A stretch of 64,000 nt of DNA from Azospirillum brasilense (lineage in GTDB: Bacteria > Pseudomonadota > Alphaproteobacteria > Azospirillales > Azospirillaceae). The stretch lies in NCBI RefSeq assembly GCF_022023855.1, contig NZ_CP059449.1, forward strand, positions 1,908,501-1,972,500, in the 5' to 3' direction. The notes under the pieces are model-generated. The model made no database searches. It saw nothing but the letters and a program-made list of their open reading frames with translations, and was not told where the DNA came from. Shown piece after piece: positions 1 to 64,000 of the stretch; positions within the stretch are counted from its first letter, which is position 1; every line of letters begins with the position of its first letter. A program made the translations under genes and the position numbers.

Positions 1-1
1 T

Positions 2-82
2 TCGGCGGCGGGCGCCGCCAGCGTGACGGTGGACAACGTGACGGTGGACATGGGTCGCTCTTACCTGATCGTGAGTCGATGA
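2..82 (+). CDS. 3' end of an unidentified protein (partial)
   Basis: This is the last 26 codons of a gene that starts before the window and ends with TGA at 80-82. Codon third positions are nearly all G or C, as in the confident genes here, which is the main support. The peptide repeats a V-T-V-D unit and ends in SYLIVSR. No domain can be recognised in so short a piece. Confidence 0.4.
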   Translation, partial: SAAGAASVTVDNVTVDMGRSYLIVSR

Positions 83-241
83 GTGCAGGGTCAGACCTGC
101 AGACGTGCGAAGATCCCGGCTCTCAGACGAGAACCGGGCTGCTAATTCGCAGACCCAGGGTAAGGTGACGGTCCATCATGGGCGTCAGGATAGGGCGACG
201 GGCGGCCATGGTCAATGGAGTCGGGGAGTGAAGCTCATTAA

Positions 242-358
242 CCCTCTCCCCTCTGGGGAGAGGGTGGCCCGCAGGGCCGGTGAGGGGGATGTGCTTGTGC
301 CGAACGTAACGACACGCGCAACCCCCTCACCCTAGCCCTCTCCCCAGAGGGGAGAGGG
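242..358. repeat. intergenic inverted-repeat element, copy A
   Basis: Two near-identical 23-base hairpins, CCCTCTCCCC/GGGGAGAGGG with a 3-base loop, lie at 242-264 and 336-358. Between them are a second inverted pair (TGAGGGGG at about 281 and CCCCCTCA at about 322). The gap 83-409 holds only this element and no credible gene. It is related in layout, though not identical in sequence, to the elements at 21477, 26713 and 42165. It may also act as a transcription barrier before the acetyltransferase gene. Confidence 0.7.
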
Positions 359-409
359 GATGTGGGCGGCGGCAACCAATAAATTCTATCCGACAGGACA
401 CGCGAAGCC

Positions 410-1000
410 ATGAACGACAACGGCATCCACATCCGCCCGGCCGAACCGGACGACGCGCCGGAGCTGGCGCGGCTCATCGACATGGCCGGCGGCGGCATCT
501 ACGAGTTCCTGCTCGACGGGCTGGTGCCCGGCCAGACGGCGGCGGAGATGCTGGTGCCGGGGCTGGCGGGCACGTCGGGGTCCTTCTCCCACCGCCATTC
601 GGGCGTGGCGGAGGCGGCAGGGCGGATCGTCGGGGTCGCCCATGCCTATCCCGTGGATTGGATCAAAACCCAGGACTACACCGGACTGCCCGTCGACCGG
701 CTGGCTCATATGGAGGATTTCAGCCGGGTGCACGACTGGGGCAGCTACTTCCTGTCGGCGCTGGCTGTCGATCCGGCGTGGCGCCGCCGCGGCATCGCCT
801 CCCAGCTTCTCGCCTGGGTCTATGAGCGGGCGCGCCGCGGCCGGTTCGACCGGGTGACGCTGCATGTCTGGGCCGACAACGCCGACGCCCGCCAACTCTA
901 TGCCAAGGAAGGCTTCGCCGAGATCGGCCGCGCCGACATCCCCTGGCACGAGCGGCTGCCGCACCAGGGGGGAAGCGTGCTGCTCCGGCGCACGGTCTGA
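410..1000 (+). CDS. GNAT-family N-acetyltransferase
   Basis: This 196-residue protein should transfer an acetyl group from acetyl-CoA to an amine; the substrate cannot be told. The acetyl-CoA binding motif A is at about residues 116-140, with the pyrophosphate-binding stretch WRRRGIA (124-130), followed by the typical late segment ADNADARQLYAKEGF (155-169). Length fits one GNAT domain with a short N-terminal extension. It follows the inverted-repeat element and runs toward the oppositely oriented prmB, with 12 bases between the two stop codons, so it is probably a single-gene unit. Confidence 0.88.
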   Translation: MNDNGIHIRPAEPDDAPELARLIDMAGGGIYEFLLDGLVPGQTAAEMLVPGLAGTSGSFSHRHSGVAEAAGRIVGVAHAYPVDWIKTQDYTGLPVDRLAHMEDFSRVHDWGSYFLSALAVDPAWRRRGIASQLLAWVYERARRGRFDRVTLHVWADNADARQLYAKEGFAEIGRADIPWHERLPHQGGSVLLRRTV

Positions 1001-1012
1001 TCAGCGGTCCAG

Positions 1013-1954
1013 TTACTTGCCCGCCTTCAGCTGGTCGCGGGTCAGCCAGAAGACCTCGCCGAAGCTGTTGGCGGTCTCGACCCAGAAGAAGTCGAGGTCC
1101 GGATACTCGGCCTCCAGGATCTCGCGGCCCGTGCCGAACTCGCAGAGCAGGCCGCCTTCCGGCGTCAGGTGCTTGGGCGCCTCCTTCAGGATGCGGCGCA
1201 CGATGTCCAGCCCGTCCTCGCCCGACGCCAGGGCCATTTCCGGCTCGTGGCGGAACTCCGGCGGCAGGGCGGCCATCGCCTCGGCGTCCACATAGGGCGG
1301 GTTGGTGATGATGACGTCGTACTTGCGGTTCTTCAGCGGTGCGAACAGGTCGCCGTGGTGCAGGGCGATGCGGTCCTCGAACCCGCTGTCGGCGACGTTG
1401 CGCTTGGCCACCTCCAGCGCGTCGGCGGACAGGTCCACCGCGTCCACCTGGGCCTCCGGGAAGATCTGCGCGGCCAGGATGGCGAGGCAGCCGGAGCCGG
1501 TGCAGAGGTCGAGCACCCGCTCGACCTCCGTCGGGTCCTCCACCAGCGTGAAGTCGTCGCCGCCGATCAGGTCGGAGAACAGGATCTCCCCGATGTAGGA
1601 GCGCGGGACGATCACCCGCTCGTCCACATAGAAGGGGATGCCCTGGATGTAGGCCTTGTTCAGCAGGTAGGAGGCCGGCTTGCGCGTCTCCACGCGGGCG
1701 TGCAGCAGGTCGGCCACCTTGCGGCGCTCCGCCAGGGTCAGCCGGGCGTCCACATAGGGGTCGAGCTGGTCGATGGGCAGGCTCAGCCCTTCCAGCACCA
1801 TGAACACCGCCTCGTCATGGGCGTTGGTGGTGCCGTGGCCGTAATCCAGATCGGCCTCGGTGAAGCGGCTGACGCCGTAGCGGATCAGGTCGCGGATGGT
1901 GCGCAGCTCGGTCGCCGCGTCGGCGGGGGTGAGGTCCAGGGAGGGATTGGTCAC
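1013..1954 (-). CDS. prmB: ribosomal protein uL3 N5-glutamine methyltransferase PrmB
   Basis: PrmB methylates a glutamine of ribosomal protein L3 using S-adenosylmethionine during 50S assembly. The 313-residue protein has the SAM-binding loop DLCTGSGC (149-156) and the catalytic NPPY signature of amide methyltransferases (218-221). The N-terminal stretch SRFTEADLDYGHGTTNAHDE matches PrmB rather than the release-factor enzyme PrmC. The start is GTG at 1952-1954, directly after the arsC stop codon (1955-1957), so the two genes are very likely co-transcribed and translationally coupled. PrmC is the only close alternative and fits less well. Confidence 0.93.
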   Translation of the reverse strand: MTNPSLDLTPADAATELRTIRDLIRYGVSRFTEADLDYGHGTTNAHDEAVFMVLEGLSLPIDQLDPYVDARLTLAERRKVADLLHARVETRKPASYLLNKAYIQGIPFYVDERVIVPRSYIGEILFSDLIGGDDFTLVEDPTEVERVLDLCTGSGCLAILAAQIFPEAQVDAVDLSADALEVAKRNVADSGFEDRIALHHGDLFAPLKNRKYDVIITNPPYVDAEAMAALPPEFRHEPEMALASGEDGLDIVRRILKEAPKHLTPEGGLLCEFGTGREILEAEYPDLDFFWVETANSFGEVFWLTRDQLKAGK

Positions 1955-2296
1955 TTACAGGATCTCCAGAACGCTTTCCGGCGGACGGCCCACGCGGGCC
2001 TTGTCGCCCGTGACGACGATGGGCCGCTCGATGGCGGCGGGGTTGGCGGACAATGCGGCGATCAGGGCGTCGCCGTCGAGATCCTTGGCGATCCCGGCCT
2101 CCGCCGCCTCTTTGGCGCGCAGGATGTCGCGCGGACCCTTGCCCAGCTTGGCCAAGATGGCCTTCAGCTCGGCCGGGCCGGGCGGGGTCTTCAGATACTC
2201 CACGACGGTGGGCTCGACGCCCCTGGACCTCAGAAGCTCCAGCGTCTGGCGCGACTTGGTGCAGCGCGGGTTGTGGTAGATGGTGACGTCGCTCAT
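1955..2296 (-). CDS. arsC: glutaredoxin-type arsenate reductase (ArsC family)
   Basis: The 113-residue protein belongs to the ArsC/Spx-like thioredoxin-fold family, which reduces arsenate to arsenite with glutathione and glutaredoxin. The catalytic cysteine is Cys12 in YHNPRCTKSR. Length matches the family. The ATG at 2294-2296 is preferred over longer upstream starts because homologous proteins begin just before the first strand and an AGGGA ribosome-binding site lies about 10 bases upstream. It is not in an ars operon: there is no arsR or arsB nearby, and it abuts prmB. A related YffB-like reductase role is possible. Confidence 0.85.
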   Translation of the reverse strand: MSDVTIYHNPRCTKSRQTLELLRSRGVEPTVVEYLKTPPGPAELKAILAKLGKGPRDILRAKEAAEAGIAKDLDGDALIAALSANPAAIERPIVVTGDKARVGRPPESVLEIL

Positions 2297-2504
2297 ACCG
2301 GTGTTTCCCTCGCTCTTCCCAGCCATGACCTTGTCGGTGGCACGAATACACCCGCTCCGCGTGCGGCGCCAACCCGCCATGCGGAATGGCGGCGGCAGCG
2401 CAACATCCCTCGCGTGACAAGGCCGGCGCTTGGCATTACCTTGCGCGCTCGCATTATTGGCGGCCCGCCGCGTGCGGGGCCATTCATTTCGACGGATTCC
2501 GGCC

Positions 2505-3752
2505 GTGACGAAGCTCTCGCTCTCCAAGGACAAGATCAACATCCTGCTGCTCGAAGGCGTTCACGACAACGCCATCAACGAGTTGGCGCATGGCGGCTAC
2601 GCCACCGTGGAGCGTCTGCCGCATGCGCTGGACGAATCGGAGCTGCTGGAGCGCATCGGGTCCGTCCACATGCTGGGCATCCGCTCGCGCACCCATCTGA
2701 CTGCCAAGGTGCTGGAGGCCGCGAGCCGCCTGTTCAGCGTCGGCTGCTTCTGCATCGGCACGAATCAGGTCGATCTGAAGGCTGCGCGACGACTCGGCAT
2801 CCCGGTCTTCAACGCGCCTTATTCGAACACCCGGTCGGTGGCGGAGCTGGTGATCGGCGAGATCATCATGCTGATGCGCGGCATCTTCTCGAAGTCGAAC
2901 CTCGTGCATGGCGGCGGCTGGATGAAGTCGGCCAAGGACAGCTACGAGATCCGCGGCAAGACGCTGGGCATCGTCGGCTACGGCCACATCGGCACCCAGG
3001 TGTCGATCATGGCCGAGTCGATGGGCATGAAGGTCCGCTACTACGACGTCGTGAACAAGCTGGCCCTTGGCAACGCGCAGCCCTGCCACTCGCTGGAGGA
3101 ACTGCTGGCGGTGTCCGACGTGGTGACGCTGCACGTTCCCGACACGCCGCAGACCCGCGACATGATCGGCGAGGCGCAGATCCGCGCCATGAAGAAGGGC
3201 GCCCACCTGATCAACGCCGCCCGCGGCAAGGTCGTGGTGATCGAGGCGCTGGCCGCCGCCCTGAAGGACAAGCATCTGCTGGGCGCCGCCATCGACGTCT
3301 TCCCCAAGGAGCCGGGCGGCGACAAGGAGGTGTTCGAGAGCGCGCTGCGCGGGCTCGACAACGTCATCCTGACCCCGCACATCGGCGGCTCGACGATGGA
3401 GGCGCAGGCCAACATCGGCACCGAGGTGTCGCAGAAGCTGATCGAGTATTCGGACAACGGCTCGACCATGGGGGCGGTGAATTTCCCGCAGGTCGGCCTG
3501 CCGGTCGTCCATGCCGGCTGCACCCGCTTCCTGCACGTCCACGAGAACCGTCCGGGCGTGCTGCGCAAGATCAACGAGGTCTTCTCGGGCCGCAACCTGA
3601 ACATCGCCGCGCAGTATCTCCAGACCGACCCGGAGCTGGGCTACGTCGTGGTGGATGTCGACGGCGACGTGGACGAGAACGAGGTGGCGAGCGACCTGCG
3701 CGCCATCGAAGGCACGCTGAAGGCCCGCTTCCTCTACCCGGGCAAGCGCTGA
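2505..3752 (+). CDS. serA: D-3-phosphoglycerate dehydrogenase
   Basis: SerA oxidises 3-phosphoglycerate to 3-phosphohydroxypyruvate with NAD, the first step of serine synthesis. The 415-residue protein has the Rossmann motif GIVGYGHIG (155-163), catalytic Arg240, Glu269 and His292 (PHIGG), and a C-terminal ACT domain (about 341-413) with the serine-binding pattern HENRPG. The layout is the short E. coli type, which is feedback-inhibited by serine. GTG at 2505 gives the N terminus seen in relatives (VTKLSLSKDK); an in-frame ATG at 2430 would add 25 atypical residues. serC, which follows SerA in the pathway, lies at the far end of the window. Confidence 0.95.
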   Translation: MTKLSLSKDKINILLLEGVHDNAINELAHGGYATVERLPHALDESELLERIGSVHMLGIRSRTHLTAKVLEAASRLFSVGCFCIGTNQVDLKAARRLGIPVFNAPYSNTRSVAELVIGEIIMLMRGIFSKSNLVHGGGWMKSAKDSYEIRGKTLGIVGYGHIGTQVSIMAESMGMKVRYYDVVNKLALGNAQPCHSLEELLAVSDVVTLHVPDTPQTRDMIGEAQIRAMKKGAHLINAARGKVVVIEALAAALKDKHLLGAAIDVFPKEPGGDKEVFESALRGLDNVILTPHIGGSTMEAQANIGTEVSQKLIEYSDNGSTMGAVNFPQVGLPVVHAGCTRFLHVHENRPGVLRKINEVFSGRNLNIAAQYLQTDPELGYVVVDVDGDVDENEVASDLRAIEGTLKARFLYPGKR

Positions 3753-3805
3753 GGTCCGGCGTCGCGGCCCTTGCCGTCGGCGGGGGCCGCACCGACATAG
3801 GCGGA

Positions 3806-4570
3806 ATGAACCTCCGCCCGTTTCGACCGCGTCTGCGCGCCGGCCTTCTGACGCTCCTGTGCCTGGGTGGGGGAGGGTTCGGCTTTTCCGAGCCCGCGGC
3901 CGCGCAAACCGCGACGGCCCAAACCATGATTGCCCAGGGCGGGGTCGCTGCCTGTCCGGACTTCGCGCCGGCCCGCGTGGTCCTTGATCTGCAGATCGCC
4001 CCGCTGCGCACCGATTACAGCCAGTCGATCCGCCAGCTGGCCCAGAAGCCGGGGCGGCGGCCCGTCGCGGGGCGGACCGCCAATTCCCATACGCTGGGGC
4101 TGGCGGCCATTCAGTACAATCAGCAATGGCAGGCCGGCGTCATGACGGCGTCGCTGGGGCAGGGCCGCTACTGCGGCGCGGCCCAGACCTTGACCGTCAC
4201 CTTCGGCTACGATGAGCGGACCGTCTATGTCGCCCGCGAGCTGCCGCAGGGCAGTTGCATCCACGGCGAGGTCCTGGCCCACGAGATGCGCCACGTCACG
4301 GTGGACGAGCAGCTTCTGCGCGAGTATGTGCCGGTCCTGAAGCGTCGGCTGGAGGATGTGGTCGGCCGTGCCCGACCGGCCCAGGGCCGCTCCGAGCGGC
4401 AGGTCATGGCGGCGATCGAGCAGCCGATCAAGGCGGCGATGCGCCAGCTGATGGAGGAGTTCGGGCGCGAGCGGAACGCGCGTCAGGCCCGCATCGACAC
4501 CCCCGCCGAATACGAGCGGATCAGCCAATCCTGCAACGGCGAGATCAACCGTTACCTCGGGCGCGTGTGA
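3806..4570 (+). CDS. secreted protein with HEMRH metalloprotease-like motif
   Basis: The 254-residue product starts with a signal peptide (hydrophobic core about 11-27, likely cleavage after AAA near residue 33). A HExxH-type motif, HEMRH, is at 159-163 in the context GEVLAHEMRHVTVDE, which would fit a zinc-binding protease-like fold; relatives of this look are usually annotated as DUF922-type or uncharacterised. Four cysteines follow the signal peptide (C50, C123, C151 and one near residue 245). It starts 53 bases after serA on the same strand, and its stop codon lies 16 bases from the stop of the opposite-strand HNH gene. Enzymatic activity is unproven. Confidence 0.75.
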   Translation: MNLRPFRPRLRAGLLTLLCLGGGGFGFSEPAAAQTATAQTMIAQGGVAACPDFAPARVVLDLQIAPLRTDYSQSIRQLAQKPGRRPVAGRTANSHTLGLAAIQYNQQWQAGVMTASLGQGRYCGAAQTLTVTFGYDERTVYVARELPQGSCIHGEVLAHEMRHVTVDEQLLREYVPVLKRRLEDVVGRARPAQGRSERQVMAAIEQPIKAAMRQLMEEFGRERNARQARIDTPAEYERISQSCNGEINRYLGRV

Positions 4571-4586
4571 CCTATCGAGCGGTGCG

Positions 4587-4907
4587 TCACCGACGGCGCC
4601 CGCGCCCGGAGGCGTGACGGTCGATAAATTCCGGCGGCTTGCGGGACACCCAGCGCAGGAAGGCGGCAATGTCCGGGTGGGCGCGCAGGCTGGCGATGGT
4701 GTTGTAATGGTCGCGCAGCTCCGCCTCGCTCAGCACCGCGTGGATCTTGGCGTGGCAGATGCGGTGCATGGTCACTGTGTCCCGCCCGCCGTAGGTGCGC
4801 GGGATCAGGTGGTGCTCGTTCAGGCTGGGGCCGGGCACCATCGGGCGGCCGCAGAGTGGGCAAGGCGGTTGGGACGAGGGCGGATGCGAAGGGGCAGGCG
4901 GCGGCAT
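4587..4907 (-). CDS. small HNH-type protein
   Basis: The 106-residue protein has a CxxC pair (C16-C19), the core EHHLIPRTYGG (31-41) and the closing segment MHRICHAKIHA, which together resemble a compact HNH/beta-beta-alpha-metal nuclease fold. Such free-standing HNH proteins occur widely in alphaproteobacteria and have no established role; a nuclease activity is a family-level guess. It lies just downstream of the sensor kinase on the same strand (23 bases apart), so it may be co-transcribed. The first residues are proline-rich and the exact ATG is the only good candidate. Confidence 0.72.
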   Translation of the reverse strand: MPPPAPSHPPSSQPPCPLCGRPMVPGPSLNEHHLIPRTYGGRDTVTMHRICHAKIHAVLSEAELRDHYNTIASLRAHPDIAAFLRWVSRKPPEFIDRHASGRGRRR

Positions 4908-4930
4908 GGCGTCCGTTCGGGCGGCGGCCG

Positions 4931-7969
<3,039 letters not shown>

Positions 7970-8204
7970 GGCGGGTGCGTTGTCATCCTGAGCGTGCACA
8001 GGCAAGGAATGTCATGCTCCGGTATGCAAGGCGAGGGGCGCGCCCGTAACCATCGCAGAGTCCGGCAGCAAAGGACACACCTTTGACGGAGCAGGGTTTT
8101 TATCGAAGGGGGTGGAAAAATCAGCCAACCCGCCCGATAGGGGGGTGTCGGTTGGGCAAAAAAGGAGACGGGCGGCGGCTCCGCGTGACCGGACGGCTGA
8201 ACAA

Positions 8205-8229
8205 GAAAAAGGAGCCGCAAGCGGCTCCT
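8205..8229 (-). terminator. Rho-independent terminator of carA
   Basis: Read on the minus strand, GGAGCCGC / GCGGCTCC forms an 8-bp stem with a 2-base centre (8211-8228), extended by A-T pairs and followed by a T-run (8206-8210). It begins 33 bases beyond the carA stop codon. Confidence 0.85.
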
Positions 8230-8261
8230 CTCCCATCATCGGCCGGTGCGTCCGCCGGGCG

Positions 8262-9437
8262 TCAGACCGTCTGCTTGCCGTCCATCAACGCCACGAAGCG
8301 GTCGAACAGATAGTGGCTGTCCTGCGGGCCGGGCGAGGCCTCCGGGTGGTACTGCACCGAGAAGACCGGCTTGTTCTTCAACCGGATGCCCTCGTTGGTG
8401 CCGTCGAACAGGCTGACGTGGGTCACCTCGGCATCGGCGGGCAGGGTCTCCTCCATCACCACGAAACCGTGGTTCTGGCTGGTGATCTCCACTCGGCCGG
8501 AAGCCAGATCCTTCACCGGATGGTTGGCGCCGCGGTGGCCCAGCGGCATCTTCTTCGTCTTGGCGCCCAGCGCCAGCGAGAGCATCTGGTGGCCCAGGCA
8601 GATGCCGAACATCGGCAGGCCGGTGTCCAGCAGGCCCTTGATCGTCGGCACGGCGTATTCGCCGGTGGCCGCGGGGTCGCCGGGGCCGTTCGACAGGAAG
8701 ACGCCGTCCGGCTTGTGGCGCATCACATCCTCGACGGTGGCGGTGCCCGGGACCACGGTCACCTTGCAGCCGGCAGCCGCGAGGCAGCGCAGGATGTTGC
8801 GCTTGGCGCCGAAATCGATCGCCACGACGTGGAAGCGCGGGCTCTCCTGCGTGGCGTAGCCGGCGCCGAGCGTCCAGGCGCCCTCATCCCAGCCGTAAGT
8901 CTGGCGGCACGAGACGTCCTTGGCGAGGTCCATGCCCTCCAGCCCCGGCCAGCCCTTGGCCTTGGCGACCAGAGCGTCGAGGTCGAATTTGCCGTCCGGC
9001 GCGTGGGCGACGACGCCGTTCGGCGCGCCGAGGTCACGGATGCGGCGGGTCAGGCGGCGGGTGTCCACCCCGGCCAGACCGACCAGCCCGTAGCTCTTCA
9101 GCCAGTCGTCGAGATGGCGCGTGGCGCGCCAGTTCGAAGGGTCGGTGACGTCGGCGCGCAGGATCAGGCCGCGCGCGGCGGGGGTCACCGTCTCGATGTC
9201 TTCCGGGTTGGCGCCGGTGTTGCCGATGTGGGGGAAGGTGAAGGTGATGATCTGCCCGGCGTAGCTGGGGTCGGTCAGGATTTCCTGATAACCGGTCATC
9301 GAGGTGTTGAAGCACACCTCGCCCACCGAATCCCCCACCGCACCGATGCCTCGGCCCTTGAAGACGGTGCCGTCGGCCAGAACCAGGACACCGGTGTAAG
9401 CGCCGGCATCGCCCGCCGGGAGAGTCGATTGAGCCAT
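8262..9437 (-). CDS. carA: carbamoyl-phosphate synthase small (glutaminase) subunit
   Basis: CarA hydrolyses glutamine and passes ammonia to CarB for carbamoyl phosphate, the shared precursor of pyrimidines and arginine. The 391-residue protein has the N-terminal CPSase domain (about 14-145) and a class I glutamine amidotransferase domain with catalytic Cys280 (GICLGHQM), His364 and Glu366 (YHPEASPGP). Length is normal. carB is not in the window: downstream on the minus strand there is a terminator and then the sensor kinase, so the two subunits are encoded apart or carB lies elsewhere. The upstream gap is shared with yqeY. Confidence 0.97.
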   Translation of the reverse strand: MAQSTLPAGDAGAYTGVLVLADGTVFKGRGIGAVGDSVGEVCFNTSMTGYQEILTDPSYAGQIITFTFPHIGNTGANPEDIETVTPAARGLILRADVTDPSNWRATRHLDDWLKSYGLVGLAGVDTRRLTRRIRDLGAPNGVVAHAPDGKFDLDALVAKAKGWPGLEGMDLAKDVSCRQTYGWDEGAWTLGAGYATQESPRFHVVAIDFGAKRNILRCLAAAGCKVTVVPGTATVEDVMRHKPDGVFLSNGPGDPAATGEYAVPTIKGLLDTGLPMFGICLGHQMLSLALGAKTKKMPLGHRGANHPVKDLASGRVEITSQNHGFVVMEETLPADAEVTHVSLFDGTNEGIRLKNKPVFSVQYHPEASPGPQDSHYLFDRFVALMDGKQTV

Positions 9438-9886
9438 CCTTCAGACCTTATCAAGAGCCGCCGCGGGCCACATATTCCTGCTTCGCGGAACGTCGGCGCC
9501 GCGTCCCGCCCCGCTGGGCGCACGCGTCGTCGTCGGTCCGTGCCCCTCCATCCCGTTTCCTTGCGGTCGGGTGTCTGAGCCTGGATCGATTAGTCGGGAC
9601 GGGTGAGCCGGTCAACCGTATATGACGATTGGTACCCCGATTTCCAGCGGCGCGTTTGCATAATCGCCGTGCTTCACCGGTGGGGCTTGGCTGTTGGAAG
9701 GGCGGTTGGGGGCGTGAAGCGGTTCTTCGGAATTGACGTGGCAATCCGGCGCAAATTTAGGAATATTGCCGGTTCGCGCCGCGTCTCCCGCACCACCCCA
9801 CGGATGGGGACGGTGCGGATGCTGCCGAGCGGCCGTTATCGTTTCGACCTGATGAACACACCTGACGAACACGAAGGACACACGCA
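9438..9886. other. divergent control region between carA and yqeY
   Basis: These 449 bases separate two genes transcribed apart and must hold both promoters. The short open frames here overlap each other, lack convincing ribosome sites and have no recognisable sequence, so none is called as a gene. No pyrimidine attenuator hairpin or clear operator was found by eye for carA. A candidate promoter toward yqeY is listed separately. Confidence 0.6.
9733..9761 (+). promoter_or_regulatory. candidate sigma-70 promoter for yqeY-dnaG
   Basis: TTGACG at 9733-9738 is followed by a 17-base spacer and TTTAGG at 9756-9761. The -35 is good and the -10 is weak. It lies about 125 bases before the yqeY start and points toward it. 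Confidence 0.3.
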
Positions 9887-10348
9887 ATGCTGCGCACGCG
9901 CCTGAACGAGGCTTTGAAGCAGGCGATGCTCGCCAAGAACCAGCGCGCCGTCTCGACCGTGCGCCTGATCCTGGCCGCGCTGAAGGACCGTGACATCGCG
10001 GCGCGTTCGCGCGGCGTCACCGACGGCATCGACGAGGCTGAGATCCTCTCCATGCTGCAGACGATGATCAAGCAGCGCGGCGAGTCGATCAAGCTGTACG
10101 AGCAGGGTGGCCGCCTGGAGTTGGCCGAGCAGGAGCGCGAGGAGATCACCATCATCGAGGGCTTCCTGCCCAAGCAGATGTCGGAGGAGGAGGTGGCCGT
10201 CGCCGTGAAGACGGTGGTGGACGAGATCGGCGCCACCTGCATTAAGGACATGGGCAAGGTGATGGCGGAGCTGAAGGCGCGCTACGCCGGCCAGATGGAC
10301 TTCGCCAAGGTCAGCGGCACCGTGAAGCAGCAGCTCTCGGCCTGCTGA
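9887..10348 (+). CDS. yqeY: GatB/YqeY domain-containing protein
   Basis: The 153-residue protein is a stand-alone YqeY domain, related to the C-terminal tail of the tRNA amidotransferase subunit GatB. Recognisable stretches are the opening MLRTRLNEALKQAMLAKN, and EGFLPKQMSEEE near residue 96. Its role is unknown; in alphaproteobacteria it is commonly found upstream of dnaG, as here (38 bases apart). A GAAGGAC ribosome site lies about 10 bases before the ATG. It probably begins a yqeY-dnaG transcript that may read into rpoD. Confidence 0.93.
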   Translation: MLRTRLNEALKQAMLAKNQRAVSTVRLILAALKDRDIAARSRGVTDGIDEAEILSMLQTMIKQRGESIKLYEQGGRLELAEQEREEITIIEGFLPKQMSEEEVAVAVKTVVDEIGATCIKDMGKVMAELKARYAGQMDFAKVSGTVKQQLSAC

Positions 10349-10386
10349 CGGTGCGGTCGCCGATCTAGCACGGGTGCCGCCCGACC

Positions 10387-12321
10387 ATGGCCTTCCCGCC
10401 CCAATTCCTGGAAGAGCTTCGCACCCGTCTCGCCCTGTCGGACGTGGTGGGCAAGCGCCTGCGCCTGATCCGCGCCGGCCGCGAGTACAAGGCGCCGTGC
10501 CCCTTCCACAATGAGAAGTCGCCCTCCTTCTACGTCAACGACCAGAAGGGCTTCTTCCACTGCTTCGGCTGCGGGGCGCACGGTGACATCATCGGCTTCG
10601 TCATGCGCCACGACAACCTCGCCTTTCCGGAGGCGGTGGAGGCGCTGGCCGGCGAGGCGGGGATGCCGGTTCCCCGCGCCACGGAAGAGGACAAGCAGCG
10701 CTACGAGCGGCGCAAGACGCTGCACGATCTGGTGGAGCAGGCCGCCCGCTGGTTCGAGCAGCAGCTCTACGCCCCCGCGGGCCGCGCCGGGTTGGAGTAT
10801 TTCCAGCGCCGCGGGCTGGACACCGACGGCATGGCGCGTTTCCGCCTGGGCTTCGCCCCCGCCGATTCCGGTGCGCTGCGCGGCCAGCTTCTGAAGCAGG
10901 GCTTCTCGGAAGAGGACATGGTGACCGCCGGCCTGCTGAAGCGGCCGGACGACGGGCGCACGCCCTACAGCTTCTTCCGCAACCGGGTGATCTTCCCGGT
11001 GACCGACCGGCGCAGCCGGGTGGTCGCCTTCGGCGGGCGCATCCTGGAGGGCGACGGCCCGAAATACGTCAACACCGCCGACACGCCGCTGTTCCACAAG
11101 GGTACGCTGTTGTACGGCCTGTCGCGGGCGCGGCAGGCGGCGGCGGACGGCAAGCCGGTGATCGTCGCCGAAGGCTACATGGACGTCATCGCGCTGGTCC
11201 GCGCCGGCTTCGAGGGCGCCGTGGCGCCGCTCGGCACCGCCCTGACCGAGACGCAGATCCAGGAGCTGTGGAAGCTGATTCCCGACGCGGAGAAGGTCCC
11301 CTTCCTCTGCTTCGACGGCGACAACGCCGGGCGCCGGGCGGCGTGGCGGGCGGTGGAACGCATCCTGCCGCACCTCGCCCCCGGTCATTCCGCCCGCGTC
11401 GCTTTCCTGCCGGAGGGGGAGGACCCCGACAGCCTGATCCGCCTGCACGGTCCCCGCGCCATGCAGGAGGTGCTGGCCGAGGCCATCCCGCTGTCCGAGG
11501 CCGTCTGGCGCATGGAGACCGAGGGCAAGCCCACCGGCACCCCGGAATCCAAGGCGGCTGTGAAGGCGGCGCTGGACTCGCGGGTTGGGCAGATCGCCGA
11601 CCGCGACGTGCAGTCCTTCTACCGCACGGAGATGCGCCGCCGCGTCGACGAAGCCTTCGCCCCGCCGCCGCGCCAGCGCAACGACCGCGGCCCCTGGGTT
11701 CCGGGGGGCTCCTGGCAAGGCGGGGGGCAGGGGGGCGGACGCTTCGGCCAGCAGACGCGCCGGCACACGCCGGGCCTGCCGGGTCTGCGCACCGCACCGC
11801 CGCCCGGCCACCGCCGTCGCAACCCCGGCAATCTGGCCGCCGCGCGGGAGCGCGTTCTGCTCGCCGTGATCATCAATCATCCCGAGTTGTTTGATGAGTT
11901 GGGCGAATCGCTGGGCATGCTGCCGTTTCCCGACCGGGAACTGGAGGAATTGCGCCAAGCGGTCATCGGATTGCTTGCCGAACGGCGGGAAAACGACTCG
12001 GGACTTGACGCAGCATCGCTTTGTCGCCACTTGTCTTCCGCCGGCTATGATACCATTGTCCGCTCTCTGCTCAGCGAGTCGACCTATGTCCATGCCGGCT
12101 TTGCACGCCCGGACGCGTCCTCCCTGGACGCGAAACGGGGGTGGTGGCCGACATGGCATCACCTGCATCACAGGCAGGTGATGGCCGATTTGAGAGAAGC
12201 GGAGGCGGCTTTGGCCCGTGACAACAGCGAGGCGAACTTCGCGCGGGTCGTGGCCCTTCAACAGGAGGTCATCAGGTCCGGAATGGGTATGACGGATGAC
12301 GAGGATCTCGACGATGCCTAG
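10387..12321 (+). CDS. dnaG: DNA primase
   Basis: DnaG makes the RNA primers for the replication fork. The 644-residue protein has the CHC2 zinc-binding motif (C38, H41, C59, C62), the catalytic core with the Toprim motifs EGYMD (near 261) and FDGDNAGR (near 312), and a C-terminal helicase-interaction region after a glycine- and proline-rich linker (about 420-480). The linker is strikingly basic and low-complexity. Length is usual for alphaproteobacteria. It lies between yqeY and rpoD, a remnant of the macromolecular synthesis operon arrangement; rpsU is absent. Confidence 0.97.
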   Translation: MAFPPQFLEELRTRLALSDVVGKRLRLIRAGREYKAPCPFHNEKSPSFYVNDQKGFFHCFGCGAHGDIIGFVMRHDNLAFPEAVEALAGEAGMPVPRATEEDKQRYERRKTLHDLVEQAARWFEQQLYAPAGRAGLEYFQRRGLDTDGMARFRLGFAPADSGALRGQLLKQGFSEEDMVTAGLLKRPDDGRTPYSFFRNRVIFPVTDRRSRVVAFGGRILEGDGPKYVNTADTPLFHKGTLLYGLSRARQAAADGKPVIVAEGYMDVIALVRAGFEGAVAPLGTALTETQIQELWKLIPDAEKVPFLCFDGDNAGRRAAWRAVERILPHLAPGHSARVAFLPEGEDPDSLIRLHGPRAMQEVLAEAIPLSEAVWRMETEGKPTGTPESKAAVKAALDSRVGQIADRDVQSFYRTEMRRRVDEAFAPPPRQRNDRGPWVPGGSWQGGGQGGGRFGQQTRRHTPGLPGLRTAPPPGHRRRNPGNLAAARERVLLAVIINHPELFDELGESLGMLPFPDRELEELRQAVIGLLAERRENDSGLDAASLCRHLSSAGYDTIVRSLLSESTYVHAGFARPDASSLDAKRGWWPTWHHLHHRQVMADLREAEAALARDNSEANFARVVALQQEVIRSGMGMTDDEDLDDA

Positions 12322-12452
12322 CGGCCGGCGCCGCCGGGCGTGGTGCGGAAGGGAAGGGCCGGAGGGAATGAGACCCGGAGGGGTCTGTTCGGACAAGGTC
12401 CGGAACGGTTCACAACCGGTTTAAGCAGGTGCGGATCGACAGCGGGGGGCCG

Positions 12453-12481
12453 CTGCGATGCGTGCTATGGGTTTTTATAAT
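12453..12481 (+). promoter_or_regulatory. candidate promoter for rpoD
   Basis: A perfect TATAAT lies at 12476-12481 within a short AT-rich run; the -35 candidate CTGCGA at 12453-12458 is poor but correctly spaced at 17 bases. Transcription would begin only about 20 bases before the rpoD ATG, so the leader would be very short, with a G-rich Shine-Dalgarno stretch at about 12490-12495. Confidence 0.35.
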
Positions 12482-12506
12482 GGGGTAATGCGGGGGCATC
12501 GATCGC

Positions 12507-14468
<1,962 letters not shown>

Positions 14469-14516
14469 GGTTTCCGGGAGCGCAAGCTCCGCACGGATAG
14501 CGGTCGTATGGAAAGC

Positions 14517-14549
14517 GGGGGATCTTCGGGTCCCCTGTTTTCGTTTTTG
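14517..14549 (+). terminator. Rho-independent terminator of rpoD
   Basis: GGGGATC (14518-14524), a TTCG tetraloop and GGTCCCC (14529-14535) form a 7-bp stem with one G-U pair, followed by a T-rich tail (TGTTTTCGTTTTT). A second small hairpin, GGAGC-GCAA-GCTCC, sits just after the stop codon at about 14477-14490. Confidence 0.85.
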
Positions 14550-14631
14550 GTGTCTTCATTTTGGTGGCGGCCTCTGTCGAACGGGGTTGCATAAGCTCCC
14601 GGTTCTGGGCACATTCGGCATCCCTCGGTGG

Positions 14632-14707
14632 GGGCCTGTAGTTCAGCGGTTAGAACGCGCCGCTCATAACGGTGTTGTCGTCGGTTCGAATCCGGCCGGG
14701 CCCACCA
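14632..14707 (+). tRNA. tRNA with anticodon CAT, probably tRNA-Ile2
   Basis: A complete cloverleaf: acceptor GGGCCTG pairs with CGGGCCC (one T-G pair), the anticodon loop is CTCATAA, the T-arm is GTCGG-TTCGAAT-CCGGC, and CCA is encoded at 14705-14707. The D-arm and the CTCATAA loop resemble isoleucine tRNAs whose CAT anticodon is modified to lysidine by TilS, rather than elongator methionine tRNA. The two cannot be fully separated by eye. Confidence 0.9.
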
Positions 14708-14964
14708 ATCTTTCAAGGGGTTGGCTGTCCCTGTAAGGGGAAAAGCACGTTGATGGGAAAGCAGCCGATCGGCCGCTCATTTCCCTATCGCCCGCCGCAG
14801 CATCGTCGTTGGTTGGTAGGATGCCGCTTTCTGCTGCAGGCAGTACAAGATCGCGTCACCATTGTCCCAGCGCCACTTGCCAAAAACGACAATAACGCCG
14901 TCGAATCACCTGATCCAACCGCGTTCAGCGAAGTGTCGTTGAGGTTATTAAGGGAAGAGGAGAG

Positions 14965-15041
14965 TGGCGCGCCCGAAGAGATTCGAACTCCTGACCCCCA
15001 GATTCGTAGTCTGGTGCTCTATCCAGCTGAGCTACGGGCGC
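14965..15041 (-). tRNA. tRNA-Arg (anticodon ACG)
   Basis: On the minus strand the acceptor GCGCCCG (15035-15041) pairs with CGGGCGC, the anticodon stem-loop is CCAGA-CTACGAA-TCTGG with anticodon ACG, the T-loop is TTCGAAT and CCA is encoded at 14965-14967. This is the major arginine tRNA, whose A34 is edited to inosine by TadA. Confidence 0.96.
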
Positions 15042-15247
15042 TTCTCTCTGCCGCGGCGTCGGCGAGGCCGTCGTCTGCGGTGGCGCGGTTTTTAATCGGG
15101 CCGTGACCGGAAGGCAACCAAAATCGTCCGGCTCGTGAAATTTTTCCGGCAAGCGGATGTCAGCCCTTTGACGGACTACAGAATGGCGGCGGTTGGGCTT
15201 ACCTTGGCGTGGAGAGCGACCAGCCAGAAGGGCATTTGAGAACAGCT

Positions 15248-15760
15248 ATGGGCATGACGTTTCTGAGCCGCGCCGTTATGGGGCCGGTGGGGTTGCTGAC
15301 GGCGCTTTCCGTGACGGCAACGATCGGGGCGGCGGCAATCGCGACGGCACAGGCGGCGGACGACCGGTCCGGCGCCGCGGTGCTGGTGTCCGCGGCCATC
15401 GGCAACGAGGTCGTCCAGATGGTCGAACTCGGTCCGAAGGTCATCCAGGTGACCGTCAACGACCGCGTCGTCTACGAGGACCGTGAGGGGCGCACCCTGT
15501 CCTTCGTGAACGCCTACAACATGGAAGGGCGCTGGCTGGTGCTGCTTCAGGAAAGCGTGGACGGCAAATGCGCCGCGCGCTTCCGCGTGCTCGACCTCGG
15601 CGGGACCAAGGCCTCCGTCTCGCTGCCGTTCGGGACCTGCAGCGACGCGCCGAAGGTGGAGCAGGCGGATCGGACGCTGACCGTTTCGCTGCCGGCTTCG
15701 GACGGAAAGAGCACGGCGGCCTGGAACTACCGGGACGGGATGCTCGTTCGCATGCGCTGA
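15248..15760 (+). CDS. secreted protein of unknown function
   Basis: The 170-residue product has a signal peptide (hydrophobic core about 10-35, cleavage probably after AQA near residue 37). The mature part is rich in beta-type sequence (VVQMVELGPKVIQVTVNDRV) with two cysteines about 35 residues apart, and no family was recognised. A second ATG lies 6 bases downstream. It precedes the PAP2 gene on the same strand by 23 bases, so the two are probably co-transcribed and may both act at the envelope. Confidence 0.72.
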   Translation: MGMTFLSRAVMGPVGLLTALSVTATIGAAAIATAQAADDRSGAAVLVSAAIGNEVVQMVELGPKVIQVTVNDRVVYEDREGRTLSFVNAYNMEGRWLVLLQESVDGKCAARFRVLDLGGTKASVSLPFGTCSDAPKVEQADRTLTVSLPASDGKSTAAWNYRDGMLVRMR

Positions 15761-15783
15761 ATGGAAAGGGAGCGGCGAGGACC

Positions 15784-16437
15784 GTGGGACATCTGAACCT
15801 CTGGCACGTCAACAAGGCGATCTCGCTTCTCGGCAGCACATCCTTCGTGCTGCCGGTGGCAGGCATCCTGATCGTGATGCTGTGGCGCCGCCATTCGGCG
15901 GTCTCGGCGGCGCGCTGGCTGGCCGTGCTGGCCATGCTGATGGGCTCGGTGGCGCTTCTGAAGATCCTGGGGCACGCCTGCGGCATCCGCCTGTTCGACG
16001 ACCGGCTGACCAGCCCCAGCGGCCACGCCGCCCTCGCCGCCGCCGTCTATGGGGCGGTCGGGGTGATGGCGGCGCGTTCGCTGGACGGCTGGCGGCGTGG
16101 CGTGGTGGTCCTCGGCGCCCTCGGGCTGGTGGGGGGCGTCGCGGCGTCGCGAATCCTGCTGCGCTACCATTCGGTGACGGAGGTGGTGGTCGGGCTCGTC
16201 CTCGGCGGGCTGGCTGTGGCGGCCTTCGCGCAGAGCTTCAACCGGATGACCCCGTCGCGGCTGAACCTCAGCCCGCTGGTCCTCGCCCTGGTCGTTCTGT
16301 TCGGCGTCGCCACCTACGCGCTCGGCGACCGCACCAACGCGGAGCCGATGCTGAAGCATTTCGCCTATCTGCTCCGTGAGGAATCTCCGGTTTGCGGCCC
16401 GATGCCGCCGCTGAACAGTTTCCTGGAACGCCTGTAG
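15784..16437 (+). CDS. PAP2-superfamily membrane phosphatase
   Basis: A 217-residue membrane protein with five or six hydrophobic helices and the PAP2 signature: SPSGHAA (about 78-84) and SRILLRYHSVTEVVVG (about 123-138), which supply the catalytic histidines. Such enzymes dephosphorylate lipid phosphates, for example undecaprenyl pyrophosphate or phosphatidic acid; the substrate is not decidable here. The GTG start at 15784 has GAGG a few bases upstream; the frame is open further upstream but overlaps the previous gene. The usual first motif KxxxxxxRP is poorly conserved. Confidence 0.82.
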   Translation: MGHLNLWHVNKAISLLGSTSFVLPVAGILIVMLWRRHSAVSAARWLAVLAMLMGSVALLKILGHACGIRLFDDRLTSPSGHAALAAAVYGAVGVMAARSLDGWRRGVVVLGALGLVGGVAASRILLRYHSVTEVVVGLVLGGLAVAAFAQSFNRMTPSRLNLSPLVLALVVLFGVATYALGDRTNAEPMLKHFAYLLREESPVCGPMPPLNSFLERL

Positions 16438-16467
16438 CGGCTGTTTTCCTTGCCGGATACAGCGACC

Positions 16468-16491
16468 GTCCAGGGTTGGTCTTCCCTGGAC
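16468..16491 (+). terminator. hairpin after the PAP2 gene, possible terminator
   Basis: GTCCAGGG (16468-16475) and CCCTGGAC (16484-16491) form an 8-bp stem with an 8-base loop, 30 bases past the stop codon. There is no T-run, so it may instead stabilise the 3' end or assist Rho-dependent ending. Confidence 0.35.
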
Positions 16492-16623
16492 TTGGCAACC
16501 GGAATGTTTGCCTTGCGGCATCGGTTGAGGGTTGAGAGCGGGCTTGCGACGGGGCATGGTGTGGGCTTATACCGACGCCCCCGTTCCTGACCCGTTCTGC
16601 CTTTTCGGTATCCCTTCCGGCCC

Positions 16624-20010
<3,387 letters not shown>

Positions 20011-20118
20011 CCGCACCCTCGGGATTACCGCCCTTCCGGGTCTGGCCTTTGCGGCACCATGGCATAGATGCTTGACGACGAAAGCATTGCGTTCGTTTCC
20101 CTTGCAACGGGGAGGGCC

Positions 20119-20658
20119 ATGGCATCGACGAAGCGGGACACCGCACCCGATCCGGAACGGCTCATCGGCGCGTGGCGCGATGCCGCCGCGGACGCCCGCC
20201 GTTGGCGTGACGATCCGGACCGCGTGGCCGCCCTGAAGGCGGCGCGCACCCGGCTGCACCAACCGCCGCCGCCGCCGCCGCGCCCGCCCCAGCGGGTGCT
20301 GGCCGACGAGCTGCACGCCGCCCGCGCCGCCTGGGAGGAGGGGCAGGGGCTGGATGGCGCCGCTCGTGCCCTGGCCTATGCCAACCTGAAACGCTGGGAG
20401 CCCGGTCTCTTCGGCTACAGCGAGACGCAGCGGTCCACCGCCGGCAAGATCGCCGCGTCGGAAGCCGCGGAATCGCGGCGCGACGAGCAGGAGCGGGCGG
20501 AGGCTCAGGCCCTGATCCGGGCCTTCCGGCGGGTCCAGGACCGTGCCCGCAGCACCGCCCGCGCCGTGCAGGCTGATTCGCGCGCCCGCGCCATGGCAGC
20601 GGACGAGGGGCTGATGCTGCCGGACGGTGATCGGTCCGGCGGTGTGACGGCCCCGTGA
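20119..20658 (+). CDS. hypothetical protein, charged and helical
   Basis: The 179-residue protein is rich in Arg, Ala and Glu, with a polyproline run (about 50-59) and long predicted helices on both sides. No family was recognised. The ATG at 20119 follows a strong GGGGAGGG site; an earlier in-frame ATG at 20068 lacks one. Its stop codon overlaps the GTG of the endonuclease III-type gene (GTGA), so the two are translationally coupled, and it starts 108 bases after the SNF2 gene. It may be an accessory to one of these DNA enzymes, but that is only context. Confidence 0.7.
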   Translation: MASTKRDTAPDPERLIGAWRDAAADARRWRDDPDRVAALKAARTRLHQPPPPPPRPPQRVLADELHAARAAWEEGQGLDGAARALAYANLKRWEPGLFGYSETQRSTAGKIAASEAAESRRDEQERAEAQALIRAFRRVQDRARSTARAVQADSRARAMAADEGLMLPDGDRSGGVTAP

Positions 20659-21467
20659 AGCGCCGTCTCAAGGCCAACGACGACCAAGCGTCCTTCGCGC
20701 TGTCGCCCACGGCATTGCCGGCCTCGGTTTTGCCGGCTTCGGTTTTGCCGGCTTCGGTTTTGCCGGATGAGAAGCTGTTGGAGATCCACCGCCGGCTCTG
20801 CCTGATCTTCGGCTGCCCGATCGCCTATTTCCGTGCGCTCGACCCGCTCAGCGAACTGGTGTCCTCGTTGCTGTCGCACCGCACGCGCAACGCGGCGTCC
20901 GGTGCCGCCTTCCGTGCCTTGCGGGCGCGCTGGGGGGAGGATTGGGCGGCCGTCCGCGACGCCGACCCGGCGGAGGTCGAGACGGTCATCACCGGGGTGA
21001 CGTGGCCGGAGCAGAAGGCGCCGCGCATTCAGGCGATCCTGCGACGGATCACCGAGCTGCGCGGCGAGCTTTCCCTGGATTTCCTGGCGGGGATGACGGT
21101 GCCGGAGGCGCGGGCATGGCTGCAGGCGCTTCCCGGCGTCGGCCCGAAGACCAGCGCCGCGGTGATGAGCTTCAGCAGCCTGCGCCGCCCCGCCTTGCCG
21201 GTGGACAGCCACCATCACCGCGTCGCCGTGCGCACCGGGCTGATCCCGTCCAGCGTGGCGGTCGGCCCGTCGCACACCATTCTGGAGGCGCGGCTTCCCC
21301 CGGAGTGGACGGCCCAGCAGATCTACGACCATCACGAGGTGATGATGCTGCACGGGCAGCGGGTCTGCTTCTACCGCAACCCGGCCTGCGAGCGCTGCGT
21401 TCTCCTGGAGCTGTGTCCGGAGGGTCAGAAGCGAATGGTGGGCGGGGCGTCGGCGGAGGGCGCTTAG
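20655..21467 (+). CDS. endonuclease III-type DNA glycosylase
   Basis: A 270-residue HhH-GPD base-excision enzyme. The helix-hairpin-helix LPGVGPKTSAAV carries Lys165, the position of the beta-lyase lysine in E. coli Nth, and Asp184 (PVDSHHHRV) is the catalytic aspartate. A C-x6-C-x2-C-x5-C cluster motif (C238, C245, C248, C254) would hold a [4Fe-4S] cluster. Sequence around VDSHHHRV differs from housekeeping Nth (VDTH), so this is probably a divergent paralogue. The N-terminal 36 residues include three exact LPASV repeats. GTG at 20655 overlaps the upstream stop. Confidence 0.85.
   Translation: MKRRLKANDDQASFALSPTALPASVLPASVLPASVLPDEKLLEIHRRLCLIFGCPIAYFRALDPLSELVSSLLSHRTRNAASGAAFRALRARWGEDWAAVRDADPAEVETVITGVTWPEQKAPRIQAILRRITELRGELSLDFLAGMTVPEARAWLQALPGVGPKTSAAVMSFSSLRRPALPVDSHHHRVAVRTGLIPSSVAVGPSHTILEARLPPEWTAQQIYDHHEVMMLHGQRVCFYRNPACERCVLLELCPEGQKRMVGGASAEGA
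20715..20759 (+). repeat. three 15-base tandem repeats inside the glycosylase gene
   Basis: The unit TTGCCGGCTTCGGTT is repeated at 20715, 20730 and 20745, with one substitution in the first copy, and a partial fourth begins at 20760. It encodes LPASV three times in the variable N-terminal leader, upstream of the catalytic domain, and keeps the frame whatever the copy number. Confidence 0.95.
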
Positions 21468-21476
21468 TCGCTTTTT

Positions 21477-21580
21477 GCCCCCACCCCCGGCCCTCCCCCG
21501 CTCACGCAGGGGAGGGTGCCTTCTGCGAATCAGCGTCAGTTCCCTCCCCTGCGACAGCGGGGGAGGGTTAGGGTGGGGGC
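21477..21580. repeat. intergenic inverted-repeat element, copy B
   Basis: The ends are a perfect 10-base inverted pair, GCCCCCACCC and GGGTGGGGGC. Inside are a CCCTCCCCC / GGGGAGGG pair and CCCTCCCCTGCG / GCGGGGGAGGG, so it can fold into nested GC-rich hairpins. It fills the gap between the convergent glycosylase gene and the 87-residue gene. Copies C and D share the same layout and core. Confidence 0.8.
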
Positions 21581-21596
21581 AAAGTTTCCAGTACGT

Positions 21597-21860
21597 TCAA
21601 TTCACCAGCGGCGGGCGGCGCATGCCCGGCAGGGGGGAGGGGTTGCTGCGCTGTGGCCGTTCGCCACCGGAGGCGGCCTGCTCTGCGGCGTCGAGCATGG
21701 CTTCGGCCTGCTTCTGCACGGCGGCGGCGCGGGCTTGGTCCATGGGGTCGCTGCTCTCCTTCCGGACATAGCCGGCGGCCTGCTCGGCGAGGTCGAGGGT
21801 TTCGACCACCTCGTCCATAGTTTCCTCCAGCGCGGTCACATCGACCTTTTTGCCGGTCAT
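21597..21860 (-). CDS. small acidic helical protein of unknown function
   Basis: An 87-residue protein whose first 65 residues are strongly helical and acidic (DVTALEETMDEVVETLDLAE), followed by a proline-rich tail. A GGGAG ribosome site lies 9 bases before the ATG at 21858-21860, and codon use matches neighbours, so it is likely real. No family was recognised. It diverges from the GH17-GT2 gene across 192 bases, which hold no feature I could identify beyond two A/T runs. Confidence 0.65.
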   Translation of the reverse strand: MTGKKVDVTALEETMDEVVETLDLAEQAAGYVRKESSDPMDQARAAAVQKQAEAMLDAAEQAASGGERPQRSNPSPLPGMRRPPLVN

Positions 21861-22052
21861 TTCGTCGTCTCCCGTCGTTGCGGTTGGTGATGCCAACAGG
21901 AGCGGGACGGTGGCCGTTCCCAATTTGGTAATCCGGGCAGCCACCCGTAAAAAATTCGACGTGGGCGCGGGAATAGTTTTTTGCAGCGCACGTTCGTCAG
22001 TGTGTCCGGTGGCGCCCGCCACCCATCTCACCCAGGCTTGCGAAATCCCCAC

Positions 22053-24704
22053 ATGAGCAACCCGAAGCGTTCGATCCGGTCTGCGGCCTTGGCCGCGGCG
22101 ATGCTCGCCGTGACTGCCGGCCACGCGTCCTTCTGGTCCTGGCGCAACGCGCCCACTCCTGTGGACGCCGTGCCGGGTCGCATCGAATCCGTCTCCTACT
22201 CCCCCTCGGGCCGCAGCTACGACCCCAACCACCAGCCGGTGGTCGATGCGGTGGAACTGGACCGGGACATGACCGCCATCGCCGGCTTCGCCGACGGTGT
22301 GCGCACCTATTCCACGCTCGGCTCCCAGGGCGACGTACCGGCCATCGCCGCCAAGCATGGCCTGGACGTTACGCTGGGCGTCTGGCTGAGCGACGACAAG
22401 GCCCGCAACGAGCGCGAGGTCGCCCGCGCCATCGTGCTGTCCCGCACCGTGCGCGGCATCGAGCGCGTCGTGGTCGGCAACGAGACGCTGCTGCGCGCCG
22501 AGCTGACCGACACGGAGCTGGCCTCCTACATCCGCCGCGTCCGCGCCGGCGTGCCGAAGCACATCAAGGTCGGCACCGCCGACGTGTGGTCGGAGATCGT
22601 CAAGGCCAAGGAGACCATCGCGGCGTCCGACTACATGGGCGTCCACGTCCTGCCCTACTGGGAAGGCGTACCCGTGGAGAACGCGCTGACCTGGATTCGT
22701 GACCGGCTGGACACCGTGCGCAAGGCGCATCCGGGCAAGCCGCTGTTCGTGGGCGAGGTGGGCTGGCCGTCGGGCGGCGAGAACTTCCACGACGCCTACC
22801 CGACGCCGCAGGCCCAGGCCTTCGTCGTCCGCAACTTCGCCGCCGAGGCGGGGATGCTGGGCATCGACTACAACGTGGTCGAGGCGTTCGACGGCGTGTG
22901 GAAGTCCAGCATCGAAGGCTCGCCCGGCCCGACCTGGGGCGTGCTCGACGCCGACCGCGCGCCGAAATGGCCGCTGGCCGGCGACGTCCCGGCCCCCTGG
23001 GGCGACCGTGCGGGTGCCGCCGTGGCGCTGGCCCTCGGCCTCGCACTGTCGGCCTTCGCCGCCTTCCGCCGCCGCACCAACATGACCTACGCGCTGGCCG
23101 CGTCGGTGGGCGCCAACATCGTCGGCTTCGGCGTCGGCTCGGCCGTCGCCGGCGCCTACGCCGAATATTTCACCTTTGGTGCTGCAACCACCTGGGGCTC
23201 CGCCTTCCTGCTGGGCGCGCTGATGATGTCGGTGGCCTTCGCCGACCTGACCGAGGTGGTCCGTCGCCTGTTCACTGGCCGCGCCCCGGCGCTGCTGCCG
23301 CGGGTTCCCGCGGTACCGGAGCACAAGCCGATGGTGTCGGTGCACATCGCCGCCTGCCGCGAGCAGCCCGACGTGCTGGCCGCCACGCTGACCTCGCTGG
23401 CCCGCGTCGACTACCCGGACTATGAGGTCGTCGTCCTCATCAACAACACCGAGGACGAGGCGCTGGTCCGCCCGGTCGAGGAGCTGTGCGCCGAGCTGGG
23501 TCCGAAGTTCAAGTTCCACTGGTACAAGACGATCAGCGGCTTCAAGGCCGGCGCCCTGAACGCCGCGCTGCGCCACACCGACCCGCGCGCCGAGATCGTC
23601 GCCGTGCTCGACGCCGACTACACGGTGGAGCCGGACTGGCTGAACAAGCTGGCCCCGACCTTCGCCGACCCGCGCGTCGGCATCGTCCAGGCGCCGCAGG
23701 AGCACCGCGACGGTCATGAGACGCCGCTGAAGGCCGCCATGACCGCCGAGTACCGCCCCTTCTTCGACGTCGGCATGCAGGAGGGTCTGACCTCCCAGGC
23801 CTTCGTCTGCCACGGCACGATGATCATGCTGCGCCGCTCCGCCATGGAACAGGTCGGCGGCTGGTCGGAAGAGGGCATCTGCGAGGACACCGAGCTGGGC
23901 ATCCGCATCCTGTCGGCCGGCTACCGCGCCGCCTACACGGACGAGCGTCTGGGTCAGGGCCTCGCCCCCGACAACTTCATGCAGTTCCGCAAGCAGCGCG
24001 ACCGCTGGGTCTTCGGCTCCACCCAGATCCTGCGCGCCCACTGGCGGAAGTTCCTGCCCGGCGCCACGGAGCTGACGGTCGGCCAGAAGATCGGCTACCT
24101 GACCAACTGGGCGCGCTGGTGGTCGGACGCGGTGGGCGTGCTCGCCGCCGGTGCGGCGGTCACCTGGACCTTCGCCTCGCTGGTTCTGCCGCTGCACCTG
24201 CCGCCGGTCCAGGCCACCGCCGCGGTGCTGGGCGCCCTGGTCCTGCGCGCCGGGTCGAGCCTGCTGGCCTCGCGCTACGCCTCCGGCAACTCGTGGAAGG
24301 AGAGCTTCGGGGCCTGCGCCGTGGGCATGGCGCTGTCCACCACGGTGGCGCTGGCCGCGCTCCGCGGCGTGGTCCGCAAGCGCGACGCCTTCCGCGTCAC
24401 CGCCAAGGGCGGCAAGCGGACCCAGGGGGCCTTCTGCGCCAAGCCGGAAGCCTGGCTGTCGGGTGCCCTGCTGGTCTCCGCGGTGACCGCTTGGTTCGCC
24501 AACCCGCTGGGCACCCTGTCGCTGGAGTTGTGGGCGATCCTGCTGACTGCGATGGCTGTGCCCAACCTGATGGCCGTGGGTCTCGCGATCGGCGACATGC
24601 TGCCTGCCGGCACCCCGCGCCCGGCGCCGCTGCCCGCCCCGCAGGGCGTGGTCCAGCCCACCGCCGCTCCGGCCAAGGCCGCCAACGAGCCGGTCGCCGC
24701 GTAA
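22053..24704 (+). CDS. GH17-GT2 fusion, candidate beta-glucan synthase
   Basis: An 883-residue membrane protein. A signal-anchor region (about 10-27) is followed by a GH17-like (beta-1,3-glucanase fold) domain (about 40-310) that keeps both expected glutamates, Glu144 (VVVGNE) and Glu235 (GEVGWPSGG). Three or four membrane helices come next, then a family 2 glycosyltransferase domain with DAD (520-522), CEDTELG and QRDRW (648-652), the marks of a processive synthase, and more helices. The same pairing occurs in NdvB-type cyclic beta-glucan synthases of Pseudomonas and Bradyrhizobium, and Azospirillum is known to make osmoregulated beta-(1,3)(1,6)-glucans. Transglycosylation by the GH17 part could close or branch the ring. 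No clear ribosome site precedes the ATG. Confidence 0.88.
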   Translation: MSNPKRSIRSAALAAAMLAVTAGHASFWSWRNAPTPVDAVPGRIESVSYSPSGRSYDPNHQPVVDAVELDRDMTAIAGFADGVRTYSTLGSQGDVPAIAAKHGLDVTLGVWLSDDKARNEREVARAIVLSRTVRGIERVVVGNETLLRAELTDTELASYIRRVRAGVPKHIKVGTADVWSEIVKAKETIAASDYMGVHVLPYWEGVPVENALTWIRDRLDTVRKAHPGKPLFVGEVGWPSGGENFHDAYPTPQAQAFVVRNFAAEAGMLGIDYNVVEAFDGVWKSSIEGSPGPTWGVLDADRAPKWPLAGDVPAPWGDRAGAAVALALGLALSAFAAFRRRTNMTYALAASVGANIVGFGVGSAVAGAYAEYFTFGAATTWGSAFLLGALMMSVAFADLTEVVRRLFTGRAPALLPRVPAVPEHKPMVSVHIAACREQPDVLAATLTSLARVDYPDYEVVVLINNTEDEALVRPVEELCAELGPKFKFHWYKTISGFKAGALNAALRHTDPRAEIVAVLDADYTVEPDWLNKLAPTFADPRVGIVQAPQEHRDGHETPLKAAMTAEYRPFFDVGMQEGLTSQAFVCHGTMIMLRRSAMEQVGGWSEEGICEDTELGIRILSAGYRAAYTDERLGQGLAPDNFMQFRKQRDRWVFGSTQILRAHWRKFLPGATELTVGQKIGYLTNWARWWSDAVGVLAAGAAVTWTFASLVLPLHLPPVQATAAVLGALVLRAGSSLLASRYASGNSWKESFGACAVGMALSTTVALAALRGVVRKRDAFRVTAKGGKRTQGAFCAKPEAWLSGALLVSAVTAWFANPLGTLSLELWAILLTAMAVPNLMAVGLAIGDMLPAGTPRPAPLPAPQGVVQPTAAPAKAANEPVAA

Positions 24705-24724
24705 CCTTGCAGCCCTGAACGGAG

Positions 24725-24760
24725 AAAGCCCCCTTGCCGCCGGCAAGGGGGCTTTTCTTT
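24725..24760 (+). terminator. strong terminator, probably bidirectional
   Basis: AAAGCCCCCTTGCCG (24725-24739) pairs with CGGCAAGGGGGCTTT (24741-24755), about 15 bp, followed by T-rich sequence. It lies between two converging genes and has A/T runs on both sides, so it can serve the GH17-GT2 gene and the minus-strand gene at 24770. Confidence 0.9.
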
Positions 24761-24769
24761 GTGGACGGG

Positions 24770-25603
24770 TCAGCGCTTGCCTTTCTTGCCCTGGATGCTG
24801 GTGATCTGCTGGGAGGCAACGTTGCCTTGGCCCATGGCGGCGTTGAAGGCGCTGCCGACGTTGTTGAACTGGATGCCGCCGCTGGCCAGCGCCGTGGGCA
24901 GATGCGGCAGCGGACCGAAGTTGCTCATCACCGGATCGAAGAAGCCGTCGGGCGGCGGATTGCCGTTGCCCGTGGTCACGCCCGGCTGGGGCTTCGGAGT
25001 CGGAGCCTTCGCCTGCACCGGGGGCGGTGCCTGCGCCGGTGCGGGCGCCTGACCGACGGGGGCCGGCGCGGCCGCTTGCTCCGCGACACCACCACCAGCG
25101 ACGCCGCCACCGCCGGCGGACCCGTCCGCACCCTGGATGATGAACTGCTCCGTCACGTTGCTGTCGCCGAAGGACAGGGCCAGCGAGCTGTCGAAGTTGT
25201 TCACGATGAAGGGCGCGTCGATGAAGGTGAAGTTCGGCACGATGGGTTCCGGCGGCGGCTGGCGGCTGGCGGCCAGCGCTTGGCCCTTGTTGAAGCCGCC
25301 CAGGAAGCCGGCGTCGCCGCGGATCTTGGCGATGGCCTGCTGGTGCGAGGCCTGACGGCTGACGTTGGGGTTGGTCACCGTCGCCCCCGGAGGGGCGCCG
25401 CGCCGGGTGGCGTTGACGAAGACGGGCTGGCGCGGCAGCAGCGGCGGCATCCCCATGCCCATCCCCATCGACATGCCGACCGCCGCGCCCAGCTGCGGGT
25501 TGACGGAGAAGCCGCCGGCGTCCTGGGCGGCAGCAGTTCCGCCCAGCAGCGCCAGGGCGGCGATGCCGGACAGCAGCGGCGCGAAGCGGCGGATGCGGAT
25601 CAT
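24770..25603 (-). CDS. secreted low-complexity protein sharing a repeat motif with the gene at 26129
   Basis: A 277-residue protein with a signal peptide (about 1-26, ending TAAAQ), a Met-Gly run (43-52), a central region (120-158), a Gly/Ala/Pro/Gln-rich linker (160-220) and a basic end (GKKGKR). Residues 247-266 (NNVGSAFNAAMGQGNVASQQ) match the 21-residue repeat of the protein at 26129 at 11 of 20 positions by eye; a fainter copy may be at 135-153. Start is set by a GAGGAG site 9 bases upstream of the ATG. No family is recognised. It is the last of three small secreted-protein genes on this strand; a surface or fibre-like role is a guess. Confidence 0.8.
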   Translation of the reverse strand: MIRIRRFAPLLSGIAALALLGGTAAAQDAGGFSVNPQLGAAVGMSMGMGMGMPPLLPRQPVFVNATRRGAPPGATVTNPNVSRQASHQQAIAKIRGDAGFLGGFNKGQALAASRQPPPEPIVPNFTFIDAPFIVNNFDSSLALSFGDSNVTEQFIIQGADGSAGGGGVAGGGVAEQAAAPAPVGQAPAPAQAPPPVQAKAPTPKPQPGVTTGNGNPPPDGFFDPVMSNFGPLPHLPTALASGGIQFNNVGSAFNAAMGQGNVASQQITSIQGKKGKR

Positions 25604-25705
25604 GGCGGGGCTCCTCTGTTCGGCGGTGTGCGCTGATCCTAAGGCGGCCGACCGGGGAGCCGCTGTGAGGCGGGCCACAGGTGCCGTGTTTTATGCCGCT
25701 TGGCT

Positions 25706-26056
25706 TTACGCCTCTTCCTCAAAAGGGAAGTTTTTGCCGAAGGGATGGTCCGGCATCGGTGCGGCCTGCGGGGGCATCGGCGGCATGGGCATCGGCTTCA
25801 GGTCGGGCTGCGACGGGCCGCGCCGGCAGGCGGTGTGGCCATTGATGGTTTCGCAGGTCAGCGCGCCCGGCCCGGTCACGCAGGTCGTCCGGTCGTTGAC
25901 CGTCTGGCACGACAGCGAGCCCGAGCCGCGGCTGCACACCGTCTTCCCGTTGACCGTCTGGCAGGCGAGGTTTTCGGCGGCGGCGGTCTGCGGGGTTCCG
26001 GCCAGGGCCAGGATGGCGGCGAGCGCACCGAAGACCGGCAGGGCGAAGCGGAGCAT
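25706..26056 (-). CDS. secreted protein with three cysteine-pair repeats
   Basis: A 116-residue protein with a signal peptide (about 1-27, TAAAEN). Three 18-residue repeats follow, each with the pattern C-[QE]-T-[VI]-N-x-x-T-x-C: cysteines at 32/41, 50/59 and 68/77. Each pair could form a disulfide across a short beta-hairpin. The remaining 40 residues are Pro-Met rich and end in an acidic EEE. GGAGGA precedes the ATG. It lies 102 bases from the gene downstream and 72 from the gene upstream, so the three may form one unit. Function unknown. Confidence 0.8.
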   Translation of the reverse strand: MLRFALPVFGALAAILALAGTPQTAAAENLACQTVNGKTVCSRGSGSLSCQTVNDRTTCVTGPGALTCETINGHTACRRGPSQPDLKPMPMPPMPPQAAPMPDHPFGKNFPFEEEA

Positions 26057-26128
26057 GACGGCAGTCCTCCAGTGAGGAATCCGGAAAGGGGCGCCGCCTT
26101 GCGGATCGGCGGCGCCGGATGGGGTGGA

Positions 26129-26578
26129 TCACTGGGCCTTGAGACCAAACAGATTCTGCCCGGCGGCGTTGCCGATGCCGGCGGCGACGTTGGTCGTCAC
26201 ACCGACGTTGGTGTCGAGCAGGCCGCCCTTGCCGAAGCCGAAGGTGACGCCGGTGACGTTCTGCTTGGCCTTGTTGCCGATGCCGGCGGCGACGTTGGTG
26301 GCGACGCCGACGTTGGTGTTCACCAGCGACCCGCCGGTGCCCTGCTGCATGGTGAAGACGTTCTGCTTGGCCTTGTTGCCGATCCCCGCCGCGAGGTTCG
26401 TCGCGACGCCGACGTTGGTGCTGGAGAGGGAGGGCGCCGCGGCGAAGGGGCTGCCGAAGCCCGGCTGCATCATCATCGGGTTGACCGGCATGCCGCCGGT
26501 CTTGAGGTCGTTGGCGAAGGCGTGGGGGGCGGCGAGCAGCGTGGCGGCAGCGGCGGCGATCAGGGTCAGGCGGCGCAT
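26129..26578 (-). CDS. secreted protein with three 21-residue repeats
   Basis: A 149-residue protein with a signal peptide (about 1-23, AFAND) and a Met-Pro rich stretch. Three repeats of the form TNVGVATNxAAGIGNKAKQN begin at residues 54, 88 and 123, a period of 34-35 residues; the first two differ at one position. The regular Asn, Gly, Ala and Gln spacing recalls beta-solenoid or curlin-like repeats but does not match the curlin consensus exactly. A GGAGGAGA site precedes the ATG at 26576-26578. No cysteines are present. It is the first of the three-gene set; function unknown. Confidence 0.82.
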   Translation of the reverse strand: MRRLTLIAAAAATLLAAPHAFANDLKTGGMPVNPMMMQPGFGSPFAAAPSLSSTNVGVATNLAAGIGNKAKQNVFTMQQGTGGSLVNTNVGVATNVAAGIGNKAKQNVTGVTFGFGKGGLLDTNVGVTTNVAAGIGNAAGQNLFGLKAQ

Positions 26579-26712
26579 GGGCTGGGTCTCCTCCGGGGTG
26601 TGGGGCCGTGTGTGGCTCGATGTCCGTGGAGGAGAGGGTAGGCGGATGCCGCCCCCGCCGCTGTGGCCTGGGCCACAGTCGGAGGGTGATTCGGAGACGC
26701 TTGGGAAGTATT

Positions 26713-26858
26713 GCCCCCTCCCTAACCCTCCCCCACTCTCGGCGGACCGAAGGTCCGCCTGCCGCGTCAGCGCAAACCTATGGTTTGCGCGAGAGCTTCG
26801 CAGGGGAGGGGACCGTTCTCCCTCCCTCCCCTGCGATAGCGGGGGAGGGGCGGGGGGC
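26713..26858. repeat. intergenic inverted-repeat element, copy C, with two inner hairpins
   Basis: The ends GCCCCCTCCC and the GGGGGGC run form the outer inverted pair, and the CCCTCCCCTGCG / GCGGGGGAGGG core matches copies B and D. It is about 45 bases longer because of an insert with two perfect hairpins: GGCGGACC-GAA-GGTCCGCC (26741-26759) and GCGCAAACC-TAT-GGTTTGCGC (26770-26790). It lies between the secreted-protein genes and topB. Confidence 0.8.
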
Positions 26859-26868
26859 AAGCCGACGC

Positions 26869-29100
26869 TCAGCGCGCGTGCTGGTCCAAGAACTGGCGGC
26901 AGGAATCGAAGTCTTGGAGCACTGTGTCCGACAGCTCAACGCCCTTGCGGTCGGCGAGGCTGCGGGCGAAGGCGACCATCTTGTCGGTCGGGGCCTTGCG
27001 CCGCGCGCCGCTCGACGGTGCGGCGGGCGGCGGCCGGGCGGCGTCGGCGACCGGAGCGATCGAGTCGGGGACCTCCGGCGCGGCCTTCGCCTTGCGGCTG
27101 CGCCGGGGCGTCTTCGGCGCTTCGCCGTCCATATCGGCCGCGGCGACGGCCGTCTTGCGGCTGCGCGTGCGCGGTGTGGCACCGGCGGGGCGCGGGCTCG
27201 TGGAGCGACGGCGTCCGACTCCCCGTCCGGCACGGATCGGGCCGCCACGGACGCCGAGATCCACCGCGGGGCCATGGTTGCCGACCAGCACGCCGATCAG
27301 CCGCCCGGCTTCGTCGGCGATGCCGTCGATGACGCTGCGGAAATCAGCGCGTCCGACCACCACCTCGTCCAGCCGCATTTCCCACAGGGCGGTGGTGCCG
27401 GGATCGACCAGGGTGGGGGCGGCGCCGCGCAGGGTCTCGAACAGCTGCAACCCGGCGGGGGTGGGGACCAGCCACTTGCCGTCGGCGCCCAGCAGGTTCT
27501 GCCGTCGCAGGCCCTTGATGATCTCGGCGCGGGTGGCCGGGGTGCCGATGCCCTTGGCTTCCTTCAGCCGGTCGCGCAGCGCCGGATCCTCGACGAAGCG
27601 CCAGGCGTTCTGCATGGCGTCGACCAGCGTGCCTTCGTTGTAGCGCGGCGGCGCCTGGGTCCGCTTGGCCTCCACCCTGGGCTCGGACAGGCGGGCCGGC
27701 TCCCCGTCGGTCAGCGGGGGAAGGGTCTGCTCCTCCTCCTTCTCGTCGGGCTTGCCGTCCGTCTCGGCGGAGCCGAAAGCCGCCTTCCAGCCGAGCTTCA
27801 GGGGGATGCGCCCGACCGCCCGGAAAACCACCGGCTTGCCGTCGACGGGCACGTTCATCAGGACCGTGGTCTGCCGGTACTCGTAGTCGGGCATGACGGC
27901 GGCGAGGTAGGAGCGGCAGATCAGCGCGTAGAGCCGTTTCTCGTCATCGGTCAGGCGGTTCAGCCGGCTTTCCAGATCGTCCAGCACGTTGACGTTGGGC
28001 ACGATGGCGTGGTGCGACACGCCCTCCAGAGCCTTGTCGCAGAAATGGCCGGACTTGCCGCGGCGGATCACCGGGCGGGACAGGTCGAGATGGGCGAAGC
28101 CGCGCAGCCGGGTCAGCGCCCCGGTGATCGCCGGGACGTCGGCGATCTGGTTCTCCGACAGGTAGCGCGCCTCGGCGCGCGGGTAGGTGATGAGCTTCTT
28201 GCCCTCGCCGTCGTAAAGCTCCTGCGCGACCTCCAGCGTGCGATCGGCGGTCCAGCCCCAGCGCTGGCCGCAGGTCTTCTGCAGTGCGGGCAGGTCGTAG
28301 AGCTTCGGCGGAGCCTGCCGCCGGTCCTCCACCGTCACCGACAGGGGGCCGCCATGGCCGTCCGCGGCGCGGGCGATGGCCTCGGCGCGGGCACGGTCCT
28401 TGATGCGGTCCTTCGGCGGCGGAGCGTGGCGCATCAGGAAGGAGCCGCCCGCGGCGGTGGCCGTTGCCACGACCTCGAAATAATCCTCGGGCTTGAAGTT
28501 GCGGATCTCCAGCTCGCGCAGGCAGACGATGGACAGGGTCGGCGTCTTCACCCGCCCGATGCCGATCACCCCGCGCGTCCCCGGCGCCAGCAGCGTCTTG
28601 GTCGCCGTGCGGGTCAGGGACAGGTTGAAGATCTGGTCGGCCTGCTGGCGCGCCACCGCCGCCTCGTAGAGCGGGCGAAGCTCGTTGTTCGGCTTCAGCT
28701 TGGCGAAGGCGTCGCGGATCGTCTTGGGGTCCTGGGCGGTGAACAGGGCGCGCTGCACCCGCCCGCGGAAGCCCAGATGCTCCAGGATTTCCTGCCCGAT
28801 CAACTGCCCCTCGCGGTCGCAGTCGGTGGCGAGGATGACCTGGTCGCAGCCCTTCAGCGCCGCCTTGATGGCCGCGAGCTTCGCCGTTTTGTTACCGCCG
28901 CCGTCGGGCCGCGTCGGGTAGAGTCCGTCCGGCTTCAGCAGGGTGGGCGACCAGCGCTTCCAGTCGGGGTTGACCTCGTCCGGCTCGGCCAGCCGCAGCA
29001 GATGCCCCTCGGCCGGCAGGATGCGCCCGTAGCGATCCCCCAGCGCGGCGCGCAGGTCCTTTGCCTGACTGGACTTTTCCGTGATGATGAGCGTGGCCAT
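26869..29100 (-). CDS. topB: type IA DNA topoisomerase III
   Basis: TopB cuts and passes single strands, resolving replication and recombination intermediates. The 743-residue protein has the Toprim motif with Glu9 (TEKSSQA) and DCDREG (93-98), and the active-site Tyr306 in KLITYPRAEARYL; relatives normally have a Ser or Thr after YPR, so this is a variation beside the nucleophile. The C terminus carries a basic Arg/Pro-rich tail (about 600-690) and a final motif DKMVAFARSLADRKGVELSD seen in other TopB proteins, but no zinc fingers. ATG at 29098-29100 is chosen; one at 29107 would add three residues. Confidence 0.9.
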   Translation of the reverse strand: MATLIITEKSSQAKDLRAALGDRYGRILPAEGHLLRLAEPDEVNPDWKRWSPTLLKPDGLYPTRPDGGGNKTAKLAAIKAALKGCDQVILATDCDREGQLIGQEILEHLGFRGRVQRALFTAQDPKTIRDAFAKLKPNNELRPLYEAAVARQQADQIFNLSLTRTATKTLLAPGTRGVIGIGRVKTPTLSIVCLRELEIRNFKPEDYFEVVATATAAGGSFLMRHAPPPKDRIKDRARAEAIARAADGHGGPLSVTVEDRRQAPPKLYDLPALQKTCGQRWGWTADRTLEVAQELYDGEGKKLITYPRAEARYLSENQIADVPAITGALTRLRGFAHLDLSRPVIRRGKSGHFCDKALEGVSHHAIVPNVNVLDDLESRLNRLTDDEKRLYALICRSYLAAVMPDYEYRQTTVLMNVPVDGKPVVFRAVGRIPLKLGWKAAFGSAETDGKPDEKEEEQTLPPLTDGEPARLSEPRVEAKRTQAPPRYNEGTLVDAMQNAWRFVEDPALRDRLKEAKGIGTPATRAEIIKGLRRQNLLGADGKWLVPTPAGLQLFETLRGAAPTLVDPGTTALWEMRLDEVVVGRADFRSVIDGIADEAGRLIGVLVGNHGPAVDLGVRGGPIRAGRGVGRRRSTSPRPAGATPRTRSRKTAVAAADMDGEAPKTPRRSRKAKAAPEVPDSIAPVADAARPPPAAPSSGARRKAPTDKMVAFARSLADRKGVELSDTVLQDFDSCRQFLDQHAR

Positions 29101-29121
29101 GGCCGCCATGGTAAGACGAAC

Positions 29122-29919
29122 ATGAAAACGTATCAAGAACACTTGATAGCCATTCTGAGCGGTTTCCTGGTCGCGGTGCCGCTCCTCGCAGCCGCACTCC
29201 CTGCCACGGCGCAGAACCCTCTGCTGCCGGGGATTGGGGCGAAGGACCGGCGGGTGGTGGTGGACGCCACGCACGCGCCGTGGAACAGCCTCGTCAAGGT
29301 GCAGAGCAATCTCGGCGCCCGCTGCACCGGTGTGCTGGTGGCACCGCGCCGGGTGGTCACCGCCGCCCATTGCCTGCTGAACCGGGCGCAACGCTTCCTC
29401 CCGGCTTCCTCCCTGCACGTCCTGTTCGGCTACGAGCGCGGGGAGTACCGGCAGCACCGCGCCGTCGCCGCGCTGGAAACCGGCGGCCCCTACGACAAGG
29501 AGCGGCGGCTCGACGGGCTGGTCGGCGACTGGGCGGTGCTGACGCTGGACGGCGACGCGCCGGAGGGGATGCCGCCGCTGCCGCTCGCCCGGGTCCCGCC
29601 GGACGCCGGCACGCCGCTGATGCTGGGCGGCTACAGCCAGGACCGGGCGCACCTCGTCACCGCCGACACCGGCTGCGCGGCGCGCGGCATCAACGACACC
29701 GACCGCGGGCCGCTGCTCGTCCACGACTGCGACGGGACGCGCGGGGTGAGCGGGGCGGCGCTGCTGGTGCGCACGCCCGGCGCGGACGGGGCGGGGGAGG
29801 GCTGGGCGGTCGCCGGCATCGCGGTGGCCGCGGTCAGCGGCCCCAATCCCCGCAACATCGCCGTGCCGAGCGCCGCTTTCGTGGCCGCGGTGGAGGGAAA
29901 TACGCCTTCTTTGCGGTGA
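29122..29919 (+). CDS. secreted trypsin-like serine protease
   Basis: A 265-residue protein with a signal peptide (about 1-31). The chymotrypsin-fold triad is visible: His83 (TAAHC, with Cys68-Cys84 probably bridged), Asp136 (GDWAVLTL) and Ser210 in GVSGAALLV. The usual GDSGGP is replaced by GVSGAA, which keeps the nucleophile but alters the oxyanion-hole neighbourhood, so activity is likely but not certain. It diverges from topB across only 21 bases, so the two promoters must overlap the neighbouring genes. V8-like endopeptidase is the nearest family. Confidence 0.82.
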   Translation: MKTYQEHLIAILSGFLVAVPLLAAALPATAQNPLLPGIGAKDRRVVVDATHAPWNSLVKVQSNLGARCTGVLVAPRRVVTAAHCLLNRAQRFLPASSLHVLFGYERGEYRQHRAVAALETGGPYDKERRLDGLVGDWAVLTLDGDAPEGMPPLPLARVPPDAGTPLMLGGYSQDRAHLVTADTGCAARGINDTDRGPLLVHDCDGTRGVSGAALLVRTPGADGAGEGWAVAGIAVAAVSGPNPRNIAVPSAAFVAAVEGNTPSLR

Positions 29920-30031
29920 TGCACGGGCGCGGGGCAGCTTTGAGCGGTGGCGCCTCATTTTTTGCTAGGCCCTTGGACGTGAATCGCATAGACGTACGCG
30001 CGTTCAAGACCCCGTAACCGGAGCCGTACCG

Positions 30032-30379
30032 ATGTCGATCCAGCGCTTCCATTCCGGACCGCGCATGAGCCAGATGGTCATCCACAAGGACACGGTCTAT
30101 CTGGCCGGCCAGGTGGCCAACGATCCGACTCCGGACGTGGAGACGCAGACCCGCCAGATCCTGGGCCAGATCGACGCCCTGCTGGCCGAGGGCGGCTCCG
30201 ACAAGAGCAAGCTGCTGTCCGCCACCATCTATCTGACGGACATGTCCACCTTCGGCGCGATGAACAAGGCGTGGGAAGCCTGGGTCGATACGGCCAACCC
30301 GCCCGCCCGCGCCACCGTGGAAGCGAAGCTCGCCGCGCCGGAGTATCTCGTTGAAATTCAGGTGACGGCGGCCAAATAA
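30032..30379 (+). CDS. RidA-family enamine/imine deaminase
   Basis: The 115-residue protein is a full-length RidA/YjgF/UK114 trimer subunit. These enzymes hydrolyse reactive enamine and imine intermediates released by PLP enzymes. The substrate-binding arginine is Arg93 in PARATVEAKL, and the family end region EYLVEIQVTA is present. This sequence belongs to a RidA subfamily whose exact substrate is not fixed. It is flanked by the protease upstream and a hairpin terminator before the EF-G gene, so it is probably monocistronic. Confidence 0.93.
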   Translation: MSIQRFHSGPRMSQMVIHKDTVYLAGQVANDPTPDVETQTRQILGQIDALLAEGGSDKSKLLSATIYLTDMSTFGAMNKAWEAWVDTANPPARATVEAKLAAPEYLVEIQVTAAK

Positions 30380-30462
30380 GCTGCGTGACGGGGCGACCCG
30401 GCTCCCTCGGTTGGGGTTTGCCGGCGTGGCCCACCAGACTGTGAGGGCCGCGTGCTTCGAAA

Positions 30463-30491
30463 AAATCCGGAAGGCTTGACCTTCCGGATTT
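30463..30491 (+). terminator. hairpin terminator between ridA and the EF-G gene
   Basis: AAATCCGGAAGG (30463-30474) and CCTTCCGGATTT (30480-30491) form a 12-bp stem with a 5-base loop. The following T-run is only three bases on the plus strand, so termination may be partial. A TTGACC within the loop and 3' arm could double as a -35 for the next gene. Confidence 0.65.
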
Positions 30492-30608
30492 ACAGAACGT
30501 TAATCACGCCTTAACAGATCATCCGTAAAACCCCGACCAACCTCTGCCGCCGGAGCGGACGACCGTCGTTGCGCTTCGATAGCTGCGTTACAGTAATGGA
30601 TTCGCAAC

Positions 30609-32753
30609 ATGCCGCGCCAAACGCCTCTTTCTGACATCCGGAACATCGGCATCATCGCCCACGTCGATGCCGGCAAGACGACGACCACCGAGCGCATCCT
30701 GTACTACACCGGTCGTAAGCACACGATCATCGACGTGCACGAGACGAAGGACCTGAAGTCCTCGACGACGACCGACTACATGGAGCAGGAGCAGAAGCGC
30801 GGCATCACGATTCAGTCGGCTGCCGTCTCGGCCTTCTGGCGCAACAAGAAGATCAACGTCATCGACACCCCGGGCCACGTGGACTTCACCATCGAGGTGA
30901 ACCGCTCGCTCCGCGTGCTCGACGGCGCGGTCGTCGTGTTCGACGGCGTGGCCGGCGTTGAGCCGCAGTCCGAGACCAACTGGCGCCTCGCGGACAACTA
31001 CAACGTTCCGCGCATCTGCTACGTCAACAAGATGGATCGTTCGGGTGCGAACTTCCAGCGTTGCGTCGGCATGATCAAGAGCCGCCTGAACGCCCGCCCG
31101 GTCTGCATCCAGGTTCCGCTGGGTTCGGAAGACAACTTCCGCGGCATGGTCGACCTGATCGAGATGAAGGCGTACGTCTGGTTCTCGGACGACAAGGACG
31201 CCAAGTGGGAAATCTGGGAGATCACCGACGATCTGGCCAGCAAGCTCAACCTGACCGTCAAGGAAGACCTGGACAACATCGCCAGCATCCCGTCCCTGCG
31301 CGCCGAGCTGGTCGACACCGCGCTCGAGATGGACGACGCGGCGATGGAAGCCTACCTGGAGTCGGGTGAGGAGCCGTCGGCCGAGGTGCTGCGCGCCTGC
31401 CTGCGCAAGGGTACGATCACCAGCACCTTCACCCCGGTCCTCTGCGGCTCGTCCTACAAGAACAAGGGCGTCTGCCAGGTTCTGGACGCGGTCGTCGACC
31501 TGCTGCCGGCCCCGACCGACGTCGAGGCCATCAAGACGGTGGACGAGGACGGCAACCCGAACGGCGAGCGTCTCAGCTCCGACGACGCGCCCTTCGCGGC
31601 GCTGGCCTTCAAGGTGCTGAACGACACCTACGGCTCGCTGACCTTCGTGCGCGTCTATTCGGGCGTGCTGACCAAGGGCATGTCGGTCCTGAACACCACC
31701 CGCGGCAAGCGCGAGAAGATCGGCCGCATGGTCGAGATGTTCGCCGCTCAGGCCAACCCGATCGAGGAAGCCCGCGCCGGCGACATCATCGCGCTCGTCT
31801 CCCTGCAGGAGACGGACACCGGTGACACGCTCTGCGACGCCGCCCACCCGGTGATCCTGGAGCGCATGCGCTTCCCCGACCCCGTCATCAGCGTCTCGGT
31901 CGAGCCGAAGACCAAGGGCGAGCAGGAGAAGTTCTCCATCGCGCTCGGCAAGATGGTCCGCGCGGACCCGTCGCTGCGTCTGGAGACCGACCGTGAAACC
32001 GGCCAGACCATCCTGCGCGGCATGGGCGAGCTGCACCTGGAAGTGACGCTGGACCGTCTGCGCACGGAGTTCGGCGTGGAAGGCAACATGGGCAAGCCCC
32101 AGGTCGCCTACCGCGAGACGATCACCAAGCCGGTCGAGTACACCTACACCCACAAGAAGCAGACCGGTGGTTCGGGCCAGTTCGCCGAAGTCAAGATCGT
32201 CTTCGAGCCGCTGGAGCGTGGCGAGGGCTTCGTGTTCAAGGACGAGACGGTCGGTGGCACGGTGCCGCGCGAATACGTCCCGTCGGTCGCGAAGGGCCTG
32301 GAAATGCAGAAGGAAGAGGGCGTGCTCGCCTCCTATCCGACTGTGGACTTCCGCGCCCGCCTGGTGGACGGCAAGTACCACGACGTCGACTCGAACGCCC
32401 TGACGTTCGAAATCGCCGCCAAGGCCTGCTTCCGTGAAGCCCTCAAGCAGGCCGGCCCGATCCTGCTCGAGCCGGTCATGAAGGTCGAGGTCGTCACCCC
32501 GGATGATTACCTGGGCGACGTCATCGGCGACGTGAACCGCCGCCGTGGCACGGTGCTGGGCCAGCTCGAGCGTGGCACCAACATCGCCGTGGAGGCCCAC
32601 GTGCCGCTGAACGAGATGTTCGGCTACATCGGCCAGCTCCGCGGCATGACCTCGGGCCGCGCGTCCTACTCGATGGAGTTCAGCCACTACGAGCCGGTGC
32701 CGCGCAACGTCACTGACGAGATCGTGGCGGGCCGCAGCAACAAGGCCGCCTGA
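30609..32753 (+). CDS. fusA: translation elongation factor G (stand-alone copy)
   Basis: A 714-residue EF-G GTPase that moves tRNA and mRNA on the ribosome. All five domains are present: P-loop [10 protein letters not shown] (17-26), switch II DTPGH, NKMD, and domains II-V ending with [19 protein letters not shown]. Switch I reads [20 protein letters not shown], whereas canonical alphaproteobacterial EF-G has TATMDWMEQEQERGITITS. It is not beside rpsL, rpsG or tuf. I infer a second EF-G paralogue rather than the str-operon copy, with a role in elongation or ribosome recycling undecided. A terminator follows it. Confidence 0.92.
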
Positions 32754-32779
32754 TAACGGGCTGCTGCTTTCAGGAGAAG

Positions 32780-32813
32780 GGGCCGGCGAAGCGATTCGCC
32801 GGCCCTTTTTCTT
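32780..32813 (+). terminator. Rho-independent terminator of the EF-G gene
   Basis: GGGCCGGCGAA (32780-32790), loop GCGA, TTCGCCGGCCC (32795-32805) give an 11-bp stem followed directly by TTTTTCTTT. It begins 26 bases after the stop codon. Confidence 0.93.
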
Positions 32814-32925
32814 TGTCCGGCGGGAACTTTGCCGGGACCACCCCGGCGGGATGAGGGATTCTTCTTGCGGCGATACCACTTTCAGATCAGTGTTGCTGGT
32901 AAGTGACGCATCCCAGTTTTTGGGA

Positions 32926-33498
32926 ATGACCCAGCGAATCTTCTTGCCCGTGGCCTTCCTGGCCCTCCTGATTCTCGGCGCTACCGGCCCCGGTTCTCGG
33001 GCCTGGGCAGGGCAGGAGGATGCGCGACTCGGTGGCTTGTTCCAGGATCTGCAGACCGCTGGCGATGCGGTCGCAGCGGAGGCGGTCGAGGACCGCATCT
33101 GGGACGTCTGGCTGGAGCATCCGAGCGATGACCTCATCGTGCTGATGCACCACGGCGTGCAGAGCCTGAACGCCGACCGCTACGGCGACGCTCTGGCCGC
33201 CTTCGATCAGGTGGTCGCCGCCGACCCGACCTACGCCGAGGGTTGGAACAAGCGGGCCAACGCCGAATACATGCTGGGCGATTACGATGCCGCGGTGCGC
33301 GACATCCGCCGGGTGCTGGCGCTGGAGCCGCGGCACTTCGGGGCGCTGGCCGGGCTGGGCCTCGTCTACCTCGCCATTGACCAGCCGGCGGGGGCGTTGC
33401 GCGCCTTCGACGCGGCGCTGGCCATCAATCCGCACCTCGACCGCGTCCGCCAGCAGGCCGCCAACATCCGCCTGCGCATCGCCAGATCGGCGCTGTAA
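32926..33498 (+). CDS. exported tetratricopeptide-repeat protein
   Basis: The 190-residue protein begins with a signal peptide (hydrophobic core about 5-25, ending AWAGQ) and continues with two or three TPR units, for example ALAAFDQVVAADPTYAEGW, followed by a unit with AVRDIRRVLALEPRHFGALA. TPRs mediate protein contacts, here in the periplasm. ATG at 32926 puts the signal peptide at the N terminus; an in-frame ATG at 32851 adds 25 residues without it. Partners are unknown; DegP follows on the same strand after 122 bases. Confidence 0.8.
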   Translation: MTQRIFLPVAFLALLILGATGPGSRAWAGQEDARLGGLFQDLQTAGDAVAAEAVEDRIWDVWLEHPSDDLIVLMHHGVQSLNADRYGDALAAFDQVVAADPTYAEGWNKRANAEYMLGDYDAAVRDIRRVLALEPRHFGALAGLGLVYLAIDQPAGALRAFDAALAINPHLDRVRQQAANIRLRIARSAL

Positions 33499-33620
33499 TC
33501 GTGACGTGACTTAATATTCCCTCCCTGAAAAACTTTTAATCCGCCTGCAAGCCCCCCGTGACTCGGCGCCCGCTACTTTGAGGGCAACGAACAACGCATG
33601 CCAGTCACGGAGAGCAACCG

Positions 33621-35192
33621 ATGTCCACCCCCGCCAACGCCGGACGCGCCCCGCGGTCGAGCCGGGTGCGGCGTACCATCGCCGCCGTCCTCCTCGGCAC
33701 CACGGTGCTGACCGGTCCGTTCCTGATCGCCAACCAGTCCACCGCCGCGGCCGCCGAAAGCGCCCTAACGCAGAACATGCTGTCCCAAAACGCACCGGGC
33801 AGCTTCGCCGATCTGGCGGCCAAGGTGTCGCCTGCCGTGGTGAACGTCTCCACCACCCAACAGGCCAAGGCCGAGCGCGGCACCCCGCGCATGCCCGGCT
33901 TCCCGCCGGGGTCGCCCTTCGAGGAATTCTTCCGCCAGTTCCAGGACCAGTTCGGCCAGAATGGCGGTCCGGGCGGCGACGACCAGTCCGAGGGTCCTTC
34001 CGAGGGCCAGCCGCGCGGCAAGGTCGGCTCGCTCGGCTCCGGCTTCATCATCGACGCGGCCGGCTATGTGGTGACCAACAACCACGTCATCGACGGCGCC
34101 GACGAGATCAAGGTCACGCTCCAGGACGGGACGGAGCTGCCCGCCACTCTGGTCGGGCGCGACGCCAAGACCGACATCGCCCTGCTGAAGGTGAAGTCCG
34201 ACAAGGCGCTGCCCGCGCTGGACTGGGGCGACAGCGACGCCGCCCGCGTCGGCGACTGGGTGATGGCCGTCGGCAACCCCTTCGGGCTGGGCGGCACGGT
34301 CACCAAGGGCATCATCTCGGCCCGCGGGCGCGACATCCACAGCGGCCCCTACGACGACTATCTGCAGCTTGACGCCGCCATCAACCGCGGCAACTCAGGG
34401 GGCCCGACTTTCACCCTGGACGGGCGGGTGATCGGCATCAACACCGCCATCTATTCGCCCAACGGCGGCTCGGTCGGCATCGGCTTCGCCATCCCGTCCA
34501 ACATCGCAAAGCAGGTCGTCGCCCAGCTCAAGGAGAACGGCCATGTCGAGCGCGGCTGGCTGGGCGTGAAGATCCAGGAGATCTCGCCGGAGATCGCCGA
34601 GTCGGTCGGCCTGTCGCAGTCCAAGGGCGCCCTGGTCGCCGAGGTGACCCCGGACAGCCCCGCCGCCAAGGCCGGCGTGCGCCAGGGCGACGTGATCCTG
34701 GCCTATGGCGGCAAGCCGGTGAACACGCTGCGCGACCTGACCCGCCGGGTGGCCGACACCAAGGCCGGCGACACGGTGGACATGACCGTGGTCCGCAAGG
34801 GCAAGGAAACGACCCTGACCGCCCACATCGCGCCGCTGCCCGCCGAACAGCGTATGGCCGCCGCCGAGGGGACCGGTCCCGCCGCCGAGAGCGCGGTGGA
34901 AACCGTCAAGGGGCTGAAGCTGGCCCCGCTCGATGGCGCCGCACGCAGCCGCCTCGGCTTGGGCGAGGGCGTCAAGGGTGTGGTCGTCACCTCGGTGTCG
35001 CCGCAGGCTGGTGATCTGCCCGTCCGTCCGGGCGACGTGATCGTCAAGGTCGGCGACCACAGCGTGACCTCCCCCGCGGAGGTGACCAAGAGCCTGCACG
35101 AGGCCGAGAAGGATGGCCGCAAGGCGGTCCTGCTGCTGGTCAACCGCGGCGGCAACGAGAGTTTCGTCCCGCTGAAGCTCGGCAAGGCGTGA
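33621..35192 (+). CDS. degP: periplasmic serine protease/chaperone, DegP/HtrA family (Do-type)
   Basis: A 523-residue HtrA protease that degrades or refolds damaged envelope proteins. A signal peptide or anchor (about 17-46) is followed by the protease domain with His155 (TNNHVI), Asp185 (KTDIALL) and Ser259 (RGNSGGP), then two PDZ domains (about 310-400 and 425-520). A Gly/Ser/Glu-rich insert (about 85-135) corresponds to the flexible LA loop. GGAGAG lies 8 bases before the ATG. A response regulator and kinase gene follow on the same strand, which fits an envelope-stress regulon. Confidence 0.95.
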   Translation: MSTPANAGRAPRSSRVRRTIAAVLLGTTVLTGPFLIANQSTAAAAESALTQNMLSQNAPGSFADLAAKVSPAVVNVSTTQQAKAERGTPRMPGFPPGSPFEEFFRQFQDQFGQNGGPGGDDQSEGPSEGQPRGKVGSLGSGFIIDAAGYVVTNNHVIDGADEIKVTLQDGTELPATLVGRDAKTDIALLKVKSDKALPALDWGDSDAARVGDWVMAVGNPFGLGGTVTKGIISARGRDIHSGPYDDYLQLDAAINRGNSGGPTFTLDGRVIGINTAIYSPNGGSVGIGFAIPSNIAKQVVAQLKENGHVERGWLGVKIQEISPEIAESVGLSQSKGALVAEVTPDSPAAKAGVRQGDVILAYGGKPVNTLRDLTRRVADTKAGDTVDMTVVRKGKETTLTAHIAPLPAEQRMAAAEGTGPAAESAVETVKGLKLAPLDGAARSRLGLGEGVKGVVVTSVSPQAGDLPVRPGDVIVKVGDHSVTSPAEVTKSLHEAEKDGRKAVLLLVNRGGNESFVPLKLGKA

Positions 35193-35252
35193 CGCCGGAA
35201 AACACCGGCGATCCTCATCCCCTCCAACGATGGGGGGCCGGTGTGATGGGGT

Positions 35253-35296
35253 GGAGGATGTCCGCAGTGCGAACCCCCGCCGCGCGGACATCCTCC
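35253..35296. repeat. 13-bp perfect inverted repeat before the response regulator gene
   Basis: GGAGGATGTCCGC (35253-35265) pairs with GCGGACATCCTCC (35284-35296) around an 18-base loop. It sits 61 bases after the degP stop and 90 bases before the regulator start, so it may end the degP transcript or control read-through; there is no T-run. The surrounding gap 35193-35385 is otherwise GC-rich and featureless. Confidence 0.8.
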
Positions 35297-35385
35297 CCCT
35301 TCGTGTCGTTTGGCCCTTTCCCCTCCCCGGAGGGGCGAGGGCATTCACCTTTGGACTCGCGGAAGGATGCGGTAGACTCATGCTC

Positions 35386-36063
35386 ATGAAAGTCCTCGTC
35401 ATCGAAGACGACCAGCAAGCCGCCTCCTACCTGGCCAAGGGGCTGAAAGAGGCCGGGCATGTCGTGGACGCCGCCAACAACGGCAAGGAGGGGCTGTTCC
35501 TGGCCGGCTCCGAGCATTACGACGTCATGATCGTGGACCGCATGCTGCCGGGCCGCGACGGGCTGTCGCTGGTCGAGATCCTGCGCGCCACCGGCAACGA
35601 CACGCCAGTGCTGTTCCTCTCCGCGCTTGGCAGTGTCGATGACCGGGTGAAGGGGCTGAAGGCCGGCGGCGACGATTACCTGACCAAGCCCTTCGCCTTC
35701 TCCGAGTTGCTCGCCCGGATCGAGGTGCTGGTGCGCCGCCGCAGCGCCGCCCAGCCACAGACCCGTCTGGCGGTCGCCGATCTGGAACTGGACCTGCTGT
35801 CGCGCACCGTCCGGCGGGCCGGCAAGTCCATCGACCTGCTGCCGCGGGAATTCGCTCTGCTGGAGTATCTGATGCGCAACGCCGGCAGCGTGGTGACCCG
35901 CACCATGATGCTGGAGAATGTGTGGGACTATCACTTCGACCCGCAGACCAACGTCATCGACGTGCACATCGCCCGCCTGCGCCAGAAGATCGACAAGGAT
36001 TTCCCGACGCCGCTGATCCACACGGTGCGCGGCGCCGGCTACAGCCTGCGAGCGCCGCAATGA
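35386..36063 (+). CDS. OmpR/PhoB-family response regulator
   Basis: The 225-residue protein has a receiver domain (about 1-115) with the acidic pocket Glu7/Asp8/Asp9, phospho-acceptor Asp51 (MIVDRMLPG) and Lys101 (LTKPF), and a winged-helix DNA-binding domain (about 128-222) with TNVIDVHIARLRQKID. It pairs with the histidine kinase gene 19 bases downstream. The start MKVLVIEDD is typical; ATG at 35380 would add two residues. Position after degP suggests envelope stress as its input, but this is inference. Confidence 0.92.
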   Translation: MKVLVIEDDQQAASYLAKGLKEAGHVVDAANNGKEGLFLAGSEHYDVMIVDRMLPGRDGLSLVEILRATGNDTPVLFLSALGSVDDRVKGLKAGGDDYLTKPFAFSELLARIEVLVRRRSAAQPQTRLAVADLELDLLSRTVRRAGKSIDLLPREFALLEYLMRNAGSVVTRTMMLENVWDYHFDPQTNVIDVHIARLRQKIDKDFPTPLIHTVRGAGYSLRAPQ

Positions 36064-36082
36064 TGGTGGCGGGCCGGGGAGC

Positions 36083-37481
36083 GTGAAGGCGGCGATTCCC
36101 ACCCTGCGGCTTCTGCGCACCACGCCGTTCCGGCTGGCCCTGCTGTATCTGGGCCTGTTCATCATTTCGGTCGGGGTGATCCTGGCCGTCGTCTACCGCT
36201 CCACCGCGGGCTTCCTGGAGGAGGAGATCGGCGCCACCATCGCGCTGGAGGTTGCCGGGCTTCAGGACCAGTACCGCAGCGCCGGCCTGCGCGGGCTGGT
36301 CGACTCCGTGCGCGAGCGCAGCGGTTATTCGCACACCAATTCCATCTATCTGCTGACCACGCCGGGCGGCGTCATCCTGGCCGGCAACCTGTCGGGCTGG
36401 CCCGACGCGACGCCGGAGCCGGGCGGCTGGACCCATTTCAAGATTTCCGACTATGGCGGGGTGAACAACCGGCCCTCCACCGCGATGGCGGTCAGCTTTG
36501 TCCTGCCCGGCCAGTTCCGCCTGCTGGTGGGCCGCGACATGAGCGAGCTGGACCAGCTCCGCGGGCGTATGGTCGTGTCGCTGCGCTGGGTCTTTCTAGG
36601 TGACGGTGGTGCTGGGGCTCGGCGGTGGCCTGCTGCTGGCGCGCGGCGCCATGCACCGGATCGAGGCGATCAACCGCACCACCCACCGCATCATGGCCGG
36701 CGACCTGTCGGGCCGGGTGCCGCGCGGCGGCGGTGGCGACGAGATCGACCGGCTGGCCGGCAACCTGAACGCCATGCTGGACCAGATCGAGCGGCTGATG
36801 ACCGGCATGCGGCAGGTGACCGAAAGCGTGGCGCACGACCTGCGCACGCCGCTGTCGCGCCTGCGCTCCCGCGTCGAGCTGGCCTTGATCCGCGAGACCG
36901 ACGACCCGGAGGTCTACCGCGGCGTGCTGCAGGACACCATCCTGGAGGCCGACCGGCTGCTCGCCACCTTCACCGCGCTGCTGTCCATCGCCGAGGCCGA
37001 ATCCGGTGCCAACCGCAAGGCGCTGGAACCGGTGCGTCTGGCCGACGTGGTCCGGCTGGCCGCAGACCTCTACGAGCCGGTGGCGGAAGAGAAGGGCCTG
37101 ACCCTGGTCACCGACATCCGGGCGGAGCCGACCGTGCGCGGGAACGAGCAACTGTTGGCCCAGGCGGTGTCGAACCTGCTGGACAACGCCATCAAATACA
37201 CGCCGGAAGGCGGGCGCATCACTCTGCTGCTGGAGGGCGCCGGGCCGGGGCAGGCCGCTCGTATCACCGTGGCGGACAACGGCTCCGGCATTCCGCCGGA
37301 GATGCGGGAGAAGGTGCTGGAGCGCTTCGTCCGGCTCGATACCGCGCGGGCCTCGCCGGGGAACGGGCTGGGGCTCAGCCTCGTGGAGGCGGTGGCGCGG
37401 CTGCACGACGCGGCGCTGCGGTTGGAGGACAACGAACCGGGCCTGAAGGTCGGCATCGTCTTCCCGCCGGACGCCGGTTGA
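36083..37481 (+). pseudogene. sensor histidine kinase gene broken by a one-base frameshift
   Basis: Two reading frames together encode one normal kinase of about 465 residues. From GTG 36083 the first frame gives a short cytoplasmic start, a membrane helix (about 17-37), a periplasmic domain and the start of a second helix (VVSLRWVFL). At about 36596-36600 the sequence CTAGGTG shifts the frame; removing one base (for example the A at 36598) joins it to the second frame, which continues the helix (TVVLGLGGGLLLARG), HAMP, phospho-His motif VAHDLRTPLSRLR, N-box NLLDNAIKYTP and G-boxes. As written the kinase is truncated. A sequencing error and a genuine mutation cannot be separated here. Confidence 0.85.
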
Positions 37482-37498
37482 GAATCTCCACAAGAAAA

Positions 37499-37524
37499 GA
37501 GCCCGCCGTTTCCGGCGGGCTTTT
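37499..37524 (+). terminator. terminator of the two-component operon
   Basis: GCCCGCCG (37501-37508), loop TTTC, CGGCGGGC (37513-37520) and a TTTT tail. It lies 19 bases beyond the kinase stop codon. Confidence 0.85.
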
Positions 37525-37707
37525 GAGGTGACATCAGCGAGAATGACTCCTTGGCGTCAGACATGATATGGGGCGCCAACCGTCCGCGCGCATTCGGATA
37601 AGCGTATTAGCACGAAGGTGCTAGAGGGCTGGCGGTGCAACAGTTTCCTGCGGGCGGCGTTTGTCCATCGGACCGGCATGCCGGTGGCAACACGGCGGGA
37701 AGAAACG

Positions 37708-38778
37708 ATGGACGCGACCAGACAGGTTCCTCTTCAGGCCGGGCAGCCGGCGACCGCCGGGCGGAACACCGCGACCGAGCTGAAGCTTTTCACCTGGAAG
37801 ATGCTGATCGCCGCCGGCGTGGTGGGGACGCTGTTCCTGGCTTGGCAGGTGGCGGATGCGCTGCTGCTGGTCTTCGCCGGCGTGCTTCTGGCGATCCTGT
37901 TCCAGCGCATTGCCGGGTTGGTGCGGCGCTACACCGGGTTGCCGCAGGGCTGGTCGCTTGGTGTCGTTCTGCTGCTTCTGGCGGTGGTGCTGATCGGCGG
38001 CGGCGTCCTGATGGGCCAGTCGGTGGTGAGCCAGTTCGACCAGTTCTCCCAGCAGATCAGCGGAGCCGTGCAGCAGCTTCCCGGTTCGCTGCGCGATCAG
38101 ATCATGGAACAGGGGCGGGACGCCTCCTCCTGGCTGAACCGGCTGCAGACGGTCGCCTCCAGCGTGATGTTCTTCCTGGGCGATCTGGTGGTGGTGATGT
38201 TCACGGCCATCTACCTCGCGGCCTCGCCCGGCGTCTACCGGCGCGGCGTCATCCTGCTGGTGCCGCCGCGCGGCCACAAGCGGGCGCGGGAGGTGATGGA
38301 CGTGATGGGGGACTCGCTGTGGAAGTGGCTGATCGGGCAGCTTTCGGCCATGGCCATCGTCGGCGTTCTAACCACCGCGGGCCTGCTTCTGCTGGGCATC
38401 CCGAGCGCTCCGGCGCTGGGTCTGCTGGCGGCGCTCCTGGAATTCGTTCCGCTGATCGGCCCCTTCCTGGCGGCGGTCCCGGCGATCCTCATCGCCTTCG
38501 CCCAATCGCCCCAGGAGGCGCTGTGGGTGGCGCTGCTCTATCTGGCGATCCAACAGGTCGAGGGCAATGTCGTCATGCCGCTGATGCAGAAGAAGGTGGT
38601 GGACCTGCCCCCCGTCATCACCATCGCGGCCATCGCGGCGGGGGGCGTGCTGTTCGGGCTGATGGGCATGTTCCTGGCGACGCCCTTCGCGGTGGTGATG
38701 CTGGTGCTGGTCAACATGCTCTACATCGAGGACAAGCTGGGCGAGGGGCGGCACTTTCCCAGCGAGGACAAGGCGTAG
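37708..38778 (+). CDS. AI-2E/PerM-family membrane permease
   Basis: A 356-residue membrane protein with about seven or eight helices and the family layout: two N-terminal helices pairs, a soluble region (about 115-150, FDQFSQQISGAVQQLPGS), and the signature region ALLEFVPLIGPFLAAVPA near residue 250. Members include TqsA-like transporters of autoinducer-2 and PerM-like or Na+/H+ antiporting proteins, so the substrate is open. ATG 37708 has GGGAAG just upstream and is preferred to upstream starts. It converges on the MFS gene with 21 bases between stop codons. Confidence 0.88.
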   Translation: MDATRQVPLQAGQPATAGRNTATELKLFTWKMLIAAGVVGTLFLAWQVADALLLVFAGVLLAILFQRIAGLVRRYTGLPQGWSLGVVLLLLAVVLIGGGVLMGQSVVSQFDQFSQQISGAVQQLPGSLRDQIMEQGRDASSWLNRLQTVASSVMFFLGDLVVVMFTAIYLAASPGVYRRGVILLVPPRGHKRAREVMDVMGDSLWKWLIGQLSAMAIVGVLTTAGLLLLGIPSAPALGLLAALLEFVPLIGPFLAAVPAILIAFAQSPQEALWVALLYLAIQQVEGNVVMPLMQKKVVDLPPVITIAAIAAGGVLFGLMGMFLATPFAVVMLVLVNMLYIEDKLGEGRHFPSEDKA

Positions 38779-38799
38779 GGCGGCGCCTGACCCCAGCCC

Positions 38800-40341
38800 T
38801 CAGGCAACCTCCGCCCCGGCCTTGGTGGCGTCGGCGGCGGAGCGCAGGGGAAGCTCCTTCAGGAACAGGGTCAGCACGAAGGACACCACGGCCAGCCCGG
38901 CGGCCAGCAGGAACAGCGTCGAGAAGCCGTGCTCGAACACCGACTGGGCGGCGTCGCGGGCGGCGGGGGGCAGGCTGGACAGGGCGGACGGGCCGCGCTC
39001 CATCACCTCGCGCCCGCTGATGCCGGGCAGGCCGGCGGCGTTCAGCCGGGCCTCGACGTCGGCGGCGAAGACTGCGCCGAACACCGCCACCCCGACCGAC
39101 CCGCCGAGCGAGCGGAAGAAGCCGACCGAGGCCGTGGCCGCGCCCAGGTCGCGCCGGTCGACCGCGTTCTGCACGGCGACCGTCATCACCGGCATGACCA
39201 GCCCCAGCCCGATGCCCAGCGGCACCAGGATCAGCGTGGACCACAGCCCGCTTTCCGACACGGTCGGCGACAGGCCGAGCGCCAGATACATCACCGCCGC
39301 CAGCGCCAGCCCGGCCAACGGGAATACCTTGTAGCGACCCGACTTGGAGATCAGCCGCCCCCCGCCCCCGGCGCCCAGCACCATGCCCAGCACCATCGGC
39401 AGCAGCAGGAAGCCCGACGTGGTGGCGCTGGTCCCGGCGACGAGCTGTGAGCGCAGCGGCAGATAGACGATGCCGGCGAACAGCACCATGGCCGACACCG
39501 CCACCACCGGGTTGGCGACGGCCACCACCGGCTCGCGGAACAGGTGGAGGGGCAGGATCGGCTCCTCCACCCGCCGCTCGTGCCATAGGAAGACCCCGAG
39601 CATCATGAGGCCCAGGACGCACAGGCCGAGGATCGTTGGGGAGGTCCAGGGCAGGGCGACCCCGGCGCGCGACACCACGAACAGCAGCGAGGTCACCGTG
39701 CCCATCAGCAGCGCCGCCCCGAGATAGTCGATGGTCGGCTTCGCCCGCCCTGCCGGCAGGCGGTCGAGCGCCCGGCTGGTCATCAGCAGCGCCGCCGCCC
39801 CCAGCGGCAGGTTGATGAGGAAGATCCAGTGCCAGCTCAACTGTTCCGTGAAGACGCCGCCCAGCAGCGGCCCGGCCACGCTGGACAGGGCGAAGATGCC
39901 GCCGATGTAGCCCTGGTAGCGCCCGCGCTCCCGCGGGGCCACCACGTCGCCGATGATGGTGAAGGCCAGCGCCATCAGGCCGCCGCCGCCCAGCCCCTGG
40001 ATGCCGCGGAACAGGATGAGCTGCCCCATGCTCTGCGCCAGCGCGCACAGCACCGACCCGATCAGGAACAGAAAGATCGCCACCTGGAGCACCCGCTTGC
40101 GCCCGTAGAGGTCGCTCAGCTTGCCGTAGATCGGCGTGGTCGAGGTCGAGGCCAGCAGGTAGGCGGTGACCACCCAGGGGAGGTTTTCCAGGCTTCCCAG
40201 GTCGTGGGCCATGGTCGGCAGGGCCGTCGCGACGATGGTCTGGTCCATCGCCGCCATCAGCATGGCGAGCGCCACCCCGCTGAACACCCGCATGATCTCG
40301 CGGTGGGTGAAGACGGCGTGGTCGTTGGAGGCGTCGGTCAT
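38800..40341 (-). CDS. MFS drug-efflux transporter, DHA2 (14-helix) family
   Basis: A 513-residue proton-driven exporter. Fourteen hydrophobic segments are expected from the length and pattern. The MFS motif A (GKLSDLYGRKR, about 73-83), motif D-like start LMAAMDQTIVATALP (28-42) and the helix 5 motif GPLLGGVFTE are visible, as in EmrB/QacA-type pumps. Substrates are usually lipophilic cations or acids; nothing here fixes them. No EmrA-like adaptor or regulator gene is adjacent. It diverges from the ABC transporter pair with 129 bases between. Confidence 0.93.
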   Translation of the reverse strand: MTDASNDHAVFTHREIMRVFSGVALAMLMAAMDQTIVATALPTMAHDLGSLENLPWVVTAYLLASTSTTPIYGKLSDLYGRKRVLQVAIFLFLIGSVLCALAQSMGQLILFRGIQGLGGGGLMALAFTIIGDVVAPRERGRYQGYIGGIFALSSVAGPLLGGVFTEQLSWHWIFLINLPLGAAALLMTSRALDRLPAGRAKPTIDYLGAALLMGTVTSLLFVVSRAGVALPWTSPTILGLCVLGLMMLGVFLWHERRVEEPILPLHLFREPVVAVANPVVAVSAMVLFAGIVYLPLRSQLVAGTSATTSGFLLLPMVLGMVLGAGGGGRLISKSGRYKVFPLAGLALAAVMYLALGLSPTVSESGLWSTLILVPLGIGLGLVMPVMTVAVQNAVDRRDLGAATASVGFFRSLGGSVGVAVFGAVFAADVEARLNAAGLPGISGREVMERGPSALSSLPPAARDAAQSVFEHGFSTLFLLAAGLAVVSFVLTLFLKELPLRSAADATKAGAEVA

Positions 40342-40470
40342 GGTCTCGGTTCAGGCCGGAATGAGCGGTGGGGCGTACCATAACCCCCGAGACGTTCCGC
40401 GCAAGGACTCCGCCATGAATGGCTGCTAATCTCCCCTTCCACCTTCCGGAATAGTCGCCGTAACCCCTGC

Positions 40471-41061
40471 ATGCTGACCGTGCGCAACCTGTCCACGACC
40501 GTGCTGAAGCCCGCCAGTTTCCAGGTGGGGGCCGGCGAGTGCGTTGCCGTTCAGGGGAAATCCGGATCGGGGAAGTCCATGCTGTTGCGCGCCCTGGCCG
40601 ATCTCGACCCGTCGACCGGGGAGGTGCGGCTGAACGGCGATCTTCGGGAGGACATGCCCGCTCCGCTCTGGCGCCGCCGGGTAACCTACGTCGCCGCCGA
40701 GTCGGGCTGGTGGGAGGATCGGGTGGGTGACCACTTCGCCCAGCCGGACCGCGCCGCGGCGCTCGCCGGGGCGCTGGGCCTTCCGGGAGAGGTGATGGAC
40801 TGGCCGGTGGCCCGCCTGTCCACGGGGGAGCGGCAACGGCTGGCGCTGGTCCGCGCGCTGGTCCAGGGGCCGGAGGTGCTTCTGCTCGACGAGCCGACCA
40901 GCCCGCTGGACGCCGAGGCGACGGAGCGGGTGGAGGCTTTGCTGCGCGCCGAGTTGGTTCGTGGGGCCAGTGTGCTGATCGTCACCCATGCGCCGGAGCA
41001 GGCCGTTCGCCTTGCCCGGCGGCATCTGCACGTCACGGACGGCGTGGTGGCGGAGGGGTAG
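40471..41061 (+). CDS. fetA: FetA/YbbL-type ABC transporter ATP-binding protein
   Basis: A compact 196-residue ATPase with Walker A GKSGSGKS (29-36), signature LSTGE (116-120), Walker B VLLLDEPTS (137-145) and the switch histidine VTHAPEQ. The next gene, four bases downstream, encodes the FetB/YbbM-type membrane partner. In E. coli the FetAB pair is reported to export iron and protect against oxidative stress. Assignment rests on the small size and the partner; the metal specificity here is inferred. Confidence 0.85.
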   Translation: MLTVRNLSTTVLKPASFQVGAGECVAVQGKSGSGKSMLLRALADLDPSTGEVRLNGDLREDMPAPLWRRRVTYVAAESGWWEDRVGDHFAQPDRAAALAGALGLPGEVMDWPVARLSTGERQRLALVRALVQGPEVLLLDEPTSPLDAEATERVEALLRAELVRGASVLIVTHAPEQAVRLARRHLHVTDGVVAEG

Positions 41062-41065
41062 GGCG

Positions 41066-41869
41066 ATGCTGGTGACCCTGCATTACACCGACCTCGCCGC
41101 AGCGGCGCTGCTGCTGCTGGTCAACGGCGGCCTGTCCTTGGCGCTGGATCTGGGGCTGGCGCGGCCGCTGCTGGTGGCGGCGCTGCGGATGGTGGTCCAG
41201 CTGTCCCTGGTCGGGCTGGTGCTGACCCGGCTGTTCGCCCTGGAGTCACCCTGGCTGACCTTGGGGGCGGCGCTGGTCATGCTGCTGTTCGCCGGCCAGG
41301 AGACGATGGCCCGGCAGGAGCGGCGGCTGGCCGGCTGGTGGTCCTACGGCATCGGCACCGGGGCGATGGGGACGGCGGCGGGGATCGTCCTGCTGCTCGG
41401 CCTGTCCACCGCGGTGCGGCCCGACCCCTGGTGGGACGCGCGCTACGCCATTCCGATGCTGGGGATGGTGCTGGGCAACGCGATGAGCGGGGTGGGGCTG
41501 GCCCTCCACACCCTGACCGCGACGGCGGCGCGGGAGCGGTCGGCCATCGAGGCGCAGCTCGCGCTCGGCCATACCCGCTGGACGGCGCTGCGGCCCATCC
41601 TGCGCCACGCGCTGCGCACCGCGCTGATGCCGACGATCAACAGCATGGCGGCCATGGGGGTGGTGGCCCTGCCCGGCATGATGACCGGCCAGATCCTCTC
41701 CGGTGTCGACCCGGGGGAGGCGGTGAAGTACCAGATTCTCATCATGTTCCTGATCTCCGGCGCGACCGGGCTGGGCGTGCTGGCGGCGTCGCTGGCGACG
41801 GTGCGGCGACTCAGCGACCGGCGGCACCGGCTGCGGCTCGACCGGCTGGTGCGGCGGAAGCAAGCGTAA
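41066..41869 (+). CDS. fetB: FetB/YbbM-type ABC transporter permease
   Basis: A 267-residue membrane protein with about seven helices, typical of the UPF0014/FetB family. Recognisable blocks are AALRMVVQLSLVGLVL (near 40), MLGMVLGNAMSGVGLAL (near 133) and GVVALPGMMTGQILSGVDP (near 198). It starts four bases after the fetA stop and is certainly co-transcribed. With FetA it should form an exporter, probably for iron. No Fur-type site was recognised upstream of the pair. Confidence 0.9.
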   Translation: MLVTLHYTDLAAAALLLLVNGGLSLALDLGLARPLLVAALRMVVQLSLVGLVLTRLFALESPWLTLGAALVMLLFAGQETMARQERRLAGWWSYGIGTGAMGTAAGIVLLLGLSTAVRPDPWWDARYAIPMLGMVLGNAMSGVGLALHTLTATAARERSAIEAQLALGHTRWTALRPILRHALRTALMPTINSMAAMGVVALPGMMTGQILSGVDPGEAVKYQILIMFLISGATGLGVLAASLATVRRLSDRRHRLRLDRLVRRKQA

Positions 41870-41938
41870 GGAACCCGGACGGGACCGCCGCCGTTGAACA
41901 CCGATTGGTGTTCACCAACGACGGTGGGGGAGCGGGTC

Positions 41939-42151
41939 ATGGCGCACATCGTGGAAATCCGGAACGGCGCGATCATCGGCAACGACGAGCCCGCCGACGA
42001 ATATCTGCCTGTCGGAACCCACATCGCCCAGGCCGACGGATTCTATGTGAGCTTCGGCATGGATGTGGAGGGACCCTACGCCCGCAACGAGGCCGAGGAG
42101 CGGTTGAACCACCTGAAGCGCGCCACCCAGGCGGATTTGGAGCGTCCGTAA
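41939..42151 (+). CDS. small hypothetical protein
   Basis: A 70-residue protein with no recognised family. It contains an aromatic middle (DGFYVSFGMDVEGPYARNEAE) and a helical basic end. ATG at 41939 follows GGGGGAGCGG; a longer start at 41894 is possible. Codon use matches its neighbours. It starts 69 bases after fetB on the same strand and is followed by inverted-repeat copy D. Confidence 0.65.
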   Translation: MAHIVEIRNGAIIGNDEPADEYLPVGTHIAQADGFYVSFGMDVEGPYARNEAEERLNHLKRATQADLERP

Positions 42152-42164
42152 AGGCAGCGGCCTT

Positions 42165-42265
42165 GCCCCCTCCCTAATCCTCCCCCGCAGACGCAGGGGA
42201 GGGAACCAGTGCCACTTCGCATAAGGCACCCTCCCCTGCGAAGCGGGGGAGGGCCGGGGAGGGGC
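42165..42265. repeat. intergenic inverted-repeat element, copy D
   Basis: It runs from GCCCCCTCCC to GGGGAGGGGC and contains GCAGGGGAGGG and CCCTCCCCTGCG with GCGGGGGAGGG, the same core as copies B and C. It occupies the gap between the converging 70-residue gene and the hybrid kinase gene. Confidence 0.8.
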
Positions 42266-42287
42266 AAGGCGGAGACGATTACCCTTA

Positions 42288-44834
42288 TTAGGTCGCCTCC
42301 GTCTCCACGTCGCGGTGTTCCAAGCTGGCGCGCACGGTGCGGCGCAGGTCGTCGGGCTGGATGGGCTTGTGCAGCAGGGCGCATTGCGCGCCGGCGGCTT
42401 CGCGCAGCCGGTCGGAGGAAGTGTCGCCGGTCAGCAGCACCCCCGGCAGGTCGGGTCCGAAGCGGCGGCGCAGCGTGTCCATCAGCATCAGACCGGTGTC
42501 GCCGTCCGGCAGGCGGTAATCGGTCAGCACGAGGTCGGGCGCCAGCGTGCCGTCCACCAATTCCAACGCTTCCGCCACCGATCCGGCCTCGGTCACCCGG
42601 TAGCCCCAGCCGTCCAGCATCAGGGCCAGCGCCATGCGGATCACTGCGTCGTCCTCGACCAGCAGGACGGAGGCGTCGCCGTCCGCCTCGCCACTGCCCG
42701 TGGAGGAGGCGTCCGGTGATTCGCCGCACTGCCGCTGATCGAGAATGGCCCCCGACGGAAGGGTGATGGCGAAGCAGGAGCCCTTGCCCGGCGCCGAGGT
42801 CACCTCGATGGTGCCGCCCAGCATATGGACGAGGCGCCGCGCAATGCTGAGCCCCATGCCCAGCCCCTCCCGCCGGTCGCGGGCGACGTTGCCGATTTGG
42901 TAGAAGTCCTGGAAGATGCGGTCGAGCTGGTTCTCCGGAATGCCGATGCCGGTGTCCCACACCTCGAACCGCAGGGCTCCGTTGCGCCGCCGCGCCCCGA
43001 ACAACACCCGGCCCTGCCGCGTGTAGCGGATGGCGTTGGTCAGCAGATTGCGCAGCACGCGCTCCAGCAGGCCGCCGTCGGTGCAGGCGCTCAGCCGCAC
43101 CGGCACGGTGCGCAGCGTCAGCCCGGAGGAGGAGGCGACCGCCCGGAACTCCCCGTGCAGCCGCTCCATGATCGATCCCACCTCCACCGGCGCGGAGTGG
43201 GGGGTGACGAGACCGGCCTCCAGTTTGGAGATGTCGAGCAGGCAGTCGAGCAGCCCGCCGAGCGAGGCCACGGTGTCGCGGAGCTGGGTGGCGATGCGTC
43301 GCGCGTCCTCGGGGATCGGCTCCTTCAGCAGAAGCCCGGACAGCAGGGTCAGGGCCTGGGCCGGCTGGCGCAGGTCGTGGCTGGCCGCGGCCATGAAGCG
43401 TTCCTTGGCGTCCAGCGCCACGTTCAAGTCGCGCTCCATCGACTTGATGGCCGAGATGTCGGTGACGCTGGACACCACCGCCTCGGGCTGTCCGTCCGCG
43501 CCCGGCACGGGGTGGCTGGAGACGCGCAGCCAACGGGTGGGGGCCGCCGCCTCGTCGCCCTCGGCGATGCCGACGATCTGTTCAATGACCGGCTTCCCGC
43601 TGTCCACCGCCTTGGCGGCGGGCGGCAGTCCGGTCAACCGGGCGCCGTCAGCGCCGATGAAGCGCCGTCGGGCCACGCGGCCCGCCCGGTCGCCCGGCTT
43701 GCGGCTTTCAAAGGGGCGGGCAAGGGGATCGAGCAGCACGCCCGCTGGGCCGGCCATCAGCCGCTCCGCCATGGCGTTGGCGACCATCACCGTGCCGTCG
43801 CCCGAGCGCATCACCAGCCCTTCGGACAGGGACTGGACCAGCGTGCGGTGACGTCGCTCGCTCTCGGCCAGAGCCTGTTCCGCGGCGCGGCGGGCGGTCA
43901 CGTCGCGGAAGGCCACCACCGCCCCAGTGATCGCCCCGTTCTGAAGAATTGGGGAGACGGTCAGCTCCGCCACGAAATCGTCGGCGCCCTGGCGGCGGAG
44001 GCGCCCGTCGGCCACCTGCCGGACCAACCCGTCGGCCAGCGACAGCGTCAGGGCGCGCCGGCTTTCCTCCTCCGCGTCGCCGCCGATCAGCGCGGTGAAG
44101 GAGCGGCCGACCAGCTCGCTGGAGCCGAAGCCGGTCATCGACTGGGCCGCGGCGTTCACGAAGGTGATGGCGCCGCGCGCGTCCAGGCCGCAGATGCCGT
44201 CGGCCACCGCCTGCAGAATGTGGTGATAGGCGGCGCGGGTGCGCTCCGCCTCGTCGCGGGCGTTCTGAAGCTCGCCGACCCAGGCGTTGCGCTCCGTCAC
44301 GTCGGTGATTGTCAGCAGCACATCGCCCTTGTCGACACCGTCCGGCCCGGCCTCCATCTCGACGATCCGGGCGTCGGTCAACCCGTCGATGGCGCTGTGG
44401 GCGCCGACGAAGGCGTATTCCTGGCGCGTCCATTGCCCGGAATCGCGCAGCCGGGCCAGCGCCGTGAACAGGCGCCCATGGTCCAGCGACTCCACCATCA
44501 ACGTCAGCGGGCGGCCCTTCAGCCGGCGCAGCGGCAGGCCGAACTGCCGCTCCGCGGCGACGTTGGCTTCGCAGATGATGCCCGCGGCGTTGACGGTGAA
44601 GCAGGCCAGCGGCACCGACTGGAAGAGTTGGAGATACTGGATGCGCGAGGCTTCCAGCGCCTGCTGGGCGGTGCGCAACTCCTCGTTTTGGATCTCCAGC
44701 TCGGCCTGATGCACGTACAGCTCGTGCAGGACTTCCTTGAGCGTGGTCGCCGAGACCTCCGCCCCTTCGAAGCCGCCCGAGTTGAGAGCCTGTTCCGCGC
44801 GCTTGCGAAGCCGTTCGTTGCGGAATCCGTTCAC
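42288..44834 (-). CDS. cytoplasmic PAS-hybrid histidine kinase
   Basis: An 848-residue soluble kinase with no membrane helices. A coiled N terminus leads into three PAS-like modules (about 60-180, 190-310 and 320-465), the HisKA segment with His486 (ASHDLRQPAQAL), an HATPase domain (GLGMGLSIARRLV) and a receiver domain with Asp772 (LTDYRLPDGD). The HDLRQPAQAL form is typical of hybrid kinases in Azospirillum and relatives. The GTG start overlaps the CheB-CheR stop by four bases (GTGA), so the two are translationally coupled and probably act in one pathway. No output gene is adjacent. Confidence 0.9.
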   Translation of the reverse strand: MNGFRNERLRKRAEQALNSGGFEGAEVSATTLKEVLHELYVHQAELEIQNEELRTAQQALEASRIQYLQLFQSVPLACFTVNAAGIICEANVAAERQFGLPLRRLKGRPLTLMVESLDHGRLFTALARLRDSGQWTRQEYAFVGAHSAIDGLTDARIVEMEAGPDGVDKGDVLLTITDVTERNAWVGELQNARDEAERTRAAYHHILQAVADGICGLDARGAITFVNAAAQSMTGFGSSELVGRSFTALIGGDAEEESRRALTLSLADGLVRQVADGRLRRQGADDFVAELTVSPILQNGAITGAVVAFRDVTARRAAEQALAESERRHRTLVQSLSEGLVMRSGDGTVMVANAMAERLMAGPAGVLLDPLARPFESRKPGDRAGRVARRRFIGADGARLTGLPPAAKAVDSGKPVIEQIVGIAEGDEAAAPTRWLRVSSHPVPGADGQPEAVVSSVTDISAIKSMERDLNVALDAKERFMAAASHDLRQPAQALTLLSGLLLKEPIPEDARRIATQLRDTVASLGGLLDCLLDISKLEAGLVTPHSAPVEVGSIMERLHGEFRAVASSSGLTLRTVPVRLSACTDGGLLERVLRNLLTNAIRYTRQGRVLFGARRRNGALRFEVWDTGIGIPENQLDRIFQDFYQIGNVARDRREGLGMGLSIARRLVHMLGGTIEVTSAPGKGSCFAITLPSGAILDQRQCGESPDASSTGSGEADGDASVLLVEDDAVIRMALALMLDGWGYRVTEAGSVAEALELVDGTLAPDLVLTDYRLPDGDTGLMLMDTLRRRFGPDLPGVLLTGDTSSDRLREAAGAQCALLHKPIQPDDLRRTVRASLEHRDVETEAT

Positions 44835-47800
44835 GCCGCGCCCCCAGCCGCCGGGTCCTTGGCAATGGATGGCCCGGAGTTCTTCTGGCCGTTCCGCCGC
44901 CCGCTCGCGCGCAGTTCCATCCGCTTCCGGTTGGTGATGTCGATGTGGCTGACCACCGCTCCCCCTGACAATCCGGCCAGACGGCAGGCGTGCATCATGA
45001 ACCAGCGCTCCTCCTTGTCGGAATGACAAGGGTATTCGATGGTGAACTGCTCGATGTCGCCGGACAGGATCCGGCGCAGCCCGTCGTTCACGGCACGGGC
45101 GATGTCTTCGCCTTCGGTTCCTTCCCCGGCGTTGCACACATCAAGATAATTGGTTCCCGGCCCGCAACGGTCCAGCGCCGGGGCGCCGTTCTTCTCGCCG
45201 AACATGCGCCAGGCGTGGTTGACCATGGTGATGGCGCCATCGGAATCGATGACCGCCACATGCTCGGGCAGGCTGTCCAGCACCGTCTGGAGCCGGTGCT
45301 CCGCGGCCTTGGCGGCGGTGACGTCCACGAAGGTGACGACCACCCCGGCGACCTGGTTCTTCTCGGTCAGGTAGGGAAGGATGCGCGTCTGGATCCAGCG
45401 GTCGCCGCGCACCGGGACGTGGCGTTCCACCGGCGTGTGGTCGTGGAAGACCCGCTCGATGTCCTTCAGGAAATCCGGATAGTCGATGTTGGTGGACAGG
45501 TGCGAGATCGATCGCCCAACGTCGCGCGGAATGATGTTGATGAAGCGCGCCGCCGCCGGGGTGAAGCGCCGGATCACCATGCCGCTGTCCAGGAAGACCG
45601 TGCCGATCTCGGTCGAGCGCAGCAGGTTGTCCAGGTCGTTGGTGACCTCCGTCAGTTCCTCCACCTTCGCCTGATACTCGGCGTTGACGGAGTACAACTC
45701 TTCATTGACGGACTGCAGCTCTTCATTGGTGCTTTGCAACTCCTCATTGGAGGCAAGAAGCTCTTCGTTGGTCGCCTGGAGTTCCTCGTTGGCGGTTTCC
45801 AGTTCCTCGATGGTGGCCTGGAGATTCTCGCCGCGGGAAACCAGCTCCTGCTCCAGCCCGCGGATGCGCTCCGCGGTGTCGGTGTCGAAGTCGAAGTCGC
45901 TGTCCGGCAGGGCCAGCGCCGGGGCGCTGGGGTCGAGCACGATCAGCGCGAAGCGCCGACCGGTCTTGCGGGCGACGAAGGGCTTCACGCGCAGGCTGAC
46001 GGCGGGCAGCCCTTCGCGGTCCTTCACCGGGATGTTGGACAGGGCGAACTCCTCGCCGGAGCGGAAGGCCCGCGTCAGCGCGGTTCCCACCACCATGGAG
46101 ACCGAGGAGGGCAGCAGCTTCAGCGCGTTCAGCGTGGCTTCGCCCGGCGGCACCTTCAGGATGGCCGACGCCTCGCCGAACACATGCATGATGTTCATCT
46201 GCTCGTTGACCAGCAGGCTGGGCGGCACATAGGCCCGCATCAGGGTTGAGATCGCCTCGTCGATGGCGGCCCCTTCCTCCTGCGCCTGCGACATGGTCTC
46301 GTCGCCGTGGCGGTGCACCGGTGCGGCGACGGTGGGGACGAGCAGCCGCGACAGCCGGTGGGTGCCGGTGCGCAGGCTCTGGAACAGCTTGTTGCGGCTG
46401 TCCAGGACGTGGAACTCCGCCGACAGGTCGCCCAGCGTCTCGCTGGTGCCGAGGAACAGGAAACCGCTCTGCCGCAGCGCGTACTGGAACAGGCTGAGCA
46501 CCTTCCGCTGAAGCGGTGAGTCCATGTAGATCAGCAGATTCCGGCAGCTCACCAGATCGACTTTGGTGAAGGGCGGATCGCGCATGATGTTGTGGGCGGC
46601 GAACACCACCATGCGGCGGATGTCGCGCGACACCAGATAATGGTCGCCGCGGGCGATGAAGTAGCGGGTCAGCCGTTCGTGCGACACGTCCTCCGCGATG
46701 GAGCGCGGGTATTCGCCCAGGCTGGCGATCTCGATGCTGTCCTGGTCGATGTCGGTGGCGAAGATCTTGACGTCGAAGGACCGTCCCATCCGTTCCTGCG
46801 CCTCGGCAAAGAGGATGGCGATGGAGTAGGCCTCCTCGCCGGTGGCGCAGCCGCAGACCCACACGCGCACCATGTCGGTGGGGTTGCGCTTGGCCAGCAG
46901 GGTCGGGATCACCTTGTCGGCCAGGGAGGCGAAGGCCCCCTCGTCGCGGAAGAAGCGCGTGACGCCGATCAGCATCTCCTTGTAGAGGCTGACCGTTTCG
47001 GCGCTGTTGCGGCGGAGCAGGGCGGCGTAATCGCTCATCGAGTCGAGGCCGGCGGTGTGCATCCGCCGCTCGATCCGACGCAGCAGGGTCGCTAGTTTGT
47101 AGTGCGAGAAATCCACGCCGGTGACCGAGCGGATGGCCGCCACGATCTGCGCCAACGGGTCGTTGTCACGGTCCTGCGGCTTGGCCGGGATGGGCAGGTT
47201 GCGCGACAGCACCCGGCCGGCGTGCTCGATCAGGCAGGCCGGCAGCTTGTCCGCCGTCTTCACGGCATCCACCTGTCCGGTTGCGATCGCGCTGCGCGGC
47301 ATGCCGTCGAACTGGGCCGATCCGGGGTCCTGCGCCGCGGCGAAGCCGCCCGCCGACTTGATCGCCAGCAGGCCGCGCGTGCCATCCGATCCGGTGCCCG
47401 ACAGCACCACGCCCAGCGCCCGCGGCCCCTGGTCCTTGGCAAGAGCGGTGAAGAAGATGTCGATGGGCAGGCTCATGCCAACGGTGGTGTCCTTGGCGGT
47501 CAGGATCAGCCGTCCATCCTCGATCGACAGATGCTTGGCGGGGGGCAGCAGATAGACGGTGTTGCGCTCGACCGCCATGCCGTCCGCGGCCTGCACAACC
47601 GACATGGCGGTGTGCTTGGCCAGCAGATCAACCATCAGGCTCTTGTGGACCGGCGAGAGATGCTGGACCACCACATAGGCGAGGTCGCTTTCCCCCGGCA
47701 CATTGTCGAAGAAGCGCTGAAGCGCTTCCAACCCGCCGGCGGAGGCACCGATGCCGACGATGCAGCAGACCCGATCCCGGGTTTCCGGGTAGGGACCATA

Positions 47801-47878
47801 GACGGAGACCGTGTCCTCGCCCTCATCGGATGGCGTGGGGGCGTCGGTGATGGTGTGATCGTTGTCTTCTGGTTCCAC
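44831..47878 (-). CDS. CheB-CheR-PAS fusion protein
   Basis: A 1015-residue protein. The CheB methylesterase domain (about 38-225) has Ser47 (GASAGG), His73 and Asp165; the CheR methyltransferase domain (about 240-505) has the SAM motif [15 protein letters not shown] long coiled coil of NEELQ-type heptads (about 686-735) leads to two PAS domains (about 765-880 and 885-1000). It lacks the receiver domain of classical CheB, so control is probably through PAS and the coupled kinase. Such fusions are common in alphaproteobacteria and rarely studied; targets may not be chemoreceptors. Start is GTG at 47876-47878. Confidence 0.93.
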
Positions 47879-48522
47879 GGAGCACTTCGGGTCTGCGGGA
47901 GTAAAGGACGGCCTACTGAATTATTTGCCGTCTGACCGTGACATTCAAACCCTCCCTCGCGCGGTGCCTTTCCTTTTCCGTGCGCACCGGCGGTTTTGAA
48001 ACGGCGAAGGGTTCAGCGGCTATATAGGAAGCGTCCATGCCAGTCAATCCGGACAATCTGTCCCTTGGGGAGCTGCATCGCGCCGGCATTCAAAAGATCA
48101 GGCGTGGGACGGGGTGTGTTCTGTCCTTGACGTTACGCATATGACCAATGGATTTGTGGCGATGTGTTTAATAATCTTCGATTTCAGCTTCGGTGGATCG
48201 CTGAATCGAGACTTTCGAATCTGTAGTGATTTTCCATATTCATTTTCTTTCAATGCCCTGAGAGCGATTGCGTGAATTCATTGAGTCCTGGCGTCTCGTT
48301 CCTTTTTCCCATCGCCGCGCTTCATGGTGGGGTTGAAAGATAAAAATCGATGGGATTTGCCACCAGCGCACAGCTTACCCAGAAGGTATGATGTGATACG
48401 GGCACAACACTGTGCAGGATCTGTTGCCTCGTTCGCTTATGTCGCTTTACGCGATTGGCGCTTTGCGCAATCTTTAATCCGTAGCCACTAATCATGAGAA
48501 ACGTAGGAAAGGAGTGCGCCAG
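47879..48522. other. AT-richer gap, possible remnant of acquired DNA
   Basis: This 644-base gap has clearly lower GC than the rest of the window, most obviously at about 48140-48500, with AT-rich stretches such as TTTTCCATATTCATTTTCTT. It holds at most one 35-codon open frame (listed separately). No tRNA, transposase fragment or direct repeat was found at its edges. It must also contain the promoter for the CheB-CheR gene near its left end. Confidence 0.6.
48037..48144 (+). CDS. possible 35-residue small protein
   Basis: An ATG frame of 35 codons preceded by TATATA (48021-48026) and an AGGAAG site 5-10 bases before the start. The peptide MPVNPDNLSLGELHRAGIQK has an ordered beginning and then turns basic and nondescript, as if a longer gene had been cut. 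It matches nothing I recognise. It could be a real small gene, a gene remnant or chance. Confidence 0.25.
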   Translation: MPVNPDNLSLGELHRAGIQKIRRGTGCVLSLTLRI

Positions 48523-48768
48523 ATGGAGCGCGAGGACGAATGTGCTCTCGACCGATATATCGCGGCGATTCCGCTTAACCTGAGAGTAGTGGCCAGGGCT
48601 GCTTACGAGGAGCTGTCGAACAATCCCTTCCTGCCTGTCTTTTCCAAAGACGAAATCGCGCGGTTGGTCTGCTCGCCAGGATTTCAGAGTTACTTGGAGA
48701 GTGAGAACCGAACCAGCGCCGGTTCGCTGATGATGCTCTGTTCGGCGGGGTTTGCGACGCGCCATTGA
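48523..48768 (+). CDS. small hypothetical protein in the AT-richer region
   Basis: An 81-residue soluble protein with an amphipathic first half (DRYIAAIPLNLRVVARAAYE) and no known family. An AAGGAG ribosome site lies 8 bases before the ATG and a terminator follows, which together make it likely to be a real gene. Codon use is less GC-biased than in neighbours, suggesting later arrival. A larger minus-strand frame over the same bases lacks such signals. Confidence 0.6.
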   Translation: MEREDECALDRYIAAIPLNLRVVARAAYEELSNNPFLPVFSKDEIARLVCSPGFQSYLESENRTSAGSLMMLCSAGFATRH

Positions 48769-48822
48769 TGACGCACTTTTGACGAGGCGCAGCCGTCACA
48801 ACGCGACGCAGCCACTCTTCTG

Positions 48823-48855
48823 CAGGCCGGCGGTTGTCCCGCCGGCCTGAATTTT
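48823..48855 (+). terminator. terminator after the 81-residue gene
   Basis: CAGGCCGGCGG (48823-48833), loop TTGTC, CCGCCGGCCTG (48839-48849), then AATTTT. The 11-bp stem is strong; the T-run favours the plus strand, though it could also help end the converging sppA transcript. Confidence 0.75.
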
Positions 48856-48866
48856 GTCCGAAAGTT

Positions 48867-50618
48867 CTACTGTTCGAGCCCCAGCGGCGGCATGCGAGCC
48901 TCCACTGCGCCGCTGCGCGCCGCGTTCACCAGCGGGGCCAGTTCGGCCAGCGCCGGACGCAATCCGGCCAGCACCGCCACGGCTTCCACCAGATCGCCCT
49001 TGCCCGAGGCGAGGTCGAGGATCTCCCGGATCAGCGGCTTCGGGCGTGGATAGCCGGTCACGGTGACGGGATCGTCCGGCGCCAGTTTCGCCGCCTGCTT
49101 GGCGAGCGTCAGCGCGGTGGCGACCCCGCCCAACTCGTCGATCAGCCCGAGGTTCTTGGCCTGGGCGCCGGTCCACACGCGGCCCTTGGCGGCGTCCCGC
49201 GCCTGTTCGGGGGTGAGGTGCCGGGCCTCCGCGACGCGGGACAGGAAGGTGGAATAGCTGCTGTCGATGATGGCGTTCAGCCGCTCCTCCCCGGTGGGGC
49301 CGAAGGGGCGGAAGGGCGACCACAGGCCGGCGTTGGGCGCGGTGTCGAGAACGCCCCAATGCACGCCCAGCCGTTCCGACAGGCCGGCGACCGACATCTT
49401 GCCGGCGACCACGCCGATGGAGCCGGTCACGGTGGCGGGGGAGGCGACGATGCGGTCGGCGGCCAGCGCGATCCAATATCCGCCGGACGCCGCCGTCCCG
49501 CCCATGCTGGCGATCACCGGCTTGCCCGACTGGCGGGCCTTGACCAGCGCGCGGCGGATCGTTTCGGACGCGGTCACGCTGCCGCCGCCGCTGTCGATGC
49601 GGAACAGGATGGCCTTGACGTCTGGATCATCCACCGCGTCCTCGATGGCCGACACGATCGTCTCCGACCCGGCGGTGACCTCGCCCAGGCCGGGCTTGCC
49701 GCTGTCGCCGCCGGTGATGGTGCCGGTGGCGTGGATCAGCGCGATGGTCGGGCCGTTGCGATTGGGCGGGCCGGCGATGTCCAGATAGTCCGCCGCTTCC
49801 ATGGTGTCGGCACCGGGCGCCGCCCCGGCGCGGCGCAACGCCTCCTCCCGCGCCTCGTCGGCGTAGCCCAGACGGTCGACCAGCTTGGCGTCCACCGCCT
49901 CACGGTCGATCAGGGGGGCGCGGTCCATCGCCGCCTTCACGGCGGCGGGGGGCAGGCGGCGGCTCACCGCCACCCCGTCGACGATCTGGTTGGTCAGGTC
50001 GCCGAGCAGCGACTCCATCATCTCGCGGTGGGCGGGCGTGAAGTCCGTCCGCATGACGCTGTCGGCGAGGCTCTTGTACTCCTCCCGCTGGAACACCTGC
50101 GGCTGGATGTCCAGCTTGTCCAGAGCGCCGCGGGCGAAGGGGATCTGGGCGGACAGGCCGGTCAGGCCGAGCAGCCCCAGCGGTTGCATCCACACCTCGT
50201 CGAAGGCGCTGGCCAGCAGGTAGGAGCGGTTGCCCGCCCCGGTGTCGCCGTAGGATTCGGCGAAGGCGATGGCGAAGCGGCCCGACGCGCGGAACCGCTC
50301 CACCGCCGCCCGCAGTTCCTGCACCTGGGCGAAGCTGGCGCCGTCGCCACCGAAGCGGGCGAGCACGCCCTTCACCCGCGGGTCGGTGCGCCCGCGTTCC
50401 AGCGCGTCGAGCACCTCCTGGAAGGTCGTCTCATGGCCGAGGAAGCTGCCCAGCCGGTCCACGCTCCCCTCCGCCAGCGGGTCGCGGAGGTCCAGTTCCA
50501 GCACGACGGTGTCGGGCAGGGAGGGCTCATGCCGGACCGCCAGAACGACCCCGGTGACCACGGCGGCCACCACGAGGAAACCAATGAGGGCGAACAGGCG
50601 GACAAAGAACCTCAGCAT
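48867..50618 (-). CDS. sppA: signal peptide peptidase SppA, 67K type
   Basis: A 583-residue inner-membrane serine protease that degrades cleaved signal peptides. One N-terminal helix anchors it (about 5-27). Two tandem Clp-like halves follow, as in E. coli SppA: the first carries the general base Lys182 (EEYKSLADS) and the second the nucleophile Ser378 (GGTAASGGYW). Full length for the long form. It is followed upstream on the same strand by the AhpD-like gene, 57 bases away, so both may be co-transcribed. Confidence 0.95.
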   Translation of the reverse strand: MLRFFVRLFALIGFLVVAAVVTGVVLAVRHEPSLPDTVVLELDLRDPLAEGSVDRLGSFLGHETTFQEVLDALERGRTDPRVKGVLARFGGDGASFAQVQELRAAVERFRASGRFAIAFAESYGDTGAGNRSYLLASAFDEVWMQPLGLLGLTGLSAQIPFARGALDKLDIQPQVFQREEYKSLADSVMRTDFTPAHREMMESLLGDLTNQIVDGVAVSRRLPPAAVKAAMDRAPLIDREAVDAKLVDRLGYADEAREEALRRAGAAPGADTMEAADYLDIAGPPNRNGPTIALIHATGTITGGDSGKPGLGEVTAGSETIVSAIEDAVDDPDVKAILFRIDSGGGSVTASETIRRALVKARQSGKPVIASMGGTAASGGYWIALAADRIVASPATVTGSIGVVAGKMSVAGLSERLGVHWGVLDTAPNAGLWSPFRPFGPTGEERLNAIIDSSYSTFLSRVAEARHLTPEQARDAAKGRVWTGAQAKNLGLIDELGGVATALTLAKQAAKLAPDDPVTVTGYPRPKPLIREILDLASGKGDLVEAVAVLAGLRPALAELAPLVNAARSGAVEARMPPLGLEQ

Positions 50619-50675
50619 CCGGGGGGCTCCGGTGGTTGCGCGGCGTCAGCGGCCCAGCGTTTGGCGGTCGGGCGT

Positions 50676-51248
50676 TTAGCGGTCCTGCTTGTGGTAGTCG
50701 CGGTTCGGCATCATGTCCACCGCCGAGGCGACGCGGTTCGACATGTTGTAGAAGGCGGCGGTGTCGGCGACGTCGAAGATCTCCTCCTCGCCGAAGCCGG
50801 CGTCGCGCAACGCCTGCCGGTCCGGCTCGCCCATGGTCCAGGGCTCCTTGGTCAGCTTCCATGCGAAATCGAGCATGGCGCGCTGGCGCGGCTCCAGCTT
50901 GGCGGCGCGGTAGTTGAAGGCGAGCATCTCGCCGAGCTCCGGATCGCCGGACAGTTTGCGCACCGCCTGCCCATGGGCGACGAGGCAGTAGTAGCAATGG
51001 TTGGCCGAGGACACGACCACGGCGATCATCTCGCGTTCCAGCTTGGACAGGCCGCTCTCGCCGACCATCAGCTCGTTGTAGAGCTGGGCGAAGGTGCGCA
51101 GCTTCTTCGGGCGCAGGCTGTAGGCGCGCAGCACGTTGGGAACGAAGCCCAGCTTCTCCTCGCACTTGGCAAAGAGCGCGGCCATGTCCGGGTCGAGGTC
51201 GGGCGTCTCGGGAACGGGTAGGGCCATGACGTGATCGGGCTGGGGCAT
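50676..51248 (-). CDS. peroxidase-related AhpD/CMD-like protein
   Basis: A 190-residue all-helical protein of the alkylhydroperoxidase AhpD-like superfamily (uncharacterised peroxidase-related branch). The redox motif is Cys85-x2-Cys88 with His92, preceded by Glu72, the proton-relay arrangement of AhpD. It probably reduces peroxides or handles a thiol intermediate; the electron donor is unknown. ATG 51246-51248 has GGAGGAG upstream; an upstream alternative adds 37 low-quality residues. It diverges from the REC-HPt gene. Confidence 0.88.
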   Translation of the reverse strand: MPQPDHVMALPVPETPDLDPDMAALFAKCEEKLGFVPNVLRAYSLRPKKLRTFAQLYNELMVGESGLSKLEREMIAVVVSSANHCYYCLVAHGQAVRKLSGDPELGEMLAFNYRAAKLEPRQRAMLDFAWKLTKEPWTMGEPDRQALRDAGFGEEEIFDVADTAAFYNMSNRVASAVDMMPNRDYHKQDR

Positions 51249-51459
51249 CGCGGCGGTCTCCTCCGGTGTGTGTTCGTTTCGTTGCGGTGTACGCTGTTTT
51301 GGCCGACAGGGTAGCCGGGCGGCGGCGCTTCGCAAAGCCCCACCTCCGGTCAGGCCCATTCACCAGGGGTTGCAACCCTGCCTTTCGTACGTTGTCTCTC
51401 GCCAAACCGTCGCCGTCCGTGCGAAGACTGCGCTCCGTCGCAACGCAGTGGCTCGACCG

Positions 51460-52554
51460 ATGAACGAACCGGGCGGCAAGGGCGCGCCCAAGCTCGGCCT
51501 CCTCTCGGTTCTGGTGGTCGAGGACAGCGCCTTCATCCGCAACGTGCTGACCGCGACCCTGCGCACCATCGGGGTCGGCGCGGTGCATGCTGAGGCCGGC
51601 GGCGCGGAAGCCATCCGCTTCCTGGAGGAGCGCCGTGCCGCCCTGCCGCCCGGCACGGCGCCGGTGGACGTGATCATCACCGATCTGGTGATGCCGGAGG
51701 TGGATGGGCTGATGCTGCTGCGCTGGCTGCGCTGCAGCCCGAAGTCGCCGGACCGCTTCCTGCCCGTGCTGATGCTGTCCGGCGCCGCCGACCGCCATTA
51801 CGTGGAGCAGGCGCGCGACCTGGGCGCCACCGACTTCATCGCCAAACCCTTTTCGGCGGCCATCATCGCCAGCCGCCTGCTGGCAGCCATCGCCCGGCCG
51901 CGGCGCTTCGTGCTTGCCAAGGGCTATTTCGGACCGGACCGGCGGAGGACGCAGCGGCCGGTGGCGATGGATTGCCGGATGACCGGCCCCAGGGAAATCC
52001 TGGTGGTGCACAGCGCCTCCAAGGCGGTGGGCATCGACCGCTTTCCGGTCGTCCATTTCGACCTGCCCAACCGGTTGGGCGCCAAGATGGGCATCGCGCC
52101 GAAGGACCCCGTGCCGACGCTTCCCGAGGAGGTGCTGGCGGCGGCGGAGGCGGAGATCCAGAACCGGGCGGGCGATTACGCCACCTGGATCGCCGGAGAG
52201 GTGGACGACCTAGCCCGCCGTGTCGACCGGCTGGGCGCGGACGCCGCCGCGGTCCCGGCGCTGATGGTGCAGATCAACCGCTCCGCCCACGAGATGCGCG
52301 GGCAGGGTGGCATTTTCGGCTATCCGCTGATCACCCGCATCGCCAAGTCGCTCTACGAGGCGACGCAGGGCGGCTTTCCCGCCGTCACCGGCAACGAACG
52401 CCTGCTGTTGAAGGCCCATGTGGACGCCATCAAGGCGGTGATGGCCGGGCGGATCAGCGGCGACGGTGGGGCCATCGGCCAGCAGCTTCTCGCCTCGTTG
52501 GACCGCGCCAAGAAAAAGTACGCCAAGCCGGACGGCGAGGGCGACCCGGCCTGA
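51460..52554 (+). CDS. receiver-HPt fusion signalling protein
   Basis: A 364-residue protein with an N-terminal receiver domain (about 15-140; phospho-acceptor Asp75 in IITDLVMPEVDG, Lys129) and a C-terminal HPt-like helical domain with His277 in SAHEMRGQGGIFG. Between them is a region (about 145-245) with GYFGPDRRR and no recognised fold. It has no DNA-binding or kinase part, so it should relay phosphate between hybrid kinases and a final regulator. Candidates in the window are the hybrid kinases at 4931 and 42288. It lies alone between divergent and convergent neighbours. Confidence 0.85.
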   Translation: MNEPGGKGAPKLGLLSVLVVEDSAFIRNVLTATLRTIGVGAVHAEAGGAEAIRFLEERRAALPPGTAPVDVIITDLVMPEVDGLMLLRWLRCSPKSPDRFLPVLMLSGAADRHYVEQARDLGATDFIAKPFSAAIIASRLLAAIARPRRFVLAKGYFGPDRRRTQRPVAMDCRMTGPREILVVHSASKAVGIDRFPVVHFDLPNRLGAKMGIAPKDPVPTLPEEVLAAAEAEIQNRAGDYATWIAGEVDDLARRVDRLGADAAAVPALMVQINRSAHEMRGQGGIFGYPLITRIAKSLYEATQGGFPAVTGNERLLLKAHVDAIKAVMAGRISGDGGAIGQQLLASLDRAKKKYAKPDGEGDPA

Positions 52555-52563
52555 GCGCCGCCG

Positions 52564-53130
52564 CTATTTCCAGCGGATGCCGGCCTCGCGGCGGATCTCC
52601 TCCATGCGCTCCAACGCCGGCTTGAAGCCGGTCAGGGAGAAGCGCACCTCCGCCTTTCCGCCCGCCGGGGCGGAGCCGACGGCGGAGACCTCCTTGCCGG
52701 GAGTCAGCCGTTCCACCAGTTTGGCGTTGGTCTCCGGATCAAGCACCGCGCAGGTGTTGGTCTCCCATTCGAAGTGTTCGCACGGGTATTCGGGACGGAA
52801 CAGCGCCCGGTCCACCCAGACGCGGACGATCTTCGACAGGTCCATCGTCTGCTCGTCCAGCCGGAAGCGCAGCCCTTCCAGCCAGCGCTCGCTGGAGCGC
52901 AGCCAGACGAGGCGCGATCGCCGGTCGCTGCCGGGGCGGGAGAGCAGTTCGCATTCGAGGCGGCGCGGCTCGCTCCAGACCTGGCAGTAGAGGCGCCAGT
53001 CCTTGAAGGTCTCCGCATGCTCGCGGTAGGCCGGGGCCTGGGATTGGGCCTGAGTTGGGGCGGCGACCAGCAGAAGCCCTGCGATCACGGCACCACGCCA
53101 CGCACCCGTCCTGCGTCCCGGTCCCCGCAT
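52564..53130 (-). CDS. secreted IalB-like protein
   Basis: A 188-residue protein with a signal peptide (about 10-29, TQAQS). The mature start FKDWRLYCQ with Cys49 and Cys60 (CELL) resembles the invasion-associated locus B (IalB) family, periplasmic proteins of unknown biochemical role; a second cysteine pair is near residues 117-128 (YPCEHFEWETNTC). It begins four bases after the aroC stop codon on the same strand and is probably co-transcribed. The family call is moderate because overall similarity is low. Confidence 0.65.
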   Translation of the reverse strand: MRGPGRRTGAWRGAVIAGLLLVAAPTQAQSQAPAYREHAETFKDWRLYCQVWSEPRRLECELLSRPGSDRRSRLVWLRSSERWLEGLRFRLDEQTMDLSKIVRVWVDRALFRPEYPCEHFEWETNTCAVLDPETNAKLVERLTPGKEVSAVGSAPAGGKAEVRFSLTGFKPALERMEEIRREAGIRWK

Positions 53131-53134
53131 GGCC

Positions 53135-54211
53135 TTAGCCCCGCGCGTAGGCGCGGTGGCGCAGCAGATGGTCGGCCAGCACGCAGGCCATCATCGCCTC
53201 GCCGACCGGGACGGCGCGGATGCCGACGCAGGGGTCGTGGCGGCCCTTGGTCAGGATGTCGGTGTCCTTGCCCTGCAGATCGACCGTCTGGCGCGGGGTG
53301 AGGATGGAGCTGGTCGGCTTCACGGCGAAGCGCACCACGACGTCCTGCCCTGTCGAAATGCCGCCCAGGATGCCGCCGGCGAGGTTGGACCGGAACTCCG
53401 GCTCGCCGTCGGGGCCGGCGCGCATCTCGTCGGCGTTCTGCTCGCCGGTCAGGGTGGCGGCCTCGAAGCCGTTGCCGATCTCCACGCCCTTGACGGCGTT
53501 GATCGTCATCATGGCGCGGGCGAGGTCGCCGTCCAGCTTGTCGTAGAGCGGGTCGCCGAGCCCGGCGGGCAGGCCGGAGGCCACGACCTCCACCACCGCG
53601 CCGATGGACGAGCCGCTCTTGCGGATGCCGTCGAGATAGTCAGCCCATTCGGCGGCAGCCTGCGGGTCGGGGCAGAAGAAGGGGTTGTTGTCCACCTCCG
53701 CCCAGTTCCAGCGGCTGCGGTCCACCTTGTGCGGGCCGATCTGCACCAGCGCGCCGCGGACGGTCACGCCGTCGCCCAGCACCTTGCGCGCCACCGCACC
53801 CGCCGCCACGCGGCAGGCCGTCTCACGCGCCGAGGAGCGCCCACCGCCGCGGTAATCGCGGATGCCATACTTCTTCCAGTAGGTGTAGTCGGCGTGGCCG
53901 GGCCGGAACTTGGACGCGATCTCGCTGTAGTCCTTGGACCGCTGGTCGGTGTTCTCGATCATTAGCGAGACCGGCGTGCCGGTGGTCTGCCCTTCGAACA
54001 CGCCGGACAGGATCCTGACCTGATCCGGCTCCTGGCGCTGAGTGGTGTAGCGCGACTGGCCGGGGCGGCGCTTGTCGAGCCAGGGCTGGATGTCCGCCTC
54101 CGTCAGGGAGAGCAGCGACGGGCAGCCGTCCACCACCACGCCGATCGCCGGCCCATGGCTCTCGCCCCAGGTGGTGAAGCGGAAAAGCGTTCCGAAGCTG
54201 TTGCCGGCCAT
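53135..54211 (-). CDS. aroC: chorismate synthase
   Basis: AroC converts EPSP to chorismate, the last step of the common aromatic pathway, using reduced FMN. The 358-residue protein has the family signatures [19 protein letters not shown] (about 12-31), [10 protein letters not shown] (about 121-130) and [20 protein letters not shown] near residue 284. Length is normal. It lies 96 bases after the 387-residue unknown gene on the same strand. Confidence 0.97.
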
Positions 54212-54307
54212 GGCGAGGACTCCCGATGCGACACGATGTTACCGCAAGTTTTGCGGTCGAGCGCGTTTCTTGCGGCGTTTCGGCCGGCGCGTCAAGCGCG
54301 AGGGGAC

Positions 54308-55471
54308 TTAGAACGCTCCCTTCTGCTCACGCCGGCGGTCGAGCGCGACCTCGAACTGGCGCAGCAGCTTGTGCGTGGTTTCGAAGTAGAGCTTGCGCTG
54401 CGGGTTGTTCTTCATGCAGCGGGCGTCCAGATGGGCGACGCTGGTCAGCGCCGAGACGCAGTAGCCGAGCAGCCAGTAATGGGAGCGGATCTTGCGCAGA
54501 TAGTCGCGGAAGGGCTCGGGCTGGCCGGCCATGAAGGCGGAGAAGCTCGCCTCGTAGTCGGCGAGGATCTGCCGGATGTCCATCAGCGTGGTTTCCAGCA
54601 GCTTGTCCACCTTTTCGATGTGCATCAGCAGCTGGGTTTCATAGGGCTTGTGCATGCGGATATCGACCGGGATGCATTCCCGCGACTTCAGCCAGTTCAG
54701 GATGATCCGCGCCCGCGGCGCGATGCGGCGAAGCTGGTACTCGTAGAAGGTCGTGCCCTTCCAGGCGCTGAAGATCTGGTCCGCTTCGCTGCGGTCGATG
54801 CCGAAGGCCGAGACGAACAGGCCGGCTTCCTCAAGCTCGGGATTCCAAATCGCCTCCAGGAAGCGTTCGATGCTCTGGGCGCCGGTGCCGCCGCCGTCGA
54901 TGGCCTTGCGCACAATGGGTTCGATGCGCGCCCGGATCAGGCGGCGGAGTTGCTGGTCTTCGGCGTCGCTGATCGCCCAGTGACGCTTGTCCACCGGGAC
55001 CTTCTCGCCTTCGAAGCACGCCTTCAGCAGGAAGGCGTCCAGCGAGGGCACGCTGTCGATCAGGGTAAGGGTGCGCAGGTCCGCGGCCGCGGCCTCGCTG
55101 TTGGCCTCGCCGATACCGAACTGTTCCGCCAGCAGGAGGTTGCTGTTGCGGGCGCGCAGATAGATGGCGAGGCCGCCCGCTTCGGTGTGTTCGACGCTGT
55201 GCGGAATGTAGATGCCGGTCTCGACCGGCCGCGAAGCGGCGTCGCCATCCTCATCCTCGTCAGCGATGGGGTTGGCGTAGTCGTCGGCGTCTTCGTCGAA
55301 ATTCGGATACTTGAACAGAATGGCCTTGTTCAACCCACGGGCACGGAACAGGCGGTTTTCTTCGGGGATCTCGCGGGTGATGGTGATCAAGTTCATCGAG
55401 ACGCTGGAGCCGCCGTAGAGAATTTGCTCCAGAATCGGGGACACCGAATCCGATTGCCGCCGTGCACGCAT
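54308..55471 (-). CDS. conserved-looking protein of unknown function
   Basis: A 387-residue soluble, mostly helical protein. An acidic patch (DEDADDYANPIADEDEDGD, about 60-78) precedes a long helical domain with aromatic and Arg-rich positions (GTTFYEYQLRRIAPRARIIL; LRKIRSHYWLLGYCVSALTS). I do not recognise the family; no membrane helix, nucleotide-binding loop or catalytic motif is visible. GGAAGG about 10 bases before the ATG at 55469-55471 sets the start. It lies between fabI and aroC on their strand but with 96-172 base gaps, so co-transcription is uncertain. Confidence 0.75.
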   Translation of the reverse strand: MRARRQSDSVSPILEQILYGGSSVSMNLITITREIPEENRLFRARGLNKAILFKYPNFDEDADDYANPIADEDEDGDAASRPVETGIYIPHSVEHTEAGGLAIYLRARNSNLLLAEQFGIGEANSEAAAADLRTLTLIDSVPSLDAFLLKACFEGEKVPVDKRHWAISDAEDQQLRRLIRARIEPIVRKAIDGGGTGAQSIERFLEAIWNPELEEAGLFVSAFGIDRSEADQIFSAWKGTTFYEYQLRRIAPRARIILNWLKSRECIPVDIRMHKPYETQLLMHIEKVDKLLETTLMDIRQILADYEASFSAFMAGQPEPFRDYLRKIRSHYWLLGYCVSALTSVAHLDARCMKNNPQRKLYFETTHKLLRQFEVALDRRREQKGAF

Positions 55472-55643
55472 CCGACTGTCACCTTCCGCAACCTTCCGTA
55501 AGCGTGAAGAATAGCGGTCTGCTGCGGTGCGCAAAAGTAGGTAATACGACGATCGGTAAAAAATACCTCAAACCAGGTAAGGGCGTTTCCGGCGGGCGTT
55601 CCGGAACGAACCGGACGCGCCCGCCGTCGCCAGAGGCTCGGGA

Positions 55644-56492
55644 TCAGGCGGGCTTGGCCGCGCCGCCCAGCGATCCCAGGAGCTGCGACACCTCGGCCGC
55701 CGCGTCCACCGCGACCATGCCGACGGTGTGGTAGCCGGAGTCAACGTGCATCACCTCGCCGGTCACGCCGGTGCCGAGGTCGCTCAGCAGGAACAAGCCG
55801 GCGCCGCCGACCTCGCCGATGGTGACGTTGCGCTTCAGCGGGGCGTTCAGCTCGTTCCACTTCAGAATGTAGCGGAAGTCGCCGATGCCGCTGGCGGCCA
55901 GCGTCTTGATCGGGCCGGCGGAGATGGCATTGACGCGGATGTCCCGACCGCCCAAATCGACCGCCAGGTAACGCACGCTGGCCTCCAGCGCGGCCTTGGC
56001 GACGCCCATCACGTTGTAATGGGGCATCACGCGCTCAGCGCCGTAGTAGGAGAGGGTGAGCAGGCTGCCGCCCTCCTTCATCAGCGGAACGGCGCGCTGC
56101 GCCACCGCGGTGAAGGAATAGCAGGAGATGTCCATGGTGCGCAGGAAGTTGGCCCGCGTCGTGTCGAGATAGAGGCCGTCGAGTTCGTTCTTGTCGGAAA
56201 AAGCGATCGCATGAACCAGGAAGTCCAGCTTGCCCCATTCCTTTTCGATGGCGGCGAAGGTCGCGTCGACGCTGGCCTCGTCGGTGACGTCGCAGGGCAG
56301 CAGCAGCGGGGCCTTGACCTGATCGGCCAGCGGCTTCACGCGCTTCAGCAGCGCGTCGCCCTGGTAGGTGAAGGCCAGCTCGGCGCCGTGCTGCGCCAGC
56401 GTGGAGGCAATTCCCCAGGCGATCGAACGATCGTTCGCCACGCCCATGATCAGGCCACGCTTGCCGTCCATGAGCGGCTTCGGGTTGGACAT
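55644..56492 (-). CDS. fabI: enoyl-[acyl-carrier-protein] reductase (NADH)
   Basis: FabI reduces the trans-2-enoyl-ACP double bond in each round of fatty acid synthesis. The 282-residue short-chain dehydrogenase has the nucleotide-binding start GLIMGVANDRSIAWGIA and the catalytic Tyr159-x6-Lys166 with Tyr149 (SYYGAERVMPHYNVMGVAK), matching the FabI spacing of the triclosan target in E. coli. ATG 56490-56492 follows GAGG at a good distance. It diverges from the YihY-like gene across 91 bases. Confidence 0.96.
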   Translation of the reverse strand: MSNPKPLMDGKRGLIMGVANDRSIAWGIASTLAQHGAELAFTYQGDALLKRVKPLADQVKAPLLLPCDVTDEASVDATFAAIEKEWGKLDFLVHAIAFSDKNELDGLYLDTTRANFLRTMDISCYSFTAVAQRAVPLMKEGGSLLTLSYYGAERVMPHYNVMGVAKAALEASVRYLAVDLGGRDIRVNAISAGPIKTLAASGIGDFRYILKWNELNAPLKRNVTIGEVGGAGLFLLSDLGTGVTGEVMHVDSGYHTVGMVAVDAAAEVSQLLGSLGGAAKPA

Positions 56493-56583
56493 CCGTACCT
56501 CGTGCATCCAGAGTATGCTTTGAAAAGTGGGCCGCATCCTACACGAAAGACCGGCCCGGTCAAACCAAGGCGGGAGGCGTCCT

Positions 56584-57975
56584 GTGGCTGAAACCGAAGG
56601 CACTTCGAAAGGGGCGTGGAACCCCTTTGTGCGCGTTCGGGAGATCGGCGGCTTCATCGCCTATTCCTCCATGCGCTTCTACAACGACAACTGTTTCCAG
56701 ACGGCGGCCTCGCTGACCTACACCTCGCTGCTGGCGCTGGTGCCGCTGATGACCATCGGCTTCGCGATCTTTTCGGCTTTTCCAGCCTTCAACGCGCTGC
56801 AATCGCGCATCCAGACGTTGCTGTTCAAGAACCTCGTGCCGGAGAACAGCGACGCCATCCTGCAATATCTGGCGGCCTTTATGGCCAACGCCGGGCAGAT
56901 GCCGGTGTTCGGCATCGTCGGGCTGGCGATGTCCGCGGTCCTGCTGATCTGGACCATCGAGGGCTCCTTCGCCACCGTCTGGCGGGTGCGCGAGCCGCGC
57001 TCCTACGTCACCCGCATCCTGTCCTTCTGGGCGGTGGTGTCGCTGAGCCCGCTGTTCGCCGGCGCCAGCCTGTCGCTGTCCAGCACCCTGTGGGCGGTGC
57101 TCCAGTTCGCCCATCTGGAGGGCTTCGCCGACCCGCTGGTGGGGATCGGGGCGATCCTGCCCTTCATGCTGCAGCTGGTCGGCTGCACGCTGCTCTACGT
57201 CATCATCCCGAACCGGGACGTCGGCTGGATGGACGCCGCCTGCGGCGGGGCGGTGGCCTCGCTGCTGCTGGAGACGTCCAAGGCCGGCTTCGCCATGTAC
57301 ATGAAGGAGTTTCCCGCCTACCAGACCATCTACGGCGCGCTGGCGACCGTGCCGATCTTCCTGTTCTGGCTGTACATCGCCTGGTCGACTGTGCTGTTCG
57401 GCGCGGTCATCACCGCCTCGCTGCCGGAATGGCGGGCCGGCAAGATTACCCGCGGCGGGCCGGAGGGGCTGCTGCCGGCCCAGCGGCTGGGGCTGGCCTT
57501 GGCCGTCCTGCACGAGCTTCTGGAGGGCACGCGGCTCGGCGTGGGCTTGCGGCGGCGGACGCTGGTCGGGCGCGTGCCGGTCGGCACGGTGCTGATCGAC
57601 GGCATCCTGGAGCAGCTTCGCGATGCCCACTGGGTGGCCCACACCACGCACAACGCCTGGGTCGTCACCCGCGACCTCAGCGAGGCCACGCTGTTCGACC
57701 TGATGAAGGCGCTGGGCATTGGCCTGCGCGGCTCCGTCCGTGGGCTGGGCGGGCTGGAACTGCCCTGGCAGGACCGCACGGCCCATCTGCTGGAGCAGGC
57801 GGAACGGGACCAGGAGGAGATCCTCGGCGTGCCGATCAAGGACCTGCTGTCCGACCGGCCGCTGGAGGTGGAGCCGCTCGAATCGGAGCCGCGGGAGCCG
57901 GACCCGCAGGAGTCCGGAACGGCGGCGGGGGAGGGCTCCGGCGCGGTGCCGCTGCGCGCGAAGCGCTGGCCCTGA
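56584..57975 (+). CDS. YihY/BrkB-family inner-membrane protein
   Basis: A 463-residue protein with the six-helix YihY/virulence factor BrkB domain (about 25-285), including the signature FQTAASLTYTSLLALVPL and a YGALATVPIFLFWLYIAW block. The family, once misnamed RNase BN, has no confirmed function. A soluble C-terminal region of about 170 residues (290-463) follows, ending in a Glu/Pro-rich tail. The GTG start at 56584 has GGGAGG seven bases upstream; earlier in-frame starts would run into the fabI leader. Confidence 0.9.
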   Translation: MAETEGTSKGAWNPFVRVREIGGFIAYSSMRFYNDNCFQTAASLTYTSLLALVPLMTIGFAIFSAFPAFNALQSRIQTLLFKNLVPENSDAILQYLAAFMANAGQMPVFGIVGLAMSAVLLIWTIEGSFATVWRVREPRSYVTRILSFWAVVSLSPLFAGASLSLSSTLWAVLQFAHLEGFADPLVGIGAILPFMLQLVGCTLLYVIIPNRDVGWMDAACGGAVASLLLETSKAGFAMYMKEFPAYQTIYGALATVPIFLFWLYIAWSTVLFGAVITASLPEWRAGKITRGGPEGLLPAQRLGLALAVLHELLEGTRLGVGLRRRTLVGRVPVGTVLIDGILEQLRDAHWVAHTTHNAWVVTRDLSEATLFDLMKALGIGLRGSVRGLGGLELPWQDRTAHLLEQAERDQEEILGVPIKDLLSDRPLEVEPLESEPREPDPQESGTAAGEGSGAVPLRAKRWP

Positions 57976-57996
57976 AGGTGGGCCTTGTGCGGACGC

Positions 57997-59001
57997 TCAG
58001 GCCCGGTACTTGGCGATGAGGTCCGCCGCGAAGCCGTCCAGGTTGTTGTCGGCGGGCAGGGTCTGGACGTAGGAGCAGCCGCGGCAGGCCTCGATCTCGT
58101 CGCGCCGGCCCTCCAGATGCTTCAGCCGGAAATCGCGCAGCCGCTCGCCGTTCCAGATGTCGCGCAGCGACTCCTCGGCGACGTTGCCGACGATGGTCCC
58201 CATGCGCCAGTCGGCGCAGCAGACCGACACCTCGCCGTTGAAGTTGATGGCCAGCTTCAGGAAGGGCTCGGAGCAGACCTTGCGGGCGGTGTCCGGGGCG
58301 GCGGCGAAGGCGCTCTCCTCGGCCAGTTCCTCGCCGTGCAGGGGGTGGACGAACAGGCTGTCGGCGATCGGCGTGAAGGTGTCAATGAAGCTCTGCCGCT
58401 CCTCCTCCGTCAGCTCCACGTTGATGATCTTGCAGTGGAGGTGGAAGTCGCGGCCCAGCTCGGTCTTGCGGCGGTAGAGATAGGCCACGTTGTCGACGAT
58501 GGTCTGGAAACGGTCGAAGCGCCGGGTGATGCGCTTGTACATGGCGTCGCTGGCCCCGTAGACGGAGACGCGCATGGCGTCCAGCCCGGCGGCCAGCAGA
58601 GCGTCCGCCCTCTCCGGCGTCAGCAGGGAGCCATTGCTGGTCATCTCGACATGGCGGGCGAGTCCCTGCGACTTCAGACGATGCACCATGTGTTCGATCC
58701 GCGTGTTCACCAGCGGCTCGCCGTCCTTGTAGAGGTGGACGGATTTGATCGGCGCGTCGAATTCGGCGATGTCGTCGGCGATCTTGCGGAACAGGTCGAA
58801 CTTCATGGCCCCGCGCGGCCGACCGACCTCCTTCAGCAGCTCCGGGTTGCCGGTGGCGCAGAAGACGCAGCGAAAATTGCAGCCGTTCGACGGGTCGATC
58901 AGCAGTGAGAAGGGGGTGGTCAGCGGCAGCACCTGCGACAGGTCGTTGCGGTCGCGGTGGCGGCCATAGGGGATATTCGCGGTGGTGGTCGCTTCGGTCA
59001 T
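57997..59001 (-). CDS. radical SAM/SPASM-domain protein
   Basis: A 334-residue iron-sulfur enzyme. The radical SAM cluster motif is Cys41-x3-Cys45-x2-Cys48 (CNFRCVFC), and a C-terminal SPASM-type set of cysteines is present (VCSEPF, VSVCCADW and ACRGC, about 240-318) for auxiliary clusters. The family includes peptide-modifying maturases and carbohydrate or lipid enzymes. No small precursor peptide gene was seen beside it, so peptide maturation is not supported. It diverges from the sialidase-like gene with 138 bases between. Confidence 0.88.
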   Translation of the reverse strand: MTEATTTANIPYGRHRDRNDLSQVLPLTTPFSLLIDPSNGCNFRCVFCATGNPELLKEVGRPRGAMKFDLFRKIADDIAEFDAPIKSVHLYKDGEPLVNTRIEHMVHRLKSQGLARHVEMTSNGSLLTPERADALLAAGLDAMRVSVYGASDAMYKRITRRFDRFQTIVDNVAYLYRRKTELGRDFHLHCKIINVELTEEERQSFIDTFTPIADSLFVHPLHGEELAEESAFAAAPDTARKVCSEPFLKLAINFNGEVSVCCADWRMGTIVGNVAEESLRDIWNGERLRDFRLKHLEGRRDEIEACRGCSYVQTLPADNNLDGFAADLIAKYRA

Positions 59002-59139
59002 GACCTTCGCCGGAAAGGGCCGTGGAATGGAGCGTGACTATCAGGGGATCACGCGCACCGTAAAGGAATCCTTCATTCCAGCAACCGGACATTGGCCGGG
59101 CGCCCCCAATGCCGCGGGCGCAACGTGGATTTCAGGGGC

Positions 59140-60276
59140 ATGCTCGACAGTCTTTCCCATCGCATCGTCTACAGCGACCGCCGCTTCTACGCGTCCTTCC
59201 CCTCGGCGGCGACACTGGCCGACGGGCGGGTGCTGGTGGCCTTCCGGCGTGCCCGCGATCACCGCTGGCTTCATGGGGAGGCGGCGGAGGGCGGCGGCGA
59301 CTTCACCAGCGTCGATCATGTGGACTCGCGCTCCCACCTCGTGATCCAGCGCTTCACCCCGGATTTCGAGCCGGAGGGTGCGCCGCAGCCGCTGCCCACC
59401 GACCCGGAGGCGGGCGACCAGGACCCCAGCCTGTTGGTTCTGCGCTCGGGGCGGATCGTCATGGGCAGCTTCGGCTGGTACCCGATGTCGGCGTGCCATG
59501 GCCTGCGGTTGCGCGAGAAGGGTGTCCATCTGCTGGGCAACGCCGGGACGTCGGGCACCTTCTTCCTGTTCTGGGGCGGCAGCACCCGCGTCAGCGACGA
59601 CGGCGGGCGGCACTGGTCGGCCCACCGCTACCTGCCGGAACTGCCGGACCAGGGGCCGATCCTGCCCGGCCTGCGCCCGATGCTGGGCGGTGCCGTGCGC
59701 GGACGTGCGGTGGAGGCGCCGGACGGCACGCTGCTGATGGCGACCTACACCGGCGGCCCCTACACCAGCTACCTGTTCGCCTCCCGTGACCGCGGGGAAA
59801 GCTGGGCTCTGCGCAGCACCATCGCGCGCGACCCGGCGGGGCGGGCCGGCTTTTGCGAGACCGCTCTGCACCTGACTGCGGACGGGCAGTTGGTCGCCTT
59901 CCACCGCACCACCGGGCTGGGCGACCGCCTCGCTACCTCGGTCTCCCACGATCTGGGGGAAAGCTGGGCGCCCTGGGTCGAGAGCGCGGTCATCGGGCAC
60001 CCCTACGACGCCTGCCCGCTGCCGGACGGGCGGCTGCTCGTCGTCTACGGCTACCGCCACCAGCCCTGCGGCGTGCGCGCCCGGGTCTGGGACAGCCGGC
60101 GGGAGACGCTGGAGAGCGCACCGGAGATCGTCATCCGCGACGACGCGCCGTCGCCCGACGTCGGCTATCCCTGGGCGACCGTGCTGGCGGACGGACGGGT
60201 GGCGGTCTGCTACTACATCTGCGACGCGGCGGGCACGCGGCACATCCAGGCGACGCTGCTGCGCGTGAGCGGCTGA
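59140..60276 (+). CDS. sialidase-like beta-propeller protein
   Basis: A 378-residue protein of the sialidase/neuraminidase superfamily. Asp-box motifs (S-x-D-x-G-x-x-W) recur: SDDGGRHW (near 148), SRDRGESW (near 217) and SHDLGESW (near 268), the hallmark of a six-bladed propeller; an N-terminal arginine (LVAFRRARDH) could be part of the substrate triad. No signal peptide is visible, so it is probably cytoplasmic. The true substrate need not be sialic acid. ATG 59140 follows CAGGGG. The serC promoter begins immediately after its stop codon. Confidence 0.8.
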   Translation: MLDSLSHRIVYSDRRFYASFPSAATLADGRVLVAFRRARDHRWLHGEAAEGGGDFTSVDHVDSRSHLVIQRFTPDFEPEGAPQPLPTDPEAGDQDPSLLVLRSGRIVMGSFGWYPMSACHGLRLREKGVHLLGNAGTSGTFFLFWGGSTRVSDDGGRHWSAHRYLPELPDQGPILPGLRPMLGGAVRGRAVEAPDGTLLMATYTGGPYTSYLFASRDRGESWALRSTIARDPAGRAGFCETALHLTADGQLVAFHRTTGLGDRLATSVSHDLGESWAPWVESAVIGHPYDACPLPDGRLLVVYGYRHQPCGVRARVWDSRRETLESAPEIVIRDDAPSPDVGYPWATVLADGRVAVCYYICDAAGTRHIQATLLRVSG

Positions 60277-60305
60277 TTGACGGGCCTCCGCGCACCTCCT
60301 ATCGT
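60277..60305 (+). promoter_or_regulatory. candidate sigma-70 promoter for serC
   Basis: TTGACG (60277-60282), a 17-base spacer and TATCGT (60300-60305). It directly follows the previous stop codon and would start transcription about 38 bases before the serC ATG. Confidence 0.4.
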
Positions 60306-60349
60306 CCCCGGCCATACCGCAATCCCGAGTTTTGGGGAGTAGACTGTCC

Positions 60350-61510
60350 ATGAAGCCCGCCCGCCGGCCGTCGAACCCGCTGTTTTCCTCCGGCCCCTGC
60401 GCCAAGCGGCCCGGCTGGTCGCTGGACGCCCTGGACGGCGCGCTGCTCGGCCGCTCCCATCGCTCGAAGCCGGGCAAGGCGAAGCTGAAGGAGGTCATCG
60501 ACCTGACCCGCGCCGTCCTGGCGATCCCCGGCGACTACCGCATCGGCATCGTTCCGGCCTCTGACACCGGGGCGGTGGAGATGGCGCTGTGGAACCTGCT
60601 GGGTGAACGCGGCGTCGACATGATGGCCTGGGAGAGCTTCGGCAAGGAGTGGGTGACCGACGTCACCAAGCAGCTCCGCCTGTCCGACGTGCGGACCATC
60701 CAAGCCCCCTACGGCGAACTGCCGGACCTGTCGCAGGCCGATTTCAGCCGCGACGTGGTGTTCACCTGGAACGGCACGACATCGGGCGTGCGGGTGCCGG
60801 ACGGCGACTGGATTCCGGCGGACCGCGAGGGCCTGTCGATCTGCGACGCGACCTCCGCCGCCTTCGCCATGGACATTCCCTGGAGCAAGATCGACGTCGC
60901 CACCTGGTCCTGGCAGAAGGTGCTGGGCGGCGAGGCCGCGCACGGCATGCTGGTGCTCAGCCCGCGCGCCGTGGCGCGGCTGGAAAGCTTCCAGCCCGAC
61001 CGCCCGCTGCCGAAGATTTTCCGCCTGACCAGTGGCGGGAAGCTGATCGAAGGCATCTTCGTCGGCGACACCATCAACACGCCGTCCATGCTCTGCGTGG
61101 AGGACGCCATCGACGGGCTGCGCTGGTCGCTGTCGGTCGGCGGCCTGACCCAGCTCATCCGCCGGTCGGAGCAGAACCTGCGCATCGTCTCGGAGTGGGT
61201 TGCGGCCTCGACCTGGGCCGGCTTCCTGGGGGACGATCCGGCGACGCGCTCCTGCACGTCGATCTGCCTGCGCTTCACCGACCCCGAGGTGACCGCCCTG
61301 ACGCCGGAGGCCCAGGAGGAGTTTGCCAAGAAGCTCGCCGCGCTTCTGGAGAAGGAGGAGGCCGCCTTCGACGCCGGTTCCTACCGCGACGCCCCTCCCG
61401 GCCTGCGCCTGTGGGGCGGCGCCACGGTGGAGAACGAGGATATGGAGGCGGTCCTGCCCTGGCTCGACTGGGCCTTCGCCACGGTCAAGGCGGAGACCTT
61501 CGGGCGCTGA
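60350..61510 (+). CDS. serC: phosphoserine aminotransferase
   Basis: SerC transfers an amino group from glutamate to 3-phosphohydroxypyruvate, the step after SerA, using pyridoxal phosphate. The 386-residue protein has the PLP lysine Lys190 ([15 protein letters not shown]), Asp166 for the ring nitrogen (ICDATSA), and the phosphate-binding start [12 protein letters not shown]. This is the alphaproteobacterial form, distinct from the shorter E. coli SerC. GGGGAG lies 10 bases before the ATG. It is not linked to serA, which is 57 kb away in the window. A terminator follows. Confidence 0.95.
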
Positions 61511-61530
61511 GTCGTACAGGGCCGAAAAGG

Positions 61531-61560
61531 AAGGCCGCGCCACGGAGGCGCGGCCTTTTT
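61531..61560 (+). terminator. Rho-independent terminator of serC, possibly shared with trkH
   Basis: AGGCCGCGCC (61532-61541), loop ACGGA, GGCGCGGCCT (61547-61556) and a TTTTT tail. On the opposite strand the stem is followed by TTCCTTTTC, so it could also end the converging trkH transcript. Confidence 0.88.
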
Positions 61561-61570
61561 CATGGCCCGC

Positions 61571-63046
61571 TCAATCCCGCCAGAAGCTCGGCAGGATCAG
61601 CACCAGCACCGTGAAGACTTCCAGCCGGCCGAGCAGCATGGCGAAGCTCAGCACCCATTTCGCGGCGTCCGGCAGGGGAGCCATGGTGCCCGACGGGCCG
61701 ACCACCGGCCCCAGCCCCGGTCCGGCGTTGGCGAGCGCGGAGGCGACGGCGCTGGCCGCGCTCAGGTAGTCCACACCCATCGCGGCGACCAGAAGCGACA
61801 GGATGCCGAAGGCCGCCATGAAGGCGAAGGCAAGGTTGATGACAGAGCCGACGACATCCTCGTCCAGCACCTTGCCCTGGTAGAGCGGGACGAGCACGCG
61901 GTTCGGCTTCAGCATCCGCTGCATCTGGTTCAGCATCGACAGGGCCAGCACCTGCCAGCGGAAGATCTTGATCGACCCCGACGTCGATCCGGTGCAGCCG
62001 CCGATGAAGTAGAAGAAGAAGAAGGCGACTACGGCGAAGCTGCCCCAGGTCGAATAGTCGGTGGAGACGAAGCCGGTCCCGGTGATGATCGAGGTGACGT
62101 TCACCGCCGAATGGCTGAGCGCGTCCGGGAAGGGCAAGCCGACCACGGCGAAGGCCCACAGGGTCATGGCGACGCCGGCCACCAGAAGGATCGCCAGCAG
62201 CGCGTTCACCTGGCTGTCGCCGAAGACCGGCGCGTTGCGCTGGCCGCGCAGCAGGCGGATGTACCAAGTCAGGGGCAAGGCCCCGGAGATCATCGAAAAG
62301 GTCGCCACCCACAGCACCGCATGGGAATCGAACCAGCCGAGCGAGGCGTCCTTCGTGGAGAAGCCGCCGGTGGCGATGGAGGCCATGGCGTGGTTGATCG
62401 CGTCGAACCACGTCATGCCGGCCAGATGGTAGGCCACCGCCGACAGGATGGTCAGCGCCAGATAGATCATGGCGATGGCGCCCGCGGTGTCCTGCACCGT
62501 GGCGAAGGGCTTGTCGCCCTTGTCGGAGGACTCGGTGCGGAACAACTGCATGCCGCCGACCCGCAGGATGGGCAGCACCGCTATCGCCATGACGATGATG
62601 CCGACCCCGCCGAACCAGTTCAGCAGCGACCGCCACAGCAGAACCCCCGGCGGGGCGTCGTCCAACCCGACGATGACCGTGCCGCCGGTGGTGGAGAGGC
62701 CCGACATCGCCTCGTAATAGGCGTCGGTGAAGGACAGGCGCGCCGCGGAGATCATGAAGGGCAGGGCGCCGAAGGTCGCCAGGACGCACCAGGACAGCGT
62801 GGTCAGCAGGAAATGCTGCTTCACGGTGAAGCGCGCGTGCTCCTTGCTCGACGTCGCCAGCACCATGCCGCCGCTGACCGCCAGCGTCGCCGCGCTGGAA
62901 CCGACGAAGGCTGTCCAGTCCCGGTTGCCCACGGCGGCGTCGGCCAGCGCCGGCAGCAGCATGCCCAGCCCTAGGATGGTCAGAAGAATGCCGATGATGT
63001 GGAAGACTGGTCCCAGCGCAATTCCATTGCCGACGCCATTGCCCAA
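61571..63046 (-). CDS. trkH: TrkH-family potassium uptake channel subunit
   Basis: A 491-residue membrane protein that forms the potassium path of the Trk system. The four selectivity-filter loops are visible: STTGGT (near 118), ATGGFS, TGTGFV and NAGPGLG. Ten or more helices are expected. The cytoplasmic regulatory subunit TrkA is not in the window. The start is a TTG at 63044-63046 with GAAGGG about 8 bases upstream; no ATG fits near the expected N terminus. Confidence 0.93.
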   Translation of the reverse strand: MGNGVGNGIALGPVFHIIGILLTILGLGMLLPALADAAVGNRDWTAFVGSSAATLAVSGGMVLATSSKEHARFTVKQHFLLTTLSWCVLATFGALPFMISAARLSFTDAYYEAMSGLSTTGGTVIVGLDDAPPGVLLWRSLLNWFGGVGIIVMAIAVLPILRVGGMQLFRTESSDKGDKPFATVQDTAGAIAMIYLALTILSAVAYHLAGMTWFDAINHAMASIATGGFSTKDASLGWFDSHAVLWVATFSMISGALPLTWYIRLLRGQRNAPVFGDSQVNALLAILLVAGVAMTLWAFAVVGLPFPDALSHSAVNVTSIITGTGFVSTDYSTWGSFAVVAFFFFYFIGGCTGSTSGSIKIFRWQVLALSMLNQMQRMLKPNRVLVPLYQGKVLDEDVVGSVINLAFAFMAAFGILSLLVAAMGVDYLSAASAVASALANAGPGLGPVVGPSGTMAPLPDAAKWVLSFAMLLGRLEVFTVLVLILPSFWRD

Positions 63047-63167
63047 GGCTGTGCCCTTCGTCGCCGCGGAGGCCGATGGCGGCGCCCCGTCTTTCCCGAT
63101 GTGATGCGCTGATTATCCAAAGGGGCCGGTGCTGTCCATCCGCATCGGGTTGTGTCCCGTCCGCGGG

Positions 63168-64000
63168 TCAGACGAATCCGGCTTCTCCCAACATGCGGTA
63201 GAACTCCCGCAGGGCGCGCTGCTGCGCCGCCGCGTCGGGCAGGTCCTCCACGTATTTCCGGTCGAACTGCGGCTGGCGGAGATGCTCGACGACGCGGCGC
63301 CGCACCATCTCCAGCGCCCGCCGGCTGCGCAGGATGCCCGGCGCGCAGACCTGCAGCAGACGATTTGCGCGCAGCCGCAGCGCATCGCCGGGGTCGTCCA
63401 GCCGCTCCACCACCCGGTCCTCGGTGATGTAGGCCACCAGAAGCGCGTCGAGGTCGCCGGTCAGGCGGGTTCGCGTCTCCTCCGGCAGCGCCGAGTCGGC
63501 GGCTTGGCAATAGAGCAGGGTCAGCGCTTCCAGATTGTCGCGCGGCGGCAGGCGGGGGTGGATGAAGCGGCCATAGCCCGCCGGGGTGCCGGTCAGCGCG
63601 TGCAGCAGCCGGGCGATGTCCCCGGCGTGCCCATGCCCGAGGTCGGAGTCGGCCAGCGCCAGCAGGAAGCGTACCCGGTCCCGCGCGTCGGGAATGCGGC
63701 CGGCCACCTCCGTGATGGCCTGCTTGCGGCCCGGCGCCCCGCCGCCCTCCAGGAAGCGCAGGTAGCGAAGGACCAGCGCCTCGGCCATCGGGCCGCCCCC
63801 GGCCGGTCCGTCGGGGCCGAGCGTGCGCTTCAGGATCTCCTGGAAGGCATCCATCTCCAGCGACGGGTCGGAGCGGTAGAGCGGCTGCGTGCCCTTCAAC
63901 TGCCGGCGCACCAGATCCAGGATGACCAGCCGCGTCTGGTCCAGGTCGTGGAAGGCGAGAAGCTCGTTCAACTGGACGGCACGATCGTCCTCCGCCCGCT
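63168..64000 (-). CDS. unidentified helical protein, 5' end beyond the window
   Basis: At least 276 residues of a soluble, Leu- and Arg-rich helical protein; the frame stays open to the right edge (RAEDDRAVQLNELLAFHDLD), so the true start lies outside. A TTG at 63969-63971 could be a start but is not needed. No motif or family was recognised. It is upstream of trkH on the same strand with 121 bases between, and may or may not be co-transcribed. Confidence 0.75.
   Translation of the reverse strand, partial: RAEDDRAVQLNELLAFHDLDQTRLVILDLVRRQLKGTQPLYRSDPSLEMDAFQEILKRTLGPDGPAGGGPMAEALVLRYLRFLEGGGAPGRKQAITEVAGRIPDARDRVRFLLALADSDLGHGHAGDIARLLHALTGTPAGYGRFIHPRLPPRDNLEALTLLYCQAADSALPEETRTRLTGDLDALLVAYITEDRVVERLDDPGDALRLRANRLLQVCAPGILRSRRALEMVRRRVVEHLRQPQFDRKYVEDLPDAAAQQRALREFYRMLGEAGFV

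Follow-up and report, generated by a model that had tools for sequence, protein, structure and literature searches.

The described systems closest to the locus reported here are the Fap system of Pseudomonas, curli and the holdfast proteins HfaABD of Caulobacter; in Azospirillum itself, attachment and flocculation have been studied mainly as polysaccharide traits. According to the accessible part of one report, the major Fap subunit FapC has three repeats (PMC12392863) and, according to the accessible part of another, HfaA assembles into SDS-resistant multimers and the placing of HfaA and HfaD depends on HfaB (PMC6707917). Alphaproteobacterial curli variants which do without several csg genes are on record in the available part of PMC3521004, the main text of which does not name Azospirillum, and Congo red is described in the available part of PMC7804937 as a general stain of matrix components, amyloid included. 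In the literature accessible to us, of partial coverage, on Azospirillum with amyloid, curli, biofilm or CsgG and on HfaB, CsgG and HfaA, no title or abstract describes the system presented below, and nothing was found which joins CsgG with DUF4384. We propose, as a reading that we hold to be rather probable, that three neighbouring genes of Azospirillum brasilense, here called A, B and C, encode the subunits of an amyloid-like surface fibre which would be exported through a CsgG/HfaB-like channel encoded about 172 kb away, under the control of CRP.

The window (the whole stretch of 64,000 nucleotides that was analysed, G000:C1:1908501-1972500) lies in a genome of 7.39 Mb. A sequence-only reading of it had described three adjacent minus-strand genes for small secreted proteins of no recognised family, each with a signal peptide and a clear ribosome site. 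All three open reading frames were found again where they had been placed (Table 1), with N-termini which resemble signal peptides and with ribosome sites of the GGAGG or GAGGAG type (both judged by eye). Their best Pfam or NCBIfam matches (0.81 for A, 0.042 for B, 0.078 for C) all fall far short of the cut-offs, the 29 proteins in the A alignment gave no convincing match in NCBIfam or Pfam, and the 38 in the C alignment gave none in Pfam. A search of PDB sequences with A, with the A family or with the A repeats returned nothing at E<=10. We found homologues of A (39 among 633 candidates), of B (17 among 51 candidates) and of C (101 among 7996 scored); where they are named at all, the name is hypothetical or uncharacterized protein, with the exception of one DUF4157 label. 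B, whose mature part has six Cys, does carry between A and C the different cysteine-pair repeat that had been noticed there (three repeats of the C-Q/E-T-V/I-N type).

Table 1. Positions of the genes, repeats, hairpins and palindromes (window coordinates unless a contig of the genome G000 is given)
Feature	Position	Strand	Remarks
Gene A	26129..26578	-	149 aa, predicted secreted, three FapC-like repeats; predicted major fibre subunit
A repeat 1	26339..26419	-	Residues 54-80; 51.6 bits
A repeat 2	26237..26317	-	Residues 88-114; 48.3 bits
A repeat 3	26132..26212	-	Residues 123-149; 40.7 bits
Gene B	25706..26056	-	116 aa, predicted secreted, three Cys-pair repeats and Pro-rich tail; role least certain
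Gene C	24770..25603	-	277 aa, predicted secreted; RGDAG-L-GF-GQ-LA-SR domain conserved; two A-type repeat copies
Degenerate A-type repeat, middle of C	25130..25201	-	Seen in family comparison; alone not significant (1762/2671 shuffles reach)
A-type repeat at the end of C	24788..24865	-	14.5 bits in genome profile search; 0/2875 shuffles reach
Hairpin, A-B gap	26090..26116	-	9-bp perfect G+C
Strong hairpin between C and convergent glucan synthase	24727..24753		Missing from terminator scan output
CRP-like palindrome TGTGGCCTGGGCCACA	26662..26677		Upstream of A
CRP-like palindrome TGTGAGGCGGGCCACA	25664..25679		Upstream of C
Solo A paralogues in G000	C5:369052-369567 and C1:1263384-1263896		

The three copies of a motif which had been pointed out in A are three repeats of 27 residues each, and a recount by eye of the further copy at the end of C again gave a match at 11 of 20 positions. 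We built a repeat profile from A and its 39 homologues (97 copies, 78 of them distinct), in which the invariance of N8, G12, N15 and Q19 is partly by construction, because the pattern used fixes several columns. Run against its own genome, the profile marks 12 places at E<=1, of which 3 are in A, 8 in two paralogues of A and 1 in C, the last being the C-terminal repeat (E 0.38). It had been feared that the match might be no better than in shuffled low-complexity sequence; the C-terminal copy scores 24.7 bits, which none of 2875 scored shuffles reach. Aligned end to end, the A and C families give an hhalign probability of 96.7 (E 3.3e-10). Hence, judged by this alignment, A and C are homologous, C being a sister to A which has diverged and which carries a further conserved domain, RGDAG, and we predict that it serves as a minor, nucleating or anchoring subunit.

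The two solo paralogues of A are near-identical and have four repeats each (L008 about 5050-5572, L009:5376-5900). One and the same palindrome, TGTGGCCTGCGCCACA, precedes each of them, neither B nor C stands alongside in the stretches read, and a recent duplication is their likely origin.

The core N-[V/I]-A-A-G-x-G-N is common to the A repeats and to all three repeats of Pseudomonas FapC. When scored with the A profile, the three FapC repeats reach values attained by 2 of 2885, 8 of 2999 and 5 of 2975 shuffles; CsgA and CsgB stay at shuffle level. The predicted structure of A consists of three strand-turn-strand units, and Foldseek gave FapC as the 1st match to this model and a CsgA fibril as the 3rd, SufB/SufD-type beta-helices scoring equal to or above both. 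Like Fap (FapC, FapB), the trio has a predicted major subunit with three imperfect repeats, the number in FapC, and a common core in each of them, a second repeat protein homologous to the major one, and a predicted stacking of beta-arches. It differs from Fap in the spacing around the core (A has Q four and ten residues past the second N), in the shorter length of A and in the linked exporter, which is CsgG/HfaB-like. Set against the FapC motif gasGN-h-G-h-N-h-aaG-x-gNqQN, A shares the core, above the level of shuffles, with another spacing, and its repeat profile has no PDB match at E<=10. No fapABCDEF operon, FapF porin or FapD protease was recognised around the trio in the loci read.

With curli the locus has in common a predicted major and a homologous, predicted minor subunit, G-x-x-N-x-A inside the repeat and an exporter distantly resembling CsgG. 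Unlike curli, the trio lacks any curlin-repeat match (PF07012 gave none to A, B or C at E<=10, and at E<=0.1 none to any of the 29 proteins of the A family or the 38 of the C family) and the CsgG match of its exporter stays under the cut-off. For these two reasons we rejected membership in curli; no csgE, csgF or csgH was seen in the loci read. HfaABD, where a CsgG-superfamily outer-membrane lipoprotein likewise serves small secreted proteins, may be taken by analogy as the nearest working model. It differs in that the exporter described here carries extra peptidoglycan-binding and DUF4384 domains and in that A, B and C have no holdfast match (nothing at E<=10 among the NCBIfam holdfast families, family models only). 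We conclude that the system would work like Fap, curli or Hfa, and we place it in none of them.

The sequence-only reading had also taken the three genes for one functional set, on the understanding that relatives should keep them together. Among 82 genomes of the family, strong matches to A, B and C occur in exactly the same 34, all of them in the window's genus (45 genomes, 11 of which are trio-less); genomes with marginal B only (G067, G070, G074; E 7.6e-4 to 0.0097) or marginal C only (G040, G069; E 0.001 and 0.004) were left out of this count. The order A-B-C on a single strand is held in 32 of the 34, the trio being split over contigs in G030 and G032, and the gap between A and B ranges from 49 to 166 nt. 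The trio is found in two unrelated gene contexts, of 17 genomes each. In the second context, 16 genomes have a Crp-type gene close to C, between B and C where the order is readable, and a caspase-type gene comes next in 14 of the 17; the remainder are short or broken contigs, except L041, where neither type of gene was seen near C. The occurrence in the same 34 genomes, the constant order and the cohesion in different contexts strongly support one functional set.

Scanning genomes of named species with the C alignment gave 29 loci, 24 of them of Azospirillum type (one filed as Roseomonas) and five from outside (Caenispirillum, a Telmatospirillum MAG and three Rhodospirillales MAGs). An A-type gene lies upstream of C in all five, with a B-type gene between the two in three (L117, L120, L121). 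The Roseomonas entry (L098, NZ_QOKW01000002.1, titled Roseomonas genomospecies 6 ATCC 49961) has a brasilense-type C with 86% identity, and its name may be wrong. In a Rhodospirillales MAG, a 235-residue protein with GGGN-x-N-x-A-S/T-G-type repeats (L121:4235-4942), possibly another fibre subunit, stands ahead of A-B-C. Two genomes which carry the full trio, G010 and G028, also have second A-B pairs and more A-like genes near glycosyltransferase genes, with no C match there (L035 and L036, on G010:C6 and G028:C15).

In Caenispirillum (L118) and in one MAG (L117), a DUF4384 lipoprotein is encoded near C, and that of L118 combines this with a peptidoglycan-binding domain and matches CsgG weakly (E 0.021). 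Its counterpart in the genome of the window, 61% identical, is the putative exporter (C1:2106649-2108163, about 172 kb from the trio), which has peptidoglycan-binding and DUF4384 domains. The partner locus around it (L124) comprises two DUF4399 proteins, an OmpA protein, a small secreted protein, DUF1150, a DUF4384 protein whose N-terminus, judged by eye, resembles FecR, a CHASE2-cyclase, a caspase-FGE protein and a Crp regulator; in G033 (L129) most of these genes adjoin C. The exporter scores 29.4 bits against the NCBIfam model HfaB NF037935 (E 4.3e-7, cut-off 300) and 17.4 bits against Pfam CsgG PF03783 (E 0.0029, cut-off 20.8), below the cut-off in both cases, and hhalign with E. coli CsgG gives 85% (E 6.1e-6). 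A search of the own genome with PF03783 found nothing at E<=0.001, the model being matched in 4 of 14 control genomes. The structure model of the exporter is poor (pLDDT 55, the CsgG-like part largely below 50), Foldseek with this model returned no CsgG among the best 50 matches, and a PDB sequence search with three exporter sequences returned peptidoglycan-binding matches only (E 0.2).

Orthologues of the exporter (E<1e-260) are present in 33 of the 34 trio genomes, and the 11 genomes of the genus that lack the trio have none (Fisher p 1.2e-9, a rough value which ignores relatedness). The one trio genome without it, G006, is a draft where the DUF4384 neighbour did give a match; among the 11, G023 has a homologue of 36% identity and G040 a DUF4384-only match. 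In the second context, C and the exporter share a contig in 15 of 17 genomes, at a distance of 7.1-10.5 kb, and stand on different contigs in the other two. The exporter is rare across the class: nine of 289 genomes, that of the window being one of the nine, match at E<=1e-20, four of them through the DUF4384 end only. All five g13 genomes (57-59% identity) have an exporter with no A, B or C match, as do G066, G050 and G047 (42-45%), and among the loci of this kind that were read, L130, L132 and L133 show different small secreted repeat-like proteins within about 4 kb.

In two other families, small secreted proteins beside the exporter (L161:10593-11057, L162:10987-11394) have the repeat GGVKIGG.A.QTT.V...LG.GSEA.T.IG, and this different repeat suggests one exporter type with several repeat types. 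The exporter locus L163 has Crp, CHASE2 and FecR-type genes and no obvious repeat protein, no Crp, CHASE2, FecR-type gene or repeat protein was seen in L164 (a partial exporter match), and no A-like gene was recognised in L131, the locus of the 36% homologue of G023. Bacterial Ig-like and FGE-sulfatase domains accompany Peptidase_C14 in caspase proteins linked to the partner locus (L124:14407-17046, L037:3014-5536). We considered its small CWQDG protein as a CsgC/CsgH chaperone and rejected it, the sole PDB match being unrelated (E 0.34).

The palindrome TGTG-N8-CACA has two sites in the 64-kb window, one upstream of A and one upstream of C. In the whole genome, TGTGR-N6-YCACA has 13 sites, against 9 for the backwards control. 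Six of the 13 are upstream of A, of C, of both solo paralogues of A, of the OmpA gene and of the FecR-type/cyclase operon; the other seven are elsewhere, and three of these are A+T-rich sites close to another family of small genes. The palindrome marks two of the transcription units in the exporter locus in addition to A, C and the paralogues of A. A Poisson estimate for the four palindromes outside A and C is 2e-13, a rough figure which uses self-chosen 250-nt windows and ignores relatedness. Of the other loci examined, 29 of 33 have a site no more than 450 nt from A and 31 of 31 have one as close to C, against a background of 0.074 palindromes per 450 nt, A and C sites included. There is no site near A in G003, G026, G035 and G012 (only 182 nt being available in G012), and the C sites of G012, G003 and G035, at distances above 380 nt, may be those of another gene; no palindrome site was found at L118, L130, L161 or L162. 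The Crp proteins retain GEIALLDGEPRTADAVA and VSRES(I/V)NK, which we take to fit cyclic-nucleotide binding and TGTG recognition. The A+T-rich sites, TGTGA-N6-TCACA, adjoin small ribbon-helix-helix-like genes (L145, L146 and L147, at C2:54734, C2:1060853 and C2:1942211), perhaps a separate autoregulated family.

We picture the working of the fibre genes in the following way. The CHASE2-linked cyclase would raise the level of a cyclic nucleotide, the Crp of the partner locus would sense it and switch on A-B, C and the envelope module, Sec would take A, B and C across the inner step, and the CsgG/HfaB-like lipoprotein, anchored to peptidoglycan through its own binding domain and through OmpA, would provide the outer-membrane passage. 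A would be a three-layer building block whose three beta-arches stack into a fibre as in FapC, its homologue C would start or tether the fibre, and B would be an accessory held by presumed disulfide bonds, the part whose role is least certain. The surface fibre, which the sequence-only reading had already imagined, is suggested by the FapC-like core, the predicted beta-arches and the CsgG/HfaB-like partner; the functional set it spoke of stands, and the link it drew to the neighbouring glucan synthase falls.

Tentatively, we go as far as to see here a possible complete and undescribed amyloid-secretion system of Azospirillum and its relatives, in which a peptidoglycan-anchored CsgG/HfaB-like channel (DUF4384, with its OmpA partner) would export FapC-type A and C and the cysteine-pair protein B, with a cyclic-nucleotide circuit of its own (CHASE2-cyclase, Crp, TGTGG-N6-CCACA sites) and a caspase-FGE processor. 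If true, this unites Fap-like subunits with a curli/holdfast-like exporter. It would be a case of a CsgG-superfamily channel serving FapC-type, not curlin, repeats, and the independence of exporter and repeat-type evolution would therefore be testable. Azospirillum is in use as an inoculant of crops; specific genes for deletion would come with a defined protein-fibre regulon, and the palindrome is an immediate handle on the control of the system.

A and C might instead form a short multimer bound to the outer membrane which, together with the HfaB/CsgG-like lipoprotein, tethers polysaccharide in the manner of a holdfast anchor and never grows into a long fibre. HfaB does outscore the other named relatives of the exporter in curated libraries, the behaviour of HfaA and HfaB described above is of this kind, and an exporter with a peptidoglycan-binding domain and an OmpA neighbour favours such a complex. 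We nevertheless find it rather unlikely: the trio has no match among the NCBIfam holdfast families, the FapC-like core of A is suited to stacking, and the extra copies of A (the two solo paralogues and, in G033, a five-repeat D gene) suggest a bulk polymer. Still less likely, in our opinion, is that the three belong to a cyclic-nucleotide stress regulon as soluble or periplasmic envelope proteins, their repeats folding as a monomeric beta-solenoid which does not polymerise. The high scores of SufB/SufD-type beta-helices on the A model speak for it, as do the caspase, FecR and DUF4399 genes in the regulon, but each repeat of A has the FapC-like Asn/Gln/Gly core and the trio is inherited together with a CsgG/HfaB-like lipoprotein.

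Least of all do we believe in a set of matrix proteins working with the convergent beta-glucan synthase, an idea of the earlier reading which now appears highly improbable. In the window the synthase is the convergent neighbour of C, and with the window counted it stands next to the trio in 17 of the 34 trio genomes (16 among the 35 loci fetched). However, an orthologue (75% identity or more) is present in 42 of the 45 genomes of the genus, 9 of the 11 trio-less ones included, and the 17 remaining trio genomes have it on another contig or about 3 Mb off (16) or lack it (G041); in addition the strong hairpin, likely to be a terminator shared by C and the synthase to judge from its position, separates the two genes. 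We rejected the synthase as a partner because it is not a conserved neighbour and is common in trio-less genomes as well. In G033, G018, G044 and G022, where it has no trio alongside, we found none of topoisomerase III, A and C within the same 10-kb stretch.

The promoter scan found no sigma-70 site and the terminator scan returned one terminator-like site, for 1.3 expected. The hairpin of the A-B gap, absent from the output of the latter, could be a partial terminator or the 3' end of a message carrying A only. A G+C-rich element (26730-26860) containing repeated and inverted pieces that resemble CCCTCCCCTGCGAAGC separates the topoisomerase gene from the promoter region of A.
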